Shown here: positions 1-64,000 of the stretch, one piece after another | Numbering within the stretch: position 1 is the first letter of the stretch | How the letters are laid out: every line of letters starts with the position of its first letter | Position numbers and translations under genes: made by a program | The notes under the pieces: model-generated | What the model was told of the DNA's origin: nothing | Database searches by the model: none | What the model saw: only the letters and a program-made list of their open reading frames with translations | NCBI RefSeq assembly: GCF_007066085.1 | Contig: NZ_CP041405.1 | Coordinates: 2,418,001-2,482,000 of the forward strand | Length of the DNA stretch: 64,000 bases | Direction: 5' to 3' | From: Paenibacillus thiaminolyticus | GTDB taxonomy: Bacteria > Bacillota > Bacilli > Paenibacillales > Paenibacillaceae

Positions 1-126
1 ACACCTTCATCCTGTACGCTGTCGGCAGGGGAACTGAGGCCGCCAGATTAATCTTTTTTAAGGCAACGCTCCCCTGCCTGCTGGTACAATAACCTGTACG
101 TATGAAGCTCGAAAGGATGTCATGCC

Positions 127-804
127 ATGAAAAAAATATTGCTGATCGAAGATGAAGCGCCCATCGCCCGCTTGCTGCAGGCGTATCTGGCGCGTGAACA
201 ATATGAAGTGCGCTGGGATGCGGGAGAGGGAGATCTGGAGGGACTTTTTTTGTCATGGAGGCCGGATCTGGTGCTTCTCGATTTAACCTTGCCCGATCAG
301 GACGGGATGGAGATCCTGAAGCAGCTAAGGCAGTATGGCAGCTGCCCCGTCATTATTGTGACGGCGCGCGGCGCCGTGCCGGATCGGCTGCGGGGACTGC
401 AGGAAGGGGCCGATGACTATATTCCGAAGCCGTTCGATCCGGAAGAGGTTGCCGCCCGCGTCCAAGCGGTTCTGCGGCGCTCCACCTATATGGCCGATCA
501 CGAGGCTGTACGGCTGGGAGGCCTGGTCATCGACTTCACCTCCTGTGCCGCTTACTTGAACGAGCAGGCGGTGCCGCTGATCCCGCGCGATTGGAATGTG
601 CTCGCCTTCCTTGCCCGGCATCCCAATCAATGCTTCAGCCGTGAGCAGCTGCTGGACAACATATGGGGAATCGATTATGAAGGCGGCGATCGGGCGGTAG
701 ACACGACAATCAAACGGCTGCGGCAGTGCCTGAAGGATTGGCCGGAATCTGAAGGCGCTATTCGGACCATGCGGGGAATGGGGTATTCTCTCCATGTCCG
801 CTAG
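127..804 (+). CDS. OmpR/PhoB-family response regulator
   Basis: DNA-binding response regulator of a two-component system, 225 aa. The receiver domain (residues 1-115) shows the acidic pair D9/E10, the phospho-acceptor D52 in LLDLTLPDQDG, T79 and K101 in PKPF. The C-terminal winged helix ends in the usual VDTTIKRLRQ...GMGYSL block. The ATG follows an AAAGGATG ribosome site. The next gene, its sensor kinase, starts inside the last codons, so the two are translationally coupled. The signal and regulon cannot be read from sequence. A TACAAT -10-like hexamer lies at 85-90, with no clear -35. Confidence 0.95.
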   Translation: MKKILLIEDEAPIARLLQAYLAREQYEVRWDAGEGDLEGLFLSWRPDLVLLDLTLPDQDGMEILKQLRQYGSCPVIIVTARGAVPDRLRGLQEGADDYIPKPFDPEEVAARVQAVLRRSTYMADHEAVRLGGLVIDFTSCAAYLNEQAVPLIPRDWNVLAFLARHPNQCFSREQLLDNIWGIDYEGGDRAVDTTIKRLRQCLKDWPESEGAIRTMRGMGYSLHVR

Positions 805-2278
805 ACAACCGCTCCCGATGCTGCGCGTCTGGACGTGGCGCTACGCTCTGATTCTGTTCGCCGCGCTGCTCCTCATCGGTCTCCTCGCCGGTATCTGGAT
901 CTATGCGAACACATACCGGCACAGTTATGATGTGCTGCAAGCGCGGGCGGAGCAGTTGGCCGATTCCTATGTCCGGTTCTCCAGTCTGGCCAGCCTGCAG
1001 GCCGAGACGCAGACCTCAGCGAACAGTCTCGAGTCGGAGCTGGCCGGCCGGCTTATCATTCCGTTCGAATCTGCCCAAGCGACCGTAGTAGCAAGACCTG
1101 CGAATGGCGAGACGATGCAGATTGTTGATGCGAAGGGCATGGTGCTTAATACAGCGGAAGATGGCGGGAACGACGAATCCGGAACCGCCGCCGCACCTTC
1201 CGACTACAAGACCGTGCTCACCGGGCAGCCGACCCGGGAACGCCTCATCAAGCAGGATGTGACGTGGCTGCGCATCGGCGTGCCGCTCAAGCAGCAGTCG
1301 GGTGTGGCAGGGGCGCTGTATTTGAGCGCGCCGATTCAGGAGGATATCGACAACACGAAGCAGCTTTATGTCCTGATCGCGTTGATGGCCTTCGGCATCG
1401 CCGCGGCCGGCTGGGCGGCGATCTATCTGCTGCTGCGGAAGCTGACACTGCCGCTGCGCCAACTGGCGCATGCCGCGCTGCAGGTCGCCGACGGGCAGTA
1501 TTCGCCGGCGCTGCCCGCCGTCCACGGGATCAAGGAGCAGGAGCTGAGGCAGCTTATCTCCTCCTTCGGCGACATGACCTCGCGTCTCAAGCAGCTAGAA
1601 CAGATGCGCACCGATCTGCTAGCCGGGGTGTCGCATGAGCTGCGGACGCCGCTCACCTCGATTCGCGGCATGGTCCAGGCCGTGCATGGACGAGTCGTCG
1701 CGGGGAGCGAAGCCGATGAATTCCTCCAGATCTCGCTAGAGGAAGCGAAGCGGATGCAGTCTATGGTCGACGATCTGCTCGAATTCTCTTCTCTGGAAGC
1801 AGGGGCCATCAAGACCGAGCCCGAGAAGGGTCCGCTCTCCCCGCTCATCCGCAGCGTCATTCGGCAGCTAAGATCCTTGCCGTCGTTCACCTCGATACAG
1901 TTGAATGCCGTCCTGCCGGACGAAGAACTCGAATGCGATGGGGATCAGGGGCAACTCAAGCAAATTTTGACGAATTTGATTATGAACAGCTCGGCAGCCG
2001 GGGCGACCGAGATTGCCGTGGAGGCCGCGGTGGTCGAAGAGGACATCGTCATCGAGGTCCGGGATAACGGCGGCGGCATCCGGGAATCCGAGGTCCCGTT
2101 CATCTTCGAACGATATTACCGCGGCAGCAGCCGGCGCAAGAAGAAGCAAGGACTCGGACTGGGCCTGCCGCTCAGCCGGCTGCTGGCCCGCGCCAATGGC
2201 GGGGAGCTCGTCCTTCATGCCACCTCGCAGGCCGGCACCGTGTTCCGGCTGTCCCTGCCCAAGCCGCCCGCGCCATAG
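794..2278 (+). CDS. Sensor histidine kinase, HAMP type
   Basis: Membrane sensor kinase, 494 aa, cognate partner of the response regulator it overlaps by 11 bp. Order: TM1 (about 16-38), extracellular sensor (about 39-189), TM2 (about 190-213), HAMP, HisKA with phospho-accepting H281 in SHELRTPLTS, then HATPase_c with N-box NLIMNS, G1 box DNGGGI and G2 box GLGLPLSR. All catalytic boxes are intact. The extracellular part matches no sensor I can name, so the ligand is unknown. A transporter partner that would suggest a peptide-antibiotic sensor is not present here. Confidence 0.95.
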   Translation: MSARQPLPMLRVWTWRYALILFAALLLIGLLAGIWIYANTYRHSYDVLQARAEQLADSYVRFSSLASLQAETQTSANSLESELAGRLIIPFESAQATVVARPANGETMQIVDAKGMVLNTAEDGGNDESGTAAAPSDYKTVLTGQPTRERLIKQDVTWLRIGVPLKQQSGVAGALYLSAPIQEDIDNTKQLYVLIALMAFGIAAAGWAAIYLLLRKLTLPLRQLAHAALQVADGQYSPALPAVHGIKEQELRQLISSFGDMTSRLKQLEQMRTDLLAGVSHELRTPLTSIRGMVQAVHGRVVAGSEADEFLQISLEEAKRMQSMVDDLLEFSSLEAGAIKTEPEKGPLSPLIRSVIRQLRSLPSFTSIQLNAVLPDEELECDGDQGQLKQILTNLIMNSSAAGATEIAVEAAVVEEDIVIEVRDNGGGIRESEVPFIFERYYRGSSRRKKKQGLGLGLPLSRLLARANGGELVLHATSQAGTVFRLSLPKPPAP

Positions 2279-2359
2279 CTGCCCGGCTGCCCGCGGCTGT
2301 CCTGGCGCACGGGTGAACATTGCCTGCCGGAACAGTTGTGGATGTTGCGCAGCAAGATC

Positions 2360-2388
2360 AAGGCCGCCCCCGGAAGCGGAGCGGCCTT
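2360..2388 (+). terminator. Probable terminator of the two-component operon
   Basis: Hairpin with 8-bp arms AAGGCCGC / GCGGCCTT and extra internal pairing, followed by a short T-rich stretch. It lies 80 bp past the kinase stop. The T tract is weak. Confidence 0.5.
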
Positions 2389-2487
2389 CATTTCATGCCA
2401 GGCCGGCCGGGCTCTCCGGGCTGGGCGGGTTTGCCAGGCGGGACGCCTTGCGCCGCTGGGATAATGGCGGGCCGAGGCGCCTTGCCT

Positions 2488-3126
2488 TTATCCCCCGATT
2501 CGGCGGCCGCATGAAGCGGAGCCGAGCCAGGTATGCGGATTGCCCGCCCAGCACCAACCCAGCTTCGGCCGGCCGCCGCTTATCCAGAGCGCGGTGACCC
2601 TGCGGTCGCCGCAGCGGGAGGCAAGCAAGGAGAAGCCGTTATTTTTCTGCAAAATGTCCGGGTAATGGGTAAGAAGCGCAATTCCCTCCTCGATCGTAAG
2701 GGGAGAGCGGCCCTGCTGCACTAGCGTCTTGAGCGCTTCATTCGGCGTCACGTTCAGCGTCTCCATTCCCCTGTCGATATCGGCTGCCACATATGCGATG
2801 CCGGCGGGAAGCTCAACGCCCTCGATCGGTTGGAAGCCGCGAAGCTCTTCGGCATCCATGATGCTGAAGCCCCGCTTGCCCTGCCGCTCGACCTGCTCCA
2901 TGGCCTTATCCCCAGACAAGCCATCGCTCCTCACGACGATAATGTAAGGTACATGCCCTTGCCGGGCTTCGATCTCTTCTGGCATAGGCAGCAGCTGGAC
3001 GCGCTCCCTTAGAGGCGCAAGCTGCTCCTTGAACGCCTCTTCGTCCAGCCCGACGAATGCTGGATAGCCCGCCTGAATCAAGTTGCCTACCTGCCGATCG
3101 AATTCATTCCTATCCGGTCTCCTCAT
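2488..3126 (-). CDS. DUF5701 family protein
   Basis: Protein of 212 aa recognised as DUF5701, a family of unknown function. Features are an N-terminal FDRQVGNLIQAGYPA segment, central IIVVRSDGLSG and the conserved C-terminal stretch SRCGDRRVTALWISGGRPKLGWCWAGN. There is no signal peptide or membrane segment, so it is probably cytosolic. The ATG follows a GGAGGAGGAG ribosome site. It stands alone, convergent with the sensor kinase and divergent from the MerR gene. No catalytic motif is evident to me. Confidence 0.8.
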   Translation of the reverse strand: MRRPDRNEFDRQVGNLIQAGYPAFVGLDEEAFKEQLAPLRERVQLLPMPEEIEARQGHVPYIIVVRSDGLSGDKAMEQVERQGKRGFSIMDAEELRGFQPIEGVELPAGIAYVAADIDRGMETLNVTPNEALKTLVQQGRSPLTIEEGIALLTHYPDILQKNNGFSLLASRCGDRRVTALWISGGRPKLGWCWAGNPHTWLGSASCGRRIGG

Positions 3127-3305
3127 CTGTTCTCCTCCTCCATGCTTCTCTCGCTATCCATCTACAAATCCATCGTACAACATGGAAGCTAATTATAAGC
3201 TTCGGCGGCAACAGTACCTGTCATTATCGCTCCAGCTTGCCAAAACATTATAAGTCAGCTTTAATCTTTAGTAACGAAGACAATTGCCGGGGAGGACAGA
3301 ATACG

Positions 3306-4010
3306 ATGAGACCGATCGATGCAGCAAGACGATTGAAGCTGAGCACCAGCGCCCTCCGCAATTACGAGGCTCAGGGCATCATTCCCCCTGCGCTGCGCGA
3401 TCCGAACGGATACCGGAAATATACCGAGGAGCATCTCGCCTATCTGGAGTGCATTGCCGCCATGGCTGCCGGATATGGCATGGAGGTGACTTCCGATGTG
3501 ATGCGGCTGCTTCGAGCCAGGGATACCGCATCCGCCCTGTGGCTGGTGAATGAAGCACAAGCGCTGCTTCATCGCGACCGCGGCCTGGCCGAAGAGGCGA
3601 TTCGCCGCTTCGAGCTGGAAGAACGCGGCCCTTCCGAGCCGGACGCGGACAACGATGGGATGACGATCGGCGAAGTGGCGGCCGAGACCGGTGTCCCCCG
3701 CTCCACCCTCCGCTACTGGGAGAAGGAAGGGCTGATCGCCTCATCCCGGGACGAACAGAACGGCTACCGCCGGTTCAGCCCGCCCCAGCTTCGCAAAATC
3801 TGGCTGCTCCGCACGCTGCGGACCGTCCTCTACTCAGCGGATTCGGTCCGGCTGAAGCAAGCCATTCGGAAGCTGAAGGACAACGACGCGGAGCGCGCCT
3901 GGGACATTGCCCATGAATCGCTGCAATATTTGAACCGGCTTAATCAGGAACAGCTTCGCGGCTCCTACTATTTGTTCCGGCTGTGCCGCCGCTTGAAGCT
4001 GCTGCAATAA
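3306..4010 (+). CDS. MerR-family regulator with two MerR DNA-binding domains
   Basis: Transcriptional regulator, 234 aa. The ATG at 3306 is chosen because GGGGAGG lies just upstream; longer in-frame extensions lack a ribosome site. Two MerR winged-helix modules are present: residues 1-70 (MRPIDAARRLKLSTSALRNYEAQG...) and about 118-185 (MTIGEVAAETGVPRSTLRYWEKEG...), joined by a linker rich in Glu and Asp. The usual MerR architecture is one N-terminal domain plus a dimerisation helix and effector domain, so the second HTH sits where an effector domain would be. No cysteine metal site is visible. Targets are unknown. Confidence 0.85.
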   Translation: MRPIDAARRLKLSTSALRNYEAQGIIPPALRDPNGYRKYTEEHLAYLECIAAMAAGYGMEVTSDVMRLLRARDTASALWLVNEAQALLHRDRGLAEEAIRRFELEERGPSEPDADNDGMTIGEVAAETGVPRSTLRYWEKEGLIASSRDEQNGYRRFSPPQLRKIWLLRTLRTVLYSADSVRLKQAIRKLKDNDAERAWDIAHESLQYLNRLNQEQLRGSYYLFRLCRRLKLLQ

Positions 4011-4067
4011 CCGGCGCGCGAATAAGCCATTTGGAACTGTCCGGGGCCGAAACGGCCAGTTTCGCTC

Positions 4068-4416
4068 TTACTGCTTCCAGACATACATCAATATTAGGTT
4101 AAGCAGAGCCACGGCCCCATAGCCGATCGCCCCGCCCGTTCGGCCAAGCAGCGCCAGGAACACAACCGGAAGACCGAACATGGCAAGCTGTAACAGGAAA
4201 TAATAAGGTTCGCCCAAGCGGATCGAAGCCTTGGGCGAGCCCATCATGCTCCACAACAAGGCGAGGACGAGCGGGAGACCGATCCCTGCAATCCCTCTCC
4301 ACATCCATCCTTGCGCCGTATGGAATCCCCAATAGCTGGCAATCGCGAGCACCCCTAGCTCCAACAAAAAAACGAACGCCGAGATTGGCATATTGCAGTA
4401 CCGTCAACAAGCCCAT
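4068..4416 (-). pseudogene. DUF2568/YrdB-like membrane protein gene, frameshifted
   Basis: The gene starts at ATG 4416 behind AGGAGG and reads MGLLTVLQYANLGVRF, then leaves frame. The other frame continues with LLELGVLAIASYWGFHTAQG to the stop at 4068. Removing one T from the T7 run (plus-strand A7 at 4366-4372) restores NLGVRFLLELGVLAIASYWG, the canonical start of this small four-helix membrane family. This is a +1 frameshift in a homopolymer: a real mutation, a phase-variable tract or a sequencing error. The downstream part alone could begin at ATG 4391, but that would lose the first helix. Confidence 0.75.
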
Positions 4417-4450
4417 TAGCGAGCGCCTCCTCCCTTTTGGCACGATTCAA

Positions 4451-4467
4451 AACTAATATGATTAGTT
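4451..4467. promoter_or_regulatory. Palindromic operator-like site upstream of the DUF2568 gene
   Basis: Perfect inverted repeat AACTAATATGATTAGTT (7-bp arms, 3-bp centre), with another ATTAGTTT half-site about 20 bp further upstream of the gene. The geometry resembles a TetR or MarR operator. No such regulator lies next to it, so the binding protein is unknown. Confidence 0.5.
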
Positions 4468-4657
4468 AAAATTCTATGCTAAGATTATTAGTTTAGCAAT
4501 CGTTTTTTCCTATTCCGCCAAGAAATCCATCCCCGGAAGGAGTGTGTCAGACAAAGGCCACGTTCGCATGCCCCGAGGAAATAAGCGCATAGCTGCATAA
4601 CCAAGAGAGGCGTCCGCATAAACGGCGCCCCTCCTGCCCTTCTATATGATGTTCCAA

Positions 4658-4864
4658 TCAGAGAACAGCTTCAGCATTCCCAGCACCGCAAGCGCAATCC
4701 AGCACCTCGATTAATTGCTCTTCGGTAATAAGGCCCTCCGACAGCAGGACATCGCCAAGCCGCCCTTTATGCTTCGCCTGAACCGCCAACGCGTGCTGCA
4801 ATTGCGCGGGGGTGATGAGACCGACCTCGACCATCAATTCTCCAATTCGCTTGCGCTGCTTCAT
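4658..4864 (-). CDS. Stand-alone MshEN / GspE N-terminal-like protein
   Basis: Small protein of 68 aa behind GAGGTGA. It consists almost entirely of two tandem motifs, RIGELMVEVGLITPAQLQHA.. and RLGDVLLSEGLITEEQL.., separated by the five residues AKHKG. This is the layout of the MshEN cyclic-di-GMP-binding domain (two RLGxxL-type motifs with a 5-residue spacer) that normally sits at the N-terminus of type II secretion or pilus ATPases. Here no ATPase follows. A short tail contains CACG. A c-di-GMP-responsive adaptor is an inference; the motif match itself is clear. Confidence 0.7.
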   Translation of the reverse strand: MKQRKRIGELMVEVGLITPAQLQHALAVQAKHKGRLGDVLLSEGLITEEQLIEVLDCACGAGNAEAVL

Positions 4865-5277
4865 GAGTTCACCTCATCTGGAAATCGCGACGGCAATCCC
4901 GTCCCGCAGGTATGTACAAGTGCATGAAAACCTCGACTGAAAAAGGCATTCTTCGACAACTTACCCTATAAACTAAAAGCAAGATTCGATGTCAAGCCGC
5001 TCCCTGATTGGGTTCATCGCTTTCAGCTATTTAAAATTTTAGCGTTTAAACTATTTATAAGGATATGTAATCACAGGCTATCATCACTGTAAATATATCC
5101 CATGTGGTTTATTCCCTAAATTTCCGAACTTTACCGTTAACAAAGTCGAAAACGTTCACAATTTTGTAAATCCAGGAATGATTATTCATTTTTCCGACAC
5201 AAACGAACGGTTCCTGCCTTCCCCTCCAGAGATGTTCCCTCTCTACAAGCTAGCGTGGCCAGCCGCTTCCCGAAAAC
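4865..5277. other. Intergenic region without a recognisable gene
   Basis: About 410 bp, AT-rich between 5000 and 5180, upstream of the MshEN-like gene and beyond the 3' end of the kinase operon. No coding signal, convincing RNA or repeat was seen. It presumably contains the MshEN gene promoter. Confidence 0.5.
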
Positions 5278-5320
5278 GCAAAAAAAGAGCGCGAACCGCT
5301 TTCCCCATTCGCACTCTTTC
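5278..5320 (-). terminator. Rho-independent terminator of the amino-sugar operon
   Basis: On the minus strand a hairpin AAAGAGTGCGAA / TTCGCGCTCTTT (one mismatch) is followed by a run of T residues, some 40 bp after the kinase stop codon. Confidence 0.85.
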
Positions 5321-5356
5321 TGTATGTTTGCTTCAATTCCGAACATTGCTTCAACT

Positions 5357-6274
5357 TCATCCCGCGGCCAGCTTCCCTAATGCCAGCAGCACCGCGCCAT
5401 AGGCCGCATTCTTCTCGGCGTTAATGCACTGCATCCCGGGGTACCGCTCTGCCAACAAAGCGGTCAAGCCATTCCGCACATCGTTGTTCTTCAGCAGCAC
5501 GCTGCCGGCCATCGCCACCGTTCCCGCTTGCAGGCCAAGCTTCTCCACGACTGGAACGATGAGCTGGCACAGGGAGCGGGCGCATTTGTCCGCGATGGAG
5601 AGAGCGGTCTTGTCCCCGAGCGCACAGGCCTGCGACAAAATCGGGGCCAGGGCCGCGATATCTTTTTTGTTCGTGCGCTGATCATACACGAAGCGGATAA
5701 GCTGCTGAATCGATTCCATCTGCAGCTGACGGTACACCATCCCCGTAATGGGCGTCTCGGGGAGGCGGCCGTCATGCGCGCGCACGACCGCCGACAGCAG
5801 TTCGCGGCCAATGCTGTAGCCGCTGCCTTCATCATCGATCAGATGGCCATAGCCGCCCGCGCGATGGGACTGGCCCGCTTCATTCTGGCCATAGCAGATC
5901 GACCCCGTGCCCGCGATGAGGATGACGCCGACGGCCTTGCCGTGCGCGCCCCACAGCGCCGTTGCTTGATCGCCCGTAATGGCCAAGCCGCCTTCATACC
6001 CGCATTCGCGAACGCTCGCTTCCAGGCGGGGAACGACCGTCGGATTGCTGATCCCAGCCGCGCCGATACAGACCTGCACGCAGTGATCCAGCCCTCCGCA
6101 TACCTTCGCAATCATCGCGAAAATATCCCGCAGGCTGCTTCGCACACTCGCCTCGTCCTGTCCGTTGTAGTTGATCGCACCAGATGTGAACGTATGCACT
6201 ACCGTCCCCTTCACATCCGCAACGGTGACGGCCGTCTTCGTGCCGCCGCCGTCCACCCCTGCCACATATTTCAA
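5357..6274 (-). CDS. BadF/BadG-type amino-sugar kinase (MurK/NagK-like)
   Basis: ATP-dependent sugar kinase of the ASKHA fold, 305 aa from TTG 6274, which follows AGAAGGATGTGA. The first phosphate motif GVDGGGTKTAVT lies at the N-terminus, with adenosine-site glycines in LIAGTGSICYG and the C-terminal helix NAAYGAVLLAL. The BadF/BadG family includes GlcNAc kinases and the clostridial MurK, which phosphorylates both MurNAc and GlcNAc. It is the last gene of an operon with NamZ and MurQ, and MurQ needs MurNAc-6-P. Because the operon imports by ABC transporter rather than PTS, this kinase is the likely source of that phosphate. Substrate assignment is inference. Confidence 0.85.
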   Translation of the reverse strand: MKYVAGVDGGGTKTAVTVADVKGTVVHTFTSGAINYNGQDEASVRSSLRDIFAMIAKVCGGLDHCVQVCIGAAGISNPTVVPRLEASVRECGYEGGLAITGDQATALWGAHGKAVGVILIAGTGSICYGQNEAGQSHRAGGYGHLIDDEGSGYSIGRELLSAVVRAHDGRLPETPITGMVYRQLQMESIQQLIRFVYDQRTNKKDIAALAPILSQACALGDKTALSIADKCARSLCQLIVPVVEKLGLQAGTVAMAGSVLLKNNDVRNGLTALLAERYPGMQCINAEKNAAYGAVLLALGKLAAG

Positions 6275-6429
6275 CGTAAGCTCACATCCTTCTTCTGCCT
6301 TAAGCTCCGCGCAGACGCTCGACGCACTGACACCAGACGCACGACCGCGCAGACATACGACGCGCTGACGCACGAACAGCGCTCATTCCGGCATGCGGCG
6401 ACGTTTGGCCCTATTCGCCCTACTCGGCC

Positions 6430-7572
6430 CTATGAATACAAATGATATTGCCGCTTCATGTCCCCAAATTCCCGGCTTTCTTCCCGGAACCGCTCCAACA
6501 TCGCCGGAACGTCCGCCGGCTCCGCGCGGTAGATGCTGTCCCCGCCTAACAGATCAATGAACGGCCGCGAATTCTCCTTCACCGGGGGCAAAAAGGAAAA
6601 CTGCTCATAATTGCGCTTGATGGCATACAGTAGCTGAACGCCCGTTGCCAGCGGCTGCAGGGCGCGGCGATCGAGCACATGAAGCTGCACCCCGCCGCAT
6701 TGCTCATCCCGGAACTTCGAGAACGATGGCTTGAAATAGACCGGACGGAAGATGACTCCCGGCAGCTTCATCCGGTTCATCTCCTCAGCCAGCTTCTCCG
6801 CTTCGATGAACGGCGCTCCGATGATCTCGAACGGAGCCGTCGTGCCGCGGCCCTCCGAAATGTTGGTCCCTTCGAACAGGCAAGTGCCTGAATACAGCAA
6901 GGCCGAATCGAAGCGCGGCAGCCCCAGGGACGGCATGACCCACGGGAGCCCGGCGTCAGGGAACTGCATCGTCCGTTCCCAGCCTTCACAGCGCACGACA
7001 TGCAACCGGCCGTTCCACTTCATCTGCTCGTTCGCCATCTCCGCCACCTCGCCTGCCGTCAAGCCGTAGCGGACGCAGAGCGGATAATTCCCGACGAAGG
7101 AGTGATAGCCCGGCTTCAATAGATTCCCTTCCACCGTCACGCCGTCGAGCGGATTGATCCGATCCAGCACGACGAACTCCTTGCCTGCCTTCGCGCAATC
7201 TTCCAGGGCGTACAGCATCGTGTAAATGAAGGTATAATACCGGACCCCGACATCCTGAATATCGTACACGACCACATCGACCTCATCCAGCATCTCCCGG
7301 TTCAAGCGCTTGGAATCTTTGCGGTACAAGCTGTACACGGGCACCTGCGTATACGGGTCCACATACGTCTCTACCTGGGCCCCCGCGGCCTGATCGCCGC
7401 GCACGCCGTGCTCCGGCGAGAACAGCGCGGCCAGATTGAATTTCTCGTGCAAAATTTGAATCGTCGAGACGAAGTCCTTCGTCAAGCCGGTCGGGGCCGT
7501 AATTAGCCCGATACGCTTCCCTTGGAACAAATGCGCATACTTATCGATACAATCAATCCCGTTGCGGATCAT
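6430..7572 (-). CDS. namZ: Exo-beta-N-acetylmuramidase NamZ-like (DUF1343, GH171)
   Basis: Protein of 380 aa belonging to DUF1343/YbbC. This family was shown in Bacillus subtilis to release MurNAc from the non-reducing end of peptidoglycan fragments (NamZ). Family landmarks are GLITAPTGLTKD, LFSPEHGVRGDQAAG, VVYDIQDVGVRYYTFIYTM, DRINPLDG and SEGRGTTAPFEIIGAPF. The ATG follows GAGGAGG. Unlike secreted NamZ proteins it starts directly with MIRNGIDCIDKYAHLFQGK and shows no signal peptide, which suggests action on imported fragments. It lies between the PIG-L and kinase genes. Confidence 0.9.
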   Translation of the reverse strand: MIRNGIDCIDKYAHLFQGKRIGLITAPTGLTKDFVSTIQILHEKFNLAALFSPEHGVRGDQAAGAQVETYVDPYTQVPVYSLYRKDSKRLNREMLDEVDVVVYDIQDVGVRYYTFIYTMLYALEDCAKAGKEFVVLDRINPLDGVTVEGNLLKPGYHSFVGNYPLCVRYGLTAGEVAEMANEQMKWNGRLHVVRCEGWERTMQFPDAGLPWVMPSLGLPRFDSALLYSGTCLFEGTNISEGRGTTAPFEIIGAPFIEAEKLAEEMNRMKLPGVIFRPVYFKPSFSKFRDEQCGGVQLHVLDRRALQPLATGVQLLYAIKRNYEQFSFLPPVKENSRPFIDLLGGDSIYRAEPADVPAMLERFREESREFGDMKRQYHLYS

Positions 7573-7603
7573 AGCAGCCTCCTCTTCATGTGCGCATCCG
7601 CCC

Positions 7604-8308
7604 TTACAATTCGGACTGGCGCAGGCGCATGCTTTCTTCCGGAATCATGAACGTCTCCGCGAATTCCTTCCGTGCCTCGATGCCGCGCACCCGGGCCAGA
7701 TGCTTATAATACTCCAGATAAGGGAACGAGGTGCTGCCCGTCACGAACCAATGCAGCGATACCGCCTTCACCCACAAATCATAAGCCTCTTGCGAAAAGT
7801 CGACATAGACGTAAGGCTTGTAGTCCACCGCGTCCTCCCAGTTCTCGGCATAATAGAGCTTGGAGGCGAAGAAGGCGGGCAGCTCCCGCTGGAACGACGG
7901 CAAGCCGGCGAAGAAGCGCGCGTCATTGACAATGCGGTGCGTCGTCATATGATCCTTGTGCATGCTGTTCTTGAAATGCGTAATGATAATATTCGGGCGC
8001 ACCTCGCGAATGACATCGCATACCTTGAAGCGGTTCTCTTCATTGTCCTGCAGCTCGCCGTCCGGCGTATCGAACACGATAGCCTCGCCGCCCAGCATCT
8101 CAGCGAACGCCTTCGCCTCATTCACCTTCTGCTCGCGGTACTCCGCCATATCCCTGCCTGCCGGGACCCCGCGTTCCCCTGCGGTCAACGCCAGAGTGAC
8201 GATGCGATCCCCCTTCAGCGAATGGCTTGCCAATACGCCGCCCGCGGTCAGCTCCATATCCCCGACATGACCGCCAATAGCCAGAATCGTTATCTTGTGC
8301 TCCCTCAT
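7604..8308 (-). CDS. PIG-L family N-acetyl sugar deacetylase
   Basis: Zinc-dependent LmbE/PIG-L deacetylase, 234 aa. The usual AHPDDE metal motif appears as GGHVGDME, keeping His and Asp. The second metal and catalytic region HFKNSMHKDHMTTH is intact, and the core TAGERGVPAGRD is typical. The family removes N-acetyl groups from GlcNAc-type sugars (MshB, BshB, PIG-L). The start ATG overlaps the GNAT stop (TAATG) and is preceded by AAAGGAG, so the two are coupled. In this operon it may deacetylate an imported muropeptide sugar; no substrate is proven. Confidence 0.85.
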   Translation of the reverse strand: MREHKITILAIGGHVGDMELTAGGVLASHSLKGDRIVTLALTAGERGVPAGRDMAEYREQKVNEAKAFAEMLGGEAIVFDTPDGELQDNEENRFKVCDVIREVRPNIIITHFKNSMHKDHMTTHRIVNDARFFAGLPSFQRELPAFFASKLYYAENWEDAVDYKPYVYVDFSQEAYDLWVKAVSLHWFVTGSTSFPYLEYYKHLARVRGIEARKEFAETFMIPEESMRLRQSEL

Positions 8309-9279
8309 TAGACAAGCTCCTTTCTCATCACAGCGAATGATTTGACCGTGCGGAAGCCAGCCTTCTCATAAATGCGAATCGCGGGATTCTCGCGCCCGGT
8401 ATACAGCGACATATACTCAGTTCCGATGGTTCGGAACGCCTCGCACAGCTTGAAAAACAACACCGTTCCCAAGCCATGCCCTTCATGCCCGGGATGAACG
8501 CCGATGCCCGCGAAGTAGCCGCGTCCGTTCTCCTGGCGAATAACCGGACCGGCGAAGCCGGCGGCCTTCCCTTCATGCGCCGCGACGACGAACGGCACGC
8601 CGTTCGCAGCCGCTTGGGCAATCTCCCGCTCCCAGAGCGGATTGTTCAATCGCCGCAGCATCTCCTTCAGACCGCTATGCCGAGCCGGGTCAAACCGCTC
8701 GACCGCATAGCCTTCGGAGACGGCACGCGCCTCTTTGGCCCGGATGTCTTCGGGGATGGCGAACCCGGCCAGCGGCATATACATGGCGCATTCGATCGCG
8801 CGCTCGATATACCCTTGCCGCAGCAAAAATTGATGATACGCGCTGCCGACCGGCACGCCGGGCGCGTTATTATGCTCATACTTCGGCGTATCCGGGATGT
8901 ACCAGGGCAGCATCATCGGATTGAAGAACAGCACCTCCGCCTGCTTTTTCCCCAATGCTTGCAAGCGGCGCTCCACCGCCTCCAGCATCACCTTATAGTT
9001 CTCATCGCTGCCGCGATCGCGGGACAGCACGATGCAGGTAATATAGCCGGCCGCCTTCCCGAGAGGCAGGTCCTGTCCGGTGCACCCGCACGCAAATCCG
9101 ATAACCCGGCCCGCGTCCAGCAGCACAAACGTATTTTCCGGGTCGAAGTACGCATTCGATACAAAAATCGCTTCAAAGCTTGCCTCCGTCAACTCCTTGT
9201 ACCCGTCTCTCACGGCTTCTTCATTCCATAGCGCAATCACATCGCCGCTATACTTCCGGTCCCAGGTTGCGAGCATCAT
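8308..9279 (-). CDS. GNAT acetyltransferase, two tandem GNAT folds
   Basis: Protein of 323 aa from ATG 9279, chosen because GGGAGGTG lies 5 bp upstream; an ATG at 9294 that overlaps the previous stop is a weaker alternative. The N-terminal half has a degenerate GNAT fold. The C-terminal half has the acetyl-CoA motif GIGVHPGHEGHGLGTVLFFKL and YEKAGFRTVKSF. Tandem GNAT proteins often have one active and one structural domain. Its place between the sugar permeases and the PIG-L deacetylase suggests N-acetylation of an amino sugar or peptide, but this is a guess from context. Confidence 0.85.
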   Translation of the reverse strand: MMLATWDRKYSGDVIALWNEEAVRDGYKELTEASFEAIFVSNAYFDPENTFVLLDAGRVIGFACGCTGQDLPLGKAAGYITCIVLSRDRGSDENYKVMLEAVERRLQALGKKQAEVLFFNPMMLPWYIPDTPKYEHNNAPGVPVGSAYHQFLLRQGYIERAIECAMYMPLAGFAIPEDIRAKEARAVSEGYAVERFDPARHSGLKEMLRRLNNPLWEREIAQAAANGVPFVVAAHEGKAAGFAGPVIRQENGRGYFAGIGVHPGHEGHGLGTVLFFKLCEAFRTIGTEYMSLYTGRENPAIRIYEKAGFRTVKSFAVMRKELV

Positions 9280-9293
9280 AAGCACACCTCCCA

Positions 9294-10154
9294 TTAGCCT
9301 TTGACCGCGCCTACCGTTACCCCCTTCAGGAAATACTTCTGTAAGCTGAAGAAGAGAATGAACATCGGCAGCGCAGAGATCGTAGCGCCTGCCATCATCG
9401 GCGCGAAGTAGGTCGTGTTGGCGAAGCGGAAGTTTTTAAGACCTACCTGAATCGTCTGCATATCCATCGTATTCGTGACCAGGAACGGCCAGAAGAAGGT
9501 GTTCCAGCTATCCATGAAGGTGAGAATCGCCATGACGGCCAAGACCGTTTTCGACAACGGCAATATAATTTTGAAATAGACCTGAAGCTGGTTGCAGCCC
9601 TCAATCTTCGCGCATTCCAGCACCTCGGTCGGAATGCTGCCCATGAACTGCTTCGCAAGGAAAATATTATATACAGTAACGAGACCAGGCATGATTAAGG
9701 CACTGTACGTATTTTGGATTTGAAAAATGTTGACGATCAAAATGTACAATGGCACTTGCGTTACCTGATACGGAATCATCATCGCTATTAACAGCAGAGT
9801 GAACAGCGCCGTTCTGCCCTTGAATTTAATTTTGGAGAAGGCGTATCCGGCCATGCTCGCAAAAAACACGTTCGACACCGTCACGACACTTGCCACAAAC
9901 AAGGAATTTAACAGCCAACGAAAGGAATGTTCGCTGTATTCGAAGAAAAATTTGTAGGATTCAAGTGATATCTTCGACGGAAAGAGCGAGTAGCTCATCG
10001 CACCGGCTTCGACAGGATCCCCGAAGGAAGAAATAATCATAAAATAGATAGGGAAGATCGTGGCCAAAGCAAAAAGCAAAAGTACGGTAATGATGACAGC
10101 ATTTCTAATATATTTGACTGCCACATTGCCATTATGTGAATGATAGAGTGACAT
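9294..10154 (-). CDS. Sugar ABC transporter permease, MalG type
   Basis: CUT1-family inner-membrane permease, 286 aa, with six predicted helices and the ATPase-coupling EAA loop ECAKIEGCNQLQVYFKIILPLSK. It starts behind GGGGAGAAG, 21 bp after the MalF-type gene. It forms the channel with that protein. No ATPase is encoded in the cluster, so a shared MsmX-type ATPase is expected. The likely cargo is a MurNAc-containing sugar, from the neighbours. Confidence 0.92.
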   Translation of the reverse strand: MSLYHSHNGNVAVKYIRNAVIITVLLLFALATIFPIYFMIISSFGDPVEAGAMSYSLFPSKISLESYKFFFEYSEHSFRWLLNSLFVASVVTVSNVFFASMAGYAFSKIKFKGRTALFTLLLIAMMIPYQVTQVPLYILIVNIFQIQNTYSALIMPGLVTVYNIFLAKQFMGSIPTEVLECAKIEGCNQLQVYFKIILPLSKTVLAVMAILTFMDSWNTFFWPFLVTNTMDMQTIQVGLKNFRFANTTYFAPMMAGATISALPMFILFFSLQKYFLKGVTVGAVKG

Positions 10155-10175
10155 TATCGGCTTCTCCCCTTCCCC

Positions 10176-11078
10176 TTAATATTCCACGTCTTTGCCCATA
10201 AATTTGAACTGAATTAACGAAATTATCGCAATAATGGCGGCCAGCACTAACGATTGTGCCGCGGCTTTCCCGAATTCAAAGTACTTAAATGCGTTGTTGA
10301 AAATAAGCAACCCAACCATTGTCGTTGAATTGTCCGGGCCGCCGCCCGTCATCAGATAAGCGTTCTGGAACACCTGGAAGGAACCGATAACGCCGGTTAC
10401 AAGCAAGAACAACGTTGTTGGCTTCAAAAAAGGAATGACGATATACCACAGCTTCTTCAAAAAGGATGCCCCATCCAATTCCGCTGCCTCATAATAACTG
10501 TCATCAATGCCGAGCAGGGCCGCCAAGTAAATAATAATGGCCGTGCCATGGCTTGCCAGCCAGGACATCAGGACGAGAGAGAACATCGACGTCGAGCTTG
10601 ATCCGAGCCAGTTCAAATTGCTGATGCCGAACAGGCCAAGCAGCTGGTTCAAAATTCCCGCTTCCATCGGATCGAAGATCCACAGCCATACGACAGACAT
10701 CGCCACCCCGGACGCTACAGCAGGCAAATAGTACACCGCCTTGAACGTCGTCTGCAGCTTTTTATTCAGCGGCAAAATAAGAATGGCCACGACAAAGGAA
10801 ATGATCAGGGCCACGGGAACCGTCAACACCGTATAGACGGCCGTATTGACGATCGATTTCCAAAACAGCGGATCCTTGAAGGAATTAATATAATTGTCAA
10901 AACCGATAAACGTAGAGCCTAGCGGCTTATAATCCTGGAAGCTGATAATAAAGGCGCTGACAACCGGATAGGCCGTAAATACGGCGAACACAACCAGGGC
11001 TACGGCGATAAACGCATATCCCCAGCCTGAATCCCCTCTAATTTTCCGTCTCTTCAACGGCTTCGTTAATTGGGCCAT
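10176..11078 (-). CDS. Sugar ABC transporter permease, MalF type
   Basis: CUT1-family permease, 300 aa, with six helices and the coupling loop EAAELDGASFLKKLWYIVIPFLK. The conserved MTGGGPDNSTT segment near the C-terminus is typical of MalF/UgpA proteins. The ATG follows AAAGGGG. It lies downstream of the solute-binding protein and of a strong intercistronic hairpin. Confidence 0.92.
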   Translation of the reverse strand: MAQLTKPLKRRKIRGDSGWGYAFIAVALVVFAVFTAYPVVSAFIISFQDYKPLGSTFIGFDNYINSFKDPLFWKSIVNTAVYTVLTVPVALIISFVVAILILPLNKKLQTTFKAVYYLPAVASGVAMSVVWLWIFDPMEAGILNQLLGLFGISNLNWLGSSSTSMFSLVLMSWLASHGTAIIIYLAALLGIDDSYYEAAELDGASFLKKLWYIVIPFLKPTTLFLLVTGVIGSFQVFQNAYLMTGGGPDNSTTMVGLLIFNNAFKYFEFGKAAAQSLVLAAIIAIISLIQFKFMGKDVEY

Positions 11079-11119
11079 AATGTGAAACCCCTTTCAATAC
11101 GCAGTGGTGCAATCATTTC

Positions 11120-11157
11120 CGGATAGCCGCATGCGGGCGGTTCCATGCGGCTATCCG
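11120..11157. other. Intercistronic stem-loop between binding protein and permeases
   Basis: Perfect 14-bp inverted repeat CGGATAGCCGCATG / CATGCGGCTATCCG with a 10-nt loop and no T tract. Such hairpins after a binding-protein gene commonly stabilise the upstream mRNA and give high binding-protein to permease ratios. Confidence 0.7.
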
Positions 11158-11170
11158 AATACTGTTCTGT

Positions 11171-12601
11171 CTAGTCTGTGACAACTCCGTCTTCGCCGAA
11201 TGCAGCTATGGCTGCCGATTTCACCGCATCATACATTTGCTCAGGCGAAATCTCGTTGGCGATCAAGGCCTGCAGCTTCGGAACAATCACTTCGTCCTCG
11301 AGCTTAATCGCCTTGGCGCCCAGATCCGTCGGAATATCCGGACGTGCCGGCGTCGCTTGCTTGAGCAAGGTTTCTACAGCCGCTTTATTGTCCTCGCTTC
11401 TTTCAATCGGCATGCTTTCCGCCGCTTTTCTGCCGGACTCGGTAATATGTGCGGCGAACAGATCATTGTTCGTCGTAGCTGCAACCTTGCCGCTGGCCAA
11501 GAAGTAAGCCGCTTTGACGACATTGGCCTTATGCTCAGGTGTCGGCTCCTGCTTGCCGCGGAAGGTTACATAACCGTCAACCGCGACGCTTGACTGCTGC
11601 TTCTCGCCCAAGAACGTAGGAACCGGCAATACGACATAATCGACCGGGATGCTTCCTTTGACTTCACTGCCGTCTTTTTTCTCGATTTTTTCGTTATTTT
11701 GGTTCGCATTATTTTCGAAAGTGGCCAGACCTTTGCCTGTAATCATCGTTTGACCTGTCAGGAACATATTCCAGCGCTTCCCGGCATCGACCGAGCTGAG
11801 CTCCTTCGGCATGGAACCGTCATCAATGAGTACGCGAATCGCTTTGAGCACTTCCAGGAAGTTTTTGCTCGTGTACGCATATTTCAAATCTTTGTCGAAC
11901 GCGGCCGGCATGCCCGCATTTTTAAGCAAAATAGCCAAGTAGTCCTTGGACGCTACGCCCGCGGTCGCAAAGACGAAGCCGTAACGGGACGTTTTGTCGC
12001 CATCCTTCACGACGCCTTTTTTGACGTCTTCACGGAATTGCTCGAACGTCCAGCCTTCCTTCTGCACCTTCTTCCAATCAATGCCCGCTTGCTCCAGGAA
12101 CTCTCGGTTGCCGCCAAGCGCGTGAACCTCCATGTACGCCGGGAAGCCGTATAATCCGTTGCCGTTCTTCATATATTCCAGCGGAATTTCATCGTAATCG
12201 GCAATCATGTCAGGCGTGGCAATATCGGTAATATCCATCAGCATGCCTTGTTGGATATACTTCGGAATTCCGGCTGAGCCAATGAACGCAATATCCGGCG
12301 GGCTGCCCGCATTCACTTGCGTATCCAGCTTCTGCGTCATGTCTTCCCAGCTCGCCGGCTCGATTTTCAACGTCAGATCCGGATACAATTCATTGAATTC
12401 CTTCTCCATTTGCTTGAAGTTGTCTTGGAAATTGCCAGACACCGGCGGGAGCAACGCGGTTATCGTATCTTTTGCACTGTTCCCTCCGTTAGCGCCCGCA
12501 TCTGGCGATTTCGCATCATTATTCGAGCTTCCGCATGCCGTTAAAGAGGACAAAGCCAAGGTTAATGCCAAAATGGATGCCAATACACGCAACTTCCTCA
12601 T
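11171..12601 (-). CDS. Extracellular solute-binding lipoprotein (CUT1 sugar type)
   Basis: Substrate-binding protein of 476 aa. The N-terminal signal LRVLASILALTLALSS leads to a lipobox LTAC and a Ser/Asn-rich linker, so it is predicted to be a membrane-anchored lipoprotein. The body is an SBP_bac_1 fold (PPVSGNFQDNFKQMEKEFNE..., SPPDIAFIGSAGIPKYIQQG...). It delivers substrate to the two downstream permeases. The start follows GAGGGGG. The substrate cannot be read from sequence; operon partners point to MurNAc or a MurNAc disaccharide. Confidence 0.92.
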   Translation of the reverse strand: MRKLRVLASILALTLALSSLTACGSSNNDAKSPDAGANGGNSAKDTITALLPPVSGNFQDNFKQMEKEFNELYPDLTLKIEPASWEDMTQKLDTQVNAGSPPDIAFIGSAGIPKYIQQGMLMDITDIATPDMIADYDEIPLEYMKNGNGLYGFPAYMEVHALGGNREFLEQAGIDWKKVQKEGWTFEQFREDVKKGVVKDGDKTSRYGFVFATAGVASKDYLAILLKNAGMPAAFDKDLKYAYTSKNFLEVLKAIRVLIDDGSMPKELSSVDAGKRWNMFLTGQTMITGKGLATFENNANQNNEKIEKKDGSEVKGSIPVDYVVLPVPTFLGEKQQSSVAVDGYVTFRGKQEPTPEHKANVVKAAYFLASGKVAATTNNDLFAAHITESGRKAAESMPIERSEDNKAAVETLLKQATPARPDIPTDLGAKAIKLEDEVIVPKLQALIANEISPEQMYDAVKSAAIAAFGEDGVVTD

Positions 12602-12632
12602 TGATATAAGCCCCCTCAGGTTATCGAATGAA

Positions 12633-13547
12633 TTACACCACTTTTGTAAACGTGCCGATCGCTTTCTTCAAGCTGCCCTCGCATTGCTCCAGCGCTTGCT
12701 CTGCCGCGGCCGCATCCAGACCGGTCTTAATCATCATGATGGCCAGCTTGCAGTTCATGGAAGCGCTTTCTAAATACGTAGCAGCGGTACCCGCATCAAC
12801 GCCTGCAGCTGCCTGTATAATCCGTACGGACCGATCGCGCAGCTTGATGTTGCTCGCCTTCACATCGACCATTAAGTTGTTATACGTCTTGCCCAGCTTC
12901 ACCATCGTACAAGTGGTAAGCATGTTCAGAACCAGCTTCTGCGCTGTACCCGCTTTCAATCGGGTCGATCCCATAATGACTTCCGGTCCTACAATAGGTG
13001 ATATGCAGATATCGCAGACGCTCTCCAGCAAGGATTCCTTGTTATTGACTACGCCGATGGTGGTGGCCCCGATGTCCCGCGCCTTCTTCAAGGCTGCGAT
13101 GACAAAGCGCGCGCTTCCGCTCGCCGTAATGCCGACAACCGCATCCTTGTCTGTCACGCCGCAACTCTCGATTAATGCAACCCCCTCCTCCGCATTATCT
13201 TCAAAGCCTTCTACGGCCCATCTCAGCGCAGTGTCTCCCCCGGCGATATGTCCTTGCACCAGCTCAGGGTCTGTTCCGAACGTGGGCGGACATTCCGAAG
13301 CGTCGAGGACGCCCATTCTCCCTGAAGATCCAGCACCGACGTAGAACATCCTGCCACCATGTTTGAGCACTTGATGAAGTGAATTAACCGCTTTCACAAT
13401 TTGCGGAATTTCAGCCGCAACCGCTTGTGGAACCTTCGCATCCTGCTCGTTCATGAGGCGGAGCATTTGCTCGGTTGTACACTCATCAATGGCCGCTGTC
13501 TCCGAATTGATTGCTTCCGTCGTTAGACCCGCTAGATACTCATCCAT
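12633..13547 (-). CDS. murQ: N-acetylmuramic acid 6-phosphate etherase
   Basis: Cytosolic SIS-fold enzyme, 304 aa, that cleaves the lactyl ether of MurNAc-6-P to give GlcNAc-6-P and D-lactate. Signature parts are the phosphate-sugar site GAGSSGRMGVLDASECPPTFG, the IAGGDTALRWAVEG loop, GITASGSARFV, VGPEVIMGSTRLKAGTAQK and a C-terminal UBA-like tail. The second ATG (13547) is preferred since AGGAGG sits 6 bp before it. It is the first gene after the operon promoter and defines the pathway of the cluster. Confidence 0.95.
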   Translation of the reverse strand: MDEYLAGLTTEAINSETAAIDECTTEQMLRLMNEQDAKVPQAVAAEIPQIVKAVNSLHQVLKHGGRMFYVGAGSSGRMGVLDASECPPTFGTDPELVQGHIAGGDTALRWAVEGFEDNAEEGVALIESCGVTDKDAVVGITASGSARFVIAALKKARDIGATTIGVVNNKESLLESVCDICISPIVGPEVIMGSTRLKAGTAQKLVLNMLTTCTMVKLGKTYNNLMVDVKASNIKLRDRSVRIIQAAAGVDAGTAATYLESASMNCKLAIMMIKTGLDAAAAEQALEQCEGSLKKAIGTFTKVV

Positions 13548-13589
13548 AGCCATCCTCCTATCCTGTTTGTGTAACTTGCTTATACTGCA

Positions 13590-13642
13590 ATCTTAGCCCC
13601 AAAGACATTTATGGTCAACAGTTTTTGAAATAAAATTTTATT
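13590..13642 (-). promoter_or_regulatory. Promoter and MurR-type box upstream of murQ
   Basis: On the minus strand a TTGACC -35 (13613-13618) and TAAGAT -10 (13590-13595) are separated by 17 bp. Just upstream is the perfect palindrome AATAAAATTTTATT (13629-13642) inside a longer AT-rich symmetric stretch. The motif AAATTTTATTTCA resembles the two copies before the regulator gene, suggesting a common RpiR/MurR target. Confidence 0.6.
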
Positions 13643-13681
13643 ATAAAATAAATTGTTGTTTTTTATTTTCTTCATTTCAAC

Positions 13682-13712
13682 AAAAAAAGACATCGGATGC
13701 GAGCCGATGTCT
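13682..13712 (-). terminator. Terminator between the regulator gene and murQ
   Basis: The minus-strand hairpin AGACATCGG / CCGATGTCT (9-bp perfect arms, 7-nt loop) is followed by a T7 tract. It ends the regulator transcript, so murQ and the following genes rely on their own promoter. Confidence 0.9.
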
Positions 13713-13734
13713 GACCGTCAAGCCGCTCTCAACA

Positions 13735-14595
13735 TTAGCGATGCTTGCTTGCCAGTATATTGTGCGTCTTCGTCAAATATTTCTTTACATGCTTGTATTC
13801 GGCGCTGGCGACGCCGGCGAATAAAATGTCGATCACCGTCAGCATCGCAATCCGCGAGCCCATGGCGCCGCTGCGGATCGTAATCTCGGGCGTGGAAATG
13901 CTCAGCACGATATGGGCGTTTTCCGCCAACGGGCTTTTCGTATACTTCGTAATCGCGATGATGCAGGCGCCGTTCTTTTTGGCGATGTCCAGCGCATCAA
14001 GAATATCGGCCGTATTGCCGGAATTCGAGATAAAGATCGCCACGTCATTCTTCTCTAGCAGCGTCGCCGCGGTAAGCTGGCTATGGCCGTCGGTGTACGC
14101 ATGGCAAATCTTATTAATGCGCGAAAATTTCTGCTCTGCATCGATCCCGACCAGACCGGAAGCGCCGATGCCAAAAAACACGATCCGCCGGCTCTCCCTT
14201 AGCACCTTCACCGCGCGCTCGATTTCTTTTCTATCAATGACACAAAGCGTATCCTCGATAGACTTGCTATTATTGCGGGAAATGTTCGAAATAATCGTAT
14301 TCAGATCATCTCCAGGCTGAATATCCGTGTACTGATCCTTTTGCTCATCCTCCATTGAGCCAAGCGAAGCGGAAATACTGACAATAAAGCTCCGGTAGCC
14401 GGTATAGCCCATCGTCTTGCAAAAACGAAGAACCGACGCGTCACTCGTCTTCGTCAACTGAGCCAGACTCTTGATGGAGAGATGCGGAATTTCCTCCAAA
14501 TTAGCCAGCACATACTCTGCGACTACCCTTTCCACCGGCGTCAGGCTGTCCTTCATGTCACGAATCTTAATTAAAATATTGTCGTGGATTGACAT
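13735..14595 (-). CDS. RpiR-family regulator (MurR-like)
   Basis: Regulator of 286 aa with an N-terminal HTH_6 domain (LTPVERVVAEYVLANLEEIPHLSIKSLAQLTKTSDASVLRFCKTMGY) and a C-terminal SIS sugar-phosphate-binding domain (VFFGIGASGLVGIDAEQKFSRINK..., ISNSGNTADILDALDIAKKNGA). In the MurR branch of this family the effector is MurNAc-6-P, the substrate of MurQ. The gene lies directly upstream of murQ but has its own terminator. Repeated AAATTTTATTTTA boxes cover its promoter, which fits autoregulation. Confidence 0.88.
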   Translation of the reverse strand: MSIHDNILIKIRDMKDSLTPVERVVAEYVLANLEEIPHLSIKSLAQLTKTSDASVLRFCKTMGYTGYRSFIVSISASLGSMEDEQKDQYTDIQPGDDLNTIISNISRNNSKSIEDTLCVIDRKEIERAVKVLRESRRIVFFGIGASGLVGIDAEQKFSRINKICHAYTDGHSQLTAATLLEKNDVAIFISNSGNTADILDALDIAKKNGACIIAITKYTKSPLAENAHIVLSISTPEITIRSGAMGSRIAMLTVIDILFAGVASAEYKHVKKYLTKTHNILASKHR

Positions 14596-14617
14596 CGTTT
14601 TTCCCTACTATCTTTTG

Positions 14618-14661
14618 AAATTTTATTTTAAAGTTTTGCTCCAATAATAAATTTTATTTTA
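14618..14661 (-). promoter_or_regulatory. Two direct AT-rich boxes at the regulator promoter
   Basis: AAATTTTATTTTA occurs at 14618-14630 and again at 14649-14661, 31 bp apart, about three helical turns. On the minus strand the outer copy overlaps a TAAAAT -10-like hexamer that lies 17 bp from TTGCAA. This looks like an autoregulatory operator of the RpiR gene. Confidence 0.5.
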
Positions 14662-14780
14662 TACTGTACCCCTGCTATTTGCAATACGATGCCGTACATC
14701 CCGCGAGGCCGATCTATCCTTGGCCGCCCTTGCTGCCATTCGCCTTTGTCCCGTCCGGTCGGGACTACCCTTCTCGTGCT

Positions 14781-14898
14781 CTTGTCAGCACTCTCCCATC
14801 GAGTCAGAAGGCCCTGCCCGCTCCTTGTCAGCACTCTCCCATCCGGTCAGAAGGCCCTGCCCGCTCCTTGTCAGCACTCTCCCATCCGGTCAGAAGGC
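14781..14898 (+). repeat. 43-bp tandem repeat, nearly three copies
   Basis: Units start at 14781, 14824 and 14867; the third is partial. Each contains the core CAGCACTCTCCCATC followed by GTCAGAA. The same core recurs near 56864, 57009 and, inverted, 58155. The copies are nearly identical with no unique spacers, so this is not a CRISPR array. It lies between the divergently placed RpiR gene and the TetR gene end. Confidence 0.85.
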
Positions 14899-14999
14899 TA
14901 GTAGAGGCAGAACAGTCACCTAACTCGACGTCACAGACCGAATACAAAACTAAACTGATATATTTTATGTTCGGATAACAAATCCACATTTGCATTTGA

Positions 15000-15590
15000 T
15001 TACAGATCATGGGTAGTTAGTAAGTAAAGTTGTTTTGCGAGGAAACCTGGCGTGTACGGCATGTCGTTACGCAGCCAGCCCACGATGGTCCCAATTAAAG
15101 CAGAGGATCCATACCAAATGGCAATATCCTTCTGAATGACTGCTTTAGAACCCGATGAAGCGGTCTCCCTATTCTCGAACCTTGCCGTAATTAACTCGGT
15201 AAACATCTGTAACAGACGTTCGGTAAAAATATGGGGCCGCCTCGATCCTAAAATAACCTTGTAAAATGGTGCATTTTCAGCAATATGTTCAAGCATCTTT
15301 ACTAACCTCAACCAATCTTTATCTTCAGGAGATGTGGGCAGGGCTGGATTACTGTTCATGGCGTGCTGAAGATCTTCAATCATCTCATCCGCCATCTTAT
15401 CCAACATGTCCGGGATATCGCGATAATGCAGATAAAATGTAACACGGCTAATGGTCGCACGCTCCGCAATACTGCTGATAGACATTTTCTCAATATCCAT
15501 CTCTTGCAGCAGAGCAACAAAAGCATCCTTTATCAACTGCCTTGTACGGCGTATTCTGGGGTCTGTTTGGTGTTTGGAAATGCCCGGCAT
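15000..15590 (-). CDS. TetR/AcrR-family regulator
   Basis: Regulator of 196 aa from ATG 15590, preceded by AAAGGAAGGA. The N-terminal HTH reads RQLIKDAFVALLQEMDIEKMSISSIAERATISRVTFYLHYRDI. The C-terminal part resembles the TetR_C_8 type ligand domain found in many Bacillota. It is divergent from the P450 gene, with a palindrome between them, so it probably represses that gene and itself. Ligand unknown. Confidence 0.88.
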   Translation of the reverse strand: MPGISKHQTDPRIRRTRQLIKDAFVALLQEMDIEKMSISSIAERATISRVTFYLHYRDIPDMLDKMADEMIEDLQHAMNSNPALPTSPEDKDWLRLVKMLEHIAENAPFYKVILGSRRPHIFTERLLQMFTELITARFENRETASSGSKAVIQKDIAIWYGSSALIGTIVGWLRNDMPYTPGFLAKQLYLLTTHDL

Positions 15591-15625
15591 TTCGTTCCTT
15601 CCTTTCTGAATTAGAGTAAAAATAA

Positions 15626-15645
15626 ACAATTTCTAAATAAATTGT
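15626..15645. promoter_or_regulatory. Candidate TetR operator
   Basis: Inverted repeat ACAATTTCTAAATAAATTGT with 7-bp arms and a 6-bp centre. It sits 36 bp upstream of the TetR start, in the interval shared with the P450 gene. Confidence 0.55.
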
Positions 15646-15800
15646 ACTAAATCCCCAGTTTCTTTTACACTTTGAAGCCAAGTGATAACTAATTCTGTTC
15701 ATCATGATTGTGGGCCTCACAACATGGAAGCAGACGATCATGAGGTGACCATGCCGGACTTAAACATGAACCTTAAAATTCAAATTTGGGAGGGAGTATT

Positions 15801-17033
15801 ATGCAGAAGGAAATTATCCAGGCAGCTAAAATTACTCAGTTTCGATCCGCCGTCGAAGAGTTTAGCCCCTTTGAATGGTGCAAGCACCAATTGGAGCATG
15901 AACCGATTAGCTACAACGAAGCTACGAATACTTGGAACGTTTTTCGGTATGGCGATGTCAAAAGAGTACTTAGCGATTACGAGTATTTCTCCAGCGAGAG
16001 AGTCCGAACAACAATCAGCGTCGGAGCCGACAATGAGGTGGGAAGCACTCCTGAACGAATCAGTTTGAGCAAGGATCCTCCGCTACACCGAAAAAGCCGA
16101 AGCCTGTTATCCGCTGCATTTACGCCTAAAAGCCTAAGTTTGTGGGAGCCTCGAATCCATGCTGTGGTCGGTATGCTGATCAAGGATATGGGAGATGAAC
16201 CGATTATTGATATCGTCAAGAGCTTTTCCAGCGCGCTGCCGACCATCGTCATTGCAGATCTGCTTGGTGTTCCATCGGAGGATCGCTTCCTCTTTAAGGA
16301 ATGGGTGGATCATCTGTTCCTTCCGCTTCCGATCGATAACATTGAGGATGTCCGGGAATTGAAGCGGCAAGCAGCGAGAAACTATTACAACTATCTCTAC
16401 CCGCATGTGGTTGCCAAAAGAACTCATCTGACCGACGATATCATCTCCGACTTGATTCGAACGGAAGTCGATGGTGAGCGATTAACAGATGACGAGATCG
16501 TCCGGATGACCATGTTCCTTCTAGGAGCCGGCATTGAGACGACAAGTCATTTACTAGCCAACACGTTCTATTCTTTTTTATATGATAATGATCAGATCTA
16601 TGCTGAGGTACAGTCGCATCGCGAACTGCTTCCGAATACGGTGGAAGAAATGCTCCGCTACCGTTTCCATACAGCCAGAATGGATCGGACGGTGAAGCAG
16701 GATAACAATGTTCTTGGAGTGGAGCTCAAAAAAGGCGATGTCGTCGTTGCCTGGATGAGCGCCGCCAATCTGGATAAGACGGTGTTTGAGGATCCGTTTA
16801 CGCTGAACATCCACCGTCCCAATAACAAACTGCATTTAACCTTCGGTAACGGTCCGCATTTCTGCCTAGGCGCTCCGCTTGCACGGCTGGAGGCGAACAT
16901 TGGCCTTGCCTTGTTCATGGATCATTTTCAAAGCATTGAGCCTGTTCCCGGTTTCAAACTGGAAGCGAATCTGACGCCTTTTGCCGCTGGGCAGACGTTA
17001 ACTTATTTGCCCGTACGTGTAACACGATGGTAG
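15801..17033 (+). CDS. Cytochrome P450 (CYP107/CYP109-like)
   Basis: Heme monooxygenase of 410 aa. The ATG at 15801 follows GGGAGGGAG. Hallmarks are the I-helix oxygen-activation motif LLGAGIETTSH, the ExxR helix EEMLRYRF, and the heme loop FGNGPHFCLGAPLARLEA with its thiolate Cys near residue 355. There is no membrane anchor, as expected of a soluble bacterial class I P450. No ferredoxin or reductase gene adjoins it, so redox partners must come from elsewhere. The substrate cannot be inferred. Control by the divergent TetR is likely. Confidence 0.93.
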   Translation: MQKEIIQAAKITQFRSAVEEFSPFEWCKHQLEHEPISYNEATNTWNVFRYGDVKRVLSDYEYFSSERVRTTISVGADNEVGSTPERISLSKDPPLHRKSRSLLSAAFTPKSLSLWEPRIHAVVGMLIKDMGDEPIIDIVKSFSSALPTIVIADLLGVPSEDRFLFKEWVDHLFLPLPIDNIEDVRELKRQAARNYYNYLYPHVVAKRTHLTDDIISDLIRTEVDGERLTDDEIVRMTMFLLGAGIETTSHLLANTFYSFLYDNDQIYAEVQSHRELLPNTVEEMLRYRFHTARMDRTVKQDNNVLGVELKKGDVVVAWMSAANLDKTVFEDPFTLNIHRPNNKLHLTFGNGPHFCLGAPLARLEANIGLALFMDHFQSIEPVPGFKLEANLTPFAAGQTLTYLPVRVTRW

Positions 17034-17050
17034 CAAAGTCGTTCGATTGG

Positions 17051-17082
17051 GCAGCCTGTTGATTTTCACAATCAACGGGCTG
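17051..17082 (+). terminator. Hairpin after the P450 gene
   Basis: Stem CAGCCTGTTGATT / AATCAACGGGCTG with a 5-nt loop, about 20 bp past the P450 stop. No T tract follows, so it may protect the mRNA end rather than terminate. Confidence 0.5.
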
Positions 17083-17265
17083 TACTCGCTCACTTTCCAA
17101 TCAAGCTTGCAAACGAACTTCATTGTGACCGTGCAACGGCTAGGGGGAAATTGGCGTCCTGGTTCAAGGAAGATGTCCTCTGAGCAATGGGGATAATGCT
17201 CATAAGATGCGCAGCCCCCTAATCATTCAGCACCAACAGCATGCCCTCTCCTCCATTTCCAAAAG

Positions 17266-17290
17266 AAAAAACGACATCTCTGTCGTTTTT
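17266..17290 (-). terminator. Terminator after deoD
   Basis: Symmetrical hairpin AAAACGACA / TGTCGTTTT with flanking A and T runs. It can work in both directions and lies 47 bp past the deoD stop. Confidence 0.8.
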
Positions 17291-17336
17291 AGCGATGATT
17301 CCTGATCAAGCTTCATCCGTTCATCATTCTGTGTGC

Positions 17337-18053
17337 TTACTCCTGCGCCTGCGCCACCGCCAGATCCAGGGCGAGCTCAATCATCTCCGTGAACGTGCTC
17401 TCCCGCTCCTCGGCGGTCGTCATCTCGCCCGTCAGCACGTGGTTCGACACGGTCAGGATCGACAGCGCGTTGACCTGATGCCGGGCAGCGAGCGTATACA
17501 GCGCCGCCGTCTCCATTTCCAACGCCAGAATCTGATAGTCGGCCCACAGCTGAATTTCTTCGCGGTCCTCCATGTAGAACGTATCGGTCGTCATCACATT
17601 GCCGACCTTGACGGGCAGCTTCTTTTCACAGGACAGATCATACGCCTGCTTCAAGAAGCGGAAATCGGCCGTCGGCGCGAAGTCGATGCCCCGGAACCGG
17701 CGCTGGTTCATCGCCGAGCTCGTGGATGCGCTCATCGCGATCACGATGTCCCGCAGCCCCACGTTTTGCTGAATTGCTCCGCAGGTGCCGACGCGGATCA
17801 TGTGCTTGACGCCGTAATCATGAATCAGCTCATGCGCGTAGATCGAGATGGAGGGCACTCCCATTCCCGTGCCTTGCACGGAGACACGCTTCCCTTTGTA
17901 CTTCCCGGTATAGCCGAGCATGCCGCGCACCGCGTTATAACAATGCGCCTCTTCCAAAAAAGTATCCGCAATAAACCGGGCGCGTATCGGATCGCCAGGC
18001 AGCAGGATCGACTCTGCGATCTCCCCTTGCGGAGCACCAATGTGTACGCTCAT
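17337..18053 (-). CDS. deoD: Purine-nucleoside phosphorylase, DeoD type
   Basis: Hexameric phosphorylase of 238 aa that splits purine (deoxy)nucleosides with phosphate into base and (deoxy)ribose-1-P. The sequence [46 protein letters not shown] and the substrate segment [10 protein letters not shown] match DeoD. The start at 18053 gives the family N-terminus and good spacing from GGGGAGG; an ATG at 18062 is possible but too close to it. It follows the SorC-type regulator by about 40 bp, with which it probably forms an operon. Confidence 0.93.
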
Positions 18054-18091
18054 ATCTGTCATATCCTCCCCATCATTAAGTAACCGCGTGC

Positions 18092-19096
18092 TCAGTACAG
18101 AGGAATGCCGGAAAGAGGGAAGGAAGAGGATGTCCCTTCCGGTTGAAGATATTCCTTCTCCTTGTCGGCAAGAGATTTGGCCGTGAACTGATCGGTTATG
18201 AGCACATTCGCATACCCGCCTTGGAGCGCGCCGAATATCGCCTCCACCTTGCCCGGGCCTCCGGCCACAAGGATGGAATGCTCCTTCCGGGCGAGCGAAT
18301 CAAGCGGGATCCCGATCGTCCGCGCGTCCAATTCAGGCAGACAGATCCGGCCATCGGCATCGTAGAACCGGGCGCCAATCTCCCCGCAAGCCCTGCCTGC
18401 CAATTCCTTCACCTCTTCTTCGGTAAAGTATTGCACCGGTAAAACCGGAGAATTCGGCACCGGGACGCCTACGCTGTACAGGGCGATATTCGCCTGTTCC
18501 CCCATGTCCAGGACGGCGCGCATATGGCGCTCGGACTCTATCGCCTGCTTCACCAGCGGGTGGTCCACGATAACGGGGAGCGGCAAGAAATAGGGAGACG
18601 TATGATAAGCGCTGCCGAAGAGATGCATAATCTCGCAGCTGTACGTATTCGTTCCCGATTGGCTTACGCCGCCTTGCCACTGCACGACATTGACATTGCT
18701 TACATGCTTATGATTCAACTTGTGCGCTACCTGATAAATTGTCTCTCCCCAAGCCAATGCGATCGTATCTCCATCGGTAATCAGCTCATCCAGATAGCGC
18801 GAGGCATCTTCGGCTAAATATTCTCCGATCAGGTCCTCTTCATAATGAGGCACCGGGACGACAATCGCCTTTTTCAAGCGGTATTTGTCCTTCAATTGGT
18901 AGGCAAGCCGGTGCGTATCCTCGGACGGATCCAGAATCCGAATCTGCACCAATCCGTCCTCCCGCGCCTGCTGTAAAAATCGGGAGACGGTAGGCCGGGA
19001 CACGCCAAGCTTGTCCGCGATATCCTGCTGGCTGCAATCCATGAAATAATACATTTTCGCAGCATCAATCATTTTTTTGATTTTCTCTTGATCCAT
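18092..19096 (-). CDS. deoR: SorC-family regulator, DeoR of Bacillus type
   Basis: Regulator of 334 aa from ATG 19096. The N-terminal [35 protein letters not shown] is followed by a SorC sugar-binding domain ([12 protein letters not shown]..., [10 protein letters not shown]..., [28 protein letters not shown]). In Bacillus the SorC-type DeoR senses deoxyribose-5-P and controls deoxynucleoside catabolism. The neighbouring deoD and 5'-nucleotidase support that role. A weak ribosome site leaves the start slightly uncertain; sequence further upstream does not match the family. Confidence 0.82.
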
Positions 19097-19349
19097 CCCA
19101 AGCCACCCATCTATCCAATGTCGAATATAGGAAAAACCGTATATAATCTCTATTATAGCATTGTCGCCGCATCTTATCATTTGGCTTTCCCCGGAACCGG
19201 ATGGCAACTGGCATCCCTCGGACATCCATAACGAGAACAAGCGCCCCCCTGCACAATCGCCGGGGAGCGCTCGCCGCATTACGCTCAGCCTATTCCATTA
19301 TCCCGCGGCAGGCCAGAATCGAGATGAATAACCTGCGCCTCGCCCCGGA

Positions 19350-21224
19350 TTAGTTGACTCTTACAATACGGTTCTCTACTTTTGGATGAATGACCTTATT
19401 GTTCACCAAGTATTCTTCTACGATATCATAGAAAGTATAGCCGGTATCCAGCACCTGATCCTTCTTCAGCATCGAGTATCCGTCACCGCCGGAGGTAATG
19501 AAGTCATTCGTCGCCACCTTGTACGTCTTCTCCGGATCAAGCGGCTGTCCGCCGACCTTCACCTCGGTGACCCGTTCGCCGGCCGGCTTCTTCACGTCAT
19601 AGACGAAAGACATGCCGCCAACTTGAAGGAAGGAGCCCGGCAGATCGTCGGTATTCTCCGCTCCTCTGACCGACACTTCCAGCGCAGCCTTCAGATCGGC
19701 TCCGGTCGCCTCCACGATGGTCAGCGTATTCGGGAACGGCAGAATGGAATAGAGATCCTTCTTCGTCATGTCTCCCGCCTGCTTGCTGGCGCGGATGCCC
19801 CCGCCGTTGACCAGCGCCACATCGGCTTCATAGCCTGTGATCGTCTTCGTCTTGGCAATGATCGCATCAGCGATGAAGTTGCCCAGATTGGTCTCCTGCG
19901 CCCGGACCTGCGTGCGCTCGCCGTCCAGATCGACCTCGGTCTTGCCCACGACGGCCTTCATCGATTCCTCGACCTTGACCACGACCTCTTGCACGAGCTT
20001 CTCGATCTCCGGATCGGCCTTCACATTCTCGTCATACTCGACCAATCCGCCGCTGAAGCCGACCAGTTCCTTATTGTAATAGAACAGATCGACGCGGCCC
20101 AATGATTTGCCGTACTCCCAGTCCTGAACGATATAGGTGCCGTTCACGACTTCCGGCGTATGAAGCGGTGTATGGGAATGGCCCCCGATGATGAGGTCGA
20201 TGCCCGAGACGTTCTTCGCGATCTCCCGGTCTTTGTCCACGCCGATATGCGAGACGATAATGACATGATCGGCCTCCTTCTTCATCTCCGGCACCAGTTC
20301 CTTGGCGATATCTACCGGATCCTTGAACGTCAGCCCCTTCACATTGTTCGGATGCGTCACGATCGGCGTCTCTTCCGCGACGAAGCCGATGAAGGCGAAC
20401 GTCTCGCCGCCCACCTCGGTCTGGAACGTCGGCACGAGCAAGTTGCTGCCGTCCGCCTTGAAGACGTTGGCGCTAATCATCGGATACTTCAGCTGGTCGC
20501 GAAGCTTCAGCAGCTGCTCGTAGCCGAAATCAAATTCGTGGTTCCCGGCTGCCATCGCCGTGTAGCCGAGCGAATTGAGAATCGGAAGAATCGATTCTCC
20601 CTTGAATTGGTTCGTATAGATCGTGCCCTGGAACGTATCTCCCGCATCCATCAACAGGAAATTGTTGTTCTCCTTCTCCCATTCCTTGACGAGCGTCGCG
20701 ATTTTGGCGTAACCGAATTCCTTGCCCTTCTGATCCTCCTGAATGTGGCCATGGACATCATTCGTATGGGCAATCGTAATATGCTCCGTCAGCGCGGCTC
20801 CCAACGCTTCCGTGAATTGGTCGCGGGTCACGGAGGCGCCGGCAGGCAGCTCAAGCTCAACGCCCAGCTTCTTCGCAATCCCGGCAAGGCGTTCGGCGGA
20901 AGGCGCCAGTCTGTCATTTGCGCTCTCCTCCTCCGTAATCGCGCCCTGTCCAGCCGCCCAGTCAAGATAGCCCTGCGCCCAATAGCCGCTCTGCTCCGGA
21001 ATCGAAGCTCCGGTTCCTCTCGCAATCAGCGCGACGGCTTCCCCCAATGACACGGGACGCTCAAGCCGCAGATCCCCATGCTCATAGCCTGCAATAATAT
21101 GCTTCTGCTGCATCCATTCATTGTGCTCCACCGGTTGGAGCGGGGCGGCAAAGGCCGATGCCGAGAACAGCATCCCCAATGCGCCGGTCATGAGGAATGA
21201 AGCCGCTTTCATTTGGAGTCTCAA
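19350..21224 (-). CDS. Cell-surface 5'-nucleotidase with N-terminal SLH-like repeats
   Basis: Secreted metallophosphatase of about 624 aa. TTG 21224 is preferred since GGGAGAGTGAA precedes it; an in-frame ATG at 21245 lacks a site. After a signal peptide ending ASAFA come two weak SLH-type repeats (WMQQKHIIAGYEHGDLRLERPVSLGEAVALI and a second copy), which may anchor it to the wall. Then a calcineurin-like domain (HTNDVHGH, DAGDTFQGT, GNHEFDFG, VSHIGVD, GGHSHTPL) and the 5'-nucleotidase C-terminal domain (NLGNFIADAI, NGGGIRA, DGYSML). It would release nucleosides outside the cell, feeding the adjacent DeoD pathway. Confidence 0.9.
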   Translation of the reverse strand: MRLQMKAASFLMTGALGMLFSASAFAAPLQPVEHNEWMQQKHIIAGYEHGDLRLERPVSLGEAVALIARGTGASIPEQSGYWAQGYLDWAAGQGAITEEESANDRLAPSAERLAGIAKKLGVELELPAGASVTRDQFTEALGAALTEHITIAHTNDVHGHIQEDQKGKEFGYAKIATLVKEWEKENNNFLLMDAGDTFQGTIYTNQFKGESILPILNSLGYTAMAAGNHEFDFGYEQLLKLRDQLKYPMISANVFKADGSNLLVPTFQTEVGGETFAFIGFVAEETPIVTHPNNVKGLTFKDPVDIAKELVPEMKKEADHVIIVSHIGVDKDREIAKNVSGIDLIIGGHSHTPLHTPEVVNGTYIVQDWEYGKSLGRVDLFYYNKELVGFSGGLVEYDENVKADPEIEKLVQEVVVKVEESMKAVVGKTEVDLDGERTQVRAQETNLGNFIADAIIAKTKTITGYEADVALVNGGGIRASKQAGDMTKKDLYSILPFPNTLTIVEATGADLKAALEVSVRGAENTDDLPGSFLQVGGMSFVYDVKKPAGERVTEVKVGGQPLDPEKTYKVATNDFITSGGDGYSMLKKDQVLDTGYTFYDIVEEYLVNNKVIHPKVENRIVRVN

Positions 21225-21577
21225 ATAATTCACTCTCCCTTTCATCTTGTTGATAGAATACCGACCATCATTGAACAAATGTAAATATACAAAATACTTT
21301 TTATCAACTCATAGTATACATAGTTTATTTTTCTGCGGTCAAGACAAAGTTTCATGCCGAGATAGTATGGAAAACATAGGATTTTCATCGATTCTTGCTT
21401 TCTGCGAAATGAACATTTGTAAAACCGATCGTTTCATATCGAAATGAAAGCGAATTTGAGCCAGCCTTCCGCTGGGCCATCCCTTCTCCATACCGAGTTC
21501 ATACTCCGTTCATAATCCTTCCTTAAGCTGAAGCTGAAGCTGCAGTATACATCGAATTTAATAGGAGGAATGCCGAT
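21225..21577. other. Divergent intergenic region
   Basis: About 350 bp between the 5'-nucleotidase and the S9 peptidase, AT-rich near 21280-21420, presumably holding both promoters. No riboswitch, repeat or gene was recognised. A GAACAAATGTAA stretch near 21273 only partly resembles a LexA box. Confidence 0.5.
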
Positions 21578-23938
21578 ATGAGCAACATAATATCCCGCGA
21601 ACAGTATGATCGCGCCGCGAAGCTGTTGAGTAGCGAATGGCAGCAGCATGTGTTCAACGGCCGCGTCGTGCCGAACTGGCTGGACGGCGGGAACCGGTTC
21701 TGGTACCGCTGCGACGTGCGGCTGGGCAGAGAGAAGGGAACCGAGTATATCCTCGCCGATCCCGAGACGAACGCCTCGAAGCCGGCCTTCGATCATGAAC
21801 GTCTCGCTTCTTCCCTGAGCCAGGAGGTTGGCCGGACGCTGGATCGCCATCATTTGGAGCTGGATCGGCTGGAACTGCCCGAATCATGCCATCTCATCCG
21901 CTTCGATATGGACGGGGCACGCTGGGAATGCGATCTGTCCAGCTATCGGTGCACCCGCCTCCCGGCCCCGGACCGGCCGCTGCCCGAGCCGTATGAGCTG
22001 CTCTCCCCCGACGGGCAGTGGGGCGCCTACGCCGAGAAGCATAATCTGTTCACCCGCCATGTGGAGAGCGGGGAAGTGCGGCAGTTGACCTTCGGCGGCG
22101 AGCCTTATTATGATTATACAGGCAGTGTGGAGGCGATGAACCTGAATCTTCGCCCCGAGGGCAAGTCATTCCCGGCCGCCTTGTGGTCGCCCGACTCGAC
22201 GAAGCTCATGACAATGCGGCTCGATCAGCGTTCGCTCCGCGAGCTTCATCTGCTCCAACACGTGCCCTCTGCGGCAAGCGGGGACCTCCGGCCTGTCCGG
22301 CATTCGATACGCTATGCTTGTCCGGGCGATCCCCATATCCCGCTGGCCGACATCGTCATCTGCGATATTAAGCGGCAGGACAGCATCGTCGTGGACGCGC
22401 CCCGCATCATACTCGGTTCCGACAGCCCCTTCAATCCTCTGGCCCCCCAGGCCTGCTGGAGCAAGGACAGCAAGCAGGTCTGCTATCTGTCCATGGCCCG
22501 CGATTACCGTTCGGCCAAGCTGATTGCCGCCGATGCGGAGACGGGGGCGGCCCGCACCGCCATCGAAGAACGGAGCGATACGTTCCTGTTCATCGATCTG
22601 TATCATTTCGGCAATCTGGACCTACAGTTACGGCCGGATCCGAACTTCCGCCTGCTGGCCGACGATACCGCCCTCTGGCTCTCCGAGCGCGACGGATACG
22701 CTCATCTGTATCTGTTCGACAGCCGCTCGAGACAGCTCATCCGTCAGCTTACATCCGGCGAGTGGAACGTCCGGCGGCTGGCGGCCGTGGATGAGCGGCA
22801 GCAATGGATATACTTCACGGCCAGCGGCCGCGAACCGGGGCGCGATCCGTACTTCCAGCACCTGTACCGCATCCGTCTTGACGGGACGGGCTTGACGCTG
22901 CTGACGCCGGAGGATGCGGATCATAAGATCGCCTTCGCTCCGGATCTGAGCTGCTTCACGGACACCTATTCGCGCGTCGATCTGCCTCCGGTATCCGTGC
23001 TTCGCCACAACGACGGCAGCCTCGTCCGGGAGCTGGAGCGGGCCGATATCGAGCTGCTGCTGGAGCAGGGCTATCAGCTTCCGGAACGGTTCACGGTCAA
23101 GGCGGCGGATGGGGTTACGGATCTATACGGCATTTTGATCCCTCCCGCATCCTGCGAGCCTGGGCGGAAGTATCCGCTGATCGATTATTTTTACGGGGGA
23201 CCTCAGCTTCTCAATACGCCGAAATCGTTCCTGTGGGAGTCCGCCATCGATTTCTCCGGCGGATCGCAATCGTTCACCCAACTCGGATTCGTAACGATCG
23301 TGATGGACGGAACGGGCACTCCTTACCGCTCCAAGGCGTTCCATGACGCGTCCGACGGCAATCTCGAGCATGCGGCCGGATTAGCGGATCATGCCGCCGC
23401 CATCCCTCAGCTCGCCGAACGATATCCGTTCATCGATCCGAAGCGCGTCGGCATCTGGGGTGTCTCCGGGGGAGGCTACGGCTCGGCCCGGGCCATTCTG
23501 ACCTATCCCGACGTCTATTCCGTCGCCGTCTCGGGGGCCGGCAATCACGATCAGCGGGCCTACATTGCAGCATGGGGCGATCGGTTCCAGGGACTGGCCG
23601 ACAAGGAACATCCGGAGAGGTATGGCCGTCAGGACAACGCACAGCTGGCGGCTAATCTGAAGGGCAAGCTGCTGCTCGCGCACGGCGATATGGATGACAA
23701 TGTTCATATGGCGCATACGATGCAGCTCGTCGACGCACTGATCCGGGCGAACAAGGACTTCGATCTGCTCATCATGCCGAACGTCGGCCATAGCATTCAG
23801 TCGAACCGCTATTTTATCCGGCGGAAATGGGACTATTTCGTGAAGCATCTGCTCGGAGCCGAACCGCCTGCCCAGTATGAGATTGCGCCGGAGGTGCAGC
23901 ACTTGCCCGCACAGGCTGCTCTGTCCATTCCCGACTAA
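21578..23938 (+). CDS. S9 family peptidase, dipeptidyl-peptidase IV-like
   Basis: Serine peptidase of 786 aa. The N-terminal two thirds form a DPP-IV-type beta-propeller (repeated SPDGQWGAY, LWSPDSTKL, CWSKDSKQVCYLS). The C-terminal alpha/beta hydrolase holds the nucleophile in WGVSGGGYGS (about residue 630), Asp in HGDMDDNVH (about 704) and His in NVGHSIQ (about 738). The typical DPP4 GWSYGG is replaced by GVSGGG. No signal peptide is seen, so it is probably cytosolic. The ATG follows ATAGGAGGAA. It stands alone, divergent from the nucleotidase. Confidence 0.9.
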   Translation: MSNIISREQYDRAAKLLSSEWQQHVFNGRVVPNWLDGGNRFWYRCDVRLGREKGTEYILADPETNASKPAFDHERLASSLSQEVGRTLDRHHLELDRLELPESCHLIRFDMDGARWECDLSSYRCTRLPAPDRPLPEPYELLSPDGQWGAYAEKHNLFTRHVESGEVRQLTFGGEPYYDYTGSVEAMNLNLRPEGKSFPAALWSPDSTKLMTMRLDQRSLRELHLLQHVPSAASGDLRPVRHSIRYACPGDPHIPLADIVICDIKRQDSIVVDAPRIILGSDSPFNPLAPQACWSKDSKQVCYLSMARDYRSAKLIAADAETGAARTAIEERSDTFLFIDLYHFGNLDLQLRPDPNFRLLADDTALWLSERDGYAHLYLFDSRSRQLIRQLTSGEWNVRRLAAVDERQQWIYFTASGREPGRDPYFQHLYRIRLDGTGLTLLTPEDADHKIAFAPDLSCFTDTYSRVDLPPVSVLRHNDGSLVRELERADIELLLEQGYQLPERFTVKAADGVTDLYGILIPPASCEPGRKYPLIDYFYGGPQLLNTPKSFLWESAIDFSGGSQSFTQLGFVTIVMDGTGTPYRSKAFHDASDGNLEHAAGLADHAAAIPQLAERYPFIDPKRVGIWGVSGGGYGSARAILTYPDVYSVAVSGAGNHDQRAYIAAWGDRFQGLADKEHPERYGRQDNAQLAANLKGKLLLAHGDMDDNVHMAHTMQLVDALIRANKDFDLLIMPNVGHSIQSNRYFIRRKWDYFVKHLLGAEPPAQYEIAPEVQHLPAQAALSIPD

Positions 23939-23954
23939 CCCAATGAAAATTAAA

Positions 23955-23983
23955 TTGACAACCGCAGCATTCCTGTGTATGAT
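23955..23983 (+). promoter_or_regulatory. Sigma-A promoter of the methionine-transport operon
   Basis: TTGACA (23955-23960) and TATGAT (23978-23983) with an exact 17-bp spacer. Transcription would begin about 23990, shortly before the S-box aptamer. Confidence 0.85.
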
Positions 23984-24011
23984 TCTCACAAGACAATTTC
24001 ATTATCTTGAC

Positions 24012-24119
24012 CTTATCAAGAGCGACTGAGGGAATAGGCCCTATGACGTCCAGCAACCTTACCCATTATGGTAAAAGGTGCTAAATCCTACAGAATGCGC
24101 GGCATTCTGAGAGATAAGT
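24012..24119 (+). ncRNA. SAM-I (S-box) riboswitch
   Basis: The aptamer opens with CTTATCAAGAG and closes with GAGATAAG, forming P1. Internal conserved segments are TGAGGGA.TAGGCCCTATGA, CAGCAACC and AAAGGTGCTAAATCC, in the right order. Binding of S-adenosylmethionine should favour the terminator just downstream and switch off metNPQ. Confidence 0.95.
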
Positions 24120-24143
24120 GGTTCCTATCGATGGAATGCAGCA

Positions 24144-24175
24144 GCCTCTTTCTCTCATGGAAAGAGGCTTTTTTT
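24144..24175 (+). terminator. Riboswitch-controlled terminator
   Basis: Perfect 8-bp stem GCCTCTTT / AAAGAGGC with a 9-nt loop, then seven T residues. It is the expression platform of the S-box upstream of metN. Confidence 0.92.
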
Positions 24176-24239
24176 CATTCGCTGGAATAGATGCTGGCCG
24201 GACGAGACAATACAGCATGAACGTTGGAGTGTGAGAGAG

Positions 24240-25244
24240 ATGATAGAGATAAGGAATCTTATCAAGGAATACCGAAGCAAGACGGGAACGGTCGTCGGTG
24301 TCGATAATGTCTCGCTGCAGATAGAGAAGGGCGACATCTACGGCATCATTGGGCGAAGCGGAGCCGGCAAAAGCTCCCTGCTCCGCTGCATCAATCTGCT
24401 GGAGCAGCCGGCATCGGGCAGCATCCTCGTCGACGGCGTCGATCTGACCAAGCTGCAGGGCGAGCAGCTGCGGCAGGCCCGGTTGAAGATCGGCATGATC
24501 TTTCAACATTTTCACCTGATTCGATCCAAGACGGTCTATGAGAACATCGCCTTTGCGCTCAAGGCGAACCGGACATCCAGGGCGGACATCGAAGCGCGGG
24601 TGACCGAGCTATTGGAGATGGTCGGCTTGTCCGACAAGCGCGATGTCTATCCTTCGCAGCTGAGCGGCGGCCAGAAGCAGCGGGTGGGCATCGCCAGGGC
24701 GCTCGCGAACGATCCGCATGTGCTGCTCTGCGATGAGGCGACATCCGCGCTCGATCCGGAGACGACCCAGTCCATTCTCGACCTGCTGCAAAAAATCAAC
24801 CGTGAATGGAAGCTGACAATCGTCCTGATTACCCATGAGATGGAAGTCGTCAAGGCAATCTGCGATCGGATGGCCGTCATGCAGAACGGCCGCGTCGTCG
24901 AGGAGGGGCCTGTCTATGATATCTTTTCCGATCCGCAGCATCCGATGACCCGCTCCTTCATCAACAGCCTGTTCCAATTCGATCTGCCCGACCGCCTGCT
25001 CCGGCACAGCACGGGAACCGTCGTCAAGATTCACTTCGTCGCGCCGCAGGCGGAGGAAGCCGTCATTACCGACATGCTGAAGCAGTTCGATGTCACAGGC
25101 AATATCCTGCATGGCAAGATCGAATACATCCATGATACGCCTCTCGGCATCCTCATCCTGGAGCTGAACGGCAATCCGTCCGAAGTGCAGCGGGCCATGG
25201 ATTATATCGCATCACGAACGCACCGATTGGAGGTAATCAGATAG
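24240..25244 (+). CDS. metN: Methionine ABC transporter ATP-binding protein
   Basis: ATPase of 334 aa. Walker A is GRSGAGKSS, the ABC signature LSGGQKQR, Walker B VLLCDEATSALD, and the H-loop LITHEME. A C-terminal NIL/ACT-like domain (residues about 260-334) is the regulatory methionine-sensing domain of MetN. ATG 24240 is preferred; an in-frame GTG nine bases upstream is possible. It is the first gene behind the S-box and its stop abuts the start of the permease gene. Confidence 0.93.
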   Translation: MIEIRNLIKEYRSKTGTVVGVDNVSLQIEKGDIYGIIGRSGAGKSSLLRCINLLEQPASGSILVDGVDLTKLQGEQLRQARLKIGMIFQHFHLIRSKTVYENIAFALKANRTSRADIEARVTELLEMVGLSDKRDVYPSQLSGGQKQRVGIARALANDPHVLLCDEATSALDPETTQSILDLLQKINREWKLTIVLITHEMEVVKAICDRMAVMQNGRVVEEGPVYDIFSDPQHPMTRSFINSLFQFDLPDRLLRHSTGTVVKIHFVAPQAEEAVITDMLKQFDVTGNILHGKIEYIHDTPLGILILELNGNPSEVQRAMDYIASRTHRLEVIR

Positions 25245-25904
25245 ATGGACTCCCTCATACAGATCTTGCCCGATCTGTACAAGGCGTTTTTTCAGACCTT
25301 GTATATGGTGGGCATCTCATTAGTTGTCGCTTTAATTCTGGGTCTTCCTATTGGAATAATATTATTTGTAACGGATAAAGGACTGTTTCTCGAAAATCGC
25401 CTTACCCGCGTCGTCCTCGGCTTCATCGTCAACATGATCCGATCGGTTCCGTTCATCATCCTGCTCGTGACCCTGCTGCCGCTGACGAAGCTGATCGCCG
25501 GCACTACGATTGGTCCGACAGCCGCATCTGTCTCGTTGTCGGTGGCCGCCATCCCGTTCTTCGCCCGGCTCGTCGAGACCGCGCTGCGCGAGATCGACAA
25601 GGGCGTTATCGAAGCTGCCGTGTCGATCGGGGCCACACCTTGGATGATCATCCAGGATGTGCTGCTTCCCGAAGCGAAGCCCGGCATCGTGCAAGGGATT
25701 AATATTACCGCGATCAGCCTCGTGGCCTACTCGGCCATGGCCGGGACGGTCGGCGGAGGCGGCATCGGCGATCTGGCGATCCGGTTCGGCTATTACCGCT
25801 ATGACAATACGGTCATGTTCACCACCGTCATCGTCCTGATCTGTCTCGTGCAGCTCATTCAATATGCCGGCGATTTCCTGGCCAAAAAGGTAGACAAGCG
25901 CTAA
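25245..25904 (+). CDS. metP: Methionine ABC transporter permease
   Basis: Permease of 219 aa, MetI/MetP type, with five predicted helices and the coupling loop EAAVSIGATPWMIIQDVLLPEAKPG. The conserved YSAMAGTVGGGGIGDLAIRFGYYRY segment is diagnostic of D-/L-methionine permeases. The ATG follows the metN stop with no gap and has GGAGGTAATC ahead of it. Confidence 0.94.
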   Translation: MDSLIQILPDLYKAFFQTLYMVGISLVVALILGLPIGIILFVTDKGLFLENRLTRVVLGFIVNMIRSVPFIILLVTLLPLTKLIAGTTIGPTAASVSLSVAAIPFFARLVETALREIDKGVIEAAVSIGATPWMIIQDVLLPEAKPGIVQGINITAISLVAYSAMAGTVGGGGIGDLAIRFGYYRYDNTVMFTTVIVLICLVQLIQYAGDFLAKKVDKR

Positions 25905-25949
25905 CGCAAGGTTACAACATCATTTCACATATATATGGAGGGTATCATC

Positions 25950-26795
25950 ATGAAAAAGACAGCCATTCTTCTCTCGCTCATCCTGACGCTCAGCCTGTTG
26001 GCCGCCTGCGGCAGCGGCCCGTCCTCCAGCGGCGGGGACAATGCGAAGCAGGAAGAGCGCAAAACATTGAAGTTCGGGGCCACCGCCGGCCCATACAGCG
26101 ATATGCTGACGAAGGCGATCAAGCCGATCATGGAGAAAAAAGGCTACACGATCGAAATCGTCGAATTCGGGGATTACGTGCAGCCGAACCTGGCGCTGTC
26201 CAACGGCGATCTGGCCGCGAACCTGTTCCAGCATAAAATCTACATGGATAACTTCGCCAAGGAAAACAAGCTGGAACTGACCGATCTCATCGTCGTGCCT
26301 ACGGCGCCAATGGGCATCTACTCATCGAAGTACAAGGCGCTCGGCGAGATCGCCGACGGCAGCACCGTCGCGCTGGCGAACGATCCGACCAATCTCGCCC
26401 GTTCGCTGGGGCTGCTCCAGGACGCCGGCCTGCTGACGATGAAGGATGACATTGACCCGCTGCGCGTCTCGGAGAAGGACGTCAAGGACAACCCGAAGCA
26501 GCTCGTGCTGCAGCCGATCGAGGCCGGCCAGCTGCCGCGCGCCGTCGACAGCGCCGATATCTCCCTTGTGCCGGGCAACTTCGCGCTCGCGGCCAAGATG
26601 AATCTGCTGGATGCGCTGCAGCTGGAAAATATGCCGGACGACTACCGCAACCGGGTCGTCATCAACACGGCCGACAAGGACAAGGCCTTCGCGAAGGATC
26701 TGAAGGAAGCGGTCGAATCGCCGGAATTCGAGCAGATTATCGATGAGCAGTTCCAGGGGTTCGGGAAGCCGGAGTGGATGCTGAACCGGAAATAA
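25950..26795 (+). CDS. metQ: Methionine-binding lipoprotein
   Basis: NlpA/MetQ-family lipoprotein, 281 aa, from ATG 25950 behind GGAGGG. The signal peptide ends in lipobox LLAAC and a short Ser/Gly linker. Core motifs LKFGATAGPYSDMLTKAIKPIMEKKGY, EFGDYVQPNLALSNGDLAANLFQH and VALANDPTNLARSLGLLQ are typical of MetQ. It captures methionine for MetNP and shares their SAM-responsive control. Confidence 0.94.
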   Translation: MKKTAILLSLILTLSLLAACGSGPSSSGGDNAKQEERKTLKFGATAGPYSDMLTKAIKPIMEKKGYTIEIVEFGDYVQPNLALSNGDLAANLFQHKIYMDNFAKENKLELTDLIVVPTAPMGIYSSKYKALGEIADGSTVALANDPTNLARSLGLLQDAGLLTMKDDIDPLRVSEKDVKDNPKQLVLQPIEAGQLPRAVDSADISLVPGNFALAAKMNLLDALQLENMPDDYRNRVVINTADKDKAFAKDLKEAVESPEFEQIIDEQFQGFGKPEWMLNRK

Positions 26796-26878
26796 GGAAG
26801 AACCAATGGGGATTTGCTAGGATTGCTAGGATATTCAGGATTGCGGGGATTACTAGGATAGATAGGGGGGGTTAGGAA

Positions 26879-27982
26879 ATGACAACGCTGAATCAGCCGC
26901 TTATCGTGAGAGGCGCTCCCGCCGTCTACCGCTGTGAAGCCGGCATCCTGCATCGGCTGGAGTCTCTGCTCCAGCCGTACGGCAGCCGCCGGGCGCTCGT
27001 CGTGCACGGCGAGCGCTCCTGGGAGGCCGCAGCTCCGTATTGGCCGCAACAGACGGGGCTGACGCTTCTGCCGCTGCCGTACCGCGGCGAGTGCACGCTG
27101 GCGGAGGCCAGCCGGATCGCCCGCGAAGCGCGAGCGGCGCAGGCCGATATTGTGCTCGGCGTCGGCGGCGGCAAAGTGATGGACCTCGTCAAGGCCGCAG
27201 GCATCGAAGCCGGACTCGACACGGTGCTCGTGCCGACGCTCGCTTCGAACTGTGCGGCCTGGACGCCGCTCAGCGTGTTCTACGATGAGCAGGGGCGCTT
27301 CACGCATTATACGCTCCATCCGAAAAGTCCGCTCATGGTGCTGGTCGATCCGCAGATCGCCCTGCGCGCGCCAGCCGCTTACCTGCGGGCCGGCATCGCC
27401 GACACGCTGGCCAAATGGTACGAGGCCGACGTGCTCGTCCGCGAGTGGAGCCGGCAGCCCGCGGCGGTGCAGATCGCCCACCTCACGGCCCGCCTGTGTC
27501 AGACCGCTCTGCTGGAGCATGGCCTGCAGAGCGTGCGGGATGCCGAGCGGCAGCAATTGACGGATGCGTTCACGCTCGCCGTGGAGACGATCATCATGAC
27601 GGGCGGCACGGTCGGCGGCTTCGGCGACCATGCGGGCCGGATCGCGGGAGCCCATTCCATCCATAATGGGCTGACGGCAGCCCCGGCGACGCATCACCTG
27701 CTGCACGGGGACAAGGTCGCCTATGGCATTCTCGTCCAGCTCACGCTGGAGGGCAACCTGCCCGAGGTCGAGCGGCTGCTGCCGTTCTACCGGGATATGG
27801 GCCTTCCCCGCTGCCTGTCTGATCTCGGGCTGTCCGCCTCGGATCGCGAGACGCTGGACCGCGTCGCGGCCGCATCGGTCCTTCCGCAGGAATCAATTCA
27901 TCTGATGAACAGGAACGTGACGGCGGATGATGTGCGGCAGGCGATGCTGCAGCTGGAATCGGTGGCGGCCGGAGTTGCATAA
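26879..27982 (+). CDS. Iron-type alcohol dehydrogenase, glycerol-dehydrogenase/HcxA-like
   Basis: Dehydrogenase of 367 aa related to GldA and Escherichia coli YbdH/HcxA. The NAD-binding GVGGGKVMDLVKAAG and the metal-site region AGIADTLAKWYEA, GAHSIHNGL and HHLLHGDKVAYG fit the family. It starts 83 bp after metQ with no obvious terminator between, so it probably belongs to the SAM-controlled operon. HcxA-type enzymes reduce short 2-oxo acids. A role on a methionine-derived 2-oxo or 2-hydroxy acid is a reasonable guess but unproven; plain glycerol dehydrogenase is the alternative. Confidence 0.8.
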   Translation: MTTLNQPLIVRGAPAVYRCEAGILHRLESLLQPYGSRRALVVHGERSWEAAAPYWPQQTGLTLLPLPYRGECTLAEASRIAREARAAQADIVLGVGGGKVMDLVKAAGIEAGLDTVLVPTLASNCAAWTPLSVFYDEQGRFTHYTLHPKSPLMVLVDPQIALRAPAAYLRAGIADTLAKWYEADVLVREWSRQPAAVQIAHLTARLCQTALLEHGLQSVRDAERQQLTDAFTLAVETIIMTGGTVGGFGDHAGRIAGAHSIHNGLTAAPATHHLLHGDKVAYGILVQLTLEGNLPEVERLLPFYRDMGLPRCLSDLGLSASDRETLDRVAAASVLPQESIHLMNRNVTADDVRQAMLQLESVAAGVA

Positions 27983-28027
27983 CAAATGGAGGGCGGGAGC
28001 AGGCGCTTCCGCTCAGCCTCTGTCTCG

Positions 28028-28184
28028 GCAATTGCGAGCTCTATCCTATCTCCCTGTGTCTCCGCAACTGGCGAGTTCTATCCTGTTTCCCTCTGGCTCT
28101 GCAACTAGCGAGCTCTATCCTGTTTCCCTCTGACACTGCAACTGGCAAGCTCTATCCTCTCCCCCTCTGGCTCTGCAACTGCCT
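28028..28184 (+). repeat. 36-37 bp imperfect tandem repeat, over four copies
   Basis: Units start at 28028, 28064, 28101, 28138 and (partial) 28175, each of the form GCAACTNGCGAGCTCTATCC then a pyrimidine-rich stretch. Spacing is constant, but no part of the unit is unique, so it is not CRISPR. It fills the gap between the dehydrogenase and DUF2332 genes. Confidence 0.85.
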
Positions 28185-28318
28185 GGCCGTCCCCTGTTCT
28201 CCCTAAGTCTCCATCTATCCCACCTTCTCAATCACTTTTCTTAATCGCCTCGACAAAAAATTAGAAATTTCACTTATCACCCGCTCGTTGTAAAATGGTG
28301 GAAAAAGGAGGGGTTGAC

Positions 28319-29350
28319 TTGGGTAACGCAAGCTTGTCCAACCGTTTCGAACGCTTTGCGCACGAAGAATGCACGGGCTCCTGCGATCTGTACGAGCATC
28401 TGGCGCTGCGCATCGCCGCCGATAATGAATTGCTCCGAATCGCCTCGCATGCAAGGCCGGGGCAGCCGGTGCCGAACCTGCTCTTCGGCGCGGTTCACTA
28501 TTTGTTGCTCGCCGGCGCTGACCACGATCTGCGCCGCTATTATGACGGTCTCGTCGAGGAGCCGGGAGACATCCGGCAGTCGTTCCCCCCGTTCAAAGAC
28601 TTCTGCCTCAAGTACGCCGACGATATCGTGCCGCTGCTGAAGACGAAGATCGTACAGACGAATGAGGTCAGGCGCTGCGCCTATCTGTACCCGAGCTTCT
28701 GCCTTATCTATGAGAAAATACGCAAACCATTGGCGCTAATCGAGATCGGCACGAGCGCGGGGCTGCAGCTGATTTGGGATCAATACGGATACACCTATGG
28801 AACCGGAGACGTATACGGGAACACGGCGGGGGAAGTAAGGATTGCGGCGTCCATCCACGGGGACGCTTACCCGCCTATACTGCCACAAAGCCCGCCTGTC
28901 ACCGCCCGAATCGGCGTTGATCTGCATATCAACCGCCTGTCCGAGCCGGAAGACTACCGGTGGCTGCAGGCCTTGATCTGGCCCGGACACCGGGACAGAG
29001 TCGCGCTGTTCGACGAAGCAGCCCGCTGCCTGGCCGGACAGCCGCTGCAGCTGATCGAGGGAGACGGGATCGAGCGGCTTCCGAGTCTCGCGGCCGGTAT
29101 CTCCGACGACGCGGCGATCTGCGTCTTCCATACCCATGTCGCCAATCAGATGCCGCCGGAGGCGAAGCGGCGCCTGGAGCGGCAAATCAAAGAGATCGGC
29201 AGCAGGCGCGATCTGTTTCACCTGTACAACAACATATGGGACCCGAATCTGCATCTGGATGAATATATCGGCGGGACGGAGCGCAGAGCGACGCTTGCCG
29301 AGACCGACGGACACGGACGCTGGTTCCGCTGGACCTATCCCAGGGCATAA
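28319..29350 (+). CDS. DUF2332 family protein
   Basis: Protein of 343 aa. TTG 28319 is chosen because AAAGGAGGGG lies 7 bp upstream; an in-frame ATG at 28295 overlaps that site. DUF2332 hallmarks are LFGAVHYLLLAG, the NEVRRCAYLYPSFCLIYEK block, the glycine-rich LIEIGTSAGLQLIWDQYGY that resembles a methyltransferase SAM-binding motif, and AICVFHTHVANQMP. No function has been established that I know of. It has no signal peptide and appears monocistronic. Confidence 0.82.
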   Translation: MGNASLSNRFERFAHEECTGSCDLYEHLALRIAADNELLRIASHARPGQPVPNLLFGAVHYLLLAGADHDLRRYYDGLVEEPGDIRQSFPPFKDFCLKYADDIVPLLKTKIVQTNEVRRCAYLYPSFCLIYEKIRKPLALIEIGTSAGLQLIWDQYGYTYGTGDVYGNTAGEVRIAASIHGDAYPPILPQSPPVTARIGVDLHINRLSEPEDYRWLQALIWPGHRDRVALFDEAARCLAGQPLQLIEGDGIERLPSLAAGISDDAAICVFHTHVANQMPPEAKRRLERQIKEIGSRRDLFHLYNNIWDPNLHLDEYIGGTERRATLAETDGHGRWFRWTYPRA

Positions 29351-29407
29351 AAAACATACAGCGAGCTCAAGTTAAGTTCGTCCGAATTAATGGACGGCTG
29401 GCATGAC

Positions 29408-29437
29408 TTGACATACCGGCGCGTTGATGCGTATACT
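29408..29437 (+). promoter_or_regulatory. Promoter of the ABC-F attenuator transcript
   Basis: TTGACA (29408-29413) and TATACT (29432-29437) with an 18-bp spacer. Transcription starting near 29444 would include the leader peptide, hairpin and terminator ahead of the ABC-F gene. Confidence 0.7.
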
Positions 29438-29480
29438 TCACACTGTAAGGAATTAACTTTGTAATGAGGTGGAAAGGAAA

Positions 29481-29522
29481 ATGTTGCATTTATCGACTGT
29501 TCTTCAACGGGATTTGGCTTAA
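29481..29522 (+). CDS. Leader peptide MLHLSTVLQRDLA
   Basis: Thirteen-codon reading frame behind GGTGGAAAGG, ending TAA. Its last codons form the 5' arm of a large hairpin, the layout of ribosome-mediated attenuators before antibiotic-resistance ABC-F and 23S methylase genes. A stalled ribosome here would open that hairpin. Assignment rests on position and structure, not on similarity to a known peptide. Confidence 0.65.
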   Translation: MLHLSTVLQRDLA

Positions 29523-29568
29523 GACGGGATAGATCTGCCCATTTTTAGCTCTAAGCCAACCGAAGAAC
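29499..29568 (+). promoter_or_regulatory. Attenuator hairpin overlapping the leader peptide
   Basis: GTTCTTC (29499-29505) pairs with GAAGAAC (29562-29568), and TTGGCTTA (29514-29521) with TAAGCCAA (29552-29559). The 5' strand is inside the leader coding sequence. The leader ribosome-site region (GGAAAGGAAA) can also pair with TTTCCTTTC near 29587, giving an alternative fold. Confidence 0.7.
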
Positions 29569-29610
29569 AGAAGATAAAGAACCGATTTCCTTTCATGCAT
29601 ATCGATCTGT

Positions 29611-29645
29611 ATGGGTAAGGTGCGCGTTCACCTTACCCATTTTTT
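29611..29645 (+). terminator. Attenuator terminator upstream of the ABC-F gene
   Basis: Perfect 11-bp stem ATGGGTAAGGT / ACCTTACCCAT followed by five or more T residues, 100 bp before the ABC-F start. Since it follows the leader peptide and precedes the gene, read-through must be regulated. Confidence 0.9.
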
Positions 29646-29745
29646 GTATATTTTTTTCACTTCCCGATACAATTGAAAATTGTCTTTATTTTGCTGTTCT
29701 CCCGGTTGGCTTCCTATCTTGAAGCGAACAAAGGAGAGAACCAAT

Positions 29746-31284
29746 ATGAGCATTGTCACGGTTGAACAACTGTCCCATACGTACGGGGACAAGAACGTAT
29801 TTCACAATATTAGCTTCCGTCTGGTGCGGGGAGAGCACGCCGGACTGGTCGGCGGCAACGGCGCTGGCAAGTCCACGCTGCTCCGCATCCTGTCGGGCGA
29901 GCTGCTTCCCGATCGCGGCACCGTCGATTGGCTGCCGGGCATCCGCGCCGGCTACCTGCAGCAGCATATCGATCTGCAGGAGGGAATGACCATTATCGAA
30001 TATTTGCGCACCGCTTATGCGGATCTGTATGCGATGGAGACCCGCATGAATCAGCTCGCGGCCCAGATGGCCGAGGGCGGGGATGATCTCGATTCCTTAT
30101 TGACCCGCTACGGCGAGCTGCAGCAGCAGCTGGAGCATTCCGGCTTCTATCTAATCGAGACGAAGATCGAGGAGGTCGCTGCCGGATTAGGCATTCTCGC
30201 ACTCGGCCCGGATCGTGACGTGAGCGAACTGAGCGGCGGCCAGCGCACGAAGCTGCTGCTGGGCAAGCTGCTGCTGGAGCAGCCCGATGTCCTGCTGCTC
30301 GATGAGCCGACCAACTATTTGGATGACGTGCATATCGAGTGGCTTACCGGGTATTTGACCCGCTACGAGCAGGCCTACCTCGCCGTCTCCCATGACGAAC
30401 GGTTTTTGAATGCAATCACGACGACAATTTTTCACTTGGAGCACCAGTCGATTCGGCGGTACCCCGGCAATTACCAACAGTTCAAGCGCAGCTATGAATT
30501 GAACAAGGAGCAGCTGCAAGCCGCCTACACGCGGCAGCAGCAGGAGATCGAGCGGCTGGAGGACTTCATTCAGAAGAACCGCATTCGCAAGGCGAAGCAG
30601 GCCAAGAGCCGGGAAAAAATGCTGGAGCGGATGGAACGGATCGACAGGCCATCCTCCGGGCCGCAGCCTCGCTTCGCCTTCCGGGTGCATGCCGATCCGG
30701 CGGGCACGGTCATCGAAGCAAGACTACTTCAGATCGGGTATCGCGAGCCGTTATTCGCTCCGGTCGATCTGACGGTAAAGCGCGGAGAGAAAATTGCCAT
30801 CGTCGGCTATAACGGAATCGGCAAGTCGACGATGCTCAAGACCTTGCTCGGTTATATTCCGGCTCTGGGCGGAACCGTGCAATTCGGCGACCGCGTCAAG
30901 ACCGCCTATTTCGCCCAGGAAGAGCAGGCTCCCGATCATAGCCCGCTGGAACATTTATCGGCGCTCCGCCCGGATATGACGCTGAAGGACTTCCGCCGCC
31001 TGCTCGCCCAGTCCGGGCTGACCGAGAAGCACATCCGGAAGGAGATCGGTCTCCTGAGCGGCGGGGAGCAGGCCAAGGTTCGGCTGTGCGAGCTGATGCT
31101 GACCGACAGCAACGTGCTCGTGCTGGATGAACCGACCAGCCATCTCGATGTTCGCGCGAAGGACGCCTTTCAGGACGCGCTCAAGAAATATGCCGGCACG
31201 ATCCTGCTCGTCTCCCATGAGCCGAATTTCTACGAGGGCTGGGTCACGCAAGTATGGAATGTGCAGGAGTGGATGAAAAAGTAA
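29746..31284 (+). CDS. ABC-F protein, probable ribosomal-protection type
   Basis: Soluble duplicated ATPase of 512 aa from ATG 29746, behind AAAGGAGAG. The first domain has Walker A GGNGAGKST, signature LSGGQRTK and Walker B VLLLDEPTNYLD. The second has GYNGIGKST, LSGGEQAKV and VLVLDEPTSHLD. Between them is a long charged linker (about 240-310, rich in QQQEIERLEDFIQKNRIRKAKQAKSR) that in ABC-F proteins reaches the ribosomal P/E sites. No membrane domains are present. The attenuator upstream suggests an antibiotic-inducible protection factor of the Vga/Lsa/VmlR kind. Drug class cannot be predicted. Confidence 0.88.
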   Translation: MSIVTVEQLSHTYGDKNVFHNISFRLVRGEHAGLVGGNGAGKSTLLRILSGELLPDRGTVDWLPGIRAGYLQQHIDLQEGMTIIEYLRTAYADLYAMETRMNQLAAQMAEGGDDLDSLLTRYGELQQQLEHSGFYLIETKIEEVAAGLGILALGPDRDVSELSGGQRTKLLLGKLLLEQPDVLLLDEPTNYLDDVHIEWLTGYLTRYEQAYLAVSHDERFLNAITTTIFHLEHQSIRRYPGNYQQFKRSYELNKEQLQAAYTRQQQEIERLEDFIQKNRIRKAKQAKSREKMLERMERIDRPSSGPQPRFAFRVHADPAGTVIEARLLQIGYREPLFAPVDLTVKRGEKIAIVGYNGIGKSTMLKTLLGYIPALGGTVQFGDRVKTAYFAQEEQAPDHSPLEHLSALRPDMTLKDFRRLLAQSGLTEKHIRKEIGLLSGGEQAKVRLCELMLTDSNVLVLDEPTSHLDVRAKDAFQDALKKYAGTILLVSHEPNFYEGWVTQVWNVQEWMKK

Positions 31285-31357
31285 CACCGAGGGGCGCCGG
31301 CCATAGTATAGCGCCTAGGGGAGCGGGCTGGGCCTCTCTGTCCCCTCCCCCTTGCCC

Positions 31358-31390
31358 GCTGCCGAATCCTTCGTTAACGGAGGCGGCAGC
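31358..31390 (+). terminator. Hairpin after the ABC-F gene
   Basis: GCTGCCG / CGGCAGC arms with a 19-nt loop and extra GC pairing outside, 75-105 bp past the ABC-F stop. It lacks a T tract. Confidence 0.35.
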
Positions 31391-31465
31391 AGGCAGGGAA
31401 AATAATCGCTAATGTCAACCGTTTGCGGTGCAATCGGTTGATGAACAGGAGAATCGATAATCGAT

Positions 31466-32203
31466 ATGAATCATATACATCTGCTCGAGATCAAGTTCGA
31501 ATATAATGGACAGCAGCAGGCCATAACTCCTGTCCTGCTTCAGGATGGGAACGAGACGATACTCATCGACTGCGGGTATCCGGATTTCACTCCGCAGCTC
31601 GAAGAAGCGGCCAACCGGCAAGACATTCGTCTCGATTCGATGACCGCCTTGATCGTGACCCATCACGATATGGACCACATCGGCTCGCTGGCCGCATTGA
31701 AGCGGGCATACCCTCGCATCGGAGTCATCGCGCATGAGCTGGAACAGCCGTACATCGAAGGCAAGCACAAGCCGCTGCGGCAGCAGCAGGCGGAAGCCAC
31801 ACTCGACGACTTGCCGGAGGAAGCCAAGCCGGACGCGAAGCAGTTCATTCGCTTCCTGCAATCGATCGAGCCGGCCCAGGTCGATCGGACGGTGACCCAC
31901 GGAGAGCGGCTGCCCTGGTGCGGCGGCATCGATATCGTCCATACGCCCGGGCATACGTCCGGACATATCTCGTTGTATCTGCCTGCGAGCAAGACGCTCA
32001 TCGCGGGAGATGCTGTCGTGATCGAAGACGGACGACTGAATATCGCCAATCCCCGGCATGCGTGGGATTTGAAGGAGGCGGTCCGCTCCGTTCAGCGCCT
32101 GCTCGACTACGACATCGAGCGAATCATTTGCTACCATGGGAGCATCTTCCAGGGCGATGCCAAACAGGCGCTCCGGCAGCTCGTTCATGCCTATACGACT
32201 TGA
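31466..32203 (+). CDS. MBL-fold metallo-hydrolase
   Basis: Hydrolase of 245 aa. Zinc ligands are visible in THHDMDHIG, HTPGHTSGHISLY, IAGDAV and a C-terminal CYHGSIF histidine. The family is broad (glyoxalase II-, lactonase- and RNase-like members), so the substrate is not predictable. It has no signal peptide. AGGAGA lies rather far, about 14 bp, from the ATG. Confidence 0.88.
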   Translation: MNHIHLLEIKFEYNGQQQAITPVLLQDGNETILIDCGYPDFTPQLEEAANRQDIRLDSMTALIVTHHDMDHIGSLAALKRAYPRIGVIAHELEQPYIEGKHKPLRQQQAEATLDDLPEEAKPDAKQFIRFLQSIEPAQVDRTVTHGERLPWCGGIDIVHTPGHTSGHISLYLPASKTLIAGDAVVIEDGRLNIANPRHAWDLKEAVRSVQRLLDYDIERIICYHGSIFQGDAKQALRQLVHAYTT

Positions 32204-32271
32204 GCAGGAACGATTTCCGGGCGGGGAATTCAATGCCTCGGCCGTGATCATTTTATAATGGAGGGGATGTT

Positions 32272-32748
32272 ATGGAGTACACCGCTCCGCAGCATGGCGT
32301 GTCGGTATCGGCTTATATGCAGAACGCGGAAGGGGAAGTGCTGCTGCTTCGAACGCATTGGCGTTCAGACACCTGGGAGCTCCCCGGCGGGAATGTAGAG
32401 GAAGGCGAAGCGCTCGATGCCGCGGCATGCCGGGAATATATGGAGGAGACGGGCATTGCGATACGGCTTCTCGGGATTACGGGCGTCTATTATAATGCGA
32501 CGAAGCGGGTGCTCTCCGTTGTCTTCAGGGCGGAGTATGTCAGCGGGAACATCCGAATCCAACCGGAAGAAGTGCTCGAGGCGAAGTTCATCCGTATCGA
32601 CGAGTCGAATATCGGCCAGTATGTCACCCGCCCGCTAGCAAGATCCCGCACCTTGGACGCCATGCGTGCGACTTGCTTCGTCCCGTATGAGACATGGGAA
32701 GCCGCGCCAACATACAACTTGCTCGGAAGGCTGGACAACCATCGTTAG
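32272..32748 (+). CDS. Nudix hydrolase
   Basis: Protein of 158 aa with a complete Nudix box GGNVEEGEALDAAACREYMEETGI, which places the magnesium-binding REYMEE glutamates. It hydrolyses a nucleoside diphosphate linked to another moiety; which one is unclear. It lies 69 bp after the MBL gene and may be cotranscribed. The hairpin just downstream ends the unit. Confidence 0.9.
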   Translation: MEYTAPQHGVSVSAYMQNAEGEVLLLRTHWRSDTWELPGGNVEEGEALDAAACREYMEETGIAIRLLGITGVYYNATKRVLSVVFRAEYVSGNIRIQPEEVLEAKFIRIDESNIGQYVTRPLARSRTLDAMRATCFVPYETWEAAPTYNLLGRLDNHR

Positions 32749-32770
32749 AAATGGCATCCATCCCAACCTT

Positions 32771-32823
32771 AAAAGGGGCTGTCTCATAAATAGTTTTTAG
32801 CTGCAGGAGACAGCCCCGCCCCT
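32771..32823 (+). terminator. Long hairpin terminator after the Nudix gene
   Basis: AAAAGGGGCTGTCTC pairs with GAGACAGCCCC and a following CCCCTTTT across a 21-nt loop. An 11-bp core is perfect, and the 3' side ends in T residues. Confidence 0.7.
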
Positions 32824-32830
32824 TTTCCTC

Positions 32831-33194
32831 ACCCCTCAGCCTGCTGAAAATACTGTAAATATGCATTATTCCTTCATGACGTATAATCCGTTACAGGCAT
32901 TGCTGCACAACTGCATCAATTTCAGACTTTTCAATAGGCTAAAGATAAAAATCGCTGAAAATAAGGTACTTTTGCAGGAATTTCATCAGATCGCGGCTCA
33001 AACAGCACAAATTGCTGCATTTACGCAGGATTTCGCTGCCTCCCCCATCATCCCCGCTTGCCCGGCTTCCGCTTTGCCTGCCGCCGTTTATCCCGCCTCC
33101 ACATTCGCTGTTGACCCGTCACGCCAACCGTCGACCCAAATCACTATGCACTGCCTATGAGAGACCCTAATTGCTTTTTCCTTGCGCCCGGCTT
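32831..33194. other. Intergenic region with degenerate repeat elements
   Basis: About 360 bp between the Nudix gene and a convergent methyltransferase. It contains two degenerate elements of the form AATACTG..TTTTGCAGGAATT (near 32847 and 32963), related to copies at 43.8-44.0 kb. Short reading frames here have no ribosome sites and appear non-coding. Confidence 0.5.
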
Positions 33195-33944
33195 CTAACG
33201 GCGGGCAATGATGAGGAAGCGCGCCGAATTGGTCTGAATGCCCCGCTCAGTGCGGTTCGCCGCGACGAACCGTTCGAAACGCTCAGCATCCCCCTCGACT
33301 TCTCCGAAGCAGGGGATAATCGGGGTATGCTTCAGCAGGAACAGCAGATCCTCTGCCTCACGCATATACTCAACCGCATCGTATTCCTCGCAATGAACCT
33401 CGGTGAAGCCCGCTTCCTTCAGCTGCTCGGCGCAGCGTCCCATCAGCGTTCCGTTCGGCTCGCCATAAGCCTGGCCCCGTCCGAACGCCTCCTTCACATT
33501 CCATTTGTCACGCTCGCTCACCTGCTGCGTGACGAATACGCCGCCCTCCGTCAGCACCCGGGCGACTTCCCCGGCGTGGAACGGAGCATGGCGGCAGATG
33601 ACGGCGTCGAACAGCCCGTCGGGGAACATCAGCTCTTCCGCATCCATGCATGCATACCGGACATGGCACGCGGACGAGCGGGCCGCATGACGCCGAGCCA
33701 CTTCGATCATGCCTGGCGAGCGGTCGATCCCGATGGCCAGCCTCACGGCTGCCGCCAGCGGCAATAGCGCCTCTCCTCCGCCGGTGCCGATATCGAGCAG
33801 CACATCGGCCGGCCTGCATAATTCCGTTACCTTCGCACCATAATCCCAAGCCGCACCTTCGGTGACCGAGCGCACGGAACGGAAATCCCAGCCGTTGATC
33901 GCTCCAATCCGGTCATAAAAAGCTTTTTCATCAAATGCAATCAT
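33195..33944 (-). CDS. Class I SAM-dependent methyltransferase
   Basis: Methyltransferase of 249 aa. The SAM-binding motif I is VLLDIGTGGGEALLPLA, motif II GIDRSPGMIEVARRHAA, and the acidic post-motif MDAEELMFPDGLFDAVICRHAPFH. It resembles the methyltransferase encoded 500 bp away at 34438 (shared GWDF, DIGTGGGE and VLADGGIFFTQQ-type segments), so the two may be old paralogues. Target unknown. Confidence 0.88.
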   Translation of the reverse strand: MIAFDEKAFYDRIGAINGWDFRSVRSVTEGAAWDYGAKVTELCRPADVLLDIGTGGGEALLPLAAAVRLAIGIDRSPGMIEVARRHAARSSACHVRYACMDAEELMFPDGLFDAVICRHAPFHAGEVARVLTEGGVFVTQQVSERDKWNVKEAFGRGQAYGEPNGTLMGRCAEQLKEAGFTEVHCEEYDAVEYMREAEDLLFLLKHTPIIPCFGEVEGDAERFERFVAANRTERGIQTNSARFLIIARR

Positions 33945-34437
33945 CGTTCATTCTCCTTCCAATGGATATGGACTGATAGGGCTTGCCCTGCTGCAATCGC
34001 TCCGGTTCCGGGTCACAAGGGCAGACTGATCCCTTGATGGCTGGCACGCGTGTTAACCCAGCCCGGAGACTAGCTACCTCGAACGATTCGGAAAGGCATT
34101 CCCATCACCCCGTTGGAAAGATATAATCAAATTATACGCATTCAGCAAGCACTTCAACAAGCAACACAATCAAGAGGCATTCATTCAAAAGGTATGCAAT
34201 CAACAGTTATGCAATCAACAGGTATGAATCAAGAGGTATGAATCAAGAGGTATTCATTTAAGCCCAACCTATCAGTGGCATTCATTTAAGTCGAACCTAT
34301 CAATAGAGAGGAGAACGTTCATGCGATCAATCGAGCACGAGACCTAACAACCTTGCCCTTATGCCCGGGGTCCGCCGGATCGTATCCGTATAGAATGACA
34401 TTCGATTTGCGGAATAACGAACAGGAGGGACCTGGAT
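33945..34437. other. Intergenic region between two methyltransferase genes
   Basis: About 490 bp between divergent methyltransferase genes. It contains the short tandem repeats listed separately at 34168-34306 and presumably both promoters. No gene was recognised. Confidence 0.55.
34168..34306 (+). repeat. Cluster of 14-, 15- and 28-bp direct repeats
   Basis: CAATCAACAGTTATG-type 15-mers occur twice, AATCAAGAGGTATG 14-mers twice, and a 28-bp unit built on ATTCATTTAAG...AACCTATCA twice, all head to tail. The cluster ends shortly before a GAGAGGAG stretch near 34306. Confidence 0.7.
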
Positions 34438-35205
34438 ATGATGACAAAAGACACGCAATTTCAATGGTGGATAGAGCAATCGAATCAGCCATTTTCGGGA
34501 TGGGATTTTTCCTATATTTCCGGGACGGGCCGCATGGACAGCGACTGCCTGGATTGGTCGTACAGCAGTATGGCCATTCCGCTCATGCAGGGCGCGCAAT
34601 CGATGCTGGATATGGGAACCGGCGGCGGCGAGCTGCTGTCGAGGCTAAGGCCTTGGCCGAAGTCCGTCTGCGCCACGGAAGGCTATCCGCCGAACCTGCC
34701 CGTCGCCAAAGAACGATTGGAGCCGCTGGGCGCGGCCGTCCTCCCGGTGGAGGATGACGAGCAGCTCCCCTTCGCGACCGGCCAATTCGACCTCGTGCTG
34801 AACAAGCACGAATCGTATTCGCCGCGGGAGGTGCGGCGGGTACTCGCCGATGGGGGCATCTTCTTCACCCAGCAGGCGGGCGGCAGCGATTGCTTCGAGA
34901 TCAACGAGCGGTTCGGCGTTCCGCTGATTGAAGAATTTGCGGAATGGAAGCTCGACATCGCCGTGCGGGAAGTGCAGGAGCATCGCTTCAAGGTCGTGAA
35001 GCAGGCGGAGCAATTCCTGAGCCAACGCTTCTATGATGTCGGCGCGCTGGTCTATTATTTGAAGGCCATTCCGTGGCAGATTCCGGATTTCGAGGCCGAG
35101 AAATATAGAGAAGAGCTGTACGGCATTCACCAGCTTATCGAGCAGCAAGGCTATTTCGAAGTGACGCAGCATCGGTTCTACTTGCTCGCCACAGCGTTAT
35201 CCTAG
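34438..35205 (+). CDS. Class I SAM-dependent methyltransferase
   Basis: Methyltransferase of 255 aa behind AGGAGGGAC. Motif I is MLDMGTGGGELLSRL; post-motifs are LPFATGQFDLVLNKHESY and VRRVLADGGIFFTQQ. A characteristic N-terminus GWDFSYISGTGRM is shared by a Bacillota family often annotated only as methyltransferase. It ends in a strong terminator, so it is monocistronic. Substrate unknown. Confidence 0.88.
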   Translation: MMTKDTQFQWWIEQSNQPFSGWDFSYISGTGRMDSDCLDWSYSSMAIPLMQGAQSMLDMGTGGGELLSRLRPWPKSVCATEGYPPNLPVAKERLEPLGAAVLPVEDDEQLPFATGQFDLVLNKHESYSPREVRRVLADGGIFFTQQAGGSDCFEINERFGVPLIEEFAEWKLDIAVREVQEHRFKVVKQAEQFLSQRFYDVGALVYYLKAIPWQIPDFEAEKYREELYGIHQLIEQQGYFEVTQHRFYLLATALS

Positions 35206-35249
35206 TCCGGCCGCAGCAGTTGCGCAGTACACAAGGCCGCAGTGCGCAA

Positions 35250-35282
35250 GGCCAGCCAGAATATCTGGCTGGCCCCTTTTTT
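35250..35282 (+). terminator. Strong terminator after the methyltransferase
   Basis: Perfect 10-bp stem GGCCAGCCAG / CTGGCTGGCC with a 5-nt loop and a run of six T residues. Confidence 0.92.
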
Positions 35283-35995
35283 ATGAATGCGATCCAGTCT
35301 CTCGCTCCATATCAATCCCGAACATGTCCTGGAAGCCCTGCTTGCCGGCCGCCGTAACCGTGATGGCTCGGGTGCCCTCCCGGCGCTGAATCCAGCGAAG
35401 CTCAATCCATCTCTCCAGCATAGCATGGCCCAGCGCGCCCGCAAGATGATGGCGCCGTTCGCTCCAATCGAGGCAGCAATGACTGAAAGAACGCCGCTTG
35501 GCCCGGGTTCGGGCCAGATCGATCCCCAACTCCGCCAAAAATCCCTCACCGCTTGCCGTAACGACAAACTCCTTCTCTCCCTTTATCAACAGCCATCTTG
35601 CCAACAACCCCTCCGTTACCTGCACTCCTGCAAATCCAGCCAGATGATCATAGCAGGTCCTTGCGTACCGAACCGTCTTGTCCTGCACCGATTGCTTAAG
35701 AGAGGAAATGGCAGGAGGCGGGGCGATAGATATCATCATCTCCATAACATGGGCCACTTCCTGATTCCGGGTGCCGTAATAACGGTGCCGTTGCTTTTCT
35801 ACCCTGACGACATCGGCTTCCGACAGCTTGGCCAGATGGAAGCTGGCCGTCTACGGCTTAATGCCCGCCATATAGGCCAGTTCGCTCGCGGGATGGAAGC
35901 GTCCGTCCAGCAGCGCGGTCAAATATAGCCGCCCGCGACGGTTCGCTAACGAGCGAAGCGATAATAGCGACGTTCGCGTTGGCTTTCACAGTCAT
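35281..35995 (-). pseudogene. Broken ArsR-family regulator gene
   Basis: Reading from ATG 35995 gives a typical ArsR start (NVAIIASLVSEPSRAAI) that runs out of frame. One T too many in the plus-strand AAA at 35921-35923 explains the shift; the next frame gives TALLDGRFHPASELAYMAGIKP. There an amber TAG (35851-35853) replaces the expected Gln, then TASFHLAKLSEADVVRVEKQRHRYYG continues to an intact C-terminus. Two independent lesions make an inactive gene likely. It is divergent from a broken flavin-reductase gene that was probably its partner. Confidence 0.8.
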
Positions 35996-36019
35996 CTCTC
36001 CTTTGCATTCCATATTTCG

Positions 36020-36493
36020 ATGTTAGTTGAAATGTTTCCATTTTACAAAGTTATCCGCCCGAAAATTTTATATTACGGAATGCCTGTCATTTTGCTGAAC
36101 ACGTTGAATGAAGACGGAACGGTCAATATTAGCTCGATGTTCCTCGTCCTGGGCTCTGGGAGATTCGATTGTCTTAGGAATCGGTCCCGGTTCGAAGGCG
36201 CTCGAGAATGTGCAGCGGCATCCCGAATGTGTCATCAATGTCCCTGGCCCGGAGCTGTGGGAGCATGTCGAGAGGCTGGCTCCCTATACGGGACGGAACC
36301 CTGTCCCATCTCGGACAGCACGCTTCCTTTTGCCGTCGTCGAGACGCAAGCGGTTCACGTCCATGCCCACGAGGAAATCATTGTCGGAGAGCATCACATC
36401 AACCCGAAGCAGTGGAGTCCCCTCATCTATAATTTCCGGCACTACTTCGGTCTTGGCCGCGCACTCGGCAAAACGTCCAAGTCGGAGACATAA
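36020..36493 (+). pseudogene. Broken flavin-reductase-like gene
   Basis: The start MLVEMFPFYKVIRPKILYYG and GMPVILLNTLNEDGTVNISSM match a flavin-binding split-barrel family. An extra T at 36140-36141 moves the frame; SSSWALGDSIVLGIGPGSKA and CVINVPGPELWEHVERLAPYTG follow in the second frame. Near 36300 the sequence returns to the first frame with part of the middle missing, then ends HAHEEIIVGEHHINPKQWSP and LIYNFRHYFGLG. At least two frameshifts plus an internal deletion mark it as a remnant. Confidence 0.82.
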
Positions 36494-36562
36494 CCGGAAC
36501 CACAGTCTTGGGCCGAAATTCGGGTAAAACGGCGAAGACGATGACTGCCTTGCGGATTTCTG

Positions 36563-36626
36563 TTGACAACCGACCGCAATCGAGTATGATTAATATATCG
36601 AATTGATATATCGATTCGATATATTA
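36563..36626 (+). promoter_or_regulatory. PadR promoter and palindromic operator
   Basis: TTGACA (36563-36568) and TATGAT (36585-36590) with a 16-bp spacer. Directly downstream is a perfect inverted repeat TAATATATCGAAT (36591-36603) / ATTCGATATATTA (36614-36626) with a 10-bp centre, covering the start of transcription. This fits autorepression by the PadR protein encoded next. Confidence 0.82.
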
Positions 36627-36653
36627 TAGTGCACGGTGAAGGGATGTCTGCAG

Positions 36654-37184
36654 ATGCTGGAATATATTATATTGGGCCTGCTGATGGAGGGTCCGATGAG
36701 CGGGTATGATATGAAGAAGACCATTGACAGCTCGGTTGGCCTGTTCTACCGAACGAGCTACGGCAGCCTCTATCCCGCGTTGAAGCGGTTAGCGAATAAG
36801 GGTCTCCTGTCGGTAGCCGAGACCGAAGGCGGCAGGAACAAAAAAGAATATACGCTGCTTCCCGCAGGGGATGAACAGTTCGTGAGCTGGCTGGCCGAGC
36901 CGCTTCCCGTCTCCCGCAATGAAGTGCTGCTTCGCATTTTCTTTTACGATTATTTGGACGAAGACACGCGGCAAGCGCGCCTGACCGAGTACGAGAACAA
37001 GCTTGAATCCGAGATGAGGCGGCTTCAGGCCGTACAGGAGATGGTAGCGGGGGAGCTTGAGTATATCGAACAACCGGAGAACTACTATTACCGCGTGTCC
37101 GTGCTCACCTATGGACTCCATTATTTCGGGATGGAGAAGCAGTGGATGCAAGTCATTAAGCAGCGGGGGGAAATGAAGCCATGA
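36654..37184 (+). CDS. PadR-family transcriptional regulator
   Basis: Regulator of 176 aa from ATG 36654, behind GAAGGGA. The N-terminal winged helix MLEYIILGLLMEGPMSGYDMKKTI...SYGSLYPALKRLANKGLLS is followed by the Vir_C_2-type helical dimerisation half. It overlaps the CPBP protease gene by 4 bp (ATGA), so it should control that gene together with itself through the palindrome at its promoter. Confidence 0.92.
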   Translation: MLEYIILGLLMEGPMSGYDMKKTIDSSVGLFYRTSYGSLYPALKRLANKGLLSVAETEGGRNKKEYTLLPAGDEQFVSWLAEPLPVSRNEVLLRIFFYDYLDEDTRQARLTEYENKLESEMRRLQAVQEMVAGELEYIEQPENYYYRVSVLTYGLHYFGMEKQWMQVIKQRGEMKP

Positions 37185-37924
37185 CCTTACAAGCTACAGG
37201 ATCATTTTCGAAGAACCGTCCGGTGTTGACAGTCGTATTGGTGGAACTATTCTTATTGCTTGCCGTCTTTGCCGCCGGAGCATATGCCACGATCAAGCAG
37301 CTTCCATATACATCGCCGGTGCTGATCGCCTTCATTCCGATTGCGCTTGCACTGCTATTCTATATGACACTGAAGAAGAGATGGGCGCATTACGGATTCC
37401 GCTCTCTCTCCACTCTCTATGCCCGAGACTGGATCGACTACGCCCCGCTGCTTGTCGTGCTTGTCATTCTCAGCATCAAGGGCTTCCAGGACATTTCGCT
37501 ATCCGAATCCGGATTCTTCCTGTTCTTCACGCTGCTCGTCGCCTTCGTGGAGGAGACAATATTCAGGGGATTGATTCTAAGGACCCTCATGCGCAAAAGC
37601 GCCGCCGCAGCCGTGATCACATCCAGCGTTCTCTTCTCTCTGACCCATATGCTCAATATGCTGTCAGGACAAAATGTGGCGGACACCGCTATGCAACTGA
37701 TCTATGCTCTGTTGGTCGGCTTCGAGCTAGGCCTGCTGATGGTAAAGCATCACAACATCTATCCGTTGATTCTTTTTCATTTCGTTCATAACTTTATTCA
37801 GTTCATCGGTAATGACAGCAATCAAGTCTATACCTCCCTCGTTCTCCTCGTACTGGGCGCGCATTGTGTCTCGCTGTTGATCAGTGCAAGAACTTCCGCC
37901 TCCAAGACAACCGCTTCGCTCTGA
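37181..37924 (+). CDS. CPBP family intramembrane metalloprotease
   Basis: Polytopic protein of 247 aa with about seven membrane helices. The CAAX-protease/bacteriocin-processing motif EETIFRGLILR, a second FSLTHMLN and a third FHFVHNF carry the Glu and His residues of the active site. Such proteins act in prenyl-protein processing, bacteriocin immunity or cleavage of membrane regulators. Coupled translation with PadR suggests that it is the regulator target. Confidence 0.88.
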   Translation: MTLQATGSFSKNRPVLTVVLVELFLLLAVFAAGAYATIKQLPYTSPVLIAFIPIALALLFYMTLKKRWAHYGFRSLSTLYARDWIDYAPLLVVLVILSIKGFQDISLSESGFFLFFTLLVAFVEETIFRGLILRTLMRKSAAAAVITSSVLFSLTHMLNMLSGQNVADTAMQLIYALLVGFELGLLMVKHHNIYPLILFHFVHNFIQFIGNDSNQVYTSLVLLVLGAHCVSLLISARTSASKTTASL

Positions 37925-38045
37925 ATCTCATCGCCCGCATAATTGCCGCATGGACTCGGACTTCTCCGTCTTCATGCGGTTCTTTGCATATTTCTGTCTT
38001 TCACGGGAAAACTACCTCAAAAAGAGGGAAAGGCTGGGATAGTAC

Positions 38046-38762
38046 ATGATGGAGGAAACCTGGGTCGTCGTCGTCCGATCCATAATCGCCTTCTTCAGTC
38101 TCGTGATCTATACAAGGCTATTAGGCAAGCAGCAGATGGGGTCTCTCTCCTACTTCGACTACATTAACGGCATCACAATCGGATCGTTGGCGGGGACATT
38201 GGCGACTGATCTGTCCTCGAAGGGTTGGCTGCATTTCATCGGACTTACAGTGTTCGTAATCATTACATTTCTATTCCAGATTTGGACATTGAAAAGCCGA
38301 TTTTTCTCCAAGGTAATAGATTCGGAACCGACCGTAGTTATTCAGCATGGCAAAATTCTAGAGCAGAACTTAAAGAAAATGCGGATCCGCTTCGATGAAA
38401 TCATGATGCTGCTGCGCGAGAAAGATACGTTCGATATCACGAAGGTCGAATATGCGATCTTGGAGCCGAACGGCGGACTCTCCGTCTTGCTCAAATCCGA
38501 AGATCAGCCGTTGACGCCAAAAGATCTGAATCGTACCGTCACGCCTGCCCGCATGATGACGGACGTCGTGCATGAAGGCAAAATTTTGACCGATAACCTC
38601 CAACGGAGGAATAAGACGACGAAATGGCTTCATCATGAACTAAAGAAGCAAGGGGTCGAAAATATCAAGCAAGTCAGCTTTGCCGCCATCCTGCCTAACG
38701 ACACACTGTATGTTGACTTGTACAAAGATAACCTGTCCGATGAAACAGATAACCGCGAATAG
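38046..38762 (+). CDS. DUF421 (YetF-type) membrane protein
   Basis: Protein of 238 aa with three N-terminal membrane helices and a cytosolic DUF421 domain. Family markers are RLLGKQQMGSLSYFDYINGITIGSLAG, PTVVIQHGKILEQNLKKMR and FDITKVEYAILEPNGGLSVLLK. In spore formers, paralogues (YetF, YdfS) act in spore physiology. The next gene encodes a DUF4363 protein, a frequent companion. Confidence 0.9.
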   Translation: MMEETWVVVVRSIIAFFSLVIYTRLLGKQQMGSLSYFDYINGITIGSLAGTLATDLSSKGWLHFIGLTVFVIITFLFQIWTLKSRFFSKVIDSEPTVVIQHGKILEQNLKKMRIRFDEIMMLLREKDTFDITKVEYAILEPNGGLSVLLKSEDQPLTPKDLNRTVTPARMMTDVVHEGKILTDNLQRRNKTTKWLHHELKKQGVENIKQVSFAAILPNDTLYVDLYKDNLSDETDNRE

Positions 38763-38782
38763 TTCTTAGCGAGGTGAGCAGC

Positions 38783-39154
38783 ATGAAAATGAGAAAATGG
38801 ACGATGTTGGCCGTGGCCGTTCTTCTTCTCGTTATTTTCGGCGCCGTCCTGGGCTCGGGCAATTTTTTGAAGCAGCCGCTGGGCAAGGAGGATCGGCTGC
38901 TGGAAGCGGTCCAGTCCATAGAGCAGCATGTCGAGAAGAAGAATTGGAAGCAGGCTAAGGACAAAGTCGAATACGCCTCCAATGCATGGAGACGTATTGT
39001 CAATCGAATTCAATACAGCGTCGAACGCGAATACATGTACGATATTTCCGGCATCCTCAGCCGCATCCGGGGAGGAATCGTAGCTAAGGACGATGCCTCT
39101 GTCATGGAAGAAGTTTATTTTTTCTACGAGCTATGGGAAAATCTTGGACGCTAA
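38783..39154 (+). CDS. DUF4363 family protein
   Basis: Protein of 123 aa from ATG 38783, behind GAGGTGAGC. One N-terminal membrane helix (MLAVAVLLLVIFGAVLG) leads to a helical extracytoplasmic domain. The family commonly follows DUF421 genes and probably works with that protein. The gene ends 4 bp inside the convergent BtrH-like gene. Confidence 0.85.
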   Translation: MKMRKWTMLAVAVLLLVIFGAVLGSGNFLKQPLGKEDRLLEAVQSIEQHVEKKNWKQAKDKVEYASNAWRRIVNRIQYSVEREYMYDISGILSRIRGGIVAKDDASVMEEVYFFYELWENLGR

Positions 39155-40140
39155 CTCACGCTCTCCCGCGTCAATGCTTCGTACATCCGTTCCAGCGCCC
39201 CGACCCCTTGCTCCTCCGCCGCCTTCGCGGTCTTCAGAAGAACCTCCGCCTCGCTCGCGCTTGCCGGATCGTTAGGCTCTCCGCCTTGCGGGAAGGGGAA
39301 CAGCCGCTGCAGCCCGCGGAGCGCTTCTGCCACGGCCCCATAATGCTTCGCCGCTTCGGCGCCAAGCCGGCGAAGCGATTCCTCCCGCTCGGAATTCCCC
39401 GGCCAGCGTTCCGGGAACGACTCCAAGAAGCGAACTCCGAACTCTCGGGCGCAGCAGACGACCGCCGTGTTATACGCATTGCCGAACGGATCGACCGTCC
39501 GGTTGCGGAAGGCCTCAATCCAGGCGTCATAGCCCGCCAGGCCATGCTTGTATTCCGCCGACAGCGTCGGCGCCTGTCCCCGCGCGAATTCAATAATCGA
39601 CCGCAGTCCCTTCGTCCACGCCTCCAGCGGATCCACGTCATCACTGTCCGTTACCCGCAGCATGTAGACGAATTTCATCGGCAGCTCGTTCAGCTTCGTG
39701 TACGGAAGCGCCCCATCCTGCTGCGGATCGCGGCAGTACAGCTCCTGCTTCTCATCGTCATAGCCATAAATCAGCCCGAACTCCGGCACGAACAGACTCC
39801 ACCCGATGACCGGCAAGCCCCGATCGATACTCGCTTGGGCGAACTCAACCGCTTCCCGCAATTGCTCGGGGGCTGCGGGCGTATGGAATCCGTGCAGCGG
39901 CTCCGTTCCGAAGCCGAGCAGATGGAGGCCGTGCTCCAGCAGCTGCTCGGGGTCGAACATCGTCGGGCCGGCCGCATTCACATCGGCCGGATGAATATTG
40001 ATGCGGAAGGCATGGCCCGACACCCCCATAACGTCTGTCAGTGTATAGCGGTCCTTCTTGTCGGTGTACGGCAGCAGTGCATAGATCGCCTGCGCCGCAG
40101 AGGTCCATGTCATCGTCCAATCGTTGCAAGTTGTTGTCAT
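39151..40140 (-). CDS. BtrH-like / papain-like-fold protein, partner of a sigma factor
   Basis: Protein of 329 aa of uncertain function. The N-terminal half (LTDVMGVSGHAFRINIHPADV, then LLEHGLHLLGF and GLPVIGWSLFVPEFGLIYGYDDE) resembles the BtrH N-terminal / C39-like acyl-transfer domain. The C-terminal half is helical and charged. No signal peptide is present. It starts 20 bp after a sigma-factor gene and is likely cotranscribed; its product could influence that factor. The name rests on weak similarity by eye. Confidence 0.5.
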   Translation of the reverse strand: MTTTCNDWTMTWTSAAQAIYALLPYTDKKDRYTLTDVMGVSGHAFRINIHPADVNAAGPTMFDPEQLLEHGLHLLGFGTEPLHGFHTPAAPEQLREAVEFAQASIDRGLPVIGWSLFVPEFGLIYGYDDEKQELYCRDPQQDGALPYTKLNELPMKFVYMLRVTDSDDVDPLEAWTKGLRSIIEFARGQAPTLSAEYKHGLAGYDAWIEAFRNRTVDPFGNAYNTAVVCCAREFGVRFLESFPERWPGNSEREESLRRLGAEAAKHYGAVAEALRGLQRLFPFPQGGEPNDPASASEAEVLLKTAKAAEEQGVGALERMYEALTRESVS

Positions 40141-40160
40141 CTTTCCGTGCTCCCCTCGGA

Positions 40161-40919
40161 TTATATTCGCAGTGGCGTGGCCAATACACGGCGCGTCTGC
40201 CGTCCGGCCTGCTTCTTCTCGGAGGCATAGTCTTGAAAATAGACCCGGATGCGCTCCCGCTGCACTTTGGTCCGCGAGCGGGAAAGGGCCGTATAGACCG
40301 AGCCGGGGGTTGTATCGAACAAGCTGGCGATCTCGGAGGGCGGAAGCTGGCGGAATACATGCGCTTCGAACATCTGTCTCTCCCTGGCCGTCAAGCAGGA
40401 CAGCAGCTCCCGGATCTGCTCCATTAGTTCACGTCGAAGCAGCCACGCCTGCGGGTCCTGCATCTCGCGCGGGGGCGCGGTGCAGAGCCGGTGCAGCACC
40501 CGGTCCAACTCTGAATCCTGTGCGGGCCGCCTTGGGGCCAGGCTCGACCAGGGCCGTTCTTTGCCGTACGGCCCTCCCCGCCGCAGCTTCATATTGGCCT
40601 GATTGCGCACAATGCGCTGCAGCCAATACTGGAAGCGGGACGCATCCAGCAGCGTCTCCAGCCGCAGGAACGCATTCAGCAGCGCCTCCTGCACAATATC
40701 CTCCGCCAATTGATCATCGCGGGCCATGGAGCAGGCCCAGCCCAGCGCCCGCTCCCGGTGCCGCCGCACCAATTCGCCGAACGCTTCCCCGCTGCCTGCT
40801 CGGGCCGCCTCTACCAGTTCCTCGTCGCGTTGCGGACACTCCGATTCCTCCTCATCCATTCCGGCCTCCGCTTCCGCCTCATCCGTTCCGGTCTCCGTCC
40901 TCCACTCCGCCATATGCAT
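40161..40919 (-). CDS. ECF-like RNA polymerase sigma factor
   Basis: Sigma-70 family factor, 252 aa, behind GGAGGGG. Region 2 (AFGELVRRHRERALGWACSMARDDQLAEDIVQEALLNAFLRL) and region 4 (CLTARERQMFEAHVFRQLPPSEIASLFDTTPGSVYTALSRSRTKV) are clear. An acidic N-terminal extension (residues 1-30) precedes region 2. No anti-sigma factor with membrane helices is adjacent, unlike most ECF loci; instead a BtrH-like gene follows. Confidence 0.9.
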   Translation of the reverse strand: MHMAEWRTETGTDEAEAEAGMDEEESECPQRDEELVEAARAGSGEAFGELVRRHRERALGWACSMARDDQLAEDIVQEALLNAFLRLETLLDASRFQYWLQRIVRNQANMKLRRGGPYGKERPWSSLAPRRPAQDSELDRVLHRLCTAPPREMQDPQAWLLRRELMEQIRELLSCLTARERQMFEAHVFRQLPPSEIASLFDTTPGSVYTALSRSRTKVQRERIRVYFQDYASEKKQAGRQTRRVLATPLRI

Positions 40920-41203
40920 TTATGCTTCCCCTCCTCCTCAGGAACCCAGACGGCCGCACTCCGTAAGAGCCACTTATACAAGATGCCGCCGGGCCCCAAA
41001 ATCTTACCAACCGTCTCAAAAAAATGAATATGCCGAATTAACCTCATTTCCTCTTCAACTTCTTCTCTCTATCATAAATAAAAAATCGGCGCTAATCGAC
41101 AAATATTGTACTTATTTTGCAGATTTATGAATAAATATGTAGACGAATTGACCCGTGTATGATATCACTAACATAAGGTGAAATAGGTGAATATTAGGAG
41201 GAA

Positions 41204-42112
41204 ATGATGAGTTTTCGAGCACAATTTCTACGAACGTTGATCATCAGCATATTGGCCATGCTGATGGTTGTCCTCATCGTATTGTTCCCGCGCGACCTTG
41301 ATATCCGCATGGCTGAATATCGGATGGACATCAATTATAGCTTTAGTTGGGCAAAGTACGGGAACAATATCAAAGGATTTTTTGCCGCTCTGTTCGAAGA
41401 GGGAAGCCTCGGCATCGATCGATACAACCTGCCGATCGTAACAGTCGTGCTCACTTCCGTAGCCAAGAGCCTTGCCGTCATCGTCACGGCGCTTATTCTT
41501 AGCTTCGGACTCGGCGTGCTGAAGGGAATTATAGACTACAAGCTGTCGCGGACGAAATGGAGCTTCTTCGGCAACTGGACGACCTGGCTTTTTCAATCGC
41601 TGCCCGATTTTCTGGTGCTGCTGCTGATCCAGTGGTATGTCATCCGCTATCTGCCGTTTATCCGCATTTTCTCACCGGATCAATGGTATTCCTTTCTTCT
41701 GGCTGCCGTGCTGGTATCGATATATCCGACGATGTATATCGCACGCATCACGAGCGCTTCCATCGCGGATCAGGACGGCAAGATGTACATAATGGTAGCC
41801 CGTGCCAAAGGCTTGACCCAGCGTCTCATTTTTTACAAACACGTCTTCTATAACAGCTTCGGCACGATATTGACACATCTCTCCTCTCTCTTCGTCTATG
41901 TCTTGTCGAATCTGCTTATGGTCGAGTACTTCACGAATTTCCCGGGAGCGGCTTATCGGTTATTTCTTGCCATCGATTACAGCGTGAACTTCGGAACCGG
42001 CTTCAATTATGAGCCCGGCGTCATCATCGGCATCGCCTTCTGCTTCATGATCATGGTGCTTATCGTTCAATGGATCAGTCTGGCGGCAAGAAGACATTTC
42101 GAAGCGAGGTAA
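41204..42112 (+). CDS. Oligopeptide-type ABC permease (OppB/DppB-like)
   Basis: Permease of 302 aa with six membrane helices and the coupling loop IMVARAKGLTQRLIFYKHVFYNSFGTIL. It begins behind AGGAGG; ATG 41207 is an equally good start. It pairs with the OppC-like protein encoded 15 bp downstream. Neither a binding protein nor ATPases are nearby, so this is an incomplete transporter locus. Confidence 0.88.
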   Translation: MMSFRAQFLRTLIISILAMLMVVLIVLFPRDLDIRMAEYRMDINYSFSWAKYGNNIKGFFAALFEEGSLGIDRYNLPIVTVVLTSVAKSLAVIVTALILSFGLGVLKGIIDYKLSRTKWSFFGNWTTWLFQSLPDFLVLLLIQWYVIRYLPFIRIFSPDQWYSFLLAAVLVSIYPTMYIARITSASIADQDGKMYIMVARAKGLTQRLIFYKHVFYNSFGTILTHLSSLFVYVLSNLLMVEYFTNFPGAAYRLFLAIDYSVNFGTGFNYEPGVIIGIAFCFMIMVLIVQWISLAARRHFEAR

Positions 42113-42126
42113 GGAAGGAGAACGAC

Positions 42127-43029
42127 ATGAAAAATATTACATTGTGGATCGGAGCCGCGATGCTGGCCATTATTGTGTTCTTTATGTTTTTCGGCCCCGA
42201 GCTTCCCATTGTCGACCAAGAATTGCAAGAAGTGAAGCACCGCTTCAACGAGAACAACCGGCTGCAGCTGCCGCCCTACCCGCCCTCGGCGATCAATCCG
42301 CTAGGCTCGGACAAGAACGGCGTCGACCTGCTGAGCAAGCTGATTATCGGCACGAAGGCGACCATTCTCATCGTGTTGACGATTACGGCGGTGCGCTATT
42401 TGATTGCCGTCCCCCTTGGACTGATGGCCCGTCGCAAGACAGGGATTGCCCATTTTATCGTGAACAGCATGAATCAGGTGTTCTCCTTTTTGCCGTCCAT
42501 CTTTTCGGCGGTGCTGCTGGTGAGCGTTCCTTTTATCCAGACCTCGGACAATCGGCTGTGGTGGGTCATTTTTATCGTGGCCGTCATCGAGGCGGGCCGC
42601 GTCGCCCATATCGTTCAGGAGCATACGCATAAGTTGTCGCGGGAGTTGTACGTCGAGGCGGGCAACAGTCTCGGCTTGAGCCCGTGGCGGATGTCGAAGA
42701 GTTATTATATGCCGGCGATCCTTCCTGAATTGATTGTGAACTTCTGTCTCGACATGGGCAAGGTGATGCTCATCATCGGCCAGATGGGTGTATTAAGCAT
42801 CTTCCTGACGCATCAATGGATCGAGGTCAATTACTTCACGCCGAAGTTTTTGAACACCAGTCTGGACTGGGCCTCGCTGCTCGCCGAGCACCGGGCCGAG
42901 ATCTACGTGAACAAATTCGGCTTCATCTTCTATCCAGCGGCTGCGATCGGCTTCGCCATCCTCACCTTCAATATTTTGGGCGAGGGGCTGCGCCGCCATT
43001 TCAACCGCCGCATGAACGTATTGCTGTAA
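42127..43029 (+). CDS. Oligopeptide-type ABC permease (OppC/DppC-like)
   Basis: Permease of 300 aa from ATG 42127, behind GGAAGGAG. It has the DppC-type N-terminus (PPYPPSAINPLGSDKNGVDLLSKLIIGTKAT) and coupling loop YVEAGNSLGLSPWRMSKSYYMPAILPEL. A long periplasmic-type loop near residues 230-270 is unusual for OppC. It forms a heterodimer with the preceding protein. Substrate unknown. Confidence 0.88.
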   Translation: MKNITLWIGAAMLAIIVFFMFFGPELPIVDQELQEVKHRFNENNRLQLPPYPPSAINPLGSDKNGVDLLSKLIIGTKATILIVLTITAVRYLIAVPLGLMARRKTGIAHFIVNSMNQVFSFLPSIFSAVLLVSVPFIQTSDNRLWWVIFIVAVIEAGRVAHIVQEHTHKLSRELYVEAGNSLGLSPWRMSKSYYMPAILPELIVNFCLDMGKVMLIIGQMGVLSIFLTHQWIEVNYFTPKFLNTSLDWASLLAEHRAEIYVNKFGFIFYPAAAIGFAILTFNILGEGLRRHFNRRMNVLL

Positions 43030-43109
43030 GCCGTTCATAACGTGAGGGCGTGAGGGCAGATACCAGCGAAGCCTGCCGGCTGCGGCTGGCGCCTGCCCTC
43101 TCTCAGTTA

Positions 43110-43209
43110 CGCTGTCGCTCCAGCTTCGCTCCATCGCTTCCGGCGTCACGCCACCGGTTCCGGCTTCACTCCATCGTTTCCGGCGCAACTTCATCGTTTC
43201 CGGCTTCAC
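43110..43209 (+). repeat. 20-bp tandem repeat, five units
   Basis: Units of the type TCCATCGTTTCCGGCTTCAC follow head to tail at 43130, 43150, 43170 and 43190, with a more divergent one at 43110. Confidence 0.8.
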
Positions 43210-43460
43210 CGCTTCACCGGCCGCCCCGCTGTCATGATGCCTGCTAGAGCCCTATTCTCTTATTATCCGTAGCCGTTTTTCATGAATCGTCTCTCATAAA
43301 TCGTCTAGGTAAAGATCACGGTTGCATAGCGGACAACGGCGGGAGACCCCTGTCTATACAGTGGAGGATGAGCAGTAGCCTGATATGCACCGTACCGTAC
43401 ATCGCATATTCCGCGCAGGATGCACGTTAGCTAGGCTAGGTTCCCGCCTATGTGGTGCAC

Positions 43461-43590
43461 TATCCCCAAGCCTCAGGTGCTGCACCATGCGGTGCACTAT
43501 CCCCAAGCCTCAGGTGGTGCACCATACATTGCAATTATCCCCAAGCCTCAGGTGGTGCACCCTACATTGCATTATCCCCAGGACTCATGT
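43461..43590 (+). repeat. 37-38 bp tandem repeat, three to four units
   Basis: Unit starts at 43461, 43498, 43536 and 43573 are marked by TATCCCCAAGCCTCAGGTG. The remaining bases carry GTGCACCATACATTGCA-like sequence. The last unit is diverged. Confidence 0.85.
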
Positions 43591-43821
43591 GCCTGCGCCC
43601 ATGGCCGGGTATGCGTGGTGAAAAGCATAGATGCAGCATTACTCCACGCAGGATGCACAGCTGCCTCGTTTACACGCACGCCGCATCACAATACGCAGCA
43701 AGCACACATCTATCGCCATACCGCCGTAGGATGTGCAACTCTAACATTTCCACTCTTCCCGTATCGCGATGCAACATCCACATAGGTCCCCGCCGCAGCA
43801 TCAATCCTGCACCTTTCCACC

Positions 43822-44005
43822 AATCCTGCAAAATTACAGTATTCTTTTTTGGGGCAGGCGTACTCGACACCAATCCTGCAAAAATACATCATTTTCCCTC
43901 AGTCCCCACTATCCCCCCGTTTTTTCACCAAATTGATGCTCCTGCGCAGGAATTTCTTCTTTTCATCACCGAAACGGCCAAAAATACTGCACTTTTGCAG
44001 CTTTC
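43822..44005. repeat. Degenerate AATACTG..TTTTGCAGGATT elements
   Basis: Two copies in reverse orientation (near 43822 and 43868, each carrying ACCAATCCTGCAAAA) and one forward copy near 43980 (AAAATACTGCACTTTTGCAG). Related elements lie at 32.85-33.0 kb. Each can form a small imperfect hairpin. Confidence 0.55.
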
Positions 44006-44230
44006 ACCCCTCATCGCTCCAAATCGCCCACACACGCGCCTGTCCTCTCGAAATTTATCACTCTTCCTTCCTCATACTACTCATGCCCCTTCCCTCCTCC
44101 CTACTACCCATGTCCCTGCCTATGTCCCTTCCCTCCCCTACTCCATCCCCTGCCCTCAACGCCTCCCTCGACCTCCACCTGCCACAGCAGCACAACCACA
44201 ACTGACCTTCCGAAATTCGCCAAATGCTGC

Positions 44231-44298
44231 TTGACAACGGAATCTTATTTAATTATCATCTAATTTAATAAATATATTATTAGATAATGATTAAATAA
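44231..44298 (+). promoter_or_regulatory. Promoter and long palindromic operator of the ArsR gene
   Basis: TTGACA (44231-44236), 17 bp, then TATCAT (44254-44259). A long inverted repeat, TTATTTAATTATCATCTAAT at 44245-44264 against ATTAGATAATGATTAAATAA at 44279-44298, agrees at 18 of 20 positions. Its left arm covers the -10. This is the expected placement for an ArsR-type autorepressor. Confidence 0.8.
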
Positions 44299-44325
44299 CG
44301 TAAAATGTGAGGCGTGAGACATACC

Positions 44326-44934
44326 ATGCAATTGGAAAAAATCGTAGCGTATCATAAGGCGCTCTCCGACCCGACGCGCATCAAAATGCTCGTCCTTATC
44401 GCCCAGGAGGAATACAGCGGGCAGCGGCTTGCCGAACGGCTCGGCGTCACCCCGGCCACCATTACCCACCATGCCGCCAAGCTGAGGGAGGCGGCTCTCA
44501 TTAACGAGCGCCGGGACAAAAACACGATCTATTTTTCATTGAACGATTACTTTATGAAAACAAACGCGACGGCGACCTTTGACTTCATCTATCGCCACGC
44601 CGCCCAAAAGGAGGATAGTCTTATGCAAGACCAAGAAGCCCAACAGAAATACCAGCAGTCCGTTATCAACAATTTCTTCACGGCGGATGGCCGCTTGAAG
44701 ACGATTCCGGCCCAGTTGAAGAAAAAGCTCATCGTGCTCGAGCATCTGGTCTCGCGCCTGGAGCACGGGCGGAAGTATACGGAACCGGAAATCAACGCGT
44801 TCATCCGCTCCTATCACGACGATTTCGCGACCTTGCGCCGGGAATTTGTTATGCAGCATTTCATGTACCGGGAGAATAGCATCTACGAATTGAACCCGCC
44901 GGAAATGTGGGCCTCCTGGAGACAACTCAAATAA
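44326..44934 (+). CDS. ArsR-type regulator with C-terminal DUF2087 domain
   Basis: Regulator of 202 aa from ATG 44326. The N-terminal winged helix (KALSDPTRIKMLVLIAQEEYSGQRLAERLGVTPATITHHAAKLREAALI) lacks the Cys metal ligands of ArsR/SmtB. The C-terminal DUF2087 domain (FFTADGRLKTIPAQLKKKLIVLEHLVSRLEHGRKYTEPEINAFI) occurs in many stand-alone regulators. A long palindrome over its promoter implies autoregulation. No obvious target gene adjoins it. Confidence 0.9.
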   Translation: MQLEKIVAYHKALSDPTRIKMLVLIAQEEYSGQRLAERLGVTPATITHHAAKLREAALINERRDKNTIYFSLNDYFMKTNATATFDFIYRHAAQKEDSLMQDQEAQQKYQQSVINNFFTADGRLKTIPAQLKKKLIVLEHLVSRLEHGRKYTEPEINAFIRSYHDDFATLRREFVMQHFMYRENSIYELNPPEMWASWRQLK

Positions 44935-45046
44935 ACCGGCCCGGGCGCCTCAAGCAAGAGGAGATAGGAGCCGACGCTGGCTGGCAACCTTCAAGACATA
45001 GCAAGGAATGTATCCGGTACACTCAAAAAACGGGGAGGGACGGGAA

Positions 45047-45430
45047 ATGTTCATCGTTAATGTCGAAGCGGCGATTTATCGCGAGGGAAAGTGGCTGATT
45101 ATCGAACGCAGCCAACAGGAGGAGCATGCCGGCGGCACGTTAGCGCTCGTCGGCGGCAAGGCAGAGCGGGAGGGAACCGTGCCTGATATATTGGAGAAGA
45201 CCATCGCTCGCGAAGTGATGGAGGAGGTCGGGCTGGCCCTTAGCGGGACGCCCATCTACGTGAACAGCTCCTCCTTCGTCACCGATCGCGGTGAGGCGGT
45301 CGTCGACATCGTCTTCCTGTGCGAATGCGAGAGCGGGGAGCCTCGCATCGCCAGCCCGGAGGAAGTAGCGGCCGTCTGCTGGATGACCGCCGAGGAGGTG
45401 CTGCGCCATCCGCTCTCCCTCCCTGGCTGA
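45047..45430 (+). CDS. Nudix hydrolase with frameshifted C-terminus
   Basis: Protein of 127 aa from ATG 45047, behind GGGGAGGGA. The Nudix box is an expanded form, GGKAEREGTVPDILEKTIAREVMEEVGL. The frame ends abruptly at LRHPLSLPG. A neighbouring frame continues LPPWLKRNLQQAEQVRLQAR to a stop at 45483, which is the expected helical end of this family (HPxxPPW...). A one-base deletion near 45418 explains this. The catalytic core is intact, so activity may survive, but the gene is shortened by about 20 residues or the base is a sequence error. Confidence 0.75.
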   Translation: MFIVNVEAAIYREGKWLIIERSQQEEHAGGTLALVGGKAEREGTVPDILEKTIAREVMEEVGLALSGTPIYVNSSSFVTDRGEAVVDIVFLCECESGEPRIASPEEVAAVCWMTAEEVLRHPLSLPG

Positions 45431-45625
45431 AGAGGAACCTTCAGCAGGCGGAGCAAGTGAGGTTGCAAGCGCGGCAGCAGTGACGAACAGCGCCAACCCG
45501 GGACGGTGGAACGCAGCAACGGGCAACAGCGCAACGGCACTAGCTCCGAACAGAGTAAACGAACAACCAAGCACCAACGGAACCAACTCCGAACAGAGTA
45601 AACGCCCCACCGAGCAACGCTCAAT

Positions 45626-45668
45626 GGCCCGGTCCGGGGCTGGATACCATCTAATCCCGGACCGGGCC
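45626..45668. terminator. GC-rich hairpin between convergent genes
   Basis: Perfect 13-bp arms GGCCCGGTCCGGG / CCCGGACCGGGCC with a 17-nt loop, placed between the convergent Nudix and dehydrogenase genes. No clear T tract, but the position suits a shared transcription end. Confidence 0.6.
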
Positions 45669-45687
45669 GCCTCATTCGTGCCGCTTC

Positions 45688-46701
45688 CTATGGCCGGCTG
45701 GCGTCCGCATAGCGCAGCACGACGCCAATCGTATCCTTCGGCGATTGCTTGTAGCGCGCATAGGCGATGTCCGCCTTCTCCATCGGCAGCTCCGCCGAGA
45801 TAAGCGGCTCGACGCGAATTCGGCCCGACGCCAGCAGGCGGACATACTCGGCCACATTGCGGCCCTCCGTCCAGCGCACATAGCCGAGCGGATAATCGAA
45901 TCCGCCCACCTCATATTCACGCGCATATCGTCCCGGGCCGCCTGCCCGCGAGATGAGCACCTCCGCTTCCTTCGCGAACATGCGCTCGCGTTCGAACTCC
46001 ATTTTCAGGTCGCCGACGATGACGACCTTGCCCCGATCCCGCAGCCAGCCAAGCGAGCTGTCGATCAGATCGGTGGCGCTGCCGCCGGCGCAGAGCAGCA
46101 CCGCATCGGCGCCCTCCCCGTTCGTCAGCTCCCGAATCGCCGCTTCCAGCTCCTGCGGGTCGGCATAAACCGCCTCGACACCCGCTTGCTTCAGCATCGC
46201 GCACCGCTCCGGCAGCAGGTCATAGCCGATGACAGTATAAGCTGCCGCATGGGCCACTTGCGCGATGATCTGCCCCAGGATGCCGAGGCCGACCACCACG
46301 ACCCGCTCCCCGAATTGAAGCTGCGCTTGGCGCAGCGCGTGAATCGCAATCGCGCCGAGCCCCGCGAAGGACGCTTCCCGCAGCGATACTTGCGGCGGCA
46401 GCGGCGCGGCCAGATGCTTCGGCACGGCGAGCAGCGAAGCGTGCTTGACGAACGGCGCCCCGTAGCAGGCTACCCGGTCTCCCGGTCGGAGATGGCTGAC
46501 GCCCTCGCCGACCTCTCTGACGATGCCGGCGGCGCTATAGCCCAGAGCGAACGGCCCCTGCACCTTTTGCTGCATCGACATCTCGGTTCCCGGACTTATC
46601 GCCGAATAGACGGTATCCACCAGCACGAAATGAGGCTGGAGAACCGGCGCCTCCTTTTCCACAGTGTGAACGACACCATCTGTAGATACGACTGCTCTCA
46701 T
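45688..46701 (-). CDS. Zinc-type medium-chain dehydrogenase (MDR)
   Basis: Oxidoreductase of 337 aa. The N-terminal GroES-like part lacks the usual catalytic-zinc GHE motif (here LGYSAAGIVREVGEGV), and the Rossmann fold shows VVVVGLGILGQIIAQVAHAAAY. Such zinc-free members act as sugar or bile-type dehydrogenases. It is the last gene of the sugar ABC operon, 24 bp after the permease, so it probably oxidises the imported sugar or polyol. Confidence 0.85.
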   Translation of the reverse strand: MRAVVSTDGVVHTVEKEAPVLQPHFVLVDTVYSAISPGTEMSMQQKVQGPFALGYSAAGIVREVGEGVSHLRPGDRVACYGAPFVKHASLLAVPKHLAAPLPPQVSLREASFAGLGAIAIHALRQAQLQFGERVVVVGLGILGQIIAQVAHAAAYTVIGYDLLPERCAMLKQAGVEAVYADPQELEAAIRELTNGEGADAVLLCAGGSATDLIDSSLGWLRDRGKVVIVGDLKMEFERERMFAKEAEVLISRAGGPGRYAREYEVGGFDYPLGYVRWTEGRNVAEYVRLLASGRIRVEPLISAELPMEKADIAYARYKQSPKDTIGVVLRYADASRP

Positions 46702-46725
46702 GGGTAATCTCCTCTTTCTATGATG

Positions 46726-47547
46726 TTAAGACTTGATTCCGGACATGGCGATCCCTTCCGTGAAATACCGCTGGAAGAAGACGAAAATGAGAAAGGTCGG
46801 CACGAAAGAGATAGCCGCTCCCGCCATTTCGATTCCGAAATTCCCTTCCTTCGTCAGCAAGGACGCCAGTCCGACCGTAATCGGGTACATCTCTTCCGAT
46901 GTCATGAAAATCAGCGGCGTGAACAGATCGTTCCAGCAGCTGATGAACGCGAACGTCCCGATCGTCGCGATGGCCGGCTTCGCGAGCGGCAGCATAATGC
47001 GGAAAAAAATCGTGAAGTCTCCTGCGCCGTCGATATAAGCCGCTTCCTCCAGATCCTTCGGGATCGTCATCATGAACTGCCTCACGAGAAAGACCCCCAT
47101 AATGGCCCACAGCTCCGGAACGACAATCGCCCCGTACGTGTTGATCCAGCCGAATTGGCTGAACATGATATACTTCGGAATAATGAGCAGCTGGCCGGGC
47201 ACCATGACGACAGCCATCATGAGCCAGAACACGATCTCCCTGCCGGGGAACTGCTTCTTGGCGAAAATATACCCGAGCACCGCTCCGAAAAAAATCTGGG
47301 TCGCCACCGGGATGAGTGTGATGACAAGCGAGTTCTTAATCCAATCCAAGAACGAACTCTGCCCGATAATATACGTGAAATTGTACAGCGTCGGATTCGT
47401 CGGAATCCAGAACAACGGATCAGCCGTTGCCTTCTCCACCTTTTGCAGCGAACCGAGAATCATCATCGCAAAAGGAAAAAAGAACAGGATGCCGAGAATG
47501 ACGAGCAGCACATAAATGGCGGCTTTATGCTTCAAACGAATATTCAT
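46726..47547 (-). CDS. Sugar ABC transporter permease, MalG type
   Basis: CUT1 permease of 273 aa, six helices, coupling loop EAAYIDGAGDFTIFFRIMLPLAKPA. It is third in the operon after binding protein and MalF-type permease. No ATPase is encoded here. Confidence 0.92.
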   Translation of the reverse strand: MNIRLKHKAAIYVLLVILGILFFFPFAMMILGSLQKVEKATADPLFWIPTNPTLYNFTYIIGQSSFLDWIKNSLVITLIPVATQIFFGAVLGYIFAKKQFPGREIVFWLMMAVVMVPGQLLIIPKYIMFSQFGWINTYGAIVVPELWAIMGVFLVRQFMMTIPKDLEEAAYIDGAGDFTIFFRIMLPLAKPAIATIGTFAFISCWNDLFTPLIFMTSEEMYPITVGLASLLTKEGNFGIEMAGAAISFVPTFLIFVFFQRYFTEGIAMSGIKS

Positions 47548-47590
47548 GCGAGCCCCTCCTTCGGATGCTGGCGTTCACTGGGGGCGCGCA

Positions 47591-48532
47591 TCAGTAATGC
47601 ACCTCTTTGCCCAGCACGCGGCGCTGTACGAGCGATATCGCGAAAATGATGAAAAACAGTATATACGCAAGCACGCTGGCATATCCGAGGCGAAGTCCGG
47701 TGAAGCCTTCCTCATACAAGTAATACACCAGAGTCGTCGTTGCATAGTTCGGTCCCCCGCCCGTAATGAGGAACGCGGAATCGAAGACTTGAAAAGAACC
47801 GATCGTCGTAATGATGGCCACGTAAAAATGAATCGGCAGCAGCAGCGGGAACGTGACGCTCCAGAACGTGCGCCAACGTCCGGCGCCATCGATCTTGGCC
47901 GCCTCGTACAAGTGGTTCGGAATCGATTTGAGTCCGGCATAATAGTAGACCATCGTGCTTCCCGCCACTTTGAAAATACTCAGTCCCGCCAGCACCGGCA
48001 GCGCCTGCGACGAATTCGAGAAGAACAGCTGCGGCTCGATGCCGAGCCAGCTGAGCACATAGTTAATCATGCCGTATTCGGTTCCTTTGAACAGCCACGC
48101 CCAGATTCCCGAAATAATGACGAATGAAGTGACAACGGGCAAGAAGTACAAGCTCTTGAAGAAGCCGGCCGCGCGCACGCCCGAGTTAACCAGCAGCGCC
48201 AGCAGCAGCCCGACCCCCATCGTCGGAACAATATAGTAGACCGAGAAGAGAACCGTATTCCAGATCGCCTTCCAGGCAATCTCGTCCGTGAAAAAATAAC
48301 GCCAGTTCGCTAGCCCGACGAAGGACGGCGAGCCAATGATAGGCCAATCCATGAACGTCAGCACGAGACTGAAGGCCAGCGGGAACACTTGGAAAATAAG
48401 AAAATGGATCAGTATCGGAATCAAAAATACGTACACGATGGCGTTCCGCCGGAATTCCTGCCGGAACCGCTCTCCCGGCGGCCGCCGTGCGGCAGATTCC
48501 CGAGCGGCGGCTCCCTGCTTCACTGTTAGCAC
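47591..48532 (-). CDS. Sugar ABC transporter permease, MalF type
   Basis: CUT1 permease of 313 aa, six helices, with coupling loop EAAKIDGAGRWRTFWSVTFPLLLP and the family segment FLITGGGPNYATTTLVYYLYEEGF. A short charged N-terminal extension is rich in Ala and Arg. It pairs with the next permease. Confidence 0.92.
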   Translation of the reverse strand: MLTVKQGAAARESAARRPPGERFRQEFRRNAIVYVFLIPILIHFLIFQVFPLAFSLVLTFMDWPIIGSPSFVGLANWRYFFTDEIAWKAIWNTVLFSVYYIVPTMGVGLLLALLVNSGVRAAGFFKSLYFLPVVTSFVIISGIWAWLFKGTEYGMINYVLSWLGIEPQLFFSNSSQALPVLAGLSIFKVAGSTMVYYYAGLKSIPNHLYEAAKIDGAGRWRTFWSVTFPLLLPIHFYVAIITTIGSFQVFDSAFLITGGGPNYATTTLVYYLYEEGFTGLRLGYASVLAYILFFIIFAISLVQRRVLGKEVHY

Positions 48533-48646
48533 GTGCTATCACCTTCCATCCCTGTTAATGAGGCCGGCAGCGCCACGCGAGGCAGCGGGCTGAGCGGCGG
48601 CCCGGCAACATCCGGTCCGCGCCCTCCCGCCGCATCCCGCCAAGAG

Positions 48647-49966
48647 TCAGCTTTTATTCATATCGTCCTGAATCGCCTTCGCCGCCGCATCCGCCGCTTC
48701 CTGCGGCGATTTGCCGCCTTCCAGCATCGCGGCGAGCTCGGCCTGGATCTTCGGCATAATGGTGCGCGCCACCGGGCTCATTACGCCGGGACGAGTATAG
48801 GCCGTTACTTCCAGGAAGATTTCCATATCTTTATCCCCTTCATAGATGGACGAAGCCGATTTCCGGGTCGGGATATAAGTGGCCAGCTTGTTGAACTTTT
48901 TCTGCGCTTCCGTATTGGTCAATACTTTGATGAATTCTACCGCTGCTTGCTTGTTCTTGCTGTTCTTCGGCACAGCGAACATGCCGACCGTTCCGAAGCT
49001 GGCTTGCTCCGCGCCTGTGAGCGGCGGGCCGGCCGCATAATTGAACTTCTCTTCCTTCAGTACGGTTTGGGTGAAGCCCGAGCCCCAGACCGCCAGCATT
49101 TTACCGGACAGGAACTCCGCAGACTGATCCTGGTTCGAAATGGAATCCTTCGGAATCCAACCCTTGTCGTACATATCTTTAATCATCTGGAACGTGCGGA
49201 CGCCCGCCTCGTTGTTGATGACGATCTCGCCGTTGCCGTCGATGACGTCGCCGCCTTGCTGCCACAGAATCGGATACAGCGTTGCGTTGCAGCATGCGCT
49301 GCCGCCGTTGAAATCGCGGGCGTAATAGCCCTTCGCTACGGCCTTCTCGGCCCATACATTGAACTCATCCCATGTCTGCGGGAGCGCTGAAGGGTCCTCA
49401 CCAATCTCCTTAATGATGTCCGCGTTGTAGAACATGAGCTGCGCTTCTTGCAGAATCGGCAGCGCATACAGCGTATCCTGATACGTCCCCGCCGCGAGTG
49501 CGCCCGGGGTGAAATCATCCATCTGATTGTCATCCATATAAGGGCCTAGCGGCTCAAGAACATCCTTGCTTGCGAACTGCGGGATCTGGTCGGGAAGCTG
49601 ATAGAACACATCCGGCCCGTTCCCTGCCGCCAGCGCTGTTAATATTTTTTGCTCCCGGTTCTTCCACGGAATTTCCTCCAGCTTCACCTTCACGTCCGGA
49701 TATTTGCTGTTGTATTCCGAGATAACGCCGTCGAACACCGCTTTCATGTCGTTCTTTTTCTCCTCCGACACATAAGGATGCACCCATACCGTAATCGTGC
49801 CGGACAGCGTTTGCTCTTGCTGCCCCTCTGGCTGGTCAGTGCCCGGTGTTGCCGTTTCCTTCCCCGGGGACTCGGAGCTTCCCGCTCCTCCCGAGCCGCA
49901 AGCCGTCAGCAGCATGGACAGCGCCAGCACAAAGGCCAGCATCAACAGACTGGAACGTTTCGTCAT
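48647..49966 (-). CDS. Sugar-binding lipoprotein of an ABC transporter
   Basis: Binding protein of 439 aa. The signal peptide LLMLAFVLALSMLLTAC ends in a lipobox, followed by a Gly/Ser/Pro linker. The SBP_bac_1 body includes ITVWVHPYVSEEKKNDMKAVF and AGNGPDVFYQLPDQIPQFASKD. It is the first gene of a four-gene operon controlled by a promoter with a cre site. Sugar specificity is unknown. Confidence 0.93.
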   Translation of the reverse strand: MTKRSSLLMLAFVLALSMLLTACGSGGAGSSESPGKETATPGTDQPEGQQEQTLSGTITVWVHPYVSEEKKNDMKAVFDGVISEYNSKYPDVKVKLEEIPWKNREQKILTALAAGNGPDVFYQLPDQIPQFASKDVLEPLGPYMDDNQMDDFTPGALAAGTYQDTLYALPILQEAQLMFYNADIIKEIGEDPSALPQTWDEFNVWAEKAVAKGYYARDFNGGSACCNATLYPILWQQGGDVIDGNGEIVINNEAGVRTFQMIKDMYDKGWIPKDSISNQDQSAEFLSGKMLAVWGSGFTQTVLKEEKFNYAAGPPLTGAEQASFGTVGMFAVPKNSKNKQAAVEFIKVLTNTEAQKKFNKLATYIPTRKSASSIYEGDKDMEIFLEVTAYTRPGVMSPVARTIMPKIQAELAAMLEGGKSPQEAADAAAKAIQDDMNKS

Positions 49967-50310
49967 CTTGTTAGACCATCCCTTCTTTTCATAACTTTTA
50001 TAATCTAGATGTAGACCAATCCCCTTCGCTTCCGTCCGGACAGCAGTTTTTCACTACCTTTGAAATGAAGATGATTTGACAGCTCCCGCCTCCCTTTCCT
50101 TGCCGTTTTTTATCAAAATCCAGTATTACCCCTGATCATCATGCATGGATTGCAATAACCCAGACAAGCTGTAGTTCATATCTGGTATGTAAACAATCAT
50201 AGATCCCAAAGAAAGCGCTGTCAATCCTGTTTTTAAAAAGACGAATTAAAGACATAACGGAAAATCGCGGCCATGCCTGGGATGACCTTTCTCTTGACAC
50301 TATAAAAAAA
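49967..50310. other. Control region of the sugar ABC operon
   Basis: About 340 bp between the binding-protein gene and the end of the GntR gene. It contains the promoter with cre site and a CATATCTGGTATG inverted repeat (50177-50189) just past the predicted start of transcription, a possible GntR site. Nothing else was recognised. Confidence 0.6.
50196..50224 (-). promoter_or_regulatory. Sigma-A promoter overlapped by a CcpA cre site
   Basis: On the minus strand TTGACA (50219-50224) and TATGAT (50196-50201) have an exact 17-bp spacer. AGAAAGCGCTGTCA at 50210-50223 fits the cre consensus TGWAANCGNTNWCA at 13 of 14 positions and covers part of the -35. Carbon catabolite repression of the operon is therefore expected. 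Confidence 0.82.
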
Positions 50311-50327
50311 CCGCCCTTAACGGGCGG
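50311..50327 (-). terminator. Terminator of the GntR gene
   Basis: Hairpin CCGCCC / GGGCGG followed, on the minus strand, by T7. The stop codon of the gene lies in the loop. Confidence 0.85.
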
Positions 50328-51708
50328 CCCTCTCGGACAGCAGGCCTTCCAGTCTGCTGCACATCGCTGCTTCGTCTTCGAGACGCGACCAATACAGCTT
50401 CAATGCATTGCATACGTGCTGCAGATCCGCAGAACACAGCCCCAGCTCCGTGAAGAAGCGGAGGGATGGAATAATTTCGCGGTACATCGAGAAGCGGCTC
50501 GGCCGCGGGAACATTTCCTTCCCGTTCCATTCCGCCGCCTTCTTGTGCGCCGGGATGCTGAACGTATGCTGCCGGATATGGAGCTGGGCTTCATATGAGA
50601 GCAAGTAATCGACCAATTCAAGCGCCGCTTCCTTCACCGCCGATGTCCGGTTCACCATCAGGCCGATAGCGAGCAGCAGCGACTTCGCCTCGTTCAAGTA
50701 AGGCAGCGGCGCCACTTCGAACGCAAACGGCGCATCCATCAAATGGTTCAGGCTGAAATAGGTCGCGATAATGACCGACAGCTTGCCCTGCAGGAACAGC
50801 CGCTCGGCATCCATATCATTCTCCGACAGGTAGGCCGGATACGCACTCTGCCTGTCGATTAGCTCGCGGGTCAGCCGGAGGCCCTCCATTAGCTTCGTTC
50901 CGCAGACAGGGACATTTCCCGCTTCGTTGAGCTCGAATCGTCCGCCGCTCTGCAGCAGGAACACCGGCCAGCGGTTGTTCGAGAGCATATGGAAGTAGAA
51001 GCCGAACGTCCCCGGCTCTTGGCCGAGCCGCTCCGCCGCAGTCATCAGCTCGGACCACCGCCAGCTGCTGTCGGGCTCGGGCAGATCATGCGCCAGGAAA
51101 TGATCCCGGTTGTAGCAAAGCATGACCGGGGAGAAGATAAGCGGCAGGCCCAAGAGCTGCCCTTCATGCCGGAAGCAGTCCGCGATGAACGGATACTGCT
51201 CCGTGCGGGGAGCCAGCGGCTCCAGCAGGTCATGATGCCCCTCATCCGCGAGCCAGCGGAAATCGTTGTAATTGACCGTCGCCACATCCAGCATGTCATG
51301 CCCGATATAGCCGGAGACCGCATCGGGATAATTTTCGTACGGAAGTGGGACGAGTTCTACCCGTATATGCGGATGAGCTTGCTGGAATCCCTCGATAAGC
51401 TGATCCAGCGCCGCCTCCTGGATGACGGAGCGGTAATATCCGAACCGCAGCAGCACTGTGCCTGACGCCCCCGGATCCGCGATCCGGTTCCCGACCCGGG
51501 GCACCTTCTCGATCAGCTTCTCCTCGACGAGCCGCTCCAAGCCTTTGCGGACCGAATTTTTGCTTAATTGGAATTGCTCCGCAAGCGCCACCTCCGAGGG
51601 CAAATAATCGCCAGCGGCCCGGCGGCCCGTAATAATATCATCCCGCAGCACGGTAACCATTTCGTCCAATCGCTGTCTAAACGTAGTGCGGCTTGGTCTG
51701 CTCGTCAT
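50317..51708 (-). CDS. GntR-family regulator fused to a solute-binding-protein fold
   Basis: Protein of 463 aa. Residues 1-80 form a GntR winged helix (LRDDIITGRRAAGDYLPSEVALAEQFQLSKNSVRKGLERLVEEKLI). Residues about 88-450 match the SBP_bac_1 sugar-binding fold (FGYYRSVIQEAALDQLIEGFQQAHPHIRVELVPLP, DMLDVATVNYNDF, SGGRFELN). No signal peptide is present, so the binding domain must sense a cytosolic ligand. GntR regulators usually carry FCD or UTRA effector domains, so this is an unusual architecture. It lies next to, and probably controls, the sugar ABC operon. Confidence 0.88.
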   Translation of the reverse strand: MTSRPSRTTFRQRLDEMVTVLRDDIITGRRAAGDYLPSEVALAEQFQLSKNSVRKGLERLVEEKLIEKVPRVGNRIADPGASGTVLLRFGYYRSVIQEAALDQLIEGFQQAHPHIRVELVPLPYENYPDAVSGYIGHDMLDVATVNYNDFRWLADEGHHDLLEPLAPRTEQYPFIADCFRHEGQLLGLPLIFSPVMLCYNRDHFLAHDLPEPDSSWRWSELMTAAERLGQEPGTFGFYFHMLSNNRWPVFLLQSGGRFELNEAGNVPVCGTKLMEGLRLTRELIDRQSAYPAYLSENDMDAERLFLQGKLSVIIATYFSLNHLMDAPFAFEVAPLPYLNEAKSLLLAIGLMVNRTSAVKEAALELVDYLLSYEAQLHIRQHTFSIPAHKKAAEWNGKEMFPRPSRFSMYREIIPSLRFFTELGLCSADLQHVCNALKLYWSRLEDEAAMCSRLEGLLSERAAR

Positions 51709-52062
51709 CCTATACGCTCCTTCAACTTATCGTTACTTGCAGCTCTCTGTCGTTACTCTCTAAGCCTTAGTCTCTATCATTAGTCTCTATCATTAGTCTC
51801 TACCATTAGTCTCTATCGTTAGTCTCTATCGTTAGTTTCTGTCATTAATCTCTAACATTAATTGATCGCTCAATCGTTCATATTCTAGTATATATCTAGT
51901 ATATTACTTCATGATATCGGCCCGAAGCCAAAAAGTCAATGAACGCTCCCCTTCCTTGCCCGCCTCTTTCCCCGCACTGCACCATCCACTACAATAGAGG
52001 AAAGAGCAGCTTCCCGTGGGGGATGCCGCTTACGATAATCGATACTGTGGAGGACGCCAATT
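51709..52062. other. Intergenic region with tandem repeats upstream of the GntR gene
   Basis: About 350 bp between the divergent GntR and WYL-regulator genes. It contains a 13-bp tandem array (51767-51860) and a doubled TCTAGTATATA element near 51884-51905. Promoters of both genes must lie here. Confidence 0.6.
51767..51860 (+). repeat. 13-bp tandem repeat, seven units
   Basis: TTAGTCTCTATCA-type units start at 51767, 51780, 51793, 51806, 51819, 51832 and 51845 with drift towards the last copies. The array begins about 60 bp upstream of the GntR start codon. Confidence 0.9.
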
Positions 52063-52998
52063 GTGAAAATCGATCGCCTGCTCAATATCATCATTCTCCT
52101 GCTGAATCGCCCGATCGTGCAGGCCAAAGACTTGGCCGAGCGGTTCGAGGTCTCGGTTCGCACCATTTACCGCGATATCGACGCGATTAACCAGGCCGGC
52201 ATCCCGATCGTGACCTACCAAGGAGCGAACGGGGGCATCGGACTCGCCGAAGGCTACCGTCTGGACCGGAACCTGTTGACGAACGAGGAGCTGGCCGCGA
52301 TCGTGACCGCACTCCAGAGCGTGTCCTCCTCCTATCCGGATGAGGGTCACGCCATGCTGGTCGAGAAGATCAGCAGCATTATTCCCGCTTCGCAAGCGGA
52401 AGACTTCCAGTTCCGGACGAAGCAATTTGTCGTTGATTTATCCCCCTGGGGGAACCATGAGAAGCTGGAAGCGATGATTTGGACGCTAAAAAAAACGATT
52501 GAAGAACGGCAGGCCGTCCGCTTCTCCTATCGCAGCGCCGAGGGAGTGGCAACGGAACGGATCGTGCAGCCCTACACCCTTGTGCTGAAGGGGCATGCCT
52601 GGTATTTATACGCGTACTGCACCGGCAAGCTCGGGTTCCGCTTCTTCAAGCTCGTCCGAATGAAGCGGTTGGAGCCGCTGGACACCCGATTCGAGCGCGA
52701 AGACATCGCCCTGGAGGAACGGCCATGGGACAAGGAATGGCATGCTCCCGAGCGCACCGTCTCCCTCACGCTTCGCTTCGGGCCTGGCATCCGGCATGTC
52801 GCCGAAGAGTGGTTCGGGGCGGAGTCGCTCCAGGAGGATGAGACGGGACATTCGATCGCCAACGTCTCCTTGCCCGACAATGCTTGGCTGTACGGCTTTA
52901 TTCTCAGCTTCGGCCCCGAGGCCGAGGTGCTGGATCCGGAATCGGTCCGCCTCCGCATTCGCGACCTGGCCGCCGGCATCGCGGCGAACTACTGCTAA
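52063..52998 (+). CDS. YafY-type regulator with HTH_11 and WYL domains
   Basis: Regulator of 311 aa from GTG 52063, behind GTGGAGGA. The N-terminal HTH (LLNIIILLLNRPIVQAKDLAERFEVSVRTIYRDIDAI) and the central WYL region (RFSYRSAEGVATERIVQPYTLVLKGHAWYLYAYC) followed by a WCX end are clear. WYL domains bind ligands or nucleic acids. Target genes are not evident; it is divergent from the GntR gene. Confidence 0.9.
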   Translation: MKIDRLLNIIILLLNRPIVQAKDLAERFEVSVRTIYRDIDAINQAGIPIVTYQGANGGIGLAEGYRLDRNLLTNEELAAIVTALQSVSSSYPDEGHAMLVEKISSIIPASQAEDFQFRTKQFVVDLSPWGNHEKLEAMIWTLKKTIEERQAVRFSYRSAEGVATERIVQPYTLVLKGHAWYLYAYCTGKLGFRFFKLVRMKRLEPLDTRFEREDIALEERPWDKEWHAPERTVSLTLRFGPGIRHVAEEWFGAESLQEDETGHSIANVSLPDNAWLYGFILSFGPEAEVLDPESVRLRIRDLAAGIAANYC

Positions 52999-53255
52999 TT
53001 ATTCCGTCCGCACTCACCATCGCGCATTTCAGGCATATATTTACTGCAAAGGACCCTAATCAGGTGATTGTCCGCATGCCGGCGGAGTGTCTCAACCGCT
53101 CTGCGAGCCGCTGCGGCAGTTACCGATCAGACCGTTTTAGATCTGACCGCTTTCCCATAAAAGGCAGAATTCAGGCAGCACAGGATTCTGTTGAAGTAAG
53201 ATCGAATGGAGCAGGGATTCCGATGAACAGGTTCTGATGAAGGAGAGACAACGCG

Positions 53256-54005
53256 ATGGTGAAGCTGAAGACGGCAGCGGAGATTGAGCAGATGAAAGGG
53301 GCGGGGCAGCTTGTCGCAGCCTGCCACCGCGAGCTGGCCAAGCGAATCCGGCCCGGCGTCAGCACGCTCGAGCTGAATGATTTCGTGGAGCGCTACATTG
53401 AAAAGCAAGGCGGACAGCAATATACGAAGGGCTACAAAGGATTTCCGTATGCGACCTGCGCCTCGGTGAACGATGTCATCGCCCACGGGTTTCCCAGTCG
53501 GGAGCCGCTGCGGAATGGCGATATCGTCAAAATCGACGTCGTCGCGGTGTACGACGGATGGGTGGGCGATTCCGCATGGTGCTATGGGGTCGGCGACATA
53601 TCATCAGCCGCGCGCCGGCTCATGCGGGTCGCGAAGGAATGCCTTGATATCGGCATTAAGAAGGCGCTCCCGGGCAACCGGATTGGCGATGTCACTCACG
53701 CCATCCAGAAGCATGCCGAGGCGAACGGCTACTCGGTCGTCCGCGATCTGCTCGGGCACGGGGTCGGCCGCGCCCTGCATGAGGAGCCGAAGTTCGCCCA
53801 TGTCGGCAAGCCCGGGCGAGGCTTCCGATTCCAGGAAGGGATGGTCTTCACGATCGAGCCCGCGCTCAACGAAGGCACACCTGAGATGTGGATCGACGAT
53901 GACGGCTGGACCGCCCGCACGTGGGACGGCGGCTTGTCGGCCCAATACGAGCACACCGTGGCCATCACGAAGCATGGCCCGATCATACTGACAGAGCAGC
54001 GCTAA
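53256..54005 (+). CDS. map: Methionine aminopeptidase, type I
   Basis: Enzyme of 249 aa behind GAAGGAGAGA. It removes the initiator methionine from nascent proteins. Metal ligands and substrate residues appear in the order ASVNDVIAHGFPS (His), KIDVVAVYDGWVGDSAW (two Asp), GHGVGRALHEEPKF (His), FTIEPAL (Glu) and AQYEHTVAIT (Glu). No N-terminal zinc-finger extension is present. This copy lies outside the ribosomal-protein operon where the main map gene usually is, so it may be a second one. Confidence 0.94.
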   Translation: MVKLKTAAEIEQMKGAGQLVAACHRELAKRIRPGVSTLELNDFVERYIEKQGGQQYTKGYKGFPYATCASVNDVIAHGFPSREPLRNGDIVKIDVVAVYDGWVGDSAWCYGVGDISSAARRLMRVAKECLDIGIKKALPGNRIGDVTHAIQKHAEANGYSVVRDLLGHGVGRALHEEPKFAHVGKPGRGFRFQEGMVFTIEPALNEGTPEMWIDDDGWTARTWDGGLSAQYEHTVAITKHGPIILTEQR

Positions 54006-54029
54006 GACAACCCGGCTGCTCTGTCTTTC
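53993..54029 (+). terminator. Terminator after map
   Basis: Hairpin AGAGCAGC / GCTGCTCT, followed by a T-rich stretch; the map stop codon lies in its loop. Confidence 0.7.
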
Positions 54030-54126
54030 TATTTCCCGGCAGGCCGGCTCCATCTGCAGCCGATCCTGACCGGACTTCGCCGCCTGCAGCCGCCGCAACG
54101 CCGCAGCCTGTATCGGCCGGCTCTGC

Positions 54127-54519
54127 TTACGCGCAGCCGCAGCAAGGATGCATGCGCGGCACGAACGCCTTGCACGGGTACAAATACCCGTACACTCGGC
54201 CGAAGCCACGGCGCTTCAGCAGCCGCGCCGCCTTGCGGATATGCCGCTTCCGCGCCCCGATCAGCACGACAGTATCCCCAGGGCTCAGTACCTGTCTCCA
54301 CACATAAGGCAAGCGGCCGACATACATCGACACTGCTTCCTCCATATGGCGGCAATAATAGTCGACCGGCTCGCGCACATCCACCTGCTTCACCGGGGCC
54401 TCCCCCTCGAGAAGCGCCTGCAGCTCATGCGGCTGCAAATATCGAAGACCTTGCACCGGCCGGTGCGCCCACACGGCATACAGAAGGCCCAATATCAATA
54501 ACATGACGAGAATCCACAC
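54127..54519 (-). CDS. Membrane-anchored rhodanese-like protein without the catalytic Cys
   Basis: Protein of 130 aa from GTG 54519, which follows AGGAGGGAG at proper spacing. One N-terminal helix (VWILVMLLILGLLYAVWA) leads to a rhodanese fold (LRYLQPHELQALLEGEAPVKQVDVREPVDYY...). The active-site loop, normally CRxGxRS, reads IGARKRH, so the sulfur-carrying Cys is absent. A Cys-rich tail (YPCK....HPCCGCA) might replace it. A CsoR/CstR-type operator covers its promoter, which points to persulfide or copper response. Confidence 0.8.
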   Translation of the reverse strand: MWILVMLLILGLLYAVWAHRPVQGLRYLQPHELQALLEGEAPVKQVDVREPVDYYCRHMEEAVSMYVGRLPYVWRQVLSPGDTVVLIGARKRHIRKAARLLKRRGFGRVYGYLYPCKAFVPRMHPCCGCA

Positions 54520-54583
54520 CGGCTTCTCCCTCCTGACATATACCCCACACTGTATAAAAGAGAACAAAAAAAATGTTCAAAAC

Positions 54584-54631
54584 ACATACCCTGATGGGTA
54601 TGTATTATACACAAATTCGTCCGCATTGTAA
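54584..54631 (-). promoter_or_regulatory. Promoter with CsoR/CstR-type operator
   Basis: On the minus strand TTACAA (54626-54631), 16 bp, then TATAAT (54604-54609). Directly downstream is the perfect inverted repeat ACATACCCTGATGGGTATGT (54584-54603). TACCC-N4-GGGTA is the known core of CsoR-family operators (copper CsoR, persulfide CstR). No such regulator gene is in the window. Confidence 0.78.
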
Positions 54632-54767
54632 ATGCACCCGCCATCTCTCTTCAACCGTACTTCCCCAGTGATGCGGCTGTCTGCCAATTTGAAGGCGGAT
54701 ACAATACCATGCTGATAAAATATTTTCTGACGCCCGGCGCATATTAAAGAGAAAAGGAGGCATTTCT

Positions 54768-55130
54768 ATGATCAAGCAAATCGCCACCGTCGCGATCTAT
54801 GTCGAAGATCAGCAGCAAGCCAAACTGTTCTGGACCGAAAAGGTCGGCTTTACAGTGACCGCGGAGCATCCTATGGGTCCCAACGCCTTGTGGCTGGAAG
54901 TCGCTCCGGCAGGCGGGGGAAGCCGTCTCGTCCTCTACCCGAAGTCGATGATGAAGGGCTGGGAAGAACAAAAAGCCTCCATCGTGTTCGAATGTGACGA
55001 CATCATGTCTACATACGCAACGATGAAGGCCAACGGAGTTGAGTTCAATGGCGAACCCAATGAGATGCAATGGGGAACCTACGCCAGCATCTCCGACCCG
55101 GACGGCAACCAGTTCTTGCTGAAGGGCTGA
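54768..55130 (+). CDS. VOC family protein (glyoxalase/bleomycin-resistance fold)
   Basis: Protein of 120 aa with paired beta-alpha-beta-beta-beta modules (IATVAIYVEDQQQAKLFWTEKVGF..., ASIVFECDDIMSTYATMKANGVEF, SDPDGNQFLLKG). The final Glu common in metal-binding members is replaced here by Phe-Leu-Leu-Lys. The function within this large family cannot be told. Confidence 0.85.
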   Translation: MIKQIATVAIYVEDQQQAKLFWTEKVGFTVTAEHPMGPNALWLEVAPAGGGSRLVLYPKSMMKGWEEQKASIVFECDDIMSTYATMKANGVEFNGEPNEMQWGTYASISDPDGNQFLLKG

Positions 55131-55146
55131 CAGCTCAGGTTAGGAA

Positions 55147-55178
55147 GAGACTGCTTCTCACCTGTAGAGAAGCGTCTC
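55147..55178. terminator. Hairpin after the VOC gene
   Basis: GAGACTGCTTCTC / GAGAAGCGTCTC with a 7-nt loop and one mismatch, between the convergent VOC and MazG-like genes. Confidence 0.5.
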
Positions 55179-55231
55179 CCTATCCGGCCAAGCCTGTATA
55201 GCGCGCTCCCCCATTGCACAGTCCCTTCCTT

Positions 55232-55564
55232 CTATTTTGTCGGCGACGCCGTGCCGAACCGTTCCGACAGCTTGTTCATATGCGCCTCGGCGATCTCGGA
55301 CAGACCGACTCCGTATTTCTCCGACAGAATCAGCAGATTGGCCAAAACATCGCCCAACTCCTCAACCAGCTCCTGTCTGAGCTCCGCCGAGGATAATTGC
55401 GTCTCATCCGGACGATCCCGGCCGATTTCCAGAGCCCGGACCACTCTGGCCACTTCCCCAACTTCTTCCATCAAAAAACCAACTCGAATAAAAGAATTAT
55501 ATTGCGACCATTCCCGTTTCTTGTAAAATTCGCTTACCCATTCCTGAAATGCATTCATATCCAT
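55232..55564 (-). CDS. MazG-like nucleotide pyrophosphohydrolase
   Basis: Protein of 110 aa. The magnesium motif of all-alpha NTP pyrophosphohydrolases appears as LMEEVGEVARVV and later LVEELGDVLANLLIL. Such enzymes degrade (modified) nucleoside triphosphates to monophosphates. It is divergent from the LOG-family gene, and a small palindrome lies between them. Confidence 0.9.
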   Translation of the reverse strand: MDMNAFQEWVSEFYKKREWSQYNSFIRVGFLMEEVGEVARVVRALEIGRDRPDETQLSSAELRQELVEELGDVLANLLILSEKYGVGLSEIAEAHMNKLSERFGTASPTK

Positions 55565-55603
55565 TTCCGTCTCTTTCCTTCCTTATGTAAGATGTCTATA
55601 CTA

Positions 55604-55619
55604 GATAGTGCGTACTATC
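55604..55619. promoter_or_regulatory. Palindrome between the MazG-like and LOG genes
   Basis: GATAGTGCGTACTATC is an inverted repeat with 6-bp arms, in a 78-bp divergent promoter region. It may be an operator for an unknown regulator. Confidence 0.4.
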
Positions 55620-55642
55620 GAATTGAAGGAGATGCCATACTA

Positions 55643-56221
55643 ATGAAAAAAATATGTGTATTTGCCGGCTCGAACCTAGGCAACCATCCCGACTTCGCCA
55701 ACCTGGCAAAAGAACTTGGCCAAGCAATGGCTGAACAGCAATTCGAACTCGTCTACGGCGGTTCGACTGTGGGGCTCATGGGCGAAGTCGCCAACGAGAT
55801 GCTCCGTCTCGGCGGCAGAGTCACCGGCGTCATGCCGAGCGGCCTGTTCCGCGGAGAGATGATGCATAGCGGCTTGACCGAATTCATCGAAGTAGCGGAT
55901 ATGCATGAACGCAAGGCGACCATGCACCGCCTGTCCGATGCATTTATCTCCTTGCCAGGCGGGCTCGGGACATTCGAAGAACTGTTCGAGGCGCTAAGCT
56001 GGGCTCAGCTCGGTATCCACAAAAAGCCGATCGGCGTCCTCAACATTCAGGGTTACTTTACGCCGATGATTGAGATGATTCGCCACTCCATCCAAGCCGG
56101 ATTTGCCAGAGCCGAGCACGAACAGCTGCTGCTCTCCTCAACCGATCCGCGTGAGCTGCTGACCATGCTGGGAAGCTTCAAAACGCCTGAGTTCGGCAAC
56201 AAATGGAATCAGCTCGACTAA
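55643..56221 (+). CDS. LOG family protein (cytokinin riboside-phosphate phosphoribohydrolase type)
   Basis: Protein of 192 aa from ATG 55643, behind GAAGGAGA. The Rossmann fold with LVYGGSTVGLMGEVANEML, KATMHRLSDAFISLPGGLGTFEELFEAL is diagnostic (PGGxGTxxE). Members hydrolyse N6-modified AMP or similar nucleotides to base and ribose-5-P. In bacteria the physiological substrate is often unknown. Confidence 0.92.
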   Translation: MKKICVFAGSNLGNHPDFANLAKELGQAMAEQQFELVYGGSTVGLMGEVANEMLRLGGRVTGVMPSGLFRGEMMHSGLTEFIEVADMHERKATMHRLSDAFISLPGGLGTFEELFEALSWAQLGIHKKPIGVLNIQGYFTPMIEMIRHSIQAGFARAEHEQLLLSSTDPRELLTMLGSFKTPEFGNKWNQLD

Positions 56222-56250
56222 CCTGGTCCGCTATTGTACAATGCAAGTTC

Positions 56251-56294
56251 ATCTGTGGAGATTTCCGCGCGGTCTTCCAGGCTTCTCCACAGAT
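56251..56294 (+). terminator. Hairpin after the LOG gene
   Basis: Perfect 11-bp arms ATCTGTGGAGA / TCTCCACAGAT with a 22-nt loop, 30 bp past the stop. No T tract. Confidence 0.5.
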
Positions 56295-56741
56295 AGAACG
56301 TAGCATAATACCCCGATCGACGGCATAACGCTGTATCTTCTTCAAAGTCGGCTTTCGCCCCAAGCCCAGCGTCCGCCTCGCTTGACCGTCCGTAACCAAG
56401 CAGCCGTTCACCGTACGGTCCAGATGCTCTCAGCATTGGCGGGAATCAAAATATCGTGAACCTCAAGCCGAATAACATTCGGCTTCCTTCTACCGCCCCA
56501 TTATTAATGCTCCTTCCCTGCTCCATTCTCCCTCGCCCTGCACGCACACTATTCTATCTAGTACTTTATCTTATTTTTTCGATAAGAACAAACGCTCGCT
56601 TTTCTCTGTTACTTTACTCTGTTTTTTACTCTGTACTTTACTCTTTTACTTTACTCTGTTGCTCTGTTGTTCTGTTGCTTTTCTTTACTTCTTTTCTTTG
56701 CTCTTTCACTTTGTTGCTTTCACTTTCTTGCTTTCCCTTTG

Positions 56742-56790
56742 TTGCTTTCTTTCCTGCTTTCTTTCCTGCTTTCTTTCCTGCTTTCTTTTG
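56742..56790 (+). repeat. 12-bp tandem repeat in a pyrimidine tract
   Basis: CTGCTTTCTTTC repeated about four times at the end of a C/T-rich tract. Confidence 0.8.
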
Positions 56791-56925
56791 CAAAGCAATT
56801 TTATTGCAGAGCACCTCCTGTTTCTAACCTTCCCCAGCAAGTATGGGGTCTTCCGTACCTTAACAGCACTCTCCCATCTAATCAGAACCCAATGCGAATA
56901 TGTTTTCGATACTTCCCGAATATAT

Positions 56926-56980
56926 GCGGGTATTATTCGAGTATACTTCGAGTGTATTTCGGGTATATTTTGAGTATATT
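56926..56980 (+). repeat. 11-bp tandem repeat, five units
   Basis: TCGAGTATACT-type units start at 56926, 56937, 56948, 56959 and 56970. The period is close to one helical turn. Confidence 0.85.
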
Positions 56981-57095
56981 TCAAGCAATGTTCTGAATAC
57001 TTCCTCTACAGTACTATCCCTTCCCATCAGAATCGCGCCCCGAAAATGTTCTCCTCCAAAATATCTATAAGTTTCCGCGATATTCCATTTCAATC

Positions 57096-57143
57096 TTGAA
57101 ACAAGAACCTATGTTCGATATAATGGAATTAGAACAAATGTTC
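57096..57143 (+). promoter_or_regulatory. Promoter flanked by two LexA-type boxes
   Basis: TTGAAA (57096-57101) and TATAAT (57119-57124) with an exact 17-bp spacer. GAACCTATGTTC (57105-57116) sits in the spacer and GAACAAATGTTC (57132-57143) just past the predicted start. The Bacillota SOS box is CGAACRNRYGTTYC; the second site fits its core fully, the first except for one inner base. The pair is 27 bp apart. Confidence 0.75.
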
Positions 57144-57162
57144 TTTGTGAAGGAGGCAGACG

Positions 57163-58086
57163 TTGGTGTTAAATAAAGTGGAGAACATAGCTACTCTAGA
57201 GGAATTGTACCGCCGCTTCCCGACAGAGTCCGCATGCGCCGATTACCTTGTTCAATGGAAATGGCCGCATGGCTTCTCTTGCCCGCGATGCAAGCATCAC
57301 ACCGCTTATATGACGAAGACCCGCCGGCTTCCCATCTATGAATGCCGCGCTTGTCGCCATCAGACTACGCCCACCGTCGGCACGGTCATGGAAGGCAGTC
57401 GTACACCTTTGCGCAAGTGGATGACCGCGTTTTGGTTATTTTCCCGTGCTCAGGAAGGAATCAATGCCGTTCGCCTCCGCTCCCTCATACAGGTTACATA
57501 TAAGACCGCCTGGTCGATGCTTCATAAGATACGGGCTGCAGTCAGTCATGCTCACGCTAAGAAGCAGCTGTCCGGCGATGTTCAGGGCATTGTCGTATTC
57601 TATGGCAGAGCCTACCGCCCATCTGTCGAACTCCATCCAGGAGAATGCGCTCTAATCGTTGCTGAATCCATCGAGCCGGAAGAGGAGCTTCCTCAGCTCA
57701 AGATGACGCTAGTGAACAAGAAGCATGTTATCGAAAAACGCCTGTACCGTACTGGCTCGAACAGTTTATTAACGACCATGTCGAGCCGAACTCTACTGCT
57801 CGCGTCTCCATTATCGACCAGTTTTTTCGGGTACGCAGAAATAGCCCATTATATCAGACATTCCAACAAGCATGCCGTTGGCTGAACGATACGTTTCACG
57901 GAATTGGGCCCAAGTACTTGCAGCGCTATGTAGATGAGTTTATTTTCCATAAAAACTTGGATAACACCGTTAGTCCATGGACACGGCTGCTTTCGTTATG
58001 CGCATCCGTCTGTCCCCGTTCTTTCCCTGGAAATAAGCCGTATACAAGACCTAACGCAATTCACTCGAAATCACTTGCAGCTTAAT
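57163..58086 (+). pseudogene. IS1595-like transposase gene, frameshifted and catalytically degenerate
   Basis: Starts at TTG 57163 (or GTG 57166) behind AGGAGG. The N-terminus has the IS1595 zinc ribbon (CPRCKHH...YECRACRHQ) and the helical part PLRKWMTAFWLF...YKTAWSMLHKIRAAV. Where the catalytic VDE of the DDE core is expected, the sequence reads VQGIVVFYG, without Asp. At the A5 run 57734-57738 the frame shifts; one added A restores KTPVPYWLEQFINDHVEP and the family C-terminus WLNDTFHGIGPKYLQRYVDEF. It is either a decaying insertion sequence or, given its SOS-type promoter, a domesticated derivative. Confidence 0.72.
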
Positions 58087-58432
58087 TCTCTTTATTGTTC
58101 GTCTATTTCGGCCCAGCTTGCACACCTAGTGTCAGCTAGCTTTATGGCTGTTAAATCTGAGCCAATGGGAGAGTGCTAATAAGGACGTAAGGACATTGGA
58201 CCCTTAGCTCGTCCCGGCCTCTCATCTTATTCACCCCATAATTCATCTATCTTGCCCTCTTCTCTTAGAACAGCCTTCACAAATTTCAACCGGACGTGGG
58301 TACCACAATCACCCAATCGTATACTGGTCAATTCTGCTATTTTCATATATGAATATCCGGTAGTCATTCTAGTAATTGGAGTTCGCAACGATACGGACAA
58401 AAAGAAATGTCGAAGGGAAGGGAGCCATAACC
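58087..58432. other. Intergenic region after the transposase-like gene
   Basis: About 345 bp that includes an inverted copy of the dispersed 24-bp element (58155-58178). A 38-codon minus-strand frame ending at 58227 has no ribosome site or known match and was not called. Confidence 0.5.
58155..58178 (-). repeat. Inverted copy of the CAGCACTCTCCCATC element
   Basis: Read on the minus strand it gives TAGCACTCTCCCAT, four variable bases, then CTCAGAT. It agrees with the copies at 14786 and 56864 at about 20 of 24 positions. Together with the left copies it brackets the transposase-like gene. Confidence 0.7.
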
Positions 58433-59394
58433 ATGAAAGCAATGAGAAAAGTGATTAGCGGGCTTCTGGCCGCCACGCTGTTGCTGGCACCGGTATCCGC
58501 GTTCGCGGCGGAAAATGTAAAAATGAATGTCAGTTTCAATGAAGCCCGTGTGAAAGTGAACGGCAAACTTGTGCAAAGCAACGTCCTGCTCTACAAGGAT
58601 AAGGCCTACGCTACCATCGAAGGGATGGCCAATCTGTTCCAACTTGATTATTTGTACGATGAAGACAGCACTGCCTTCTATCTTGGCATGCTTCCGGCCG
58701 GAGTTATCTCCGACGAGGTTATTGAAGCATGGGAATCGCTCGGCAAAGAGGTGAAGAAGACTGGCGAGCTGGGAGAGGTCGCCGGAGATCGCCGTACAAC
58801 AGGCATATTGAATGAATACAAGGTAAGCATTCATGGCATACCAGTCGAAGACGATACCATCTCGACCGGAGGAAATTTATATATTTCGTTCCAGGCTGTA
58901 GCCGATATTTTAGGGCTCAAAATGAAATATGACCAGGCTACGAATACAACCTATGTCGGGTCGATTCCGGACTCCATTTTGAACCCTCCGAAGAAAGATT
59001 CTGCCAAGAGCAAGACGGCCCAGAATAAAAAGTCAAAGATGTATGATGTGGCCGCAAGTGGAGATATGAAAGGTTGGCGATTGCTGAAGGGTCATCCTAA
59101 TGAAAGGGTATTGCCATTTATTACAAACAAGATGGTTCCATCTTGCAAATGGAATTCAAAGATATCCGTAAAGTCGATTTGAAGCGCAAAGTGCAGTGGG
59201 TGGATGACAATGGATTTAAGCATACCAACACGGTTAGTGAAATATACCAATTGTTCACATTAAGCAATCAGTACACGTCGAATTGGTTCACCTCTAAATT
59301 CGGCAAGCTGTATACTGACTGGATGATGGTTCAGGCCTTTCATGGCGAAACACTCGTAGAAGATTATTTGAAATCGAAAGGCAAGCTGAAGTAG
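58433..59394 (+). pseudogene. Secreted stalk-domain protein gene with a frameshift
   Basis: From ATG 58433 a signal peptide (VISGLLAATLLLAPVSAFA) leads to a copper-amine-oxidase-N-like stalk domain (VKVNGKLVQSNVLLYKDKAYATIEGMANLF..., LYISFQAVADILGLKMKYDQATNTTYVGS). The frame fails after GHPNE; adding one A to the AAAGGG at 59103-59108 gives KGIAIYYKQDGSILQMEFKD and runs on to a stop at 59394, about 320 aa in total. The C-terminal half is of unknown function. A deletion mutation or a base-call error are both possible. Confidence 0.75.
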
Positions 59395-59439
59395 GTAAGC
59401 GTCGTCTGTGCATCAAGATTTGTGCTATGGTCGAACCGG

Positions 59440-59590
59440 GTCAAAGCGTTATAATAGAATCGAGTGTAAAAACACGGTCCGGTTGGTAGTCCGGGCGCAT
59501 CCGCTTCCACAATGAATATTGCTGATGCGGATGTCAGTAACCTTCCCCCCTCGGGATGTCCCTCACTCGAAGTTCATTGAGGGGGAATGG
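59440..59590 (+). ncRNA. yjdF riboswitch
   Basis: The 5' leader of the YjdF gene contains the segments ACGGTCCGGTTGGTAGTCCG and a CATCCGC / GCGGATG stem (59498-59504 / 59527-59533). CCCCCTC at 59546-59552 can pair with GAGGGGG at 59579-59585, the ribosome site of the gene, so control is probably translational. The class is known to bind azaaromatic compounds and is nearly always found upstream of yjdF. Boundaries are approximate. Confidence 0.8.
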
Positions 59591-59593
59591 AAT

Positions 59594-60004
59594 GTGAAAC
59601 TAACCGTTTATTTTGAGGACCCGTTCTGGGTGGGCGTAGTTGAGGAGCAATTCGGCAATCACGTGAAGGCTTACCGCCATGTATTTGGTGCCGAGCCCAA
59701 GGATGCCGAAGTAATGGAATTCGTGAATACCCGGATGAATCCGCTAATGGAGAGGGTTCAGTCCGGCGTTGGAACGGAGACCGCCTGCAAACGTCCGGTC
59801 AATCCGAAGCGGCTTGCCAGAATCGTCGCCAGAGAGATGCAGCGGCACGGAATTTCGTCGCAATCTCATGAAGCGCTGAGGCTGGAACTCGAATCGAGGA
59901 AGAAAGAGCGGACGGTACGTTCCCGCGAACAGCGCGAGGCTCTCAAGGAGAAAAAACGGAGCATTCGCATCCAGAAGAAAAAAGATAAACATAGAGGCAG
60001 ATAG
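59594..60004 (+). CDS. yjdF: YjdF family protein (DUF2992)
   Basis: Protein of 136 aa from GTG 59594, directly behind GAGGGGGAAT. The N-terminal KLTVYFEDPFWVGVVEEQ and the strongly basic C-terminal tail (REQREALKEKKRSIRIQKKKDK) are typical of YjdF. The biochemical function is unknown; riboswitch control by azaaromatics suggests a role in handling toxic heteroaromatic compounds. Confidence 0.92.
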   Translation: MKLTVYFEDPFWVGVVEEQFGNHVKAYRHVFGAEPKDAEVMEFVNTRMNPLMERVQSGVGTETACKRPVNPKRLARIVAREMQRHGISSQSHEALRLELESRKKERTVRSREQREALKEKKRSIRIQKKKDKHRGR

Positions 60005-60020
60005 CCTCCGTGCAATCTTG

Positions 60021-60061
60021 GAAGCCCCGAACGCGCAAGCGCAGCGGGGCTTCTCTCTATT
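60021..60061 (+). terminator. Terminator after yjdF
   Basis: Perfect 9-bp stem GAAGCCCCG / CGGGGCTTC with a smaller inner GCGC stem, then TCTCTATTTT. Confidence 0.8.
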
Positions 60062-60164
60062 TTCGATAGCCGATACGAGAATTACAGCATCCTTCCCTGC
60101 CTGTCGAAATTCATTTCCCGGGCAATCAATCTATGTCGATTTCATCAGGCGGCAACTGTCATTC

Positions 60165-60297
60165 TCGCTGATCCCTTATCCTAGTGCTATGCGTAGCGTT
60201 ATTTGGGTGAATGCTGCTCCTGATGCTATACCTGCGGCACTTGGGTGAATGCTGCTCCTGATGCTATACGAAGCGGCACTTAGGTGAATGCTGATCC
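60165..60297 (+). repeat. 38-bp tandem repeat overlapping the chemoreceptor end
   Basis: Units marked by TTGGGTGAATGCTGCTCC start at 60203, 60241 and about 60280; a diverged part precedes them. The last unit runs into the final codons of the convergent chemoreceptor gene. Confidence 0.8.
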
Positions 60298-62006
60298 AAC
60301 AGCGTTCGCAGGCCATCGAGATCCTCCAGCAGTTGTGAGGACAGCTCACCAAGCTGCCGATAGCTCTGGATGGCTTGCTCCGTCTGTCCAGCGTCGATCT
60401 GCCGTGCTGCCGTCTCCGCCAGAGAATGCACTTGATCATGCCGTTCGACCATCTCTCGGAACGCCGGCTGCTCATTAACCAACGACCCCGGATTGGACTT
60501 TTGCGCTTCAATCCATTTCCCGAGCCGGCATTGATGTGAATTGCCGATAATTTGAATATCGCTCTTATCGTAACCAAGCATCCGATTATAGATCCACCAT
60601 TTCCATAACAAATGGTCGGTCTTGAGAACCCGCAGAAGCTGAGAATCGTTCAAATGATGGAACCATTGCAGCGACTCTGACCGCAGCCCTTCCACCGAGC
60701 GGCTCGTATCATATAATTGTTCCCCTGTGTCTATTGCCAGCGTAACGACCTGCCGGGTCTGATCGACGATTTCCTTCATATGCTCCGTGATTTCTACCGT
60801 GGCTGCCGCTTGCTGTTCGACGATCGAGGCTATCGACTCTTCCGACATTCCCATCTCATCGATCGCGCGCATCATTCCCTCCAACTGTTCGAATGCCCCA
60901 CGGTTCTTCTCATGCTGCAGCTCCATCTTGCCAGCCATCAGGTCGGTACGTTCCTGAACGGATGTCGCCAGCTGCTGGATGTTGGCGATGACATCATATA
61001 CCTCGCCTACGGAGGTCTTGGTCTGTTCCGACAGCTTCCGCACCTCGCCCGCCACGACAGCGAACCCGCGCCCTTCTTCACCGGCCCGCGCCGCCTCAAT
61101 CGAAGCGTTCAACGCAAGCAGATGAGTGGAATCCGCAACGGAGTTGATCATATCGACGACTCCGGACAGTTCCAGCAGCGATTGCTGAAGTTCCTCAAAC
61201 CGTGATTTGGTGTCGCGGAACAAGTCGGTCATTTCCTCCAATCCGTCTATCGTCTGCTCGACGATAGAACGGTTATCCTGGAGCGTGCCGAGCATTTTTT
61301 CCGTCGTGGCCGCAGCTTCAGTCGTCTGCGAGGACACTTCCTCGATAGAAGCGGTCAGTTGCTCCGCGGATTCCTGGATATGCTGGGCATCCTTCATTGA
61401 AGCTTCGGCAGACATTAATAATGTATGTATTCCGTCCATTTGAATCAGCTTCTCCATCGTCTCGCTGTTCGTATCAAGCAAGCGGAACTCGTAAGCGGAT
61501 TGATAGGCCTCCAGCACAATCTGGGCATCCAGCATCAAAATACGGTGCAGGGCCAGCAGCAGGTCCGATGCTTCAGCAGTTCGAAAGTCCTGCAGGATCA
61601 GCGGGACAAGGAATTCGTATATTCGTAAAAAGGAGGATACGAACCATTCCGGCGCCAATTGGATATGGCTATGCATAATGCCAATCCGCTGCCGTACCCG
61701 AATGTACTCTTCATCCAGTTGAACATTCGGAATGGAATTTAGATAGATGATGAATGTCTTGGTTAAGCGTTCACGCGTGCTGTGACGCTCGATTAATTGC
61801 TTCATCTCGGGAATTTCGAACAGCAGCTCATAATGACGATCGGTAATGGCTTGGGCATACTTTTCGAAATAAGGGATCAAACGCTTCAATAGCTTCAAGT
61901 CATGGGGCGTCATCTGCAGAAACATCAGCTTGGTTCGAAGCGAGGGAAGCGTTTCCATATGTACGGCCTCGATATCACCTGGCATCTTCGGCTTACGGTA
62001 AATCAA
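60264..62006 (-). CDS. Globin-coupled chemoreceptor (HemAT-like) with C-terminal CZB domain
   Basis: Soluble methyl-accepting protein of 580 aa from TTG 62006, behind AAAGGAAGGA. Residues about 20-185 form a protoglobin sensor with probable proximal His112 in [15 protein letters not shown]. The signalling domain has the hairpin tip [32 protein letters not shown]. Residues about 450-570 form a CZB domain: [21 protein letters not shown] and HDQVHSLAE supply His/Cys zinc ligands. HemAT senses oxygen, while CZB domains respond to zinc or oxidants. No transmembrane segments are present. Confidence 0.9.
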
Positions 62007-62232
62007 AATATCCTTCCTTTCTGCAACCAGTCATGATTTCTGTATCAATAAGTTTTTTCACACTTATGTAATAATACCATATTTTTCTGTGACAATAGTC
62101 CTGAATTTTTGGTTCGGTTGCGGATGACAAAATCGTAAGCATGGCGTAAGTCAATTCAATAGGACCCGGAACGTCCCTTCGATACAATGAACATAACATA
62201 CGACAGGACCGATGACGGAAGGAAGATGGCCA

Positions 62233-63726
62233 ATGAGGCTAACGGACGTTTCTATATACAATACACCCTTGCTGCGGCATGCCGGCATCTTTATCACCCT
62301 GCTTGCCCTTCTGGCCATCCTTACCGGGTGCACGGGAAAGGACAGCAGCGCACAGGCTCTTCAGGGATCATCTCCTATTCAGTATCAAGTGACCGCCGTC
62401 TGGGATGATGCCACTCATTCGCTGAAGGCGACGACGGTGCTTCATTTTCGCAATGAATTCAATCAGGCCTTGAAGGAACTGGTCTTCCATTGGTATGCCG
62501 ATAGCTACCGCATTCCGGACACGCAGCCCGTTCATGAACGGAAGCTCAATCAACGTCTCGCCTCCGAAGGACTACTGGGGACCACTCTATCCGACCTGTC
62601 TGCCAGCGGCGGCGGAGTCACCACTACCGCCGTAACGCTGGAGAACGGCCAGCCTCTGGAGTACGAGCATGTCAATCAGTCTCTGACTGTACAATTGAAG
62701 CAGCCCCTTGCTCCGAACGGCTCCGTTTCTCTCCGCATCCGCTACGAGATCCAGCTTCCATACGGGGCTTGGCGGCTGGCCTATAACGAACAATTCGCTG
62801 GCGGCACCTATTGGACGCCGCAGCTTGCGGTATATAATCCGCTGCGCCATGCATGGAACCGGGTGCCGAATTATCCCGGATACCCGAGCGATTATTTTTA
62901 TGCGGCCGATTACGACGTTCATCTCCAACTGCCCGCTTCCTGGCTTGTCGTCACGACAGGGCAGCAGTTGGATCATTGCGTGCAAGACGGCGTGCAATCC
63001 ACTCATATCCGCGCCAATGGCATCCGCCAGCTCGCGTTCTACGCCAGTCCGGACTACACTGAGACGAAGCGCCCGCTACCGGATGGAAAATCCCTTGCGG
63101 TCTACACATTGGACGACGGGGAACAGCCGTCCGAGCAATGGCTTGACGCCGCAGCTGATGCTATCGCGTTCTTCTCCGATGCGATCGGGGAGCTGCCGGG
63201 CAAGCATTGGACGTTCGCCGAAGCTCCATATGCCGGGATGAACGATAGCCTTGATGGCATCGTTCTGTTCGGCCGGGAAGAGAAGCTGAACGGTCCGCTC
63301 TCGCCCGACATGCTTCGCTTAATTGCGAAGCAGTGGTTCGGCTCCGCGATCGGCATCAACTCGCGGACCGATGGATTCCTTGATGAGGGGATGTCCGAAT
63401 TCGCCGCACGCTTTTATCGGCATCAGCGGCTGCAGGAGCCTTGGCCATCCGCCTCAACAACCGATTACCGGGCACTCGCACTCCCGGCCGCCCAGCTCGG
63501 GGAGGACGCCGTGACCATCTACCGGGAACGGGGCGCCGAACTGCTCGCCGCCTGGACGCAGGTCGTTGGAACCGATGCCGTTCCTGTGGTCTGGAAGAGC
63601 TACTACAATCGCTACCGTGGGCAATTCGCGACTATCGACAGCTTCCTCAATGTAGCAGAGGATGCGCTCGGGCAGGAGGCACATGACCGGCTCCGGCAAT
63701 TGCTGAACAATCCACCCTCATCCTAA
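62233..63726 (+). CDS. M1-peptidase-like lipoprotein without HExxH
   Basis: Protein of 497 aa from ATG 62233, behind GGAAGGAAG. The signal peptide ends LLALLAILTGC, a lipobox. The body resembles the M1 aminopeptidase N fold: a beta-rich N-domain (YQVTAVWDDATHSLKATTVLHFRN) and a thermolysin-like part. At the expected HExxHxWFG the sequence is LRLIAKQWFG (residues about 362-371), so both zinc His and the catalytic Glu are gone, though the downstream FLDEGMSEF keeps the third ligand Glu. It is probably a binding or scaffold protein, not a peptidase. Confidence 0.82.
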   Translation: MRLTDVSIYNTPLLRHAGIFITLLALLAILTGCTGKDSSAQALQGSSPIQYQVTAVWDDATHSLKATTVLHFRNEFNQALKELVFHWYADSYRIPDTQPVHERKLNQRLASEGLLGTTLSDLSASGGGVTTTAVTLENGQPLEYEHVNQSLTVQLKQPLAPNGSVSLRIRYEIQLPYGAWRLAYNEQFAGGTYWTPQLAVYNPLRHAWNRVPNYPGYPSDYFYAADYDVHLQLPASWLVVTTGQQLDHCVQDGVQSTHIRANGIRQLAFYASPDYTETKRPLPDGKSLAVYTLDDGEQPSEQWLDAAADAIAFFSDAIGELPGKHWTFAEAPYAGMNDSLDGIVLFGREEKLNGPLSPDMLRLIAKQWFGSAIGINSRTDGFLDEGMSEFAARFYRHQRLQEPWPSASTTDYRALALPAAQLGEDAVTIYRERGAELLAAWTQVVGTDAVPVVWKSYYNRYRGQFATIDSFLNVAEDALGQEAHDRLRQLLNNPPSS

Positions 63727-63734
63727 GAAGAAAT

Positions 63735-63759
63735 AAGCCACCCGTGAATCGGGTGGCTT
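63735..63759. terminator. Bidirectional terminator
   Basis: Perfect 10-bp arms AAGCCACCCG / CGGGTGGCTT with a 5-nt loop, between convergent genes. Confidence 0.8.
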
Positions 63760-63765
63760 GCGTGT

Positions 63766-64000
63766 TTAACCTTTATAACGCTTAATGAATTCAACCGCTT
63801 TGCGAATGTCGGTCTCCGGAGAGTCGCCAACTTCGCGTTCGATGGTCAAATAGCCAGTATAGCCGATATCAACCAAGGCTTGGAAATAAGCATCGAAGTC
63901 TACTTTGCCTTCGCCGAGCGGCACTTCCTGGAATGGCCCATCGGTCGCCATGTCCGCAATCTTCTCATGCGACATCGGCTCGAATCCGAGCATGCCGTAG
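63766..64000 (-). CDS. Sugar phosphate isomerase/epimerase, C-terminal part
   Basis: Only the last 77 or so residues are in the window; the gene continues past base 64000. [30 protein letters not shown] followed by [11 protein letters not shown] matches the end of xylose-isomerase-like TIM-barrel proteins (AP endonuclease family 2). The Glu in IERE is a usual metal ligand. Substrate unknown. Confidence 0.85.

Follow-up and report, generated by a model that had tools for sequence, protein, structure and literature searches.

The 64,000-nucleotide stretch of Paenibacillus thiaminolyticus DNA analysed here (the window) contains a broken member of a multi-copy, IS1595-derived protein family. Judging from the sequences compared, the members of this family are probably SOS-induced, catalytically dead transposase-derived proteins that bind the arrays of a short motif, TCCCN6TCAG, found around their genes and elsewhere between genes. 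No description of the protein family was found in the open-licence literature, and a family of disarmed transposases placed behind a DNA-damage switch is apparently hitherto undescribed. The paralogues and the arrays lie beyond the coordinates, or beyond the window, covered by an earlier sequence-only reading of this DNA, and hence were missed there. The parts of the window locus are as follows.

56872..56885, + strand: TCCCN6TCAG motif, upstream outer copy, facing the gene
57017..57030, + strand: TCCCN6TCAG motif, upstream inner copy, facing the gene
57096-57101, + strand: -35 element TTGAAA, read from the sequence
57105-57116, no strand assigned: LexA-type box 1, GAACCTATGTTC, within the promoter spacer between -35 and -10
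57119-57124, + strand: -10 element TATAAT, read from the sequence, 17 bp from the -35 element
57132-57143, no strand assigned: LexA-type box 2, GAACAAATGTTC, at the predicted transcription start, shortly past the -10 element
57151..57156, + strand: AGGAGG, likely ribosome-binding site, read from the sequence
57163..57885, + strand: N-terminal open frame, TTG start at 57163, 240 aa
57220-57363: zinc ribbon PF12760 (E=1e-11) in the N-terminal frame
57735..58085, + strand: C-terminal piece in a different frame, homologous from about 57760
58157..58170, - strand: TCCCN6TCAG motif, inverted, downstream of the gene

The promoter proposed by the sequence-only reading, TTGAAA-17-TATAAT with two LexA-like boxes, is confirmed at the coordinates listed above, and the zinc ribbon that it described as retained is indeed present. 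The C-terminus, also described as kept, is there too, as the very end of the PF12762 (DDE) domain: the C-terminal piece matches only positions 121-153 of 153, the last 33, in the other frame and with 25.9 bits, slightly under the curated cut-off of 27. The frameshift is real as well, but its placement in the A5 run at 57734-57738 was wrong; since the intact relative P0045 matches the first frame (VIEKRLYRTGS) beyond that run, the frame change must lie about 20 bp farther on, and homology of the N-terminal frame to intact relatives stops at about 57760. As read here, the frameshifted window copy cannot encode a full-length protein, and it is either decaying or affected by a sequencing error. 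Upstream of the gene, the window also holds pyrimidine-rich tandem repeats of 12-24 bp (56599-56788 and 56936-56982), a region in which TTCGAGTATAT occurs in four copies.

The P. thiaminolyticus genome contains seven members of the family, the window copy and six paralogues with open frames, which share 49-58% identity with the window copy over the aligned part; many near-identical copies with intact DDE residues, an outcome that the sequence-only reading had named as one that would mark an ordinary decaying element, are absent from this genome. Across the genus, the family is present in 10 of 19 genomes, with 60 loci counted. The genus set used below comprises 59 of these, leaving out L041, a 387-bp fragment with stops; internal stops occur in four further loci (L032, L033, L098 and L120), and G014 and G018 each have one interrupted family copy. 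In the wider bacterial family, 41 of 118 sampled genomes and 11 of 19 genera carry the gene (E<=1e-30). Of 8000 candidates scored in a protein search, 2194 were relatives at E<=1e-5, and 120 of these were listed; named relatives among the matches listed belong to Paenibacillus, Cohnella and Ammoniphilus, the Paenibacillus carriers among them including P. thiaminolyticus, P. dendritiformis, P. apiarius, P. profundus and P. alvei, together with others. Databases label these relatives transposase or IS1595 family transposase. From these three genera a named set of 80 loci was assembled, 14 of which (L121-L132, L138 and L147), matched by their position and the length of their contig, are also in the genus set. 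IS1595-type genes of another branch were encountered as well: L230 (G000:C1:4713837-4714307, + strand), in the same genome, has most of the DDE domain and no close SOS box at its start (best, two mismatches), and L231 (G017:C5:63524-63985, - strand) has apparent DDE-type Asp motifs (VEMDETY, LCTDSW) and a perfect SOS box, GAACAAGTGTTC, immediately 5' of a TATAAT.

Within the 64-kb window, the pattern GAACN4GTTC occurs at two sites only, both at this promoter. That count is not unusual (0.77 expected; two or more in 20 of 100 shuffles), and over the whole genome the bare pattern shows no enrichment (111 occurrences against 112 for the reversed control). The argument for the boxes rests instead on their position and conservation. 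Two boxes 26-32 bp apart, each with at most two mismatches to GAACN4GTTC, are present at 53 of the 59 genus promoters (ten genomes), and in all 53 the layout is shared, with box 1 between -35 and -10, box 2 shortly past -10, and a TANNNT starting 1-3 bp past box 1. In Markov shuffles of the promoter stretches, 1.58 of 59 were paired on average and 7 at most, and downstream control stretches gave 3 of 59; at one mismatch or fewer per box, 35 of 59 promoters remained paired, compared to a shuffle mean of 0.01. Five of the six unpaired promoters have a single perfect box 33-42 bp 5' of the match, while the sixth, L031, has a perfect box at -157 and, refetched as L147, a pair at -185 and -157 that fell outside the range of the first scan. 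In the named set, a box with no more than one mismatch lies within 220 bp upstream at 72 of 80 loci (downstream control, 4 of 80); a perfect box is present at 52 loci and a pair at 46 (downstream control, 0 and 0), and a few of the 72 look like chance matches (L149, a tandem repeat also within the 46 pairs, and L155).

The same operators are found at the core genes of the SOS response. In all 19 genus genomes the recA promoter carries GAATGTATGTTC, a 12-mer identical to several family boxes, and the lexA promoter carries five boxes with at most one mismatch each; a single lexA promoter in the genus, that of L068, contains a 12-mer identical to box 1 of the window, GAACCTATGTTC. As in same-genus recA and lexA, a LexA operator thus lies over the promoter, the arrangement by which a member of the SOS regulon is recognised, and together these observations are strong sequence evidence for SOS (LexA) control of the family. 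A second recA was also seen in G008 (L093, G008:C292:12870-13829, + strand), on a 17-kb contig and with a differing upstream box, GAACATATATTC.

Catalytic residues were compared in an alignment of 192 rows, with no filtering for redundancy, made up of the listed homologues longer than 260 aa (of 120) and the named loci giving more than 200 aa before a stop. All 192 rows retain the Cys4 of the IS1595 zinc ribbon, and none has Asp at both of the first two catalytic sites, the two to which the comparison applies, the third position being not reliably alignable. An acid is found at the first site in 12 rows and at the second in 13, and at both in only four, with Glu second. Measured against an active IS1595 transposase, the zinc ribbon is there and the catalytic DDE/N residues are missing. 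The loss of a catalytic Asp noted in the window gene is thus true and family-wide, and there is strong sequence evidence that the family as a whole has lost its catalytic acids. The rest of the architecture is predicted to persist: the modelled structure is RNase-H-like (pLDDT 90.3), and alignment with ISKpn3, ISAeca5 and ISRhtr1 indicates that the DNA-binding helices are kept.

Eight syntenic orthologue groups occupy fixed places in the genus, and the dN/dS of orthologues ranged from 0.10 to 0.26 in every compared pair (the broken L098, L120 and window copy being left out), consistent with purifying selection. Orthologues without boxes, which the sequence-only reading had held would count against it, did not appear; the family-wide comparison that it called for found both the boxes and the missing Asp conserved, and the fixed orthologues have the boxes. 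A different picture is seen in Cohnella silvisoli, where seven copies (L167, L168, L172, L173, L174, L176 and the interrupted L177) share 88-94% identity across roughly 1.5-1.7 kb that takes in the motifs, and lie in differing surroundings. Repeats of about 70-80 bp lie either side of the gene in these copies, and dN/dS among them averaged 0.29, with single pairs up to 1.53. These copies suggest mobility or past spread, against purely vertical descent.

The TCCCN6TCAG motif brackets the family genes and nearly always faces them. Taking a motif that faces the gene in the upstream flank as forward, the genus loci have 159 forward and 10 reverse motifs upstream, 0 and 72 downstream, and 0 and 1 in the gene bodies; the named loci have 162 and 3 upstream and 0 and 97 downstream. 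By comparison, 217 kb of outer flanks of the named loci contain only 11 motifs (4, 1, 3 and 3). At least one correctly oriented motif, facing the gene, is found at 79 of the 80 named loci, and four Cohnella loci have a single motif on each side. The consensus drawn from 423 non-redundant sites, chosen also with T at -2, reads approximately C[TC]T[AT]TnnnCAnT[AC]TCCCnT[TC]nRCTCAG[GA]A. No systematic pairing covariation was detected over these sites (highest z 3.4 among 252 pairs), and a linear double-stranded site therefore fits better than a REP hairpin.

The motif also forms solo arrays, that is, arrays with no family gene, two of which lie in the window.

14794..14893, + strand: gene-less intergenic array of three motifs with a 43-bp period
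43463..43551, + strand: gene-less array of three motifs with a 37-38-bp period

Four related genomes have an array orthologous to the first, containing 7, 4, 3 and 3 exact copies of the motif; for the second, no exact motif was present at the mapped place in G007, where the alignment is a poor basis for comparison. In 464 kb of the P. thiaminolyticus genome (a sample that counts 2 kb twice, L295 overlapping the window), the motif occurs 70 times, compared to 9 for the reversed control, 9 for a gap of 5 and 14 for a gap of 7, while 400 kb of a family-less genome gave 10, 5, 11 and 7, respectively. The larger arrays in the 464-kb sample run + then -, in other words convergently. Clustered motifs avoid genes, only 3 of 43 falling in ORFs of at least 200 aa, which cover 80% of bases; of singleton motifs, 15 of 27 do so. 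When 262 kb were mapped to G007, a matching cluster lay no more than 600 bp from the corresponding position for 16 of 23 motif clusters, including six of the seven multi-motif ones, mostly with a different copy number. We found no account of these intergenic repeats of varying copy number in the open-licence literature.

Array pairs, defined as two motifs 20-50 bp apart, number 80+91 (two strands) in the P. thiaminolyticus genome and 165+186 in G007. They are absent from 10 of the 19 genus genomes, and the reversed control gave none in any of the 19. Of the ten genus genomes with the gene, eight have pairs (G014 and G018 lack them), compared to one of the nine gene-less genomes, with a single pair. 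The association extends to the 118 genomes, in tests that ignore relatedness: pairs occur in 29 of the 41 carriers of the gene and 13 of the 77 non-carriers (p=1.2e-8, Fisher's exact test), at least four pairs occur in 21 of 41 and 1 of 77 (p=5e-11), and genomes with more family genes tend to have more arrays (Spearman 0.68). Altogether, 663 of 695 array pairs are in gene-carrying genomes and 32 in gene-less ones, the reversed control yields 13 pairs in four genomes, and 12 of the 41 gene-bearing genomes have no array pair. One genome, G095, has 13 array pairs and no family gene at E<=1e-30, and perhaps contains a remnant or a more divergent relative. At orthologue group D, the P. thiaminolyticus genome analysed here lacks the gene and has about 4 bp in place of 1252 bp of the filled site, with one breakpoint within a motif and the outer motifs persisting on both sides. 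Conversion of a gene-bearing array to a gene-less array, or the reverse, is therefore possible.

These observations can be assembled into a mechanism of four steps, for the first two of which there is strong sequence evidence. LexA bound to the two operators, in the spacer and at the start site, would keep each gene off, and DNA damage would switch it on. The protein made would keep its zinc ribbon, DNA-binding helices and RNase-H fold with the catalytic acids gone, and because those acids are lost no DNA cutting by the DDE route is expected. It would then bind a linear site some 27 bp long, approximately C[TC]T[AT]TnnnCAnT[AC]TCCCnT[TC]nRCTCAG, the site that brackets the gene in inverted orientation and recurs chromosome-wide in convergent intergenic arrays; we infer array binding from the bracketing, the co-occurrence and the retained DNA-binding domains. 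By conjecture, the induced proteins might finally occupy the arrays during SOS as a multi-site DNA-binding factor, serving in bridging, fork or recombination control, autoregulation or the holding off of related elements, and the six open paralogues of P. thiaminolyticus could perform this step. A farther reading, which we offer tentatively and think rather less likely to hold than to fail, is that of a chromosome-wide site system: damage would release LexA, and several paralogous dead transposases would load onto the convergent arrays to organise the chromosome or to control forks or recombination, much as CENP-B is paired with its satellite arrays, but in bacteria.

The chief alternative is a selfish element, still mobile, with an unusual or borrowed enzyme, whose motifs would be multi-site transposon ends, whose solo arrays would be gene-less derivatives, and whose damage-induced movement would be catalysed by a non-canonical active site or by a partner transposase. 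Transposon ends with multiple sites are familiar from Tn7 and Mu; the inverted bracketing resembles terminal repeats, with a single motif per side at some Cohnella loci, and the RNase-H fold is retained. The closely similar C. silvisoli copies, alike in their motifs as well and found in different surroundings, speak for this explanation too, but no target-site duplication was recognised at them by eye. An SOS-controlled transposase gene also has a precedent in ISCR, as described in PMC13393415. We nevertheless judge continuing mobility unlikely, given that Asp at both catalytic sites is found in none of the 192 relatives, that eight orthologue groups sit at fixed places under purifying selection, and that six of seven multi-copy clusters are matched in G007. 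Far less credible is an ordinary decaying insertion sequence with chance box-like sequences. The frameshift and lost catalytic residues of the window copy would suit it, as would the transposase labels of its relatives, but the paralogues are open and only 49-58% identical, the boxes are found at matching points of the promoter in 53 of 59 loci, and the conservation seen in the dN/dS of 0.10-0.26 already contradicts it.

Two further alternatives would each sever one link of the preferred reading. If the arrays had nothing to do with the protein, they could be host structures of a shared lineage, for example terminator-associated repeats; the association tests do ignore relatedness, the solo arrays pass down by vertical descent while their copy number varies, and array pairs occur in 13 of 77 gene-less genomes. 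Such independence seems improbable when 79 of 80 loci are bracketed in one orientation, against 11 motifs in 217 kb of outer flank, and when array number tracks gene number. The boxes, in turn, could be operators of another repressor, for example of the TetR type, since GAACN4GTTC-like palindromes are not peculiar to LexA and also suit other repressors, and several copies of box 1 read AAACATATGTTT, two steps off the core. The identical 12-mers in same-genus recA and lexA promoters leave this very little room.

If SOS-induced, catalytically dead proteins do bind these arrays, the SOS regulon in Paenibacillus and related bacteria would gain a multi-copy protein family, a DDE transposase would have been stripped of its chemistry yet retained its site, and a class of intergenic repeats with varying copy number would be explained. 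The system would also offer an experimentally accessible example, in bacteria, of repeat arrays that go with a protein of transposase origin, and an independent parallel to REP/RAYT from another protein superfamily.

Among known systems, the IS1595 transposases ISKpn3, ISAeca5 and ISRhtr1 share the zinc ribbon, the DNA-binding and C-terminal helices and the modelled RNase-H-like core, and differ from the family in that here the catalytic Asp residues are lost and two LexA-type operators and motif arrays are present. REP/RAYT systems (TnpA-REP) and REPINs resemble the family in their layout: inverted repeats stand on either side of a gene for a transposase relative, and further copies of the repeat are scattered through intergenic DNA, commonly in inverted pairs. 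RAYTs, however, are HuH tyrosine proteins acting on hairpin REPs, according to PMC8266576 and PMC3116915. An assignment to REP/RAYT was considered and rejected: of its defining features, the bracketing by inverted, also dispersed repeats is found, whereas in place of an IS200/IS605-like HuH tyrosine protein there is a DDE-derived one with an IS1595 zinc ribbon and RNase-H-like fold, and in place of a hairpin-forming palindrome a linear motif, with no pairing covariation across the 423 sites, accompanied by SOS operators. Because the HuH protein and the hairpin are both missing, we do not file the family under REP/RAYT. A transposase gene under LexA has been seen before: that of ISCR, a mobile element with an active transposase, is LexA-controlled, as described in PMC13393415. 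Such control is predicted for the present family too; here, in contrast, the catalytic acids are absent and the loci fixed. We know of no damage control of CENP-B, the pogo-derived centromeric DNA-binding protein of eukaryotes whose site lies in satellite tandem arrays. The likeness to CENP-B lies in the pairing of a transposase-derived protein with an arrayed site, to which, from its sequence, the protein described here is predicted to bind.
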